Assembly: GCA_902797145.1 (NCBI GenBank)
Contig: CADBRR010000062.1
Location: 1 to 40,365, forward strand
From: an uncultured Eubacteriales bacterium
GTDB lineage: Bacteria > Bacillota > Clostridia > Christensenellales > CAG-138
Reading direction: 5' to 3'
Length of the DNA stretch: 40,365 bases
The notes below the pieces were generated by a model that had not been told where the DNA came from, did no database searches, and saw only the letters and a list, made by a program, of their open reading frames with translations. The position numbers and the translations under genes were made by a program. Positions 1 to 40,365 of this stretch are shown here, one piece after another. Every line of letters begins with the position of its first letter. Position 1 is the first letter of the stretch.

Positions 1-1293
1 AAAGAAAAGGAGTATTGCTACGAAGGGGGCATATGTGACTTTGTTAAGTATCTCAACGAAGATAAAACACCGATATATGAGAGCCCGATATACCTTAAAG
101 GCGAGAAAGACGGTATTATTGTAGAAGTAGCATTTCAGCATAACGATGGTTATACGGATAATATTTTCTCATATGTTAATAATATTCCAACAACCGAGGG
201 CGGAACGCATGAAATAGGATTTAAAAGCGCTATTACAAAAGTCCTAAATGATTATTGCAGAAAAATAGGTGCGATAAAGGATAAAGAACCATCGCTTACA
301 GGTGATGATTTCAGGGAAGGTATGACGGCTGTTTTGTCGCTTAAAATGCACACGATACAATTTGAAGGACAAACAAAGACTAAGCTTGGAAATACTGAAG
401 CAAAGCCTGCTGTTGAATATGTTATAACTGAAAAGCTAACGCAATTTCTTGAGGACTTGAAAAATGGCGAAACTGGTGCTAAAATTGCAGATAAAGCAAT
501 TCGTGCAGCTAAAGTAAGGGAAGCTGCACGAAAAGCTAAAAGCGTTGCGAGAGAGAAAAATAAGCTTGAAAATGCACCTCTTGTTGGAAAACTTTCGAGC
601 TGTACTGGGAGAAATCCTGAGTTGAATGAACTTTTCATAGTTGAAGGTGATTCAGCTGGCGGAAGTGCAAAACAGGGCAGGGATAGACGATTTCAAGCAA
701 TATTGCCACTTAGAGGTAAGCCACTTAATGTTGAGAAAAAAAGACTTGATCAGGTTCTTGCAAACGAAGAATTTAGGTCTGTAATAACTGCACTCGGAAC
801 AGGTCTTGGTGAAGATTTTGTTATAGAAAATCTCAAATACAATAAGATAATCATTTTATCCGATGCCGACCAAGACGGAGCTCATATTAGGGCAATTCTG
901 CTTACGTTCTTTTATAGATATATGAAAGAGTTGATACTTGATGGTCATGTGTATATTGGGCTTCCTCCGCTCTATAAAATAGAAAAGGGGAAAGAAATAA
1001 AATATGCTTATTCGGATAACGAGCTTGCGAAGATGACAAAGGGATTGAAAGGGTATACACTTCAAAGATATAAAGGACTTGGAGAAATGAATCCTGAACA
1101 GTTGTGGGAAACTACAATGAACCCTGAAAATAGGTCGCTTATAAGAGTAACGCTTGAAGATGCTGCTAATGTTGAACACCTTGTAAGCATACTTATGGGC
1201 GATAAAGTTGCGCCACGCAAAGAGTATATAAGTGAATTTGCTGATTTTAATAAGGTTGATACATTTGAAGATAAAGTTGATATTGATAAATAG
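1..1293 (+). CDS. parE: Type II DNA topoisomerase subunit B (GyrB/ParE family), 5' truncated
   Basis: This is the ATP-hydrolysing subunit of a type II topoisomerase, and it works with the product of the next gene. The frame is open from base 1, so the GHKL ATPase part is missing and about 430 codons of transducer and TOPRIM domain remain. Visible motifs are the TOPRIM glutamate in [15 protein letters not shown] (about 643-690), the metal-binding DADQDG (about 862-880) and [20 protein letters not shown] near the C terminus. The passage after that (ENRSLIRV) resembles ParE more than GyrB, while the transducer part is mixed. The stop is 14 bases before the A-subunit gene, so they form an operon. 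The ParE assignment leans on the partner's lack of a GyrA box; a gyrase B paralogue is the alternative. Family membership is certain. Confidence 0.9.
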
Positions 1294-1307
1294 TTACGAG
1301 GAATAAG

Positions 1308-3749
1308 ATGGCACGAACTAAGAAAAATGATGACAATCTAACTATTAAGTTAGGCGAAACTATTATAGATAGAAGTATGGACGATGTGATGCATAATTCT
1401 ATGATGCCTTATGCAGAACACGTAATCCTTGAGAGGGCATTACCACGAGTTGAAGATGGATTAAAGCCTGTTCAAAGGCGAATACTGTATACTATGCTTG
1501 AACTTGGTGTAACTCCAGATAAACCGTACAGAAAGAGCGCACGTATTGTCGGCGATGCGCTTGGTAAATATCATCCGCATGGCGATACTTCTGTGTATGA
1601 TGCTATGGTAAGGCTTGCTCAGGATTTCAATATGCGTATGCCACTTGTTGATGGCCATGGTAACTTTGGTTCAATAGATGGAGATAGCCCTGCTGCAATG
1701 CGTTATACAGAAGTTAGAATGACTCCGCTTGCACTTGAATTGCTTCGTGATTTAGATAAAGATACCGTAAAGTTCAGCCTTAATTTTGATGATACTTTAA
1801 AGGAACCTGATGTTTTACCGGGAAGATTTCCCAACTTGCTAGTTAATGGTACAACAGGTATTGCTGTTGGTCTTGCAACAAATATACCACCGCATAACCT
1901 TAAAGAAGCTATAAGTGCAGTTGTTGCGCAGATAGATAATCCCGATATAACGCTTGATGAGCTTATGGAGCATATTCCTGCGCCTGATTTTCCGACAGGT
2001 GGCTATCTAATAAATTCACCTGAAATAAGAAATGCTTATGAAACGGGAAAAGGCAAGCTTACAATGCGTGCTAAAACGCATATAGAAGACGGTAAAGGCG
2101 GAAAGAAGCTTATTGTTATAACCGAGTTCCCATATCAGGTAAATAAGGCAAAAGCGCTTGAAGATATACTCAAACTCAGCCAAGAAAAGAAGGTTATGTT
2201 TGCAGGTATTGCCGATATTAGAGATGAATCGGATAGAATGGGAATACGTGCAGTAATCGAAGTAAAAAAAGATGCAGATGCGGAAAAAATATTGCAGTAT
2301 TTATTTAAATATTCGGATTTGCAGTGTACCTTCGGTGTAAATATGGTTGCAATTGCAAACGGAAAGCCTGAGCAAATGGGCCTGAAAAAGATAATAGAAT
2401 ACTATATCAAGCATCAGGAAAATGTTGTTACGAGGCGAACAAAATTTGACCTTGAAAATGCGCTGAAGAGGGAGCATATACTTGAAGGACTTATGATAGC
2501 TGTACTCAATATTGATGAGGTAATAGCTATTATTCGTGCATCAAAATCCCCGAAGATTGCGAAAGAAAACCTTATAGAGAGGTTCGAGCTTTCAGACATA
2601 CAGGCGCAGGCAATTCTTGATTTAAGGCTGCAAAGACTTACAAATCTTGAAACTATTGCAATAGAAAAAGAATATAAGGACATTAAAAAGCTGATAAAAG
2701 AATTGCGTGGGATACTTGCATCGGAAAGTAAGCTTAAAAGTGTTATAAAAAAAGAAATAACGGAAATAATGGAATTGTATTCATCACCACGGCTTACAGA
2801 AGTTATTGATGGTGAAACGAATATAGAAATAAAAGTTGAGGATACAAAGGTTATAGAGAAAGTATCCATTATGATATTAGACGGTGGAAAAATAAGGAGG
2901 ATAACTCAAAAAATAGCTAATGAACCTCAAATTGTGCTTCCGGAGGGGGAAAGGATAATATATAATTTAAATACTTCAACGGATAAACGAATAAAACTAT
3001 TTACAAATAAAGGTTCAATGGTTAATATAGATGTTGAGGATATTCAAGAAACTAAATTAAATGCAAGGGCTGTGAACATAAACTCACTTGTTGAACTCGA
3101 TGAAGGCGAAAAAATAATTGCCGCATATGATGACTTGAATAGTGTAGGTGGAAATAAAATTTATATCTACACGAAAAAAGGAATGGTAAAGTGTAGTGAA
3201 ATTTCACAGTATGAATTAAGGACAAAGAAAACGACATCAATAACGCTAAAAGATGACGATGAAGTTATTGGAATTGAGGGTGAAAAATTTGAATCTGTAA
3301 TGCTAGTAACAAAGAAAGGTATGAGTATCAGATTTGAAAGGGAATCTATTCCGGTAACAGGTCGTACTGCTTCGGGCGTAAAGTGTATGAAGCTTGATGA
3401 AGATGATGAAATAATCTTCGCACAGCAAGTAAATGATGAGGGTGAAATACTTGTTATGACCGATAAGGGCTATGCGAAGAGAAGCTTTGTTTTCGATTAT
3501 GAATTGCAGGGACGAAATGGTAAGGGCGTAAAGACATTTGATTTTAAGAAAAATGGTTCAAATGGAACAGTAATAGCCTTTGCTATGTATATCAAGGAAA
3601 GTATAGATATTACGGTCGAACAGGTTCATGGAACGAAAACAGTAATTAGTTCAGAAGAGATTATGATAGAACAAAGGGCAGGAAAGGGCAGAATGACGAT
3701 AATGACAATACTTGATGATGTTGTCGTAAAGGGTTATCCTGTAAAATAA
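1308..3749 (+). CDS. parC: Type II DNA topoisomerase subunit A (ParC/GyrA family)
   Basis: This is the breakage-reunion subunit of topoisomerase IV or gyrase (813 aa). The catalytic tyrosine is Tyr133 in MRYTEV. The quinolone-determining segment reads [10 protein letters not shown], with Thr94 at the place of E. coli GyrA Ser83. The C-terminal half is a beta-pinwheel domain. In the first blade, where gyrase carries the GyrA box (Q-R/K-R-G-G-K/R-G), no such motif is present. Degenerate versions occur only late, QGRNGKG (734-740) and QRAGKG (789-794). Loss of the box is known to abolish DNA wrapping and negative supercoiling, so topoisomerase IV is inferred. The length is closer to GyrA than to long clostridial ParC proteins, so the exact paralogue is not settled. 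Confidence 0.88.
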
Positions 3750-3820
3750 AGTCGTTTAGTTCTAAAACAAAAAATTATGAATAAATTAATAATATACAAA
3801 CGCATTGATAAGGAGATATT

Positions 3821-4609
3821 ATGGTTAAGACAGAATTTAGTAATAATGTTTTAATATCTGGTTGGGTAGAAAACGAACCAAAGTTCAGCCATCATTTGTA
3901 TGGTGAAGCATTTTATTATTTTGATGTATCGGTTCCTCGTTTGAGTGGAGCAGTTGATTTACTTCCGATTACAGTTTCAGAAAGGCTGTTTTATGAAAGA
4001 ATGCCGATTAAAGGTGATTTTGTTGTGCTTGATGGTCAGCTTCGTTCGTACAATAAGCACACGGAAACAGGAAACAAACTCGTTCTGACAGTTTTTGCAA
4101 GGAACTTTGCAATGGTAAATCAGATGGAGGGCGAATTTAAGCACGATCCTAAGAATGAAATTGCAATTGAAGGTTATATCTGCAAGCCTATTATTTACAG
4201 AAAGACACCGTTTGATAGGGAAATTGCAGATTTGCTCGTTGCAGTAAATCGTTCATACAATAAGTCGGATTATCTGCCTTGTATTGCATGGGGTAGAAAT
4301 GCAAGATTTGCGCAGTCACTTTCTGTTGGAACAAAAATACTTCTTCGTGGTAGAATACAAAGTAGAACTTACCAGAAAGAAGTTGAAGATGGAACAGTAG
4401 TAAATAAGACTGCATATGAAGTATCATGTTCATCAATTGAAGTTCTTGTAAAGCCTGTTCCCAAAGAAAATTTGTTTGAGGATGAGATAAACGCATATGA
4501 GAATAATATGAATTTGAATATGAACGATAACTTTAATCCCGGATATAGAATGCAGTATGGTATGGAACATAGATTTGATGAAGATTCAAATTCCGATAAT
4601 ACTTTATAA
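3821..4609 (+). CDS. SSB-like single-stranded DNA-binding protein with two OB folds
   Basis: This 262-residue protein appears to hold two successive SSB-type OB domains. The first is about residues 8-97 (ISGWVENEPKFS ... LDGQLRSYN ... LVLTVFARNF) and the second about 112-212 (IEGYICKPIIYRKTPFDREI ... LPCIAWGRNARFA ... LLRGRIQSRTYQKE). The second half has the SSB pattern most clearly. Ordinary bacterial SSB has one OB fold in 150-180 residues and ends in an acidic tail with terminal Phe. Here the tail is Asn/Met-rich and ends DEDSNSDNTL, without that tip. A strong AAGGAG stands before the start at 3821. It follows the topoisomerase genes by 71 bases. A role in DNA replication or repair is inferred; it may be a second SSB beside the main one. 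Confidence 0.72.
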   Translation: MVKTEFSNNVLISGWVENEPKFSHHLYGEAFYYFDVSVPRLSGAVDLLPITVSERLFYERMPIKGDFVVLDGQLRSYNKHTETGNKLVLTVFARNFAMVNQMEGEFKHDPKNEIAIEGYICKPIIYRKTPFDREIADLLVAVNRSYNKSDYLPCIAWGRNARFAQSLSVGTKILLRGRIQSRTYQKEVEDGTVVNKTAYEVSCSSIEVLVKPVPKENLFEDEINAYENNMNLNMNDNFNPGYRMQYGMEHRFDEDSNSDNTL

Positions 4610-4638
4610 TTAAAAAAATCAGTAACGATAATAAAACG

Positions 4639-4671
4639 CTCTATGGCAACTTGATTACCGTAGAGTTTTTT
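4639..4671 (+). terminator. Intrinsic terminator after the SSB-like gene
   Basis: CTCTATGG (4639-4646) pairs with CCGTAGAG (4658-4665), with one G-T pair, and is followed at once by six T residues. It lies between the SSB-like gene and rqcH and separates the two transcripts. Confidence 0.75.
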
Positions 4672-4696
4672 GCGTACTTATTTTGAGGAGAAAAAT

Positions 4697-6436
4697 ATGG
4701 ATGGACTACTTTTAGCCTCTGTTGTTAGCGAACTTGATACGCTGTGCGGAGGAAAGATAGATAAAGTATATCAGCCTGAAAAAGATGAAATAATACTTGC
4801 CGTAAGAATTGGTGGAGAAAACAAAAAAATTCTAATTAGCGCATCGTGTGATAATTGTAGGGTTCAGCTAACAGAGATGAAAAAAAGCAATCCGCCTGAA
4901 CCACCGATGTTTTGTATGCTGCTTCGTAAAAAACTTACAGGTGGCAAGATAATTTCATTTGAACAGGTTAATCGTGATAGAATATTAAAGATTGTAATTG
5001 AAGCCCAAAACGAACTTGGCGATTTTGTACCATATACGCTTGTTGTTGAGATAATGGGAAGGCACTCAAATATAATTTTTTTGAATGAAAATAATATAAT
5101 TCTCGATGCAGCTAAAAGAGTTGGAATTTCAATGTCATCCGTTAGGCTTGTAATGCCGGGTCTTGAATATCAAGCTCCGCCGGTGCAGAATAAAATCGAC
5201 CCATATAATGCGGAACTTGTTGATTTTTATAGCGCATTAAGCGGTGATATGCAGATAAAAAAGAAGCTTTCAATGACTTTCTATGGACTTGCGCCTAATG
5301 TTGCAGGATTGCTTGTAGAAAAGTTTGGAAATGGAAAAACCGAGCTTTCCGAGATAAATGAAGATGAACGGCATATGCTTGCAAGGCTTCTATATTCTTT
5401 TTATCAAGAATGTAAAAAAGGGAAATTCAATCCAACTGTTGTAACAAATGAATGGGGAGAAGTAGTTGGAGTATATGCGTTTATTCCGGTAATGAATGAA
5501 CAATTCATAAAGAGATTTGATAGCATATCACAGGCGATTGATGAGTTCTATTGCATAAGGGACGAACAGGAAAGTATAAAGAGAAAATCATATTCGATAC
5601 AGAAAGTATTGCAGAACAATATTGAAAGGGTTACAAAAAAGCTTTCACTTTATAATGAAATGCTCCTTGATGATGATAAAATCGAACAATATAGGCTTTA
5701 TGGCGAGCTGATAACTGCTAACCTGTATATGATTAAAAAGGGAATGGAAAGCGTTGTTTTGCCGAACTACTATTCTGAGAATATGGAAAATATTACAGTC
5801 CCACTCGATAAAAAATATAGCGCAAGTGAAAATGCTCAGCGATATTTTAAAAAGTACAGAAAAATGAAGTCGGCAAAAGAACTCGCAGTAGGTCAAAGGG
5901 ATGATGCAATTGCAGAGCTCAATTACCTTGAAGGTCAGCTCGATAATCTTTCAAAATGCACAACAGTTAATGAATTGTCAGAGCTTCGTGAAGAACTCAT
6001 AAATGATGATTATATAAAGCATGATAAGGGAAAATCAAAGGCTGCAAAAATACCACAAACCAAGCCTATGCATTATGTTTCAAGCAGCGGCGATGATATT
6101 TATGTTGGCAAAAATAATAAGCAGAATGATAACTTGACGCTTAAATTTGCATCAGGTGATGATATGTGGCTGCATACAAAGGATATTCCGGGATCACACG
6201 TAATCATTAAAGCGAATGGCAAATTGAGCGAAAACACTATTTTTGAAGCAGCAATGCTTGCAGCTTATTATTCCAAAGCACGAAATGGTGTAAATGTAGC
6301 TGTAGACTATACGCCACGAAAATTTGTTAAAAAACCTTCGGGCGCTAAAGCAGGAATGGTTATATATACGACAAATAAAACGGTTTTTGTAACACCGGAC
6401 ATAGGTTTTGTAAAAAAACTTACGCAAATTGAATGA
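4697..6436 (+). CDS. rqcH: Rqc2-type ribosome quality control protein RqcH (NFACT family)
   Basis: RqcH binds 50S subunits holding stalled nascent chains and recruits tRNA-Ala to add C-terminal alanine tails that mark the chain for degradation. The protein is 579 aa when started at 4697, close to the usual ~570. The NFACT-N domain begins MDGLLLASVVSELD and carries the Asp94-Arg95 pair (NRDRILK) known to be needed in B. subtilis RqcH. A long middle coiled-coil region follows. The NFACT-R domain is near residues 465-560 (DDIYVGKNNKQND, MWLHTKDIPGSHVIIKANG). An ATG at 4670 is in frame, but it sits in the terminator's T tract and has no ribosome binding site. GAGGAG precedes 4697, so the later start was chosen. 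Older names are FbpA or fibronectin-binding protein A. Confidence 0.93.
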   Translation: MDGLLLASVVSELDTLCGGKIDKVYQPEKDEIILAVRIGGENKKILISASCDNCRVQLTEMKKSNPPEPPMFCMLLRKKLTGGKIISFEQVNRDRILKIVIEAQNELGDFVPYTLVVEIMGRHSNIIFLNENNIILDAAKRVGISMSSVRLVMPGLEYQAPPVQNKIDPYNAELVDFYSALSGDMQIKKKLSMTFYGLAPNVAGLLVEKFGNGKTELSEINEDERHMLARLLYSFYQECKKGKFNPTVVTNEWGEVVGVYAFIPVMNEQFIKRFDSISQAIDEFYCIRDEQESIKRKSYSIQKVLQNNIERVTKKLSLYNEMLLDDDKIEQYRLYGELITANLYMIKKGMESVVLPNYYSENMENITVPLDKKYSASENAQRYFKKYRKMKSAKELAVGQRDDAIAELNYLEGQLDNLSKCTTVNELSELREELINDDYIKHDKGKSKAAKIPQTKPMHYVSSSGDDIYVGKNNKQNDNLTLKFASGDDMWLHTKDIPGSHVIIKANGKLSENTIFEAAMLAAYYSKARNGVNVAVDYTPRKFVKKPSGAKAGMVIYTTNKTVFVTPDIGFVKKLTQIE

Positions 6437-6495
6437 TATAATAGAATTATTACCTTGCTATGTGAATAGTATTTATAAAAAAGCGAGGTGTAATT

Positions 6496-7458
6496 ATGAA
6501 AAGTAAAAAAATAATAAGATTCATTACTATCTGTTTTACTGTTGCAATGATTTTCTGCTTTGCAGGGTGCGCAAATATTGATAATGTGTCAGAGAGTAAG
6601 AATGAGGAAACATTAAGCGATTTTGAAATCTCAGGATTAAGAAATACCGTTTTGTATTATCCTGACGATAACGGACTTATTGTTCCTGTAATGAGAAAAA
6701 TACCATGGGATGATGGAATTGTAGTTTCAGCTCTTGAACTACTTGTATCAACGAAGGATAATGAAAATGCTTTATCTAAAATGGGACTAAATCCTGTAAT
6801 GCCTGAGGGTGTTAAGTTTAGCGTAAGCATAGATGATGATAAAAAAGCAACTGTTGATATTAAAGGAATGACCGATTTTGACGATGCCCAGTCGGAAAGA
6901 AATATGGTAGTTTCAGTTGTAAATACCCTTACTGAATTCCCGTCAATTAAAAGTGTTAAACTCCAATTTGATGGGGAATCTACACCAAGAATGCGAAACG
7001 GAACAGATGTTTCTTTGGAAATGGAATCATTCAATATCAACGTAGAAGATAACGAAATGGCTGTTTCTACTGGTTCACTTAATAAGATAACACTTTATTA
7101 TCCAAATGTTGAGTGTAGTACGTATATACCTGTTACAAGGTTTATAAATAAAAACCCTGATTTTGAAAATGCTGTTAGCGAATTGATAAAGGGAACTCAG
7201 CTAAAAGGTACAAGAAATTGTTTCCCCGAAGGAACAAAGCTGCTTGAAGCACGAATCGTCGATGATGTTGCAACAGTTAATCTTTCAAGCGAATTTTTAA
7301 CTGCAGAAGATACTGAAGGTCTTGCTGAAACAGCTTATACTACATTGCTATTGACAGCAAACGAATTTTCAGAAATATCACAACTCACGCTTAAAGTCGA
7401 TGGTATTAACTACGATGTCAACGCAGAAAATACAGAATATATAAATATGTTCAGATAA
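6496..7458 (+). CDS. gerM: GerM-like sporulation/germination lipoprotein with two GerMN domains
   Basis: The N terminus has lysines, a hydrophobic stretch and a lipobox FAGC with Cys25, so the protein is predicted to be lipid-anchored. Two GerMN domains follow, about residues 48-165 (NTVLYYPDDNGLIVPVMRKI) and 198-316 (KITLYYPNVECSTYIPVTRF), which repeat each other as in B. subtilis GerM. There, GerM is a lipoprotein needed for normal sporulation and germination that works with the SpoIIIA-SpoIIQ assembly. The following genes rdgB and a YsnB-like phosphodiesterase match the Bacillus gerM neighbourhood and support the name. RBS GAGGTG precedes 6496. The domain call is firm; the sporulation role is carried over from the family. 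Confidence 0.82.
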   Translation: MKSKKIIRFITICFTVAMIFCFAGCANIDNVSESKNEETLSDFEISGLRNTVLYYPDDNGLIVPVMRKIPWDDGIVVSALELLVSTKDNENALSKMGLNPVMPEGVKFSVSIDDDKKATVDIKGMTDFDDAQSERNMVVSVVNTLTEFPSIKSVKLQFDGESTPRMRNGTDVSLEMESFNINVEDNEMAVSTGSLNKITLYYPNVECSTYIPVTRFINKNPDFENAVSELIKGTQLKGTRNCFPEGTKLLEARIVDDVATVNLSSEFLTAEDTEGLAETAYTTLLLTANEFSEISQLTLKVDGINYDVNAENTEYINMFR

Positions 7459-7518
7459 TAATGGAAATTATAAATAATTTATGATAAAATTATAATAGTA
7501 AAATATGGAGGAAAATTT

Positions 7519-8115
7519 ATGAGGTTACTTATTGCGTCAAACAATAAACATAAGGTTCGCGAAATAAAAGAAATATTGTCGAAATACTATACGGATATAA
7601 TGTCGCTCAAGGATGCTGGAATAGATATAGATGTTGTTGAAGACGGAACAACATTTATGGAAAATGCTCTTAAAAAAGCGCATGAAGTTCTTCAAGCATC
7701 GAATTTTGATGCAGTTCTCGCAGATGATAGCGGACTTATGGTTGATGCACTCGATGGCGCACCGGGCGTTTATAGCGCAAGATTTGCCGGAGAAGGTCAT
7801 GATGATGATGCAAATAACGCAAAGCTTATTGAAGTTATGAAAGATGTAGATGATGATAAGCGTACTTGCAGATTCGTAACTGTTGCTGTTATTGCACGTA
7901 AAGGCAAGAAAGATATTACTGCAACAGGCTATGTTGAGGGAAAATTGCTTCGTGAAAAGCGTGGCGAAAATGGATTTGGTTACGATCCGCTCTTCTATTA
8001 CGAACCCTTCGGGAAAACCTTTGCAGAAATGAACGAACAAGAGAAGAATAGCGTTAGCCATAGAAAAAACGCACTTGAGGGTGTCAGAAAAGCACTTGAA
8101 GAGGAAGAAAAATGA
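7519..8115 (+). CDS. rdgB: XTP/dITP diphosphatase (RdgB/HAM1 family)
   Basis: The enzyme hydrolyses non-canonical purine triphosphates (XTP, dITP, ITP) to monophosphate and pyrophosphate and keeps deaminated purines out of nucleic acids. The 198-residue length is typical. Motifs are SNNKHKVREI (7-16), the substrate/metal loop ADDSGLMVDAL (68-78), FGYDPLF (153-159) and SHR (180-182). The RBS is GGAGG. The stop overlaps the next start as ATGA, so the two genes are translationally coupled. Confidence 0.96.
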   Translation: MRLLIASNNKHKVREIKEILSKYYTDIMSLKDAGIDIDVVEDGTTFMENALKKAHEVLQASNFDAVLADDSGLMVDALDGAPGVYSARFAGEGHDDDANNAKLIEVMKDVDDDKRTCRFVTVAVIARKGKKDITATGYVEGKLLREKRGENGFGYDPLFYYEPFGKTFAEMNEQEKNSVSHRKNALEGVRKALEEEEK

Positions 8116-8585
8116 TTGTAGGCATAATTAGCGATACGCATGGTGATATAAATGCTATGCTCATGGCAGTAAACGCAATAGGCAATGCTGATGTATGGAT
8201 TCATCTTGGCGATTATGTTCGTGATGCAAAGGAGCTTGAAAAAATCGTAAATAAACCTGTTTACTTTGTTAAAGGAAACTGCGATTACGGAGTGGATGCG
8301 GATACGGAAAAAGTAGTCGAGCTTGATGGAAAGAGAATACTTTTAGTTCATGGTCATTTGCATCATGTAAAGACCGATTTGCAAACACTTGCATATCGTG
8401 CAGAAGAACTGAATTGCGATGTTGCGTTATATGGTCATACTCATTGTTCGGATTTGACGGCATATGGTAAAATTATAATAATGAATCCGGGCAGTCCGAG
8501 CCAGCCACGTATGGGAATGCATGGTTCGTGTGCAGTGTTGATAATAAAAGATGGGGATATATATCCCAAAATCTGCCTTGTATAA
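8112..8585 (+). CDS. YfcE/MJ0936-family metallophosphoesterase (YsnB-like)
   Basis: A compact calcineurin-like phosphoesterase of 157 aa. The metal-ligand motifs are present in order: DTH (Asp8, His10), GD (Asp34), GNCD, HGH and GHTH. Family members hydrolyse phosphodiesters with Mn2+ in vitro, and the cellular substrate is unknown. It overlaps rdgB by four bases. The B. subtilis homologue ysnB also follows rdgB (ysnA). Confidence 0.92.
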   Translation: MIVGIISDTHGDINAMLMAVNAIGNADVWIHLGDYVRDAKELEKIVNKPVYFVKGNCDYGVDADTEKVVELDGKRILLVHGHLHHVKTDLQTLAYRAEELNCDVALYGHTHCSDLTAYGKIIIMNPGSPSQPRMGMHGSCAVLIIKDGDIYPKICLV

Positions 8586-8657
8586 GCGAATTATACAGCA
8601 TAAATTAATAATATACATACATTGACAAATAATTTGCATATTTTTACAAAAATAGTA

Positions 8658-8686
8658 TTGACAAGAAAATAAAGAGGATATATAAT
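8658..8686 (+). promoter_or_regulatory. Consensus sigma-A promoter upstream of a hairpin transcript
   Basis: TTGACA (8658-8663), 17-base spacer, TATAAT (8681-8686): identical to consensus in both boxes. It is about 170 bases before the regulator gene, which has its own promoter. It should start RNA near 8693, just before the hairpin described in the next entry. Confidence 0.8.
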
Positions 8687-8692
8687 ATAAGC

Positions 8693-8760
8693 AAGGGAAT
8701 ATCCCTACTCTTCCTTGTGTATGGCGGCTTGTTGTGACAATAAGCTGCCATTGTTTAATT
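8693..8760 (+). ncRNA. Candidate small RNA or attenuated leader
   Basis: The region between the consensus promoter and the second promoter has no plausible ORF but has strong structure. ATGGCGGCTT (8721-8730) pairs with AAGCTGCCAT (8742-8751), ten pairs with one G-T, followed by the T-rich run TGTTTAATTTT, as in a terminator. Upstream, GGGA/TCCC (8695-8698/8702-8705) and CAAGG/CCTTG (8692-8696/8713-8717) are mutually exclusive pairings. The predicted product is about 65-75 nt. No known riboswitch or small RNA family was recognised. It could instead be the leader of the regulator mRNA with partial termination. Confidence 0.4.
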
Positions 8761-8772
8761 TTAAATAAATTG

Positions 8773-8801
8773 TTGAATATGGTTAAAAAATCGTTTATAA
8801 T
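8773..8801 (+). promoter_or_regulatory. Sigma-A-type promoter of the first response regulator
   Basis: TTGAAT (8773-8778), 17-base spacer, TATAAT (8796-8801). It predicts a start near 8808 and a leader of about 50 bases before the regulator ATG at 8859. Confidence 0.7.
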
Positions 8802-8858
8802 TATATTGAGAGTTGATTGTAAAAATTCAATTATTATTTACGGAAAGGATAATTATAT

Positions 8859-9563
8859 ATGGCAAACGGTCAGCAGATGATACTTATATGTGACGATCAG
8901 GATATAATACAGGAAACACTTGGCGTTTATCTTGAAAACGAGGGGTATGCAGTAGAAAAAGCTATGGATGGTCAAGAGGCGCTTGAAAAATTTGAATCTA
9001 CGAATCCTGATCTTATAGTTCTTGATATAATGATGCCAAAGAAAAACGGCATTGATGTATGCCGTGAAATAAGGACGCAGAGCAGAGTTCCGATAATAAT
9101 GCTCACAGCAAAAAGTGAAGAGATTGATAGAATAATTGGCCTTGAGATAGGGGCTGATGATTATATTGTAAAACCATTCAGTACAAGAGAGGTTGTTGCA
9201 AGAATAAAAGCAGTTCTGAGGAGATTTTCACATCAGAAAGAAGAACCTCAGAAAATACTTCGTTTTGAACGATTGGAAATCAATATAACAAATTATGATG
9301 TTAAAGTAGATGGTAAGAGCGTGCAGCTTACGCCAAAGGAAGTAGAGATTTTGTATTTGCTTGCTTCACATCCTGAAAGAGTGTTTAGTCGAGAACAAAT
9401 ACTTTCGCAGGTGTGGGGATATACATATTATGGCGATATGCGTGCAGTAGATACGCAGATTAAGAGAATAAGGCAAAAGCTTCCCCAAGAAGAGATGCCA
9501 TGGAATATAAGAACGGTCTATGGAGTAGGCTATAAATTTGAGTATAGCAAAGCAATACAATAA
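8859..9563 (+). CDS. OmpR/PhoB-family response regulator (first of two)
   Basis: A two-domain DNA-binding response regulator of 234 aa. The receiver domain has the acidic pair Asp12-Asp13, phospho-acceptor Asp56 (VLDIMMP), Thr83 and Lys105 (VKPF). The C-terminal winged helix has the family pattern LTPKEVEILYLLASHPERVF and ends with RTVYGVGYKFE. The kinase gene follows after 8 bases and is its likely partner. It is closely similar to the regulator at 11380 through most of the receiver. The target genes are unknown; nothing links it specifically to PhoP or VanR. Confidence 0.94.
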   Translation: MANGQQMILICDDQDIIQETLGVYLENEGYAVEKAMDGQEALEKFESTNPDLIVLDIMMPKKNGIDVCREIRTQSRVPIIMLTAKSEEIDRIIGLEIGADDYIVKPFSTREVVARIKAVLRRFSHQKEEPQKILRFERLEINITNYDVKVDGKSVQLTPKEVEILYLLASHPERVFSREQILSQVWGYTYYGDMRAVDTQIKRIRQKLPQEEMPWNIRTVYGVGYKFEYSKAIQ

Positions 9564-9571
9564 ATCCAAAT

Positions 9572-11311
9572 ATGAAAAAGACATTATTTTCCAATACACT
9601 AACTGTACTTATAATATCTCTTGTAGTAAGTGCAGTTTTGACTGCTGTTATATTTGCGATAGTAGGCAGAAGAACTTTTGCAAGATCGAAAATCAATGAG
9701 CTTATGCCAAGGGCAGAATACTTGTCGCAGGTAACATCAGAATATATGCAGGGAAGGTTATATAAAGACGATTATCTAAACCTCATGCTTGTAAACGGAA
9801 ATATATGGGATGCTGAAGTCTATGTATTTAGTAGAAACGGTGGACTTATATTGTGTACATCAGGAGCAACACATATAGAAACAGCATATGGCTATTTCAA
9901 TGACTTTGGTGTTATACAAGGTCAGAGCATTAATTCACTTGATGCTGACGGAAAAGGCGTTATTGTAGGGGTACCTGTATACGATGATGAAAGAACAGTT
10001 ATTGGAGGAGCTTTTTTGTTAAAGCCGATAACTGAGATTGATAAATCGTTAAATGCGCTTATTGTAACGCTGTTTATAAGCCTTGCGGTTTCAATAATTG
10101 GTTTGTTAGTGCCTATATATTTTCTTACAAGAAGGATAACAAAACCGCTTAATAATATAACAACAACTGCTGAGATAATGATGAATGGTGACTTCTCTGT
10201 AAGAGCGCAGGAAAATGACGGAACGGATGAAATACATAAGCTTGCTGCCTCGTTTAATAGCTTGTCGGATAATCTGACTCAGACGATAAATGATCTGACG
10301 ATTGAGAGAAATAGACTTGCATTTCTTGTAGATTCAATGCGAGAAGGAATTGTATCAATTAACTGCGGAGGTTTGGTCGAACAATATAATCCGTCAGCGG
10401 TTAGATTGCTTGGTGGTTCTGAAGATGAAAAAATAGAAGAGCAACCGGGATTTAGCGAGATAATAAATACTGCATTTGATGTAATAGAAAAGTGTGAATG
10501 CAGAGAATTTTCACAAAAGGTTGCCGATAGGGAACTTAAAATAAGCATTGATCCAGTACAGTCAGGTTATGGTAAGCTTGCAGGTGCAGTTGTACTAATT
10601 CAAGATGTAACGGAAATGAACAGACTTGAACGCACAAGGCATGAGTATGTAGCAAATGTAAGCCATGAACTGAGGACCCCAATAGCCTCAATAAGAAGTC
10701 TTGCCGATGCATTAAATGATAATATGGTAAAGACGGAAGCAGATAAATATAGATATTATGGTTATATCTTAAAAGAATCATTAAGGCTTTCAAGACTTAT
10801 TGATGATTTGATGGAGCTTTCAAGATTGAGGTCAGGAAATCTTGCCTTTGAAAAACGCAAAGTAGATACATATGCAATAATTAGTGATGTTGCAGAAAGG
10901 TTTACTGATATTGCAAATGAAAATGGCAAGAAAATTATTCTCGCTGTAGATGAAAATAACTGTCCATATACGTATACGAACGATGATAGGATTGAGCAGT
11001 TGCTTGTAATACTTGTAGATAATGCAATAAAGTATTCAGATGCTGGTTCGCCTATTACAATCGAAGCAACAGAGTGCGATGATAAGCTTCTTATTAGCGT
11101 CAAGAATAAAGGCCATGTTGCAGATGAAGATATAGATCATCTCTTTGAGAGATTCTATAAAGCGGATAAGTCACATAAAGGCGGAGGCACTGGGCTGGGG
11201 CTTTCAATAGCAAGCGAGATAATTTCGTTGCTTGATGAAAAAATCAAAGTAAAAAATATCGAAGATTGCGTTGTGTTTACGTTTAGTGTTGAAGTATTTA
11301 AAATAAAGTGA
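9572..11311 (+). CDS. Membrane sensor histidine kinase with PAS and HAMP, degenerate G1 box
   Basis: A sensor kinase of 579 aa. TM1 is about residues 10-32, an extracytoplasmic sensor domain about 33-160, TM2 about 163-186, then HAMP, a PAS region (about 248-345), the dimerisation helix with His365 in VSHELRTP, and a HATPase domain. The N box is intact (Asn484 in LVDNAIKYS) and so is the G2 loop (GGGTGLGLS, 537-545). The G1 box that should read D-x-G-x-G is KNKGHV, so the aspartate contacting adenine is Asn512 and the second glycine is lost. The paralogue at 12069 has a normal box here. No clear ribosome binding site precedes the start, so coupling to the regulator is likely. Confidence 0.92.
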   Translation: MKKTLFSNTLTVLIISLVVSAVLTAVIFAIVGRRTFARSKINELMPRAEYLSQVTSEYMQGRLYKDDYLNLMLVNGNIWDAEVYVFSRNGGLILCTSGATHIETAYGYFNDFGVIQGQSINSLDADGKGVIVGVPVYDDERTVIGGAFLLKPITEIDKSLNALIVTLFISLAVSIIGLLVPIYFLTRRITKPLNNITTTAEIMMNGDFSVRAQENDGTDEIHKLAASFNSLSDNLTQTINDLTIERNRLAFLVDSMREGIVSINCGGLVEQYNPSAVRLLGGSEDEKIEEQPGFSEIINTAFDVIEKCECREFSQKVADRELKISIDPVQSGYGKLAGAVVLIQDVTEMNRLERTRHEYVANVSHELRTPIASIRSLADALNDNMVKTEADKYRYYGYILKESLRLSRLIDDLMELSRLRSGNLAFEKRKVDTYAIISDVAERFTDIANENGKKIILAVDENNCPYTYTNDDRIEQLLVILVDNAIKYSDAGSPITIEATECDDKLLISVKNKGHVADEDIDHLFERFYKADKSHKGGGTGLGLSIASEIISLLDEKIKVKNIEDCVVFTFSVEVFKIK

Positions 11312-11317
11312 TATAAT
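11289..11317 (+). promoter_or_regulatory. Sigma-A-type promoter of the second regulator/kinase pair
   Basis: TTGAAG (11289-11294), 17-base spacer, TATAAT (11312-11317), overlapping the last codons of the upstream kinase. It lets the second pair be expressed separately from the first. Confidence 0.6.
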
Positions 11318-11379
11318 GATTATGTGTAAGGAAAAGATGAAGTTAAATAATAAGTGAATAATGAAAAGGAGATATTAAA

Positions 11380-12069
11380 ATGGCAGATATAAAGATTCTA
11401 ATAGCAGACGATGATCAGGTAGTACATGAGTCATTAGGTATTTATTTGAAAAATGAGGGATACGAAGTAGTTGATGTATATGATGGAAAATCAGCAATTG
11501 AAAGCGTTTCATCGGATATTTCATTGTGCATTCTCGATATTATGATGCCGAATATGAACGGTATTGATGTTTGTAAGGAAATAAGGAAAACATCAAAGAT
11601 TCCGATAATTATGCTTACAGCAAAGAGTGAAGAAATTGACAGAATAATTGGACTTGAACTTGGAGCAGATGATTATATTTCAAAGCCATTCAGCCCTCGT
11701 GAGGTCGTAGCAAGAATAAAGGCAGTTCTAAGAAGGTCAAAGGAAAGACAGGAAAAGCAGAGCAGCGAATCAATTACTATTGAAGATAGCCTCGTTATAG
11801 ATTTAAAGAGCTACTCTGTTACACTTAATGGTGAGAGCATAATCTGTACGCCAAAGGAAATAGAAATGCTTTATTTGCTTGCGTCAAATCCGGGACAGGC
11901 ATTCACAAGGGAACAGCTTCTTAACAGAGTGTGGGGTTATGATTTCGTTGGTGAAACAAGAACTGTAGACACACATATAAAAAGAATACGTGCAAAACTC
12001 GGAAAGAGTGGTCTGCGCTGTGGAATAAGAACTATATATGGAGTAGGCTATAAGTTTGAGGTAGAATAA
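11380..12069 (+). CDS. OmpR/PhoB-family response regulator (second of two)
   Basis: A 229-residue regulator with receiver residues Asp10-Asp12, phospho-acceptor Asp53 (ILDIMMP), Thr80 and Lys102 (SKPF), and a winged helix with TPKEIEMLYLLASNPGQAF ending RTIYGVGYKFE. It shares long identical stretches with the regulator at 8859, such as PIIMLTAKSEEIDRIIGLE, so the pairs arose by tandem duplication. RBS AAGGAG precedes the start. The stop overlaps the kinase start by one base (TAATG), so the two are translationally coupled. The stimulus and regulon are unknown. Confidence 0.94.
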   Translation: MADIKILIADDDQVVHESLGIYLKNEGYEVVDVYDGKSAIESVSSDISLCILDIMMPNMNGIDVCKEIRKTSKIPIIMLTAKSEEIDRIIGLELGADDYISKPFSPREVVARIKAVLRRSKERQEKQSSESITIEDSLVIDLKSYSVTLNGESIICTPKEIEMLYLLASNPGQAFTREQLLNRVWGYDFVGETRTVDTHIKRIRAKLGKSGLRCGIRTIYGVGYKFEVE

Positions 12070-13850
12070 TGAAGAGTGTTACCTTCAGGCGATTCGTTTT
12101 ATTGCTGATTGTGGCGGTTATCGTGTTGATTGCAATTACGTTAGGTAGCTTCTTGATATTAGGAACTTCTCAATATGAGCAAAATGCGTATGATGAGCTT
12201 GCCTCGAATGCCGAAGTAATATCACAGATTTACTCAAATTATATAGCGGGAGCAATAAAGGTAGATATATTTAAATCCCTTATTTCAACAGTATGCGATT
12301 CTGAACATTTCAGTATGATGCTTTTGAATGAGAGTGGAAAAGAATTTTACAATTATAACTACCTTGATGAGTTCGATATGGATGTTGTGAACAGACTAAT
12401 AAATGATGAGTTTGCAAAAAATAATCTTCAGCTAAGTCAAATAAATACATTCAAATTTTATATTGATGGCAAGGAAATAATAGGTTATAGTATACCTACA
12501 ATGTTTGTAGATTCGGAAAATAGTATTGTTGCATTTAAACATATTGATATAAACGAAGATACCGCATATAATCTTAACAGGATATTGCTGATTATTATTT
12601 CGATATCTGCTCCGCTTGTAATACTGTTTTCATTGATTAGAATGAGATCGCTTGTGAAGCCAATAAAGAACATAACTGATGTTGCAGTAAATATGTCGAT
12701 GGGAAATCTTGATGTACAGGCAGATCAGAATGAAAAAGGTGAGTTTGGAACTATAGCTATTGCGTTGAACGAACTTTCAAGAACATTGCAGGAATCATTC
12801 TCAAAAATTATGGTTGAGAAGAGCAATCTTAATAAAATACTTCAGAGTATGAGCGATGGCGTTGTTGCACTTGATAATTCGGGTGAAATAACTCATATAA
12901 ACCCTGCGGTAATTGAGATGTTTGGAATAAAAAGCGAAGTCAAAGAAAAACATGATATTTCGGATAACGAAGATATATGGTCAGCATTTGACAGAGCATT
13001 GAACAATAACGAAGCTGAGATACTTCAGTGCAACATAAGTAATGGTAGAGCATTGCTTGTATCAATTTCACCTATAGAAGATGAAAACAATAACGTTGCT
13101 GGTGTTGTAGGCCTTTTTAAGGATGTTACAGAGATGGAACGTCTTGAAAAAATGCGTTCTGAATATATAGCTAACGTATCACATGAGCTTAGAACTCCGC
13201 TTACGTCAATGAGAGGCTTGCTTGAACCGCTCGTTGATAATATGGTAAAAAGCGAAGATGATAAACAGCGATATTATAGAATTATGCTTCATGAGGTTGA
13301 AAGGCTATCAAGGCTTATTTCGGATATGATGATGCTTACAAAATTGCAGTCAGGTATTGCTCAGATGAATGAGGATTATATTGATTTAACAGAATTGCTT
13401 TTTGATATAGAAAACGCATATTCGAAGACAGCAAAGAGTAAGGGAATAGAACTCGTATCTGATATTACGGAAGTTGAAAGAAATGTTGTAACCGATGGTG
13501 ACAGAATAGAACAGGTTCTCGTAATACTTATTGATAATGCTATGAAGTTTACCGGTGAAGGCGGTAAAATTACAATAGCTGTTGACGAGGATGATGAAAA
13601 GTACATAGTTTCTGTAAGCGATACTGGTTGCGGTGTATCCGAAGAGGATTTGCCATACTTGTTTGAACGATTCTACCGTGCAGATAAATCGAGAAGTAAG
13701 AGTGGTGGATCAGGACTTGGTTTGTCGATAGCTAAAAATATTATGCTTAACCTTGGCGAAGATATTACAGCTACAAGTGAACTTGGAAAGGGAACAACAT
13801 TTACATTTACATTAAAAAAGGCAGAGGAAGATTATGAATTTGATGACTAA
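12069..13850 (+). CDS. Membrane sensor histidine kinase with HAMP and PAS, canonical ATP-binding boxes
   Basis: A sensor kinase of 593 aa with the same architecture as the kinase at 9572. TM1 is about 10-32, an external domain about 35-170, TM2 about 172-191, HAMP about 192-245, PAS about 252-350, phospho-acceptor His372 in VSHELRTPLTS, N box Asn490 (LIDNAMKFT), G1 box Asp518 (SDTGCGV) and G2 SGGSGLGLS. PhoR/WalK-like organisation is seen, but the external domain is not recognisable. Its last 17 bases overlap the next gene. Confidence 0.94.
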   Translation: MKSVTFRRFVLLLIVAVIVLIAITLGSFLILGTSQYEQNAYDELASNAEVISQIYSNYIAGAIKVDIFKSLISTVCDSEHFSMMLLNESGKEFYNYNYLDEFDMDVVNRLINDEFAKNNLQLSQINTFKFYIDGKEIIGYSIPTMFVDSENSIVAFKHIDINEDTAYNLNRILLIIISISAPLVILFSLIRMRSLVKPIKNITDVAVNMSMGNLDVQADQNEKGEFGTIAIALNELSRTLQESFSKIMVEKSNLNKILQSMSDGVVALDNSGEITHINPAVIEMFGIKSEVKEKHDISDNEDIWSAFDRALNNNEAEILQCNISNGRALLVSISPIEDENNNVAGVVGLFKDVTEMERLEKMRSEYIANVSHELRTPLTSMRGLLEPLVDNMVKSEDDKQRYYRIMLHEVERLSRLISDMMMLTKLQSGIAQMNEDYIDLTELLFDIENAYSKTAKSKGIELVSDITEVERNVVTDGDRIEQVLVILIDNAMKFTGEGGKITIAVDEDDEKYIVSVSDTGCGVSEEDLPYLFERFYRADKSRSKSGGSGLGLSIAKNIMLNLGEDITATSELGKGTTFTFTLKKAEEDYEFDD

Positions 13851-14745
13851 TGAAATTTGTAATATTTGCCCGATAGAATGCGGTGCCGACAGAAGAAATT
13901 CTGTCGGCTTTTGTGGTGTAGGAAAAGATACATATGTTGCAAGGGCAGCGTTACATATGTACGAAGAACCATGTATTAGTGGTACAAAAGGCTCAGGAAC
14001 GATATTCTTTTGTGGGTGCAATTTATCTTGCGTTTTTTGCCAGAATTATGATATAAGCAGCGAATGTAATAATAAGGGAAAAAGAGTCGATGCTAACTCA
14101 TTAGCTGAAATTATGATATACCTTCAGGAAAAAGGCGCAAATAATATCAATCTTGTAACTCCAACTCCGCATATATTGCTTATTATGGAAGCAATTGCTA
14201 TTGCAAAAAATAAGGGTCTTAATATTCCGATAGTATATAATACAAACGGATATGAAAAGGTTGAAACGCTCAAAATGCTTGAAGGATTGGTTGATATATA
14301 TCTACCAGATTTTAAATATGCAACAGATAAACTTGCAGTAAAGTTTTCATCTGCGCCTGATTATTTTAATATAGCATCAAATGCGATAAAAGAAATGTAT
14401 AGACAAGTCGGTTTACTTGTAGTAGATGATAACGGAATAGCAAAGAAAGGCTTGATTATAAGGCATCTTGTATTGCCATGCTGCGTTGATGAAACAAGGA
14501 AAATCCTTGATTACTTGAGCGATAATTTTCCATCTGATATTTGTATATCGTTAATGAGCCAGTATGTACCGGATTATAAAGCTGTGAATATGCCTCCGCT
14601 TAATAGAAAACTATTGAAGCGAGAATATGAAAGGGCTGTTGATTATTGTATAAGTAAAGGATTCACGAATGTGTTTATACAAAAGATGTCTTCTGCTGAA
14701 AGAATATATACGCCTGATTTTAATATTATGTTTGAAGACAAATAA
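13834..14745 (+). CDS. Radical SAM protein, PflA-like (COG1313 type)
   Basis: A 303-residue radical SAM enzyme. The cluster motif is CNLSCVFC (Cys62, Cys66, Cys69), which binds the 4Fe-4S cluster that cleaves S-adenosylmethionine. An N-terminal cysteine set (Cys9, Cys12, Cys16, Cys27), seen in this PflA-like subgroup, may hold another metal centre. Proteins of this group are often annotated as pyruvate formate-lyase activating enzyme, but no glycyl-radical enzyme gene is nearby, so the substrate is unknown. The start at 13834 lies inside the kinase gene with GAGGAAG upstream; an in-frame ATG three codons later is possible. Confidence 0.85.
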   Translation: MNLMTNEICNICPIECGADRRNSVGFCGVGKDTYVARAALHMYEEPCISGTKGSGTIFFCGCNLSCVFCQNYDISSECNNKGKRVDANSLAEIMIYLQEKGANNINLVTPTPHILLIMEAIAIAKNKGLNIPIVYNTNGYEKVETLKMLEGLVDIYLPDFKYATDKLAVKFSSAPDYFNIASNAIKEMYRQVGLLVVDDNGIAKKGLIIRHLVLPCCVDETRKILDYLSDNFPSDICISLMSQYVPDYKAVNMPPLNRKLLKREYERAVDYCISKGFTNVFIQKMSSAERIYTPDFNIMFEDK

Positions 14746-14751
14746 TATTTT

Positions 14752-14778
14752 GTGCCGCATATGTGGCACTATATTTTT
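14752..14778 (+). terminator. Intrinsic terminator after the radical SAM gene
   Basis: GTGCC (14752-14756) pairs with GGCAC (14765-14769) around an eight-base loop, followed by TATATTTTT. It ends the two-component/radical SAM transcript. Confidence 0.6.
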
Positions 14779-14824
14779 AAAAATTCTGCATATACTTGAT
14801 TAAAAAGTATATGAGGAGTTTAAA

Positions 14825-15955
14825 ATGAAGAAGATTTTAAAAAAAATATTCGCTTTTATAATATCAATTATGACGGTATGTTATTTGATATTTGCACCTG
14901 CATATATTATTCCTAATCTTAATGAGAATGCGTATCTTGAATGGATGATGAAAAGCAGGGAACGAACTTTTAGCGGAATAATTAAAGTATGGCATATAGT
15001 TGGTTTTAAAAGCTATCAAGGGAGCGTAAGCTTGACTCTTTCAAAATGGGCGGAAAAAATAGAGAAAAAGAACTTTGGAGTATTTTTCGATATTGAAGCT
15101 ATGACGACTGATGAGTTTCTTTTAAGAAGACAGAAAGGCGAGAGAGCTGATATATATTCTTTCCCGTTAGGACTAATAAAAAAAGATGATTTTATTGATA
15201 TTAAGGAATATATAGGCGAATATAATTTTCGAGGGAATATGGGTGAGATAGGTTTAAGCGATGAAAAAGTGCTTGCTGTCCCATATCTGTATTCTTGTTA
15301 TGCCGCTATTTGTAATACTGAGCATAAATCATCGGATATAATTAATTCAATTATTGATTCTGACAGCAATATTGTAACTGGCGAAAATCTTAAGTCGATA
15401 TATGAAAAAAGCAAGATTCCTATTTGCGGGAATGAAACTGTTATTGGACTAATGGATTATAATGGTCACAGTATTTCATCAAATGATGAATTTACGTCAT
15501 CAAATGCGTTGATGTCGATAAGCGATTTGAGGTATATTGGCGATATAATACGAAGATATAATAACGGCAAAGGATTTTCATATAACACATATGCTATTGA
15601 TAATGATTTTACGGATGAAGTGCAACTTATAGGTGTCGACAGTAATATAGAAAAAGAAAAAATAACATATGTAGCGAAGCTGATTGATTATGCTTTGAGC
15701 GAAAATGGTCAAAAAGATGTTATGGCTTTAAAATCATTTCCTGTTATTGAAAATGTTGCTGTTGATTTTAATGGCGATGATATGATTAATTCTTTGTTTA
15801 ATAAGCTGAACGAACCTACAATTATTAATACATTTGATTATTCCGAAAATAAAGAAAGACTATTTGAAAAGGCAAAAGAATTTATAATTTCAGAAAATAA
15901 TCAAAAAAATGAGTGCAAAGAATTATTTAAACTCTTGTGCTTGACAAATAAATAA
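14825..15955 (+). CDS. Uncharacterised exported protein resembling ABC solute-binding proteins
   Basis: A 376-residue protein with a basic N terminus and one hydrophobic segment (about residues 6-28). There is no lipobox cysteine, so it is secreted or anchored by an uncleaved helix. After it, the pattern of a family 1 extracellular solute-binding protein can be followed: GIIKVWHIVGF, an alpha-helical SKWAEKIEK, then DIEAMTTDEFLLRRQKGERADIYSFP, where such proteins have an E-F/L-x-x-R-x-x-G-E-x-P-D-I pattern. No permease or ATPase gene is adjacent. It sits alone between a terminator and murB. A sensing or enzymatic role is possible. The fold call is tentative and the function unknown. Confidence 0.5.
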   Translation: MKKILKKIFAFIISIMTVCYLIFAPAYIIPNLNENAYLEWMMKSRERTFSGIIKVWHIVGFKSYQGSVSLTLSKWAEKIEKKNFGVFFDIEAMTTDEFLLRRQKGERADIYSFPLGLIKKDDFIDIKEYIGEYNFRGNMGEIGLSDEKVLAVPYLYSCYAAICNTEHKSSDIINSIIDSDSNIVTGENLKSIYEKSKIPICGNETVIGLMDYNGHSISSNDEFTSSNALMSISDLRYIGDIIRRYNNGKGFSYNTYAIDNDFTDEVQLIGVDSNIEKEKITYVAKLIDYALSENGQKDVMALKSFPVIENVAVDFNGDDMINSLFNKLNEPTIINTFDYSENKERLFEKAKEFIISENNQKNECKELFKLLCLTNK

Positions 15956-15968
15956 AGTAAAATAATAA
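15941..15968 (+). promoter_or_regulatory. Possible promoter for the murB-rapZ-whiA-dnaE group
   Basis: TTGACA (15941-15946) is perfect, but the best -10 (TAATAA, 15963-15968, 16-base spacer) is poor. It lies in the 3' end of the preceding gene, 32 bases before murB. Confidence 0.35.
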
Positions 15969-15999
15969 TAGCTATATATTTATTGAAAGGAGCATAATT

Positions 16000-16896
16000 A
16001 TGTTTGATGCCCCATTGGTTTATAAACAATTAAAGAATTATAATATAGATGTTAAAGAATTTGTTCTTATGAACGAACAAACAACATTTAGAATAGGTGG
16101 GAGCGCAAGGCTTTTTGTAACTCCCAAAAGCGCAGAAGAATTAAAAATAATAATCGGTTCTGCAAAAGAATTAAATGTTCCGTATTATGTTATAGGTAAT
16201 GGTTCAAATTTACTTGTAAACGATGATGGCTATGATGGAATCATTATAAAAATTGGAAATGAAATGGCTGATGTCACAATAAAAGGTAAAAAGCTCGTAT
16301 GTGGAGCAGGTGCATTATTAAGCACAGTTTCAAGTATGTCAATAAGGAACGGACTTAAAGGATTTGAATGGGCTTGTGGAATACCGGGAACTATAGGCGG
16401 AGCTGTTGCGATGAACGCAGGCGCATACGGCGGTGAAATTAAAGATGTAATTGATTATGTGACTGTATTTCATAACGGTGAAGTTGAAAGAATAAAGGCT
16501 GATAAAGATTATTTCGGATACAGACTTAGTAAGTTTGCTTTTCCTGAATATATCGTTATTGAAGCAGAGTTTTCACTTGAAGAAGATGATGGAACAGCAT
16601 TTGAAAAGGCAAGTGAGTTTTTAAAGCAGAGAAAGGCAAAACAACCCTTGAGTTATCCAAGTGCTGGAAGCACATTTAAAAGACCGATAGGAAATTTTGC
16701 TGGAGCTTTAATAGAAAAATCGGGGCTTAAAGGCTATTCTGTTGGAGGCGCAAAGGTTAGCGAACTTCATGCAGGATTTGTTATAAACTATAATAATGCA
16801 ACCTGTAATGATGTAAAAGCACTTATAGAGCATATAAAAGATACTGTTTATAAAGACAGCGGAATAATGCTTGAATGCGAAGTCAAGATGATATAA
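16000..16896 (+). CDS. murB: UDP-N-acetylenolpyruvoylglucosamine reductase MurB
   Basis: MurB is a cytoplasmic FAD enzyme that reduces UDP-GlcNAc-enolpyruvate to UDP-MurNAc with NADPH, the second committed step of peptidoglycan precursor synthesis. The FAD-binding segment [14 protein letters not shown] (64-77), the [20 protein letters not shown] block (127-146), the catalytic serine Ser224 in SAGSTFKRP and Glu292 near the end are all seen. The 298-residue length matches type IIb enzymes. RBS AAAGGAG precedes the start. It is first in a run with rapZ, whiA and dnaE, an order common in Bacillota. Confidence 0.97.
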
Positions 16897-16929
16897 TGTT
16901 TATATTATAAAGGAGCAGAGAGGTATTTT

Positions 16930-17805
16930 ATGTATTTATTGATAGTTACCGGAGTATCCGGAGCCGGAAAATCGAACGCAATACACAAGCTTGAAGACAT
17001 GGGGTTTTACTGCGTGGATAATATGCCGTGCGAGATGATTGAAAACTTTATAAATATTTGCGGTAAAGCATCAAAAAATATTGAAAATGCCGCCGTTGTT
17101 ATCGACAGCAGAGAAAGTGTTTTCTGCTTTGATTATTTAAAATTGTATTCAGTACTTGAAAACTATAAGATAGAATATGAAACATTGTTTCTTGAATGTA
17201 GTGATGATGTTTTGATGCGTAGGTATAGTGAAACAAGAAGACGACATCCTATGAGTGAAAGCATAGTTGACGGAATAACGAAGGAACGTGATATGCTTCA
17301 AATTTTCAAGGATAAAGCTAATTATATAATTGATACAAGTGCGATAAAACCAAATGAACTTGGAGCAAAGCTTGAAGAACTTTTTTATAAAAGGAGCAAT
17401 AGCGGATTCCAATTGCTTGTAGAAAGCTTTGGATTCAAAAGAGGAATACCACTTGAAGCTGATTTCGTAGTGGATATGCGATTTTCTCCGAACCCATTTT
17501 ATGATGTGGAATTGAGAAATCTTTCAGGAATGGACAAGCCTGTTGAGGATTATATTATGAGGGATGATAATTTCAAAAAAGTTATCGACACATATGCAGA
17601 AATGATTGATATGCTCATACCGCAGTTCAAAAAACAGGGTAAGAATAGGTTGATGATAGCGTTTGGTTGCACTGGCGGAAGACATAGATCCGTGTGCGCA
17701 GCAAATAAATTTGAAATTAAAATGCGTGAAAAATTTAACACTAAGATTATTCATCGTGACCTAATAAACGATGGTATTGAAACAAAATTGAGGTTTGAAC
17801 AATAG
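16930..17805 (+). CDS. rapZ: RNase adapter / nucleotide-binding protein RapZ (YvcJ)
   Basis: This is a P-loop protein of 291 aa. The Walker A motif is GVSGAGKS (8-15), followed by GFYCVDNMPCEMI. The conserved C-terminal half carries FGCTGGRHRSV. In E. coli, RapZ guides RNase E to GlmZ and senses glucosamine-6-phosphate. In Bacillota, YvcJ binds GTP and is linked to cell wall and competence, with an unclear mechanism. In most Bacillota yvcK lies between this gene and whiA; here they are 18 bases apart with nothing between. RBS AAAGGAG. Confidence 0.95.
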   Translation: MYLLIVTGVSGAGKSNAIHKLEDMGFYCVDNMPCEMIENFINICGKASKNIENAAVVIDSRESVFCFDYLKLYSVLENYKIEYETLFLECSDDVLMRRYSETRRRHPMSESIVDGITKERDMLQIFKDKANYIIDTSAIKPNELGAKLEELFYKRSNSGFQLLVESFGFKRGIPLEADFVVDMRFSPNPFYDVELRNLSGMDKPVEDYIMRDDNFKKVIDTYAEMIDMLIPQFKKQGKNRLMIAFGCTGGRHRSVCAANKFEIKMREKFNTKIIHRDLINDGIETKLRFEQ

Positions 17806-17823
17806 TTAGAAAGGATTGCGTAA

Positions 17824-18771
17824 ATGTCGTTTTCATCGAATGCAAAGGAAGAACTTATAAGAATAAAGATAAAGGGAAATCATGCAAAGCTTGCAGCGCT
17901 TTGTGCGATTAACCATGCAGCAGGCTCGTTGACCATAGGTGCATCAAGAAGCTTTGGAATTAAGTATACAAACGAGCTTTATTCGGTTACGGAATATATT
18001 ATGAAATTGATAATGGAACTTTACAATGTAAATGTATCAATTTCTATGATGAAAACCGATAGACTTAATGCAACAAATACTATTGTGAGCGTATTGGGTT
18101 ATGATAGTAAAAGACTCCTTATTGATACAGGTGTACTTAAAGAAGATGATGATGGAATATCTTTCTCAAATGAAATTCCTGAAAATATTATTGATGATAT
18201 AGAGAGTAAGCGTGCTTTTCTCCGAGGCGCATTTATTGGCGCAGGGTCGGTAAACGACCCTAATTCAGGTTATCATCTTGAAATAGTATGTAAAAATGAT
18301 GAGTTTGCAAAGTCAATATGCGAACAAATGAATGAACTTGATTTGAATGCTAAAATAACTGAACGAAAAAGCAATAGTGTTGTATATATAAAAGAAGGCG
18401 ACAAGATATGCGATTTTCTAACTTTTATAGGTGCAATGGAAAGCATATTGCATTTTGAAAATGTTCGTGTAGAAAAAAGCATTAAAAACTATATTAACAG
18501 AACTCTTAATTGCGATAATGCAAATATGGATAAAACAGCGAAGGCTTCTGCTATGCAGCTTGAAGCAATAAGAATTGTAATCGACAACATAGGCTATGAC
18601 AAATTGTCAGAACCGCTCAAACAAGTAGTTGATGCAAGACTTGATAACCCTGAAGCTTCATTAAAGGAAATATCAGAAATTATTGGCATTGGAAAGTCAG
18701 GTGTGAATCATAGATTTGAAAAACTGCTTGATTTAGCACGTGGAATAAAAGCAGGAAAGGACTATTTATAA
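17824..18771 (+). CDS. whiA: WhiA sporulation/cell-division regulator
   Basis: WhiA is a DNA-binding protein with a LAGLIDADG-like N-terminal domain that has lost endonuclease activity (RAFLRGAFIGAGSV at about residues 135-148 is the fold's core) and a C-terminal helix-turn-helix (SLKEISEIIGIGKSGVNHRF). In Streptomyces it switches on sporulation septation. In Bacillus it affects cell division and chromosome segregation. The 315-residue length is typical. The stop is one base before the dnaE start. RBS AAAGG. Confidence 0.95.
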   Translation: MSFSSNAKEELIRIKIKGNHAKLAALCAINHAAGSLTIGASRSFGIKYTNELYSVTEYIMKLIMELYNVNVSISMMKTDRLNATNTIVSVLGYDSKRLLIDTGVLKEDDDGISFSNEIPENIIDDIESKRAFLRGAFIGAGSVNDPNSGYHLEIVCKNDEFAKSICEQMNELDLNAKITERKSNSVVYIKEGDKICDFLTFIGAMESILHFENVRVEKSIKNYINRTLNCDNANMDKTAKASAMQLEAIRIVIDNIGYDKLSEPLKQVVDARLDNPEASLKEISEIIGIGKSGVNHRFEKLLDLARGIKAGKDYL

Positions 18772-18772
18772 T

Positions 18773-21700
18773 ATGAAAGATTTTGTTCATCTTCATGTTC
18801 ATACACAGTATAGCTTGCTCGATGGTGCAGCAAGGATAAACGACCTCGTTGCAAAAGCAAAAGAGCTGTCTATGAGTGCAATGGCAATAACAGATCATGG
18901 CTCAATGTATGGTGTTATTGATTTTTATAAAGCTTGTAAAGCTAATGGAATCAAACCTATACTTGGTATGGAAGCATATGTTGCGCCTCGAAGCTTATAT
19001 GAGAAAAGTGGAGTTCGTGAATATGCGCATCTTATTCTACTTGCAAAAAATAATGATGGATATAAAAATTTAATGAAATTATCATCTATTGCTTTCGTCG
19101 ATGGTTTTTATTATAAACCAAGAATAGATTATGATGTGCTAGAAAAATATCATGAAGGTCTTGTTTGCCTTTCTGCTTGCCTTGCAGGTGATATACCGAA
19201 TAAACTTTTGCATAATAGAGATGATGAAGCAGAAAAGCTTGCGTTGAGGCTTAAAAATATATTTAAGGATGATTTCTATATAGAACTTCAGAATCATGGA
19301 ATACCAGAACAGCTTTATGTCTTGCCTAAACTAAATGCGCTTGCTGAAAAATTAAATATTAAAACGGTTGCAACAAATGATATTCATTATGTAACGAAAG
19401 ATGATGCTGAAGCGCAGGATATACTTCTTTGTATACAGACAGGAAGATTTGTAGATGAAGAAAACAGGATGAGAATGTCTGCAGATGAATTTTATCTTAA
19501 AAGCTATGATGAAATGGAGCAGAGCTTGTTCAACTATAAGGAATCCCTTGAAACAACTCTTGAAATTGCAGAAAAATGCAATGTAGAAATAGAATTTGGT
19601 AAAAGGCATTTGCCGGGATTTGAAGCACCCGATGGATTGACGAACCCTGAATATCTCAAAAAGCTATGTATGGAAGGCTTGCATAGAAGATACTCAGAAT
19701 ACAAAGATAAAGAAGAATTGCTAAAAAGACTTGAATTTGAACTTTCTGTAATTGAGAATATGGGCTTTGTCGATTACTTCCTTATTGTGTGGGATTTTAT
19801 CAATTATGCAAAGACAAACGATATACAGGTGGGACCGGGTAGAGGAAGTGCAGCAGGAAGCATAGTTGCTTATACGCTTGGAATAACAGATATTGACCCA
19901 ATTAAAAATGATTTGATTTTTGAACGTTTCCTTAATCCTGAACGAGTGTCTATGCCTGATATTGATATTGATTTCTGCTATGAAAGGCGACAGGAAGTCA
20001 TTGACTATGTTGTTAGAAAATACGGAAGCGATCACGTTTCACAGATTATTACGTTCGGAACAATGGCTGCAAGGGCTGTTATAAGGGATGTTGGTAGAGT
20101 TTTACGAATCCCTTATGGAGAAGTAGATAAAGTTGCAAAGCTTGTTCCGAACGAGCTTAATATAACATTAAAAAAGGCGCTTGATGAATCGCCTGACTTG
20201 AAAAAACTTTATGAAGAAAATCAAGATATAAGAAAAGTCCTTAATCTTTCAATGAAGCTTGAAGGATTGCCTCGTCATGCCTCGACACACGCAGCAGGGG
20301 TCGTAATTTCAGCTAAACCAACAGTTGAATATGTGCCGCTTCAGAGAAATGATGATGTAATAACGACACAGTTTGCAAAAGAAACTGTTGAAGAACTTGG
20401 ATTGCTGAAAATGGACTTTCTCGGATTAAGAACTCTTACTGTTATTCGAGATACACTTGATTTCATAAGAGAACGTGGCGAAACTCCACCCGATTTTAGC
20501 AAGTTAGAGTTTAATGATGAAAATGTTTACAAATTGATTTCAAGCGGTGATACAGATGGCGTATTTCAGCTTGAATCATCAGGAATGCGTCAGTTTATGA
20601 TGCAGCTAAAACCTGACTGCTTTGAAGACATAATCGCAGGAATATCGCTTTATAGACCGGGACCTATGGACCAGATACCACGATATATAGAGGGAAAAAA
20701 TGATTCGGGTAAAGTAAAGTACGAAAATGAAAAACTCAGAAGTATACTTGCAAACACATATGGTTGTATGGTTTATCAGGAACAAGTTATGCAGATAGTT
20801 CGTGATATTGCAGGATATTCGCTTGGCAGAAGCGATATGGTTCGTCGTGCGATGGCAAAGAAAAAGCAAGATGTGATGGCGAAAGAGCGTGAGTATTTTA
20901 TTAACGGAATAGTTGATGATAATGGGAATGTAGTTGTTCCGGGTGCAGTTCGTAATGGTGTTGATGCAAAGACGGCGAATGCTATATTTGATGAAATGAT
21001 GGATTTTGCATCATACGCTTTTAATAAATCTCATGCTGCCGCATATGCTGTTGTTGCGTATAGAACAGCATACCTGCGCTATTATTACCCTGTTGAATTT
21101 ATAACAGCATTGCTTAATAGCTTTATTAGCAATACAGATAAAATAGTTGAATACATAAACTCTGCTATAAAGCATGGAATTAAAATTCTTCCGCCTGATG
21201 TTAATAAAAGCTATTCAAGGTTCTCGGTAGAAAATGGTTCAATAAGAATAGGAATGGCTTCTATAAAAAATGTTGGCGAGGGCGCAATAGATGAAATTAT
21301 AACCGAAAGAAAGAACAATGGTTTATTTAAGGATTTCAATGATTTTATTGTTAGAAGTGAAAGCCTTAAAAAACGTATGCTTGAAGGACTTATAAAGGCA
21401 GGTTGCTTTGATGCTATGGGATATAAGCGCTCACAGCTTCTTTCAATATACGAAAAAGCACTTGATATGGCTTCAAACGATAGAAAGCAAAAGGTTGGTG
21501 GACAGCTGTCATTGTTCGACTTTGCGCCAGAAGAAATAAAGGTTGAAGCAGGTGTGAAAATACCAGATATTCCAGAGTATAACAAGCGAGTAATTCTCTC
21601 TAACGAAAAAGAAGCGATAGGCTTTTATATAAGTGGACATCCCCTGAGTGAATATAATGAGATTGTCGAAAAGATGAAAGTAACAACCGTCGATATAAAC

Positions 21701-22231
21701 GAAGCTGACGGGACAGGAAAAATAAAAGACGGCGAGACGATACAAATTTGTGGAATTATAACGCAGATGAAGAGCAGACCAATGAAAAGTGGTAATGGGT
21801 ATATGGGATATGGCGTTATAGAAGATTTAAAAGGCTCAAGCGAATTTATAGTATTTTCATCTTTATTAAACAAATTCTCAAGCGTTTTGAATGTTGATAG
21901 TATTGTTGTATTGACAGGTAGATTGAGTATGAGGGAAGATCAACCTAATTCTATCGTGCTTGATGATGTTGTTATGGCAGATGTATTTTTAAATGATAAT
22001 AAAGAAATTAAGGACAAAAAACTCTACTTAAAGCTTAATGAACAGATATTTCCTAAAATACTTGAGCTTTTGAAAAAATTTAAGGGCGAAATACCTGTTG
22101 CGTTATACTTTGAAGACACGAACAAGAAAAAAATTGTACCTGAAGATTATTATGTTAGCGCTGATGATGGATGCTTAAAAGTTCTCAAAGCAGCGCTGGG
22201 CGATGATAATGTAAAATTAGTAGTTAAATAA
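18773..22231 (+). CDS. dnaE: DNA polymerase III subunit alpha (DnaE)
   Basis: This is a C-family replicative DNA polymerase of 1152 aa. The PHP domain comes first (FVHLHVHTQYSLLDG; ITDHGSMYG), with the metal-binding histidines kept. The palm domain holds the catalytic aspartates in PDIDIDF (395-401), preceded by VGPGRGSAAGS. Then come the fingers and helix-hairpin-helix region, with SHAAAYAVVAYRTAYL, and a C-terminal OB-fold domain (ETIQICGIITQMKSRP). In Bacillota with PolC, DnaE extends primers, mainly on the lagging strand; whether PolC is present cannot be seen here. The start at 18773 is almost joined to the whiA stop. Confidence 0.97.
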   Translation: MKDFVHLHVHTQYSLLDGAARINDLVAKAKELSMSAMAITDHGSMYGVIDFYKACKANGIKPILGMEAYVAPRSLYEKSGVREYAHLILLAKNNDGYKNLMKLSSIAFVDGFYYKPRIDYDVLEKYHEGLVCLSACLAGDIPNKLLHNRDDEAEKLALRLKNIFKDDFYIELQNHGIPEQLYVLPKLNALAEKLNIKTVATNDIHYVTKDDAEAQDILLCIQTGRFVDEENRMRMSADEFYLKSYDEMEQSLFNYKESLETTLEIAEKCNVEIEFGKRHLPGFEAPDGLTNPEYLKKLCMEGLHRRYSEYKDKEELLKRLEFELSVIENMGFVDYFLIVWDFINYAKTNDIQVGPGRGSAAGSIVAYTLGITDIDPIKNDLIFERFLNPERVSMPDIDIDFCYERRQEVIDYVVRKYGSDHVSQIITFGTMAARAVIRDVGRVLRIPYGEVDKVAKLVPNELNITLKKALDESPDLKKLYEENQDIRKVLNLSMKLEGLPRHASTHAAGVVISAKPTVEYVPLQRNDDVITTQFAKETVEELGLLKMDFLGLRTLTVIRDTLDFIRERGETPPDFSKLEFNDENVYKLISSGDTDGVFQLESSGMRQFMMQLKPDCFEDIIAGISLYRPGPMDQIPRYIEGKNDSGKVKYENEKLRSILANTYGCMVYQEQVMQIVRDIAGYSLGRSDMVRRAMAKKKQDVMAKEREYFINGIVDDNGNVVVPGAVRNGVDAKTANAIFDEMMDFASYAFNKSHAAAYAVVAYRTAYLRYYYPVEFITALLNSFISNTDKIVEYINSAIKHGIKILPPDVNKSYSRFSVENGSIRIGMASIKNVGEGAIDEIITERKNNGLFKDFNDFIVRSESLKKRMLEGLIKAGCFDAMGYKRSQLLSIYEKALDMASNDRKQKVGGQLSLFDFAPEEIKVEAGVKIPDIPEYNKRVILSNEKEAIGFYISGHPLSEYNEIVEKMKVTTVDINEADGTGKIKDGETIQICGIITQMKSRPMKSGNGYMGYGVIEDLKGSSEFIVFSSLLNKFSSVLNVDSIVVLTGRLSMREDQPNSIVLDDVVMADVFLNDNKEIKDKKLYLKLNEQIFPKILELLKKFKGEIPVALYFEDTNKKKIVPEDYYVSADDGCLKVLKAALGDDNVKLVVK

Positions 22232-22244
22232 ATGAGGTAATAAA

Positions 22245-23615
22245 ATGAGCTTACCATTAAATAAAAATGATGATATTGTCCTTGAAATCTCCGCAATGGG
22301 TTCGGAAGGACAGGGAATAGGCAGATATGAAGGACTTGCAGTTTTCGTCAATGGCGCAATTGTTGGAGAAAAAGTAAATGTTCATATAATTAAAGTTACT
22401 AAAACTTATGCTGTTGGAAAGCTTGTTGAAGTTATTGAGGCAAGCGAAGATAGGCGTGTTCCCAAGTGCGAAATATTCAATAAATGCGGAGGCTGTTCGC
22501 TCCAGCATATGAATTATGAAGCACAGCTTGAATTTAAACGACAGAGAGTTGAAGATGCAATAAGGCGAATTGGAGGAATTGATTATATTGATGTTCTGCC
22601 AACTATAGGTATGTTTGACGCATATCATTATAGAAATAAAGGCAGTTTCCCATTTGCAAATGTAGATGGCAAAACTGAAATGGGGTTCTTTGCTGCAAAA
22701 AGCCATAGATTGATTCCTGTAAATGATTGTATTATTCAGAATGAATCAATTATGAATGTTGTAAAAACTGTAAGGGAATGGGCAAAAAAGTATTCAATTA
22801 GCGCTTATGATGAAATAAATCATAGAGGTGTTTTAAGACACGCTGTTGCAAGAATTTCTTCATACAGTAAAATCGTACTTGTAATTGTTACGACAGGTGC
22901 TCTGCCACATAAACAGGAACTTTTAGATATGGTGAATGCTTCCTGCAAAGATGTTATTGGAATAATCCATAACATAAATAAAGAAAAAACAAATGTCATA
23001 CTCGGAAATAAATATATAAAATTATGGGGCGAAGAAAAGCTAAAAGAAAATATATGTGGAATTGAATTTGAAGTCAGTCCATCATCGTTTTTGCAGGTAA
23101 ACCATGAACAGACTGAAAAGCTGTATAATAAGGCTATTGATTTTCTTGAACCGAGATTGGAAGATAAAATAGCTGATATTTATTGCGGAATTGGAACTAT
23201 ATCGCTACTTGTAGCAAAAAAAGTAAAAAGCGTTATAGGCATTGAATATGTATCTGATGCAGTTGAAAATGCAAAAAATAATGCAAGGCTAAATAATATT
23301 AAGAATGCAGAATTTATTTGTGGCGAAGCTGAAAAAGTATTGCCAGAGCTTGTAAATAGTGGACTTGATGTAGACGGAGTTATTCTGGACCCGCCACGCA
23401 AAGGCTGTGATAAAGCGCTTATTGATGCACTTTTAAAATGCAAACCGAAGAAAATTGTTTATGTTTCATGCGATGCATCTACGCTTGCAAGGGATTTGAA
23501 AATTCTGTGCGAAAGCAAATATAGACTCGAAAAAGTACAGCCTGTGGATATGTTTATGCAGACACATAGTATCGAAACAGTAGTTCGTTTAACATTGAAT
23601 AATATGTATGAATAG
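22245..23615 (+). CDS. rlmCD: 23S rRNA (uracil-5-)-methyltransferase, RlmCD/RumA family
   Basis: This SAM-dependent RNA m5U methyltransferase has 456 aa. An N-terminal TRAM domain (about 5-65) is followed by the 4Fe-4S cysteines Cys75, Cys81, Cys84 and Cys162 (KCEIFNKCGGCSLQH). The Rossmann domain has ADIYCGIGTISLL as SAM motif and DPPRKGCDK. The catalytic nucleophile is Cys409 in YVSCDASTLARD. In B. subtilis the single enzyme RlmCD methylates U747 and U1939 of 23S rRNA. The position specificity here is not visible, and a second homologue elsewhere would change the name. Confidence 0.92.
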   Translation: MSLPLNKNDDIVLEISAMGSEGQGIGRYEGLAVFVNGAIVGEKVNVHIIKVTKTYAVGKLVEVIEASEDRRVPKCEIFNKCGGCSLQHMNYEAQLEFKRQRVEDAIRRIGGIDYIDVLPTIGMFDAYHYRNKGSFPFANVDGKTEMGFFAAKSHRLIPVNDCIIQNESIMNVVKTVREWAKKYSISAYDEINHRGVLRHAVARISSYSKIVLVIVTTGALPHKQELLDMVNASCKDVIGIIHNINKEKTNVILGNKYIKLWGEEKLKENICGIEFEVSPSSFLQVNHEQTEKLYNKAIDFLEPRLEDKIADIYCGIGTISLLVAKKVKSVIGIEYVSDAVENAKNNARLNNIKNAEFICGEAEKVLPELVNSGLDVDGVILDPPRKGCDKALIDALLKCKPKKIVYVSCDASTLARDLKILCESKYRLEKVQPVDMFMQTHSIETVVRLTLNNMYE

Positions 23616-24273
23616 TGATACAATAAAAAGAAAAGTTAATGAATTAAAAAATGTTTTATCATCTTGTATCTATCCAAAAGGATTTTGTTGCGAAATATGT
23701 GAAAATGAAAGTGATAATATAAGGGATGGAATATGCGATGAATGTAAGGATAAACTCGTACCTTTTATTGGCAATTTTACAATTCAATATATTGATGAAG
23801 TATATTCGATGTTCGTATATAACGATGCATCAAGGGGATTAATTTTAAAGTTTAAAAGTGGAAATAGGACATATTTAGCAGAGTTTTTTGTGAATTTTAT
23901 GGTAGTTCCTAAATCATGGGATTATGATGTAATAGTTCCTGTACCCAGTAAGGAATCATCAAGGTTAAAGCGAGGATTCAGCCAATGCGATTTGCTTGCT
24001 GAGGAACTATCAAAGAAGACAAATAAACCTTGTGATTTAAAATGCTTAAAGTTCATAAAGGAAACGGAAGACCAGAAAACGCTTACACGAAAGGAACGAG
24101 AAAAGAACTTGAAAAATGCTATCGTATCTGTAAAAAGCGTAGAAGGTAAAAATATATTGCTTGTCGATGATATAAGAACAACAGGCAATACTTTAAAAGA
24201 ATGCGCACGTGCCTTGAAAAAACAGGGTGCGAATAAAATCTATGCAGTTACTTGCTGCGCAGATGTAATATAA
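23608..24273 (+). CDS. comFC: ComF-family phosphoribosyltransferase-like protein (ComFC)
   Basis: A 221-residue protein with an N-terminal zinc finger (Cys28, Cys31, Cys43, Cys46) and a phosphoribosyltransferase fold carrying the PRPP loop ILLVDDIRTTGNTL. The block SRLKRGFSQCDLLA is typical of the ComF family. ComFC supports DNA uptake in naturally competent bacteria and is also found widely in non-competent ones. No comFA helicase gene is beside it. It overlaps the upstream gene by 8 bases, so they are co-translated. Confidence 0.9.
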   Translation: MNSDTIKRKVNELKNVLSSCIYPKGFCCEICENESDNIRDGICDECKDKLVPFIGNFTIQYIDEVYSMFVYNDASRGLILKFKSGNRTYLAEFFVNFMVVPKSWDYDVIVPVPSKESSRLKRGFSQCDLLAEELSKKTNKPCDLKCLKFIKETEDQKTLTRKEREKNLKNAIVSVKSVEGKNILLVDDIRTTGNTLKECARALKKQGANKIYAVTCCADVI

Positions 24274-24294
24274 TATTTTTAGGAGGAATTTTTT

Positions 24295-24837
24295 ATGGCA
24301 ACAAATAAGTATGCAGGCACACAGACAGAAAAAAATCTTGAGGCAGCATTTGCTGGCGAATCACAGGCAAGGAATAAGTATACTTACTTTGCATCAAAGG
24401 CAAAGAAGGAGGGTTATGAACAGATAGCTGCTATGTTCCTTAAAACAGCAGACAACGAGAAAGAACACGCAAAGATGTGGTTTAAGGAACTTAATGGAAT
24501 AGGAAATACTTGTGAAAACCTCAATGCAGCAGCAGATGGCGAAAACTATGAATGGACAGATATGTATGAAGAATTTGCAAAGACTGCAGAGCAAGAAGGT
24601 TTTATAGAACTTGCAAAAAAGTTCAGACTTGTAGGTGCTATCGAGAAACACCATGAAGAAAGATATCGTGCGCTTCTTCGTAACATTGAAGCAATGGAAG
24701 TTTTCAGCAAGAGCGAAGTTAAGATTTGGGAATGCCGTAACTGTGGTCATATAGTAGTTGGAACGAAAGCACCTGAAAAATGTCCGGTATGCGATCATCC
24801 GCAAAGCTACTTCGAAATCAATGCAGAAAATTATTGA
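24295..24837 (+). CDS. rbr: Rubrerythrin
   Basis: Rubrerythrin is a non-haem diiron peroxidase that reduces hydrogen peroxide to water in anaerobes. The ferritin-like diiron domain (residues 1-135) has ligand motifs around Glu22 ([11 protein letters not shown]), DNEKEHAK with His58, and IEKHHEERY. The C-terminal rubredoxin-like domain has two CxxC pairs (Cys147/Cys150 and Cys163/Cys166) for one iron. The 180 residues are near the family norm. A perfect AGGAGG precedes the start, which suggests high expression. It is 21 bases after comFC. Confidence 0.97.
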
Positions 24838-24923
24838 TTTGAAATAAATTTTATATTCACGTTTCTTCAGGAAAAAAACGGAAACAATATAAATTGATTC
24901 TAACTTGAAGGAGCGTGATTTTT

Positions 24924-25049
24924 TTGAAAATAAAAAGATTTATAAACGGTGTAGAAATTTACGGAGAAATGCCTGAAATAAAAATATCAAACAACGATGT
25001 AATAAGAATAATTAAAGGAGTGCAAAGTAAAATAAATGTTTCAGAGTAA
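24924..25049 (+). CDS. 41-residue small protein upstream of the recombinase (TTG start)
   Basis: A TTG start 10 bases after a strong GAAGGAG (24907-24913) opens a 41-codon frame ending at TAA 25047. Its last 14 bases overlap the recombinase start, so it could couple translation. The product is basic and begins MKIKRFINGVEIYG (TTG read as Met). The family is not recognised. Two ideas: it assists the recombinase as a directionality factor, or it is a decayed sigG 5' end. For the latter, VEIYG resembles the VEICG near the start of SigG, and ISNNDVIRIIKGVQ has a helix pattern like the one that follows there. Neither is proven. Confidence 0.5.
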   Translation: MKIKRFINGVEIYGEMPEIKISNNDVIRIIKGVQSKINVSE

Positions 25050-26424
25050 GTATGCTGCACTCTATATTAGAGTATCTACGGAAAATCAGGCTGAAGAGGG
25101 ATACTCTGTTCAGGCACAAACCGAAAAGCTTATTGCATACTGTAAAATTAAAGAAATAAGCAATTATGAGCTTTATGTAGATGCTGGTTTTACAGGCAGC
25201 AATCTGAATCGTCCTGAAATGCAAAGGTTGATATGTGATGCAAACGACGGTAAAGTAAGCCACATTATCGTTTATAAACTTGACAGACTATCAAGAAGCC
25301 AAAAAGATACTCTTTATCTTATTGAAGATGTTTTTATTCCTAACGAAATAAGCTTTATTTCAATAAATGAAAATATGGATACTTCAACTTCATACGGCAG
25401 GGCAATGATTGGCATTTTATCAGCTTTTGCACAGCTTGAAAGAGAAAATATCTTTATGCGTACAAGGATGGGTATGCTTGAAAGGGTTAAGCAAGGATAT
25501 TGGATGGGTGGAGGAAGAGTACCGTACGGATATGATTATGACAGACAAAGTGGAGTAATTGTTCCAAATAATGATGCTGAAAAGGTCAAACTTGCATATG
25601 ATTTGTATATAAAGGGGTATTCTGCGAACAGAATAGCAAAAATTATTGGCTTAAAATATGATAGGCTTGTAATGCAAATTCTGTGTCGCAAGAGTAATAC
25701 GGGAGCAATAGTTTTTAATGGCGTGGAATATAAGGGACTTCATGAGGCAATAGTATCAGAGGAAACATACGAAAAAGCAATGCAGAAAATGCGTGAACGT
25801 TCAAGAAATCGTATTACAAGTGGTTCGAATTTGCTTGCAGGACTATGCTTTTGCGGTGAATGTGGTGCGAGAATGCGATATCAGAAGTGGAATAAATACG
25901 GAGATAAAAAAATAGTATGCTATTCGCACGATAAGAGTAAAACTCATATGGTAAAGTCAGAAGAATGCACGAATAAGGGTGTGTGGGCAAAGGATATTGA
26001 AAAGGTTATAATTGATGATTTGTTCAGAATATCTGCTGATATGAGCGAAGAAGACACAAATGAAGAAAATGTTTTCCATGACCCTGTAAAAATTCTAACT
26101 GATCAATATAAAACTGTTCAAATGAAGCTTGAAAGACTATATAATCTGTATGCGCAAAGCGGAACGGAAACTCTGTTAAAAACGATACAGCAAAATGAAA
26201 AAGAACTTCAAAGCATTTCAGATGAAATTAAGCGTGAAAACAAAAACAGTGTGGGAAGAAAAAGACTTGATGAACTCAAAGAAAAGTTTTCCGATATTTC
26301 AAACTGTTGGGATTATCTATCAGATATGGAACGGCAAGCCCTTATTCGTGATTGCGTAGAAAAAATAATAATATCAAATGATGATATTGAAATTAAGTAC
26401 AAATTTAATTTCGCAAAAATATAA
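25036..26424 (+). CDS. Serine site-specific recombinase (large resolvase/SpoIVCA type)
   Basis: A 462-residue serine recombinase. The catalytic N-terminal domain (about 5-150) has the nucleophile Ser14 in YIRVSTENQ, with KLDRLSRS and SAFAQLERE. The Recombinase domain (about 155-255, GGRVPYGYDYD) and a zinc ribbon (Cys273, Cys276, Cys295, Cys311) follow, then a predicted coiled coil (about 355-425) used for synapsis control. The relatives include phage integrases and SpoIVCA/SpoIVCA-like proteins that excise the skin element from sigK. Its stop codon lies in an inverted repeat at which the sigG frame begins. No other phage or transposon genes adjoin it. No start RBS is needed if it is coupled to the small ORF; AAAGGAG at about 25014-25020 is rather far. 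Confidence 0.93.
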   Translation: MFQSKYAALYIRVSTENQAEEGYSVQAQTEKLIAYCKIKEISNYELYVDAGFTGSNLNRPEMQRLICDANDGKVSHIIVYKLDRLSRSQKDTLYLIEDVFIPNEISFISINENMDTSTSYGRAMIGILSAFAQLERENIFMRTRMGMLERVKQGYWMGGGRVPYGYDYDRQSGVIVPNNDAEKVKLAYDLYIKGYSANRIAKIIGLKYDRLVMQILCRKSNTGAIVFNGVEYKGLHEAIVSEETYEKAMQKMRERSRNRITSGSNLLAGLCFCGECGARMRYQKWNKYGDKKIVCYSHDKSKTHMVKSEECTNKGVWAKDIEKVIIDDLFRISADMSEEDTNEENVFHDPVKILTDQYKTVQMKLERLYNLYAQSGTETLLKTIQQNEKELQSISDEIKRENKNSVGRKRLDELKEKFSDISNCWDYLSDMERQALIRDCVEKIIISNDDIEIKYKFNFAKI

Positions 26425-26441
26425 TCATGCCGATGATTATA
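26420..26441 (+). other. Probable recombination (att) site at the sigG junction
   Basis: TATAATCAT (26420-26428) and ATGATTATA (26433-26441) are perfect inverted arms around GCCG. A symmetric site of about 20 bp with a central dinucleotide (here CC) fits a serine recombinase crossover. The right arm is sigG coding sequence (Met-Ile-Ile of PMIIGE). The left arm contains the recombinase stop and cannot encode the normal sigG residues. The homology breakpoint thus coincides with the dyad centre. The partner site is not in the window. Confidence 0.6.
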
Positions 26442-26918
26442 GGTGAAATTAGAAGACATTTGAGGGATAATAATTCAGTAAGAGTTAGCAGATCTATAAG
26501 GGATACAGCGTATAAAGCTTTGCAAGTAAGGATAAAGCTTAGCGAAAAACTTATGCGTGAGCCTACAAATGAAGAGATAGCAAAAGAGCTTGAAATCTGT
26601 GTCGAAGATGTCAATCAGGCACTTGATGCAATACAAGATCCAATGTCTTTATACGAACCTGTATATCACGATGACGGAGATGCAATACTTGTAATGGATC
26701 AGGTGAAGGATTCAAGAAATACTGATGAACAATGGCTTGATACTATATCTATAAAAGATGGTATGAGTAGGCTTCACGATAGGGAAAGAAGAATAATTCA
26801 GCTCAGGTTCTTTGACGGAAAAACTCAGGTTGAAGTAGCTGACAGCATAGGCATTTCTCAGGCACAAGTATCGAGGCTTGAAAAGAGTGCACTTGAGCAT
26901 ATGAAAAAATATATTTAA
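26427..26918 (+). CDS. sigG: 3' portion of sporulation sigma factor SigG, lacking region 2
   Basis: The 163 codons match SigG from the PMIIGEIRR block to the end. Region 3 (RVSRSIRDTAYKALQVR; LDAIQDPMSLYEPVY) and region 4 with its helix-turn-helix (TQVEVADSIGISQAQVSRLE, 134-153) are intact. The residues RDTAYKAL and AIQDPMSL point to SigG rather than SigF. Full SigG is about 260 aa, so about 96 N-terminal codons including region 2 (core binding and -10 recognition) are missing. The ATG at 26427 has no ribosome binding site and stands where Val of the conserved AVPMIIG should be. No frameshift or stop interrupts the fragment, so it seems under selection. It may be joined to a distant 5' half by recombination during sporulation; a recent pseudogene is the alternative. 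Confidence 0.88.
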   Translation: MPMIIGEIRRHLRDNNSVRVSRSIRDTAYKALQVRIKLSEKLMREPTNEEIAKELEICVEDVNQALDAIQDPMSLYEPVYHDDGDAILVMDQVKDSRNTDEQWLDTISIKDGMSRLHDRERRIIQLRFFDGKTQVEVADSIGISQAQVSRLEKSALEHMKKYI

Positions 26919-26946
26919 TAATTCTATTAATTTTGTAATACCGCAG

Positions 26947-26954
26947 CATACATT
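26947..26954 (+). promoter_or_regulatory. Sigma-E-like -10 element upstream of yqfC
   Basis: CATACATT fits the sigma-E -10 consensus CATACANT exactly. It lies 55 bases before the yqfC start. A convincing -35 is not visible. In B. subtilis, yqfC and yqfD are in the sigma-E regulon, which supports the call. Confidence 0.5.
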
Positions 26955-27008
26955 AAATAATATAGTTTGAAACATATCATATATTATTTAATGAATGGAG
27001 GCGGTATT

Positions 27009-27314
27009 ATGCGTAAAAAAAGAAAGATAAAGGATAAGAACAGCAAAAAGTATGTTTTAAAAAAACGCATTTATGATTCTATGGATATACCATTTGAACT
27101 AATTGATGGAATTATGCGCATTACACTTTATGATAACAGCAAATTGTATATTGAAAGTCATAAAGGGATTATTGAGTATACAAATGATTCTGTGCGACTG
27201 AATACGGATATTTCCATTCTTGCTATAAAAGGCGATAATTTAGTTCTTGATGAACTGAGCATGGAAAAAGTGATTGTATCAGGTAAAATTAATTCGATTG
27301 AATTTGTTTATTAA
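27009..27314 (+). CDS. yqfC: Sporulation protein YqfC
   Basis: A basic 101-residue protein of the YabP/YqfC family. The family core is seen as IYDSMDIPFELIDGIMRITLYDNSKLYIESHKGI. YqfC is made in the mother cell under sigma-E and has no established biochemical role. The start was placed at 27009 because GGAGG (26997-27001) is seven bases upstream; an in-frame ATG at 26967 has no ribosome binding site and would add 14 unrelated residues. yqfD follows after 17 bases. Confidence 0.88.
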   Translation: MRKKRKIKDKNSKKYVLKKRIYDSMDIPFELIDGIMRITLYDNSKLYIESHKGIIEYTNDSVRLNTDISILAIKGDNLVLDELSMEKVIVSGKINSIEFVY

Positions 27315-27331
27315 ATAAAATTGAGGTAAAT

Positions 27332-28486
27332 ATGTTATCATATGTATGGAATTATTTGACAGGATATGTTATTATACAAGTAACTGGGTGTTCGGTAGAA
27401 CGGTTTTTAAACCAAACGGCAAAAAATCGAATTAAGGTCTGGAAAATAAAGAGTGTAAGCAGGGATAGACTCATTGCATATATTTCAATAAATGGGTTTA
27501 GAAAGCTAAAAGAGCTCAGGACAAGAATTGGATGTAATGTTCATATAATCGAAAAAGCCGGGTTTCCGTTTTATTTGAACTCGCTAAAGAAAAGACCTGT
27601 TATAAAATATGGTTGGATAGTTGTAATAATTTTGTTATATGTAGCATCTTTGAAAATATGGGATATAAATATAAGCGGATGCTATAATGTTACTGAGGAG
27701 CAAATAACTCAAACATTACAAGATGCAGGTGTGCAGTTAGGCGCATCAATAAATGATATTGATAAAATGGCGCTTGCTAATCTGATAAAAGATTCAGACG
27801 ATAAAATTGCATGGGCAGGAGTAAATATAAATGGTGTGCGTATGAACATTAAAATAGTTGAAAAAACAAATGCCCAGAGATATGATGATGAAAATAATGA
27901 GGCACGAAATATATATGCAAAGAAGGACGGTATGATAAAAGAAATTATTGCACTCAATGGCAAAGCTGTTGTAAAGAATGGAGATATTGTAAAAGAAGGC
28001 GATTTGCTGATAAATGGCAGCTTCTCTGACGAAAACGGAAAACAAATAAATGTTTATTCGAGAGGTAGCGTTGTTGCTGATGTAGTATATAGATTTTCGG
28101 CGCACATTGATAAAATAAATAAAGATAAAAGACGGAGCGGTGAAATATCACAATACACCAAAATAAATATTTTAGGTTATGAATTGATAAATGGTACTGA
28201 TTACGAAGAATATGATTGTGAAAAACAATACGAAAATACAATCAGTGGAAACATATTTCCAATATGGATAGAGAAAGGACTGTGCTATGAGGTTAGCGAG
28301 GCGGAATTTGAATTAACGCCTGACGAAATGGTGCAAAAAGGAATGATAATTTGCGATTCTGCTATGGCTGACGAAATTGCGCATGACGCAAAAATAATAT
28401 CTAAAAGGACTGAATATGAAATGAACGATGATGGTTCTATGAATATATATGTTACAGTCGAAACGATAGAAGATATAGGTATTTAA
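27332..28486 (+). CDS. yqfD: Sporulation membrane protein YqfD
   Basis: A 384-residue stage IV sporulation protein of the YqfD family. An N-terminal cytoplasmic part (about 1-90, with RLIAYISINGFRKLKELRTR) is followed by one membrane helix (about 92-107) and a large external region containing WDINISGCYNVTEEQI and the repeated beta-rich segments. In B. subtilis it is expressed with yqfC in the mother cell. The molecular role is not known. RBS GAGGT. Confidence 0.9.
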   Translation: MLSYVWNYLTGYVIIQVTGCSVERFLNQTAKNRIKVWKIKSVSRDRLIAYISINGFRKLKELRTRIGCNVHIIEKAGFPFYLNSLKKRPVIKYGWIVVIILLYVASLKIWDINISGCYNVTEEQITQTLQDAGVQLGASINDIDKMALANLIKDSDDKIAWAGVNINGVRMNIKIVEKTNAQRYDDENNEARNIYAKKDGMIKEIIALNGKAVVKNGDIVKEGDLLINGSFSDENGKQINVYSRGSVVADVVYRFSAHIDKINKDKRRSGEISQYTKINILGYELINGTDYEEYDCEKQYENTISGNIFPIWIEKGLCYEVSEAEFELTPDEMVQKGMIICDSAMADEIAHDAKIISKRTEYEMNDDGSMNIYVTVETIEDIGI

Positions 28487-28496
28487 CTGTCAGTAC

Positions 28497-28525
28497 TTGC
28501 AAAAAATATAAAATAAGGATAAAAT
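28497..28525 (+). promoter_or_regulatory. Possible sigma-A promoter of phoH
   Basis: TTGCAA (28497-28502), 17-base spacer, TAAAAT (28520-28525), about 30 bases before the phoH start. It would give the housekeeping genes expression independent of the sporulation pair upstream. Confidence 0.4.
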
Positions 28526-28554
28526 GATATATAAAAGAAACGGAGATTTGAAAT

Positions 28555-29625
28555 ATGGATGATTTAATAATAAATGAAGTTAATAACGATGAAAAGCTTG
28601 TTCCTGCAAATATGGGAAATAAAGTAGAAGTAGATTCAATGGATGAAGTTATTCGTCTGTTTGGTGCGTTCGATGAAAATCTTGTGATAATCGAAAGCGA
28701 AACTAATACAAAAATCAAGACAGATGATAATTGCATAAAGATTAAATCAAACGATGGTAACAATGAAAATGTTGATGTTGCAAGAACAGTTATCGAAAAA
28801 CTTCTGCTTATGCTTAGAAAAGGAGAGGCAATAAACAGAGGTAGAATTAGATATGCAATTGACCTTGTAAAAGATGGAAATGCGGATTTGATTGAGGAAC
28901 TCGTTGATGACGTTGTTGCATTTACAAACAAGGGAAGACAAATTAAATGTAAGACAATAGGACAGAAAAGGTATGTGTCCGCACTTAAACAAAATACAGT
29001 AGTATTTGGTGTTGGACCTGCTGGTACAGGTAAAACGTATCTTGCTGTTGCAATGGCTGTTCTTGCGTTCAAGAATAAAGAAGTTAATAAAATAATTCTT
29101 ACAAGGCCAGCTGTCGAAGCAGGTGAAAAGCTTGGATTCCTTCCCGGAGATTTACAAAACAAGGTTGACCCGTATTTAAGACCGCTTTATGATGCACTTT
29201 ACGATTTCCTTGGTGCTGAAGGTTATAAAAATCTTGCAGAACGAGGTGCAATAGAAGTTGCTCCACTTGCATATATGCGAGGCAGAACGTTAAATGATGC
29301 TTATATAATTCTTGATGAAGCACAGAATTGTACTATTGAACAGATGAAGATGTTCCTCACAAGATTCGGAGAAAATTCAAGGGTTGTAGTAACAGGCGAC
29401 ATTACTCAGATTGACCTTCCGAGGGATAGAAAGAGTGGCCTTATTCATGCGCTGAATGTGCTTAAAGATGTTGAAGGAATAAAGATGGTTTATCTGACAC
29501 ATAAAGATGTTGTAAGGCACGAGCTTGTTCAGAGGATAATTCGTGCCTATGACCAGGCGAGCAAGAGAGAGGAACAAAGCGATGAAAGAAGACAAAAACA
29601 GATGCAGGAAAAAGAAAATAAATAA
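28555..29625 (+). CDS. phoH: PhoH-family ATPase
   Basis: A cytoplasmic P-loop ATPase of 356 aa. Walker A is GPAGTGKT (154-161) and Walker B is ILDEAQN (about 256-262). An N-terminal region of about 130 residues precedes the ATPase core, and the C terminus is highly charged. PhoH proteins are ATPases, likely RNA helicase-like, and are nearly always found with ybeY, as here, in RNA processing clusters. RBS CGGAGA. Its last 44 bases overlap pgpH. Confidence 0.94.
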   Translation: MDDLIINEVNNDEKLVPANMGNKVEVDSMDEVIRLFGAFDENLVIIESETNTKIKTDDNCIKIKSNDGNNENVDVARTVIEKLLLMLRKGEAINRGRIRYAIDLVKDGNADLIEELVDDVVAFTNKGRQIKCKTIGQKRYVSALKQNTVVFGVGPAGTGKTYLAVAMAVLAFKNKEVNKIILTRPAVEAGEKLGFLPGDLQNKVDPYLRPLYDALYDFLGAEGYKNLAERGAIEVAPLAYMRGRTLNDAYIILDEAQNCTIEQMKMFLTRFGENSRVVVTGDITQIDLPRDRKSGLIHALNVLKDVEGIKMVYLTHKDVVRHELVQRIIRAYDQASKREEQSDERRQKQMQEKENK

Positions 29626-31696
29626 AAATATTATTTATTTGACTTTACCAATTGTACTTGTAATACTGATAACTTTTACAGCCTGCAGTATACTTACACC
29701 TGTAAGATATAAAATTAAAGAAGGCGATGTTGCACAAGAAAATATACTGTCCCCTATTGATACTGTTGATGAAGCAAAGACAAGCGAATTAAAACAACGT
29801 GCGAGAGATAGGGCGGAAATCAAATATATGATTGATGTTGAAAAGGCCGATGCCACTATATCTCAATGTAGCGTGTTCTTTTCAAGTATTAATTCGGTGC
29901 GTGAAAGAGCTGATGAAATAAGAGGCCTTTTAGAAACAGTAGAGTATCTACCATGGAATAGTGTGCTATCTGAGGAGAATTTCGATGAATTTAGAAATAC
30001 ACTTGAAATGGAGCTTCCAAATGAGCAACTTATAACGTTAATAACTATTGATGAAAATGAAGTTTTAAGACTTAAAGATTTGGTCTTGTCGAAAACTACT
30101 ACGCTTTTAAGAAACGGAGTAAGCGAGAGAAACCTTCAGTCAACAATAGATAATTGCATTGAAGAACTTAAAGCAACAAGTATATCTGATGAGATGCAAC
30201 AAATCGGTATTGAATTGTTTAATAAGTTTATTGTTGTAACAAGAATTGTTGATGAAGAAGCTACTGAGACAAGCAGACAGGCAGCAGAGGATTCAGTTGA
30301 AGATGTTAAAATCAATGCAGGCGATATAATTGTTTCAAGTGGCGATACAGTAACACAATCGCAGATAAATATACTTGAAAGCCTTGATTTATTATATAAA
30401 CCAGATATTGATTTAAGGCTTCATATGGGAATCACTTTGTATGTTTTAATATCCGTAATAGTATATTATGGATATCTATTTATTGCTATTAAAACAAAGG
30501 TTTTGTCTATAAACAAGATGGTTATAATTGCACTTGCAATAGCGATTTCTGTTGTACCTGAAATATTTTTTAAAAACTTTAATCAATTTGTCAGCGTTCA
30601 ACTTATTGCGGTTATAATAATTGCATTGCTTGTATCAAAACGAGCAGCACTTGCAACAACAATTTTACTTTCAACACTTTCAATACTTATTTGTGGAAGT
30701 GCTGAAGAGCCGATAAATTTCACATCAGTTTCAATGGCATTTGCGATTATGATATGCGGTTGCGTATCTGTTGTAGTTCTTGTTAAAAAAGAAAGACGTA
30801 GCACAATAATGGCAGCGGGCGTTATTGGCGGTATATGCGGAGCAATTGCGCTTGGTTGCACTCATATAATAAAAAGCGTTGCATTTTTGACGACACTTGA
30901 AAATTGTGCTATCTTAGCAGGCGGATGTCTGTTTTCTACAGTTTTCTGTATAGGAACATTACCAGTGTGGGAAAACGCTTTCGATGTCGTTACAAGTGCA
31001 AAGCTTGGTGAACTTATAAATATGGAGCATCCGCTTATCAAACGACTTATGATAGAAGCACCGGGAACATATCATCATAGCATTATGGTTTCTGCGCTTG
31101 CGGAAAATGCGGCTCAAGCGGTTGGAGCAAATTCAATGCTTGCAAAAGTAGGTGCATATTATCATGATGTTGGAAAACTCCGTGAACCACTCAATTTCAA
31201 AGAAAATCAGAATGGCAAAAAGAATATACACGATGATTTATCACCCGAAGAAAGTGCAAAAATAATAATTGACCATCAGGTATATGGCGTTAAATTGTTA
31301 AAAAAATATAAATTGCCTACACAAGTTATAAAAATAGCTCAGGAACATCATGGAAATACGCTTGTTGCATATTTCTACTATAAGGCAAAGGAACTCAGAG
31401 GGAATGATAATGTTGATGAAAACGATTTCAGGTATCCTTCCGAAAAGCCTGATAGCAAAGAAAGCGTTATAGTAATGATGGCAGATTCATGTGAAGCAGC
31501 GGTTAGATCGATTCAAGAGCCGACTCCTGAAAATATAAAAAATATGGTTCATAAAGTAATCTATGGCAAAATAACGGATGGACAGCTTGAAAATGCACCA
31601 ATAACTATGGCGGAAATAAAGTGCATTGAGGATAGCTTTATGAATACTTTTAGCGGAATACTACATGAAAGAATCGAGTATCCGGAAGATAAATAA
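29582..31696 (+). CDS. pgpH: 7TM-HD cyclic-di-AMP phosphodiesterase PgpH (YqfF)
   Basis: A 704-residue membrane phosphodiesterase that hydrolyses c-di-AMP to pApA. A first membrane helix (about 16-37) is followed by an extracytoplasmic 7TMR-HDED domain, a block of membrane helices (about 275-470) and a cytoplasmic HD domain with EAPGTYHHSIMVSALAEN and YYHDVGKLREP. The start at 29582 has GAGAGG about nine bases upstream and lies inside phoH; an earlier in-frame ATG (29543) has no such site. The neighbours phoH and ybeY are the usual ones. Confidence 0.94.
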   Translation: MKEDKNRCRKKKINKNIIYLTLPIVLVILITFTACSILTPVRYKIKEGDVAQENILSPIDTVDEAKTSELKQRARDRAEIKYMIDVEKADATISQCSVFFSSINSVRERADEIRGLLETVEYLPWNSVLSEENFDEFRNTLEMELPNEQLITLITIDENEVLRLKDLVLSKTTTLLRNGVSERNLQSTIDNCIEELKATSISDEMQQIGIELFNKFIVVTRIVDEEATETSRQAAEDSVEDVKINAGDIIVSSGDTVTQSQINILESLDLLYKPDIDLRLHMGITLYVLISVIVYYGYLFIAIKTKVLSINKMVIIALAIAISVVPEIFFKNFNQFVSVQLIAVIIIALLVSKRAALATTILLSTLSILICGSAEEPINFTSVSMAFAIMICGCVSVVVLVKKERRSTIMAAGVIGGICGAIALGCTHIIKSVAFLTTLENCAILAGGCLFSTVFCIGTLPVWENAFDVVTSAKLGELINMEHPLIKRLMIEAPGTYHHSIMVSALAENAAQAVGANSMLAKVGAYYHDVGKLREPLNFKENQNGKKNIHDDLSPEESAKIIIDHQVYGVKLLKKYKLPTQVIKIAQEHHGNTLVAYFYYKAKELRGNDNVDENDFRYPSEKPDSKESVIVMMADSCEAAVRSIQEPTPENIKNMVHKVIYGKITDGQLENAPITMAEIKCIEDSFMNTFSGILHERIEYPEDK

Positions 31697-31709
31697 GAAA
31701 GAGATTGAA

Positions 31710-32165
31710 ATGAAAAACAAAATTGAAATAATTTGCAGCGAAAACATTTCGCTTGATAAAGAACTTGAAAATACGATTATTGATTCTGTAAATGCAGCAT
31801 TTAATCATGAAAATAAATGTGGTGGCGTAAATGTTGCAATAGTCGATAATGAAGAAATAAAGCGACTTAACAGGGAATTTCGTGACAAGGATAGCGTTAC
31901 GGATGTTTTGAGTTTCCCGGCATGGGAGGGTAACGAGATATTAAGCACTCCTGATGGCTTTGTTGGCGATATAGCTATATCGCTTCCACGCGCGGAGGAA
32001 CAGGCAAACGAATATGGGCATTCTCTAAAAAGAGAAATCGCATTCCTTACAATTCACGGATGCTTGCACATACTCGGTTATGATCATATTAAAAAAGAGG
32101 ATGAACTTATTATGTTTCCACTTCAGAAGAAAATTCTTGAAGAAATGAATATATCAAGAGAATAA
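31710..32165 (+). CDS. ybeY: Endoribonuclease YbeY
   Basis: A zinc-dependent single-strand endoribonuclease for 16S rRNA 3' maturation and ribosome quality control, 151 aa. The zinc ligands are His116, His120 and His126 in HGCLHILGYDH. The block LNREFRDKDSVTDVLSFP is also conserved. The start at 31710 follows AAGAAAGAG and gives the normal length; an in-frame ATG at 31665 inside pgpH would add 15 unrelated residues. Confidence 0.95.
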   Translation: MKNKIEIICSENISLDKELENTIIDSVNAAFNHENKCGGVNVAIVDNEEIKRLNREFRDKDSVTDVLSFPAWEGNEILSTPDGFVGDIAISLPRAEEQANEYGHSLKREIAFLTIHGCLHILGYDHIKKEDELIMFPLQKKILEEMNISRE

Positions 32166-32175
32166 GAGGTGTAGT

Positions 32176-33066
32176 ATGGAAAGTTTTAAATCAGGATTTG
32201 TATCAATAATTGGTTCTCCGAATGTTGGAAAATCAACTATGATGAATTACATAATAGGACAAAAAATTTCAATAGTTTCGCATAAAGCTCAAACTACTCG
32301 AAATAAAATAATGGGTGTATATAATGGCAAAAACTATCAGATTGTTTTCCTCGATACACCGGGTATAACGACACCTAAAAATAAACTTGGTGAATATATG
32401 CTCAAGGCAGCGTATGAAACACTTAATGAAGTCGAACTTATTCTGTATCTTGTAGATGCATCAAAGGGAATACAGGAAAAAGATGAAGCAGTTATAAAAA
32501 AACTTCGTACCGCAAAATCGCCTGTTGTTGCTGTAATTAATAAGATTGATACTGTAAGTATGGGTGAAAGCGATGAAATAGAAGAACGATTAAGGCAGGA
32601 AACCTTTATCAAATGCGTACAAAGAATATCTGCGCTAAATGGAACAGGAATTGATAATCTTGTAAAGACCATTGAAAAATATCTTGTCGATGGACCGCAA
32701 TATTTCCCAAGCGATATGATTACAGATATGCCTGAAAGAAATATATGTGCAGAAATGATACGTGAAAAAACACTAATACTTTTAAAAGATGAAATACCGC
32801 ATGGTATAGGTGTGGATATCGAAAAAATTTCAGTTCGTGATGACGGCAGAATTACAGATGTATGGGCTATTATTTATTGCGAGAGGGAATCTCATAAAGG
32901 CATAATAATAGGAAAAGGCGGTTCTATGCTGAAAAAAATCGGCACAGAAGCACGCCATGATATTGAATGGTTAATGGGAACGCAGGTTAATTTGACAATT
33001 CACGTTAAAGTTAAGGAAGGTTGGCGAAATAGCCTTTCTACAATGCGTGAATTAGGTTATGAATGA
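32176..33066 (+). CDS. era: Ribosome assembly GTPase Era
   Basis: A GTPase of 296 aa with an N-terminal G domain and a C-terminal KH domain. G1 is GSPNVGKST (13-21), G3 is DTPG, G4 is NKID. The KH domain carries IIIGKGGSMLKKIG, which binds the 3' end of 16S rRNA. Era assists 30S assembly. It is 10 bases after ybeY. Its 3' end overlaps the 3' end of the opposite-strand yqzL-like gene by 10 bases. RBS AGAGGTG. Confidence 0.97.
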   Translation: MESFKSGFVSIIGSPNVGKSTMMNYIIGQKISIVSHKAQTTRNKIMGVYNGKNYQIVFLDTPGITTPKNKLGEYMLKAAYETLNEVELILYLVDASKGIQEKDEAVIKKLRTAKSPVVAVINKIDTVSMGESDEIEERLRQETFIKCVQRISALNGTGIDNLVKTIEKYLVDGPQYFPSDMITDMPERNICAEMIREKTLILLKDEIPHGIGVDIEKISVRDDGRITDVWAIIYCERESHKGIIIGKGGSMLKKIGTEARHDIEWLMGTQVNLTIHVKVKEGWRNSLSTMRELGYE

Positions 33067-33194
33067 TGATTATTTGAATCTAAATCTGATTCGGATTTAT
33101 TCTGCATCATTCTGTAATTGAGATAATCTTCAATTTTACCAGTGAGTTCAAATTTTTTCCATGAATTTTCAATATTACGCTCTGGATAGTTCAT
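33057..33194 (-). CDS. yqzL: YqzL-like small protein on the opposite strand
   Basis: A 45-residue frame on the minus strand with AAGGAGA six bases before its ATG. The product contains ENSWKKFELTGKIEDYLNYR, which fits the short W-K-x-F-x-x-T-G-x-I-x-x-Y-L pattern of YqzL proteins (B. subtilis YqzL is about 47 aa). In Bacillus yqzL lies between era and recO in the same direction; here the place is kept but the strand is reversed. The function is unknown. A longer frame from 33350 has no ribosome binding site and runs into recO. Confidence 0.72.
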   Translation of the reverse strand: MNYPERNIENSWKKFELTGKIEDYLNYRMMQNKSESDLDSNNHHS

Positions 33195-33278
33195 ATAAAA
33201 TCTCCTTGTGGTTTTTATTTTAGTATTCCGCAATGACGATAAAAAATGTATAGCAAATTTTGAGAGGAACAAATTACA

Positions 33279-34034
33279 ATGTCTTTGTGCGAAGTAAATG
33301 GAATCGTCGTATATTATGTTAATTACGGCGAAAGTGATAGGATAATTCATTTATATACAGCTGAAAGAGGCTTGATTAGCGCACTTGCAAGAGGAGCAAG
33401 AAAACCCAATAGCGCTCTTTTAAATGCAGTTCAACCGCTTGTGTATGGGAAGTATGTATTGTTCGAGAATAAAGGAAAATATACGGTTAATACTTGCGAA
33501 TTGCTTGAAACGTTCTATAATGCAAGAATTGATATGGACAAGTTTTCTGCTGCAATGTATATGACGTCACTTATGAATAATAGGTCGCATGAATTTATGC
33601 GTAGCAGAAGATTGTTTTTTCTGCTGTACTATTCGCTTACTTATATATCTTACAAAGATGAATGTGTTCCGCGCGATATTGCAATAGCGTTTCTCGTAAA
33701 GGTTTTGAATGAGCATGGGTTTATACCACAGGTAAAGATTTGCGGAAACTGCGGACGAGTTCTTTTAAATGATTCGCTTATATATTTTGAACCATTTAAA
33801 GGGCATCCGTTGTGTTTCAATTGTAAGACGCCCGAAAGTGTACAGGTCGAACCTACATCGCTTGAAGCGATAGTTAGAATTTTAAGATTGAATGTAAAAG
33901 ATGTATATAAAGTAAAAATGCCATTGAGGATAAGTAAAGAATTATTCAAAATATTAAATACGTATGCTGAAACGGTTCTGGAAGAAAAATTCAATGGTGA
34001 AATTATGTTTTATGACATAGATGTGCAAAAATAG
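33279..34034 (+). CDS. recO: DNA repair protein RecO
   Basis: RecO works with RecR to load RecA on SSB-coated single-stranded DNA. The 251-residue length is standard. An N-terminal OB fold (about 1-80; YGESDRIIHLYTAERGLISALARGARK) is followed by a helical domain and a zinc finger with CGNCGR and CFNC cysteines. RBS GAGAGG lies about 11 bases upstream. It is downstream of era, as usual in Bacillota, but separated by the opposite-strand yqzL-like gene. Confidence 0.95.
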   Translation: MSLCEVNGIVVYYVNYGESDRIIHLYTAERGLISALARGARKPNSALLNAVQPLVYGKYVLFENKGKYTVNTCELLETFYNARIDMDKFSAAMYMTSLMNNRSHEFMRSRRLFFLLYYSLTYISYKDECVPRDIAIAFLVKVLNEHGFIPQVKICGNCGRVLLNDSLIYFEPFKGHPLCFNCKTPESVQVEPTSLEAIVRILRLNVKDVYKVKMPLRISKELFKILNTYAETVLEEKFNGEIMFYDIDVQK

Positions 34035-34064
34035 AAATTATATTAAAAAAATATATAATTGGTG

Positions 34065-34093
34065 TTGCACATTTCCAAAAAATTGTATATAAT
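34065..34093 (+). promoter_or_regulatory. Promoter of ppdK
   Basis: TTGCAC (34065-34070), 17-base spacer, TATAAT (34088-34093). It predicts a short leader before CGGAGGT and the start at 34125, consistent with strong expression. Confidence 0.75.
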
Positions 34094-34124
34094 AAAAGTT
34101 GATAAAAAAACGGAGGTAAAATAA

Positions 34125-36749
34125 ATGTCATATAAGTATGTTTACTTGTTTGAAGAAGGCAACGCAAATATGCGTAACCTTCTCGGCGGTAAAGGTGCAA
34201 ACCTTGCAGAAATGACAAACCTTGGAATGCCCGTTCCTTATGGTTTCACAATTACAACTGAAGCTTGCACAAAGTATTATGAAGATGGCGAACGCATTAG
34301 CGAAGATATTCAGAAGGAAATCTATTGCTATATTGAAAAGCTTGAAGCTAAGTCAGGCAAGAAGTTTGGCGATCTTGAAAACCCCTTGCTCGTATCAGTT
34401 CGTTCAGGTGCTCGTGCATCAATGCCTGGCATGATGGATACTATTCTTAATCTCGGTCTTAATGACGAAGTAGTTGAAAGCTTTGCAAAGAAGACAAATA
34501 ATCCGAGATTTGCATATGATTCATATCGCAGATTCATTCAGATGTATTCTGATGTAGTAATGGAAGTTGGTAAGAAGTATTTTGAAGAACTTATCGACGA
34601 AATGAAGGCAAAGAAGGGCGTTAAGCTCGATACAGAACTTGATGCTAACGATCTTAAAGAACTTGCAAATCAGTTCAAGGCTGAATATAAGGCAAAGATT
34701 GGTAAAGATTTCCCATCAGATCCTAAGGAACAGCTCATGGGCGCTATTAAGGCAGTATTCCGTAGCTGGAACAATGATCGTGCAATCTACTATCGTAGAA
34801 TGAATGATATCCCCGGTTCATGGGGTACAGCAGTAAATGTACAGATGATGGTATTCGGTAACATGGGTAACACATCAGGTACAGGTGTTGCATTCACACG
34901 TAACCCTGCAACAGGCGAAAAGAAGCTCTTTGGTGAATTCTTGATGAACGCACAGGGCGAAGACGTTGTAGCAGGTGTAAGAACTCCTCAGACAATTGAT
35001 CAGCTCGCAGAAGTTATGCCCGAAGCATATGAACAATTTGTTGATATCTGCAAGAAACTTGAAAGCCATTATCGTGATATGCAGGATATGGAATTCACAA
35101 TTGAAGATAAGAAGCTCTTCATGCTTCAGACAAGAAATGGTAAGCGTACAGCTACAGCAGCTTTAAAGATTGCTTGTGACCTTGTTGACGAAGGTATGAT
35201 AAGCGAAGAAGAAGCTGTTATGATGGTTGATCCTAAGCAGCTTGATGCACTCTTGCATCCTCAGTTTGATGCAGAATCACTCAAGAAGGCTAAGCCCGTA
35301 GCTACAGCTCTTCCTGCATCACCTGGTGCTGCTTGCGGTAAAATCGTATTCACAGCAGAAGATGCAACAGAATGGGCAGGCCGCGGTGAAAAGGTAGTTC
35401 TCGTTCGTTTGGAGACAAGCCCTGAAGATATCGAAGGTATGCACCATTCACAGGGTATCCTCACAGTTCGTGGCGGTATGACATCTCATGCAGCAGTTGT
35501 TGCAAGAGGTATGGGTACTTGCTGCGTATCAGGTTGCGGTGAAATCAAGATGGACGAAGAAAACAAGAAGTTTGAACTTGCTGGTCGTGTATATCATGAA
35601 GGCGATTTCATTTCACTTGATGGTTCAACAGGTAATATCTATGGTGAAGCTATTAAGACAGTAGAAGCTACAATAAGTGGTGATTTTGAACGTCTTATGG
35701 GTTGGGCTGATAGAATTCGTAGACTTAAGGTTCGTACAAATGCTGATACGCCAAGAGATGCAGCAGTTGCTGTTAAGTTTGGTGCAGAAGGTATAGGTCT
35801 TTGCCGTACAGAACATATGTTCTTTGATGAAGATAGAATCCCTGCAGTTCGTGAGATGATCGTTGCAAAGGATGTAGATTCACGTCGTAAGGCTCTTGAT
35901 AAGCTTCTTCCGATGCAGAGAAGTGACTTTGAAGGCATCTATAAGGCAATGGGCGAACGTCCTTGCACAATCAGATTCCTTGATCCACCTCTCCATGAGT
36001 TCCTCCCGCAGAAGGATGAAGATATTGCAGATCTTGCAAAGGAAATGGGTCTTACATTTGAAGAACTTAAGGCTACAGTAGCAGGCTTGCATGAATTTAA
36101 CCCGATGATGGGTCATAGAGGATGCCGTCTTGCTGTAACATATCCTGAAATTGCAGAAATGCAGACAAGAGCTGTTATCGAAGCTGCTATGAATGTACGT
36201 AAGGAAACTGGTCTTAACATCGTTCCTGAAATTATGATTCCGCTCGTAGGCGAAGTTAAAGAGCTTGCATACGTAAAGGCTGTTGTAGTAAATACAGCTA
36301 AGGAAGTTATGGCAGAACGCAATGAAGAGATTCCGTATCTTGTTGGTACAATGATTGAAATTCCGAGAGCTGCGCTTACAGCTGACGAAGTTGCAAAGGA
36401 AGCTGAATTCTTCTCATTCGGTACAAATGACCTTACACAGATGACATTTGGATTCAGCCGTGACGATGCATCTAAGTTCCTTCCCTCATACTATGAGAGA
36501 AAGATTTATGAAAGTGATCCATTTGCTCGCCTTGACCAGGTTGGCGTTGGTAAACTTGTTAAGATGGCTGCTGAACTCGGCAAACAGACAAGACCTAACA
36601 TCAAGCTTGGTATCTGTGGCGAACATGGCGGTGATCCTTCATCAATCGACTTCTGCCATAGAGTAGGTTTGAACTATGTAAGCTGCTCACCTTATCGTGT
36701 ACCGATAGCTCGTCTTGCAGCTGCACAGGCTCAGATTCGCAATAAGTAA
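34125..36749 (+). CDS. ppdK: Pyruvate, phosphate dikinase
   Basis: The enzyme interconverts pyruvate + ATP + phosphate and phosphoenolpyruvate + AMP + pyrophosphate; in anaerobes it often serves glycolysis or gluconeogenesis. The length of 874 aa equals that of Clostridium symbiosum PPDK, and the catalytic residues fall at the same numbers: His455 (GGMTSHAA) in the phosphohistidine domain and Cys831 (GICGEHGG) in the PEP/pyruvate barrel. The N-terminal ATP-grasp domain begins LLGGKGANLAEMTNLG. Codon use is clearly biased (Lys almost all AAG) against the neighbours, which fits high expression. No PPDK regulatory protein gene adjoins it. Confidence 0.98.
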   Translation: MSYKYVYLFEEGNANMRNLLGGKGANLAEMTNLGMPVPYGFTITTEACTKYYEDGERISEDIQKEIYCYIEKLEAKSGKKFGDLENPLLVSVRSGARASMPGMMDTILNLGLNDEVVESFAKKTNNPRFAYDSYRRFIQMYSDVVMEVGKKYFEELIDEMKAKKGVKLDTELDANDLKELANQFKAEYKAKIGKDFPSDPKEQLMGAIKAVFRSWNNDRAIYYRRMNDIPGSWGTAVNVQMMVFGNMGNTSGTGVAFTRNPATGEKKLFGEFLMNAQGEDVVAGVRTPQTIDQLAEVMPEAYEQFVDICKKLESHYRDMQDMEFTIEDKKLFMLQTRNGKRTATAALKIACDLVDEGMISEEEAVMMVDPKQLDALLHPQFDAESLKKAKPVATALPASPGAACGKIVFTAEDATEWAGRGEKVVLVRLETSPEDIEGMHHSQGILTVRGGMTSHAAVVARGMGTCCVSGCGEIKMDEENKKFELAGRVYHEGDFISLDGSTGNIYGEAIKTVEATISGDFERLMGWADRIRRLKVRTNADTPRDAAVAVKFGAEGIGLCRTEHMFFDEDRIPAVREMIVAKDVDSRRKALDKLLPMQRSDFEGIYKAMGERPCTIRFLDPPLHEFLPQKDEDIADLAKEMGLTFEELKATVAGLHEFNPMMGHRGCRLAVTYPEIAEMQTRAVIEAAMNVRKETGLNIVPEIMIPLVGEVKELAYVKAVVVNTAKEVMAERNEEIPYLVGTMIEIPRAALTADEVAKEAEFFSFGTNDLTQMTFGFSRDDASKFLPSYYERKIYESDPFARLDQVGVGKLVKMAAELGKQTRPNIKLGICGEHGGDPSSIDFCHRVGLNYVSCSPYRVPIARLAAAQAQIRNK

Positions 36750-36810
36750 TTTTGTTTTAATTTATGAATACTGATATTTATTAGTTCATAATAAAGCAAA
36801 AGGTGTTTAT

Positions 36811-36847
36811 AGACCTTGTAGGATTTTCCTATAAGGTCTTGTTTATA
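36811..36847 (+). terminator. Terminator after ppdK
   Basis: AGACCTTGTAGGA (36811-36823) pairs over 13 positions with TCCTATAAGGTCT (36827-36839), one G-T pair, then TGTTTAT. The stem is long but the T run is poor, so termination may be incomplete. A weaker AT-rich hairpin lies upstream near 36763-36790. Confidence 0.65.
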
Positions 36848-36888
36848 AGCGGCAAAAAGAGAGTAAATAATTTGTTTAGGAGTAATAA

Positions 36889-37491
36889 ATGAGTAAGACT
36901 GCAATGTTTAAAAAATCAATTGCTGCTGGTGTTCTTATTGGAATAGGTGCAGTAATAAAGCTTTTGAGCGCTAATGGGATTGTAGGTTCGGTGCTGTTTT
37001 CCATCGGATTGTTTTTTATATGCACGCTTGATATGTATTTGTTCACAGGGAAAATTGGGTATATAAATAAAGAAAATTGGAAAGATTATCCTATAATATG
37101 GATTGGAAATCTTTTAGGAGCAATAATATCTATGGCACTTGTTCGTATTGCTGTCCCGGAACTGCATAATATAGTTCAAACTATTATGATGGCAAAGATT
37201 GAAAACAATATTCTGTCTACTATGATTTTATCGCTATTTTGCGGTATAATAATGTATCTCTGCGTTGATAACTATAAAAAGTCTGAATCAGGCATTTCAA
37301 AAGTTTTCGGAATAGTGATTGGCGTAACTGTATTTTTACTTGCAGGGTTCGAACATAGTATTGCAGATATGGCATATGCATCGCTGTTTGTATCAAACTT
37401 TATTGATGTAATAAACTCTATAATCTTTTTGCTTATTGTTTCTGCATTTAATGCGATTGGTTCAAATGCTATAAGATTTTTGTTAAAATAA
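36889..37491 (+). CDS. Short formate/nitrite transporter (FNT) family protein
   Basis: A 200-residue membrane protein with six predicted helices (about 10-27, 33-57, 66-87, 108-125, 138-158, 170-198). The FNT signature is visible as GVLIGIGA at the start, LFTGK in helix 2 and FEHSIADM (154-161), where His156 is the conserved central histidine. Usual FNT channels have 250-290 residues, so loops and termini are shortened. The family moves small monovalent anions such as formate, nitrite or hydrosulfide; the substrate here is unknown. RBS TAGGAG. It stands alone between terminators. Confidence 0.78.
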   Translation: MSKTAMFKKSIAAGVLIGIGAVIKLLSANGIVGSVLFSIGLFFICTLDMYLFTGKIGYINKENWKDYPIIWIGNLLGAIISMALVRIAVPELHNIVQTIMMAKIENNILSTMILSLFCGIIMYLCVDNYKKSESGISKVFGIVIGVTVFLLAGFEHSIADMAYASLFVSNFIDVINSIIFLLIVSAFNAIGSNAIRFLLK

Positions 37492-37505
37492 ATATTAGTG
37501 ATTTT

Positions 37506-37537
37506 AAAACCTCGATAAAAAACTCTATCGAGGTTTT
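37506..37537 (+). terminator. Intrinsic terminator of the FNT gene
   Basis: AAAACCTCGATA (37506-37517) pairs perfectly with TATCGAGGTTTT (37526-37537). The T-ended stem works for the + strand, and its A-rich left arm may also act on the minus strand. Confidence 0.8.
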
Positions 37538-37552
37538 CGTTATTATAATTAT

Positions 37553-37583
37553 AAAAAAACTATGCGAGCGTATGCTCGCATAG
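37553..37583 (-). terminator. Intrinsic terminator of guaB
   Basis: CTATGCGAGC (37560-37569) and GCTCGCATAG (37574-37583) form a 10-bp stem with a GTAT loop. Read on the minus strand, it is followed by seven T residues (A run 37553-37559). Confidence 0.88.
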
Positions 37584-37611
37584 CCATTTATGAAAATATT
37601 TGAAAACAAAA

Positions 37612-39078
<1,467 letters not shown>

Positions 39079-39111
39079 TCACCTTTCTTTTAAAATTGTA
39101 TATTTTCATTT

Positions 39112-39140
39112 AGTTTACATATTTAAGTTGATAATGTCAA
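39112..39140 (-). promoter_or_regulatory. guaB promoter
   Basis: On the minus strand: TTGACA (complement of 39135-39140), 17-base spacer, TAAACT (complement of 39112-39117). Confidence 0.78.
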
Positions 39141-39141
39141 C
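39127..39141. promoter_or_regulatory. Dyad overlapping the guaB -35 box (possible operator)
   Basis: GTTGA (39127-39131) and TCAAC (39137-39141) are inverted arms around five bases and cover the -35 hexamer. A repressor bound here would block guaB. No known operator family was recognised, and five-base arms can occur by chance. Confidence 0.35.
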
Positions 39142-39199
39142 AGTTTTTTTGTAATTTTTTTGCTTATTTCGTAAAATTTTTTAAAATTAAAAAAAATGA

Positions 39200-39228
39200 T
39201 TGACTTAAAGCAACATACAATATATTAT
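39200..39228 (+). promoter_or_regulatory. purA promoter
   Basis: TTGACT (39200-39205), 17-base spacer, TATTAT (39223-39228). The start is expected near 39235, giving a leader of about 115 bases. Confidence 0.7.
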
Positions 39229-39230
39229 TA

Positions 39231-39343
39231 AAAGGGATTGTTTTGTGTATTTAATCCTTCTGTGCTTGTGCTATGGCACAAAAGCACTTATCCTACACGA
39301 AAGGAATGTCCGCATAAAGAAGAATAATTTGCGGATGCGGTAA
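39231..39343 (+). promoter_or_regulatory. Structured purA mRNA leader
   Basis: The leader holds a two-part hairpin: GTGCT/AGCAC outside (39262-39266 with 39283-39287) and TGTGC/GCACA inside (39267-39271 with 39276-39280), with loop TATG. AATCCTT (39253-39259) can pair either with AAGGGATT (39232-39239, one bulge) or, less well, with AAGGAAT (39301-39307). GTGTA/TACAC (39245-39249/39294-39298) encloses the hairpin. CCGCAT (39310-39315) can pair with ATGCGG (39335-39340) just before the start. No Shine-Dalgarno is visible. It does not match the purine, PRPP or ZTP riboswitch patterns as remembered. Confidence 0.4.
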
Positions 39344-39349
39344 ATGTTT

Positions 39350-40365
39350 ATGTCTACTTGTGCAATAGTTGGTATTAACTGGGGCGATGAAGGTAAGGGA
39401 AGAATGGTTGATCTTCTTGCCGAAAAATTTGATATTATAGTAAGATATCAAGGTGGTAATAATGCAGGTCATACTGTAATAAATGAATATGGTAAATTTG
39501 CCCTTAATCTTATGCCGTCAGGAATATTCCGTAGAGATGCTGTAAATATACTTGGTAATGGTACTGTAATTGACCTTGAACATATCTGCGGTGAAATGGA
39601 TAAGCTTCGCAAAGCTGGAATAGAGATAACTCCCGATAATCTTAAAATAAGTAATCGTGCTATAATTGTTTTTCCTTATCACAAAGAACTCGATTGTCTT
39701 GAAGAAGCAAGATTGAAGGATGCAAAGTATGGTTCAACAAAGCGTGGTATAGCACCTGTTTATAGTGATAAATATCAGAAAAAAGGTATAATGATGGGCG
39801 ATTTGCTCATGAAAGATGTACTTGAAAAACATCTTAAGGGAATACTTGAATGGAAAAACCTTACAATTAAAAATGTTTATGGAGCAGAACCGTTCAAATA
39901 TGAAGATATGCTTGCATGGGCTGAAAAATATGGAAATATTCTTAAACCCTATATTTGCGATACGAGCAAATATCTTTATGATGCAGTTGCACAGGGAAAA
40001 TCAATTATGTTTGAGGCTCAACTTGGCGCACTTAAAGATATCGAATTTGGTATTTATCCTTTTACATCATCATCATCTCCGCTTGCAGCATATGCTCCTA
40101 TTGGCGCAGGCATTCCCGGTGTAAAAGTTGATGATGTAATAGGTATTGTTAAGGCATATTCAACAGCAGTAGGTGAAGGTCCGTTTGTTAGTGAATGGTT
40201 CGGAGAAGAAGCAGAAAAGCTCAGAGAGGCTGGTGGAGAGTATGGCGCAGCTACAGGCAGACCAAGAAGAGTTGGTCCAATCGATCTTGTTGCAACAAGA
40301 TATGGAGTAAAAATTCAGGGTGCAACAGAAATTGCAATTACAAAACTCGATGTACTTTCGTATAT
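39350..40365 (+). CDS. purA: Adenylosuccinate synthetase, 3' truncated
   Basis: The enzyme joins IMP and aspartate with GTP to adenylosuccinate, the first step to AMP. The first 338 codons are present. Seen are the GTP/IMP loop WGDEGKGR (11-18), GGNNAGHTV, GNGTVIDLEH and KYGSTKRGIAPVYSDK; the frame is open at the window end. The ATG at 39350 gives the usual N terminus (MSTCAIVGINWGDEG); another ATG two codons earlier is possible and an in-frame stop stands at 39341. No clear ribosome binding site is present. Confidence 0.96.
   Translation, partial: MSTCAIVGINWGDEGKGRMVDLLAEKFDIIVRYQGGNNAGHTVINEYGKFALNLMPSGIFRRDAVNILGNGTVIDLEHICGEMDKLRKAGIEITPDNLKISNRAIIVFPYHKELDCLEEARLKDAKYGSTKRGIAPVYSDKYQKKGIMMGDLLMKDVLEKHLKGILEWKNLTIKNVYGAEPFKYEDMLAWAEKYGNILKPYICDTSKYLYDAVAQGKSIMFEAQLGALKDIEFGIYPFTSSSSPLAAYAPIGAGIPGVKVDDVIGIVKAYSTAVGEGPFVSEWFGEEAEKLREAGGEYGAATGRPRRVGPIDLVATRYGVKIQGATEIAITKLDVLSY

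Follow-up and report, generated by a model that had tools for sequence, protein, structure and literature searches.

In pyrC of enterobacteria, the formation of a helix at the 5' end of the transcript, set by the starting base, decides whether the Shine–Dalgarno (SD) sequence is exposed. Structure can also alter the distance between the SD and the start codon: in genes 38 and 25 of phage T4, a hairpin cuts this distance from 22 nt to 5 and from 27 nt to 11, respectively (as described in the accessible text of PMC3014915). In the preQ1-II riboswitch (RF01054), the HLout pseudoknot carries the SD in one of its strands and occludes it, thereby controlling translation (PMC11625349, accessible text). 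The available part of PMC4448216 describes slippage and the choice of start in genes for nucleotide metabolism, and nucleotide-sensitive pyrC starts appear among the titles in the reference list of PMC5730371.

The leader of the purA gene examined here shares with the two T4 genes an SD that is too far from the AUG, a stable hairpin between them and an effective spacing that would fall within range (PMC3014915, accessible text); it is probably a new instance of this known split-SD arrangement. It is unlike the T4 genes in several respects: it precedes a purine gene on a bacterial chromosome, the distance is 38 nt, longer than the 22 and 27 nt of the phage genes, the arrangement is unconserved, the case for it is built on sequence, and there is a possible gate farther upstream, formed by two mutually exclusive helices, P0 and P1. 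The reading that we favour, tentatively and with rather less than even confidence, is that the SD, GAAAGGA, is bridged to the start by a hairpin that it precedes, P3, and that its use is tuned by the exchange of P0 and P1.

The purA locus and its leader

The gene lies at the right end of the window, by which we mean the whole 40,365-nt stretch of DNA that was analysed, and encodes adenylosuccinate synthetase (PF00709, E 6e-132). It is transcribed divergently from guaB (IMP dehydrogenase; 37612–39069, minus strand). A start upstream of 39344 is ruled out by the in-frame TAA, leaving two candidate start codons, the second of which, ATG 39350, matches the methionine at which PurA begins in some relatives. 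The leader extends from a promoter-like site to these ATG codons; shuffled sequences give an expectation of 2.9 such sites for the 501-base region, which holds four. From its distance to the promoter-like site, the transcription start is expected at ~39234–39237, on AAAAGGGA, where P0 begins. The features of the locus are collected in Table 1. Elsewhere in the window, the 113 bases upstream of 36889, a formate/nitrite transporter gene (PF01226), fold well (z −4.1), and this fold may be just the terminator of the preceding gene.

Table 1. Features of the purA leader, with positions in the window
Feature	Position	Strand	Sequence elements	Remarks
Promoter-like site	39200..39228	+	TTGACT, 17 nt, TATTAT	10/12 consensus bases; sigma-70-like
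Helix P0	39233..39259	+	AGGGATTG 39233–40 / TAATCCTT 39252–59	8 bp, two G-T
Helix P1	39241..39302	+	TTTTGTGTA 39241–49 / TACACGAAA 39294–302	9 bp, one G-T
Possible leader frame	39245–39343	+	GTG start, AAAAGGG before it	32 codons, in frame with purA; TAA 39341–43 abuts ATG 39344
Putative pairing	39255..39305	+	TCCTT 39255–59 / AAGGA 39301–05	By complementarity; would form a pseudoknot with the inner five pairs of P1
Inner hairpin	39262..39287	+	GTGCTTGTGC-TATG-GCACAAAAGCAC	10 bp, 2-nt bulge, loop TATG
Displaced SD	39299..39305	+	GAAAGGA	7-nt match to the canonical anti-SD
Hairpin P3	39307..39340	+	TGTCCGCA 39307–14 / TGCGGATG 39330–37, or CCGCAT 39310–15 / ATGCGG 39335–40	Between SD and start
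purA	39344..40365	+	ATG 39344 or ATG 39350	PF00709; runs off the contig

A displaced SD and the hairpin P3

The initial annotation described the leader as lacking an SD. This holds for the normal distance, where the best duplexes reach only −3.3 kcal/mol for ATG 39344 and −5.0 kcal/mol for ATG 39350; however, an SD is not absent but displaced, since GAAAGGA forms a duplex of −8.7 kcal/mol at a distance of 38 nt from ATG 39344 and 44 nt from ATG 39350. Scoring used the canonical anti-SD sequence, which we take to apply to this organism; its own 16S gene was not found in the search. The genome does use SDs: across 222 called genes (324 kb; simple, uncurated long-ORF calls) the best duplex has a median of −8.2 kcal/mol, and SDs containing GAAAGGA also precede four genes of the window, at 8859, 16000, 17824 and 18773. 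A local duplex as weak as that of purA, or weaker, was found for 32 of the 222 genes, and a weak SD is thus not rare by itself.

Between the displaced SD and the start lies P3. The CCGCAT/ATGCGG stem that had been noticed earlier is indeed present and ends nine bases before ATG 39350, and an overlapping register, GTCCGCA (39308–14) with TGCGGAT (39330–36), is favoured over it (pair probability ~0.55 vs 0.23). The spacer has a minimum free energy (MFE) of −9.6, against a mean of −4.9 for shuffled spacers, of which 26 in 1000 were equally stable. Folding of P3 would leave 7–9 nt between the SD and ATG 39344, or 13–15 nt to ATG 39350. Because P3 would shorten the spacing in this way, we propose that the ribosome binds across it: GAAAGGA would be the SD that is used, 38–44 nt upstream of the purA start, and P3 would fold in the cell between the SD and the AUG and help initiation by bringing the effective spacing to 7–9 nt for ATG 39344 or 13–15 nt for ATG 39350. 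Additionally, P1 would pair the first four bases of the SD and P0 would free them, so that exchange of the two helices could tune initiation.

Several points argue for a bridged SD, namely, the strength of GAAAGGA relative to the local sites, the 7–9 nt that a folded P3 would leave and the rarity of the arrangement in shuffled leaders (11 in 5000). Set against it are a rule for recognizing such arrangements that was drawn up post hoc, the eight internal ATG codons of the same genome, of 1704 scored, at which the arrangement also occurs, and its occurrence in none of 105 relatives. Moreover, the GGA of the SD is often paired, being unpaired for only 0.36–0.46 of the time in the modelled ensemble, and the 13–15 nt that would remain to ATG 39350 is longer than ideal.

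Local sites and the purA starts of relatives

The main rival to the bridged SD, which we consider possible though doubtful, is that a weak local site is used, either GCGGA (39331–35), 8 nt before ATG 39344, or GCGGT (39337–41), before ATG 39350. P3 would then act as a brake, damping initiation by pairing TCCGC with GCGGA, and GAAAGGA would be incidental or a standby site. Both local sites are at a normal distance, the 32 genes with equally weak local duplexes show that the genome lives with such sites, and one relative, the PurA of which is 76% identical, has AGGCGGAT at the place that corresponds to GCGGA/GCGGT. On the other side, GCGGA is unpaired for only 0.30 of the time on average, and duplexes of only −3.3 and −5.0 kcal/mol are weaker than those of purA in every relative scored.

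The comparison with relatives covered 105 distinct purA genes (109 loci minus four duplicates, as judged by the upstream 150 nt). A local SD at −5.1 kcal/mol or better was found in all 105, and at −6 or better in 100 of them; that of the window was the weakest of the 106 purA genes scored. For each relative, the start with the best score was chosen from several that lie no more than 45 codons upstream of the WGDEGKG motif, a procedure that favours finding an SD. A bridged SD was found in none of the 105. In five loci of one genus (L051, L053, L055, L057 and L058), purA apparently starts 16–18 codons farther upstream, from an SD-like site of its own of the GAGGT/GGGGT type, with a short N-terminal extension. 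A further locus, L070, has a terminator-like hairpin with a T run in its purA leader, just upstream of position 451, which is a lead for attenuation there.

Alternative pairings in the leader

The leader had initially been read as a nested hairpin enclosed by GTGTA/TACAC, with a segment, AATCCTT, that has two possible partners, and both parts of this description bear out. GTGTA (39245–49) and TACAC (39294–98) form the core of the 9-bp helix P1 and enclose the 10-bp inner hairpin, the outer four pairs of which are firm (probability 0.96–0.98 in the fold ensemble). The 3' side of this hairpin (39271–39281) matches the complement of early codons of purA (39358–39368) at 10 of 11 bases; this near-complement was dropped as a probable chance match. 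P1 pairs GAAA, the first four bases of the SD, and P1 and P0 are mutually exclusive. When P1 is enforced, the fold lies 1.5 kcal/mol above the minimum energy, and its modelled probability ranges from 0.03 to 0.49 depending on the 5' end of the RNA; with a 5' end at 39230, P0 has a probability of ~0.9 and P1 of ~0.03.

AATCCTT (39253–59) is complementary both to the other strand of P0 and, through TCCTT, to AAGGA of the SD. As a nested helix, the latter pairing has a probability of 0.00 and an enforced energy of −32.2 vs −39.1, values that refer to the nested form alone, the putative pseudoknot being outside the energy model. A different partner for the SD is TCCT at 39291–94, which pairs with its AGGA (39302–05) with a probability of 0.40–0.47.

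The initial annotation likened the leader to a riboswitch that controls translation. A role in translation is plausible, because the leader lies between the promoter-like site and purA and because the only strong SD lies partly within P1; for a riboswitch there is no positive evidence, with no match in Rfam and no homologous leader found. In such a riboswitch, P1 and the putative TCCTT:AAGGA pseudoknot would form around a ligand and bury the SD. We regard this as very improbable, despite the complementarities being in place and the gene belonging to the purine pathway. Its outline is like that of preQ1-II (PMC11625349, accessible text), in that translation would be controlled by a pseudoknot, one strand of which contains the SD; the likeness is one of topology only, as the purA leader has no covariance-model match to that class, precedes a different gene and has a pseudoknot that is itself putative. 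Furthermore, the loop between P1 and the second strand of the pseudoknot would be only 2 nt long, and comparable bistability is seen in 58 of 400 shuffled sequences.

Least probable among the alternatives is that the leader encodes a peptide, ribosomes being handed on to purA from a 32-codon frame that begins at GTG 39245. The frame is open, its stop abuts the purA start and the duplex at its own start is −5.7 kcal/mol. Against this, each of 592 real segments of the same length surpasses it in codon usage, and its score is equalled or exceeded by 2598 of 3000 shuffled open frames. A single match among 150 relatives (E 0.019, 48% over 27 residues) falls inside a 312-codon open frame, and the best local match to the fetched purA loci has an E value of 3.9, neither providing a convincing homologue; moreover, transcription from 39235–37 would cut the SD of the frame.

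Possible control by the transcription start

The position of P0 at the very 5' end raises the idea, which we think decidedly improbable, of a control similar to that of pyrC. Initiation at an A (39232–33) would keep P0 and expose the SD, whereas initiation at 39235–37 would lose P0 and allow P1 to cover it, so that purA translation would be set by slippage or by the balance of ATP and GTP. With equally slight probability, the purine pool could thus be read in the absence of an aptamer or protein: the choice between A and G starts, or slippage on AAAAGGG, would select P0 or P1 and, through them, access to the bridged SD. In silico, P0 and the exposure of the SD depend on the starting base. The probability of P0 is ~0.9 for 5' ends at or before 39233 and 0.01 for 39236, and an RNA that begins at 39236 instead of 39232 has P0 at 0.01 rather than 0.93, P1 at 0.49 rather than 0.04 and a mean exposure of the SD of 0.33 rather than 0.60. 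A change this large is seen in 6 of 600 shuffled sequences, or in 3 of 600 if their first ten bases are left in place. However, this test was chosen after the numbers had been seen, the start is predicted from the promoter match alone, and no relative shares the leader.

The parallel with pyrC is that, in a nucleotide gene, a start-dependent 5' helix would decide the exposure of the SD. The purA leader differs in that its start comes from prediction, the SD is displaced, the pool would be that of purines rather than pyrimidines, and the direction is not one of simple feedback: the A start would give the more open leader, the reverse of what such feedback would require of an enzyme that uses GTP and produces precursors of AMP.

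Chance and genomic background

That the leader is nothing special, i.e. a moderately folded leader before a weakly initiated gene, with pairings that arose by chance, is in our view unlikely, and several controls are in keeping with it. The MFE of the leader is −30.6 (z −2.0), and 9 of 200 shuffled sequences fold equally well; among leaders of the same genome with free upstream space, 20 of 100, purA included, have a z at or below the −2.19 of purA. A pair of conflicting helices, each no shorter than 8 bp and within 2.5 kcal/mol, occurs in the 58 of 400 shuffled sequences mentioned above. On these two controls, alternative pairing as such is ordinary and not beyond chance. Bridged SDs at internal ATG codons and the lack of conservation point the same way. 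What stands against chance is the coincidence of SD, hairpin and spacing in the same leader.

This coincidence was quantified with a rule that was defined after inspection of the sequence: an SD match of at least 6 nt, 20–60 nt away from the start, with a stem of at least 6 bp, including at least three G-C pairs, that leaves 4–15 nt. Such an arrangement was found in 11 of 5000 shuffled leaders. With the SD given, 318 of 5000 shuffled spacers had a 6-bp stem, and 75 of 5000 had one of at least 7 bp with four G-C pairs. In the genome itself, the arrangement was found at one of the 222 genes (purA) and at 8 of 1704 internal ATG codons; as internal ATGs qualify too, a single gene in 222 is what the background would give, and there is no enrichment in the genome. 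A bridged SD is found at none of the 32 genes whose local SD is weak; purA is absent from these 32, since the script assigned it the internal ATG 39404. The case for the bridged SD is carried by the fact that the gene concerned is purA, and not by genome-wide enrichment.

Searches for homologous leaders

The earlier remark that the leader matches no recognized riboswitch is upheld by the Rfam 15 covariance models: the window has no match to them at the gathering score, and the region 39060–39420 has none at E values up to 5. Copies of the leader, of the SD/P3 core or of P3 were found nowhere else in the organism's own genome, which alone makes up the genus set. The exact 21-nt core is absent from the viral contigs searched. 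Three matches to phage records were discarded: one, at 96% identity, covers only 24 bases near the promoter, another, at 87%, consists of coding-region bases, and the third lies before the leader.

When 39200–39400 was compared with 200 other relatives by BLAST, the stronger matches started at query base 148 or beyond, i.e. inside purA. Two short matches to the 3' part of the leader (E 0.001–0.002) were rejected, as they fall inside unrelated open frames that lack the purA motif; still weaker short matches to the leader are also listed. Searched against 109 purA loci (29 from the 80 purA-positive genomes among 120 others, plus the best 80 of 590 named-genome matches; the window itself excluded), the leader gave nothing better than E 1.8 with nhmmer or 0.91 with blastn, and no convincing homologue. 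One match, at E 9, falls in a purA leader (L070, 395–433).

A covariance model of the single leader found, besides itself, matches in 10 of 200 relatives with E values no higher than 1 (0.004 and 0.009 for the two best) and in 3 of 390 genomes of the class with E values no higher than 0.1, the two sets overlapping. Eight of the 13 matches were aligned, and in every one some of the structure is skipped or broken; the open frames around the two best show that neither sits before purA. The model is one sequence given twice and was run with stricter Infernal filters, so distant relatives of the leader could be missed. In the literature, no title was found that deals with a purA riboswitch or with a structured leader before purA, the search being at the level of titles for part of the papers, and 'purA' is absent from the main text, as accessible, of two papers on non-coding RNA discovery (PMC11109978 and PMC8632094). 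Since no examined relative shares it, the purA leader seems to be a peculiarity of this locus, and not an established new riboswitch.

Implications

If the bridged SD is wrong, the locus is one more weak ribosome site behind a moderately folded leader. If the bridged SD and the start-site idea both held, the leader would act as a simple sensor of nucleotides on the branch that leads to AMP. If, as we tentatively favour, the SD is bridged by P3, a chromosomal housekeeping gene would use the split ribosome site known from phage T4, a layout that simple inspection of the start codon would report as having no SD.
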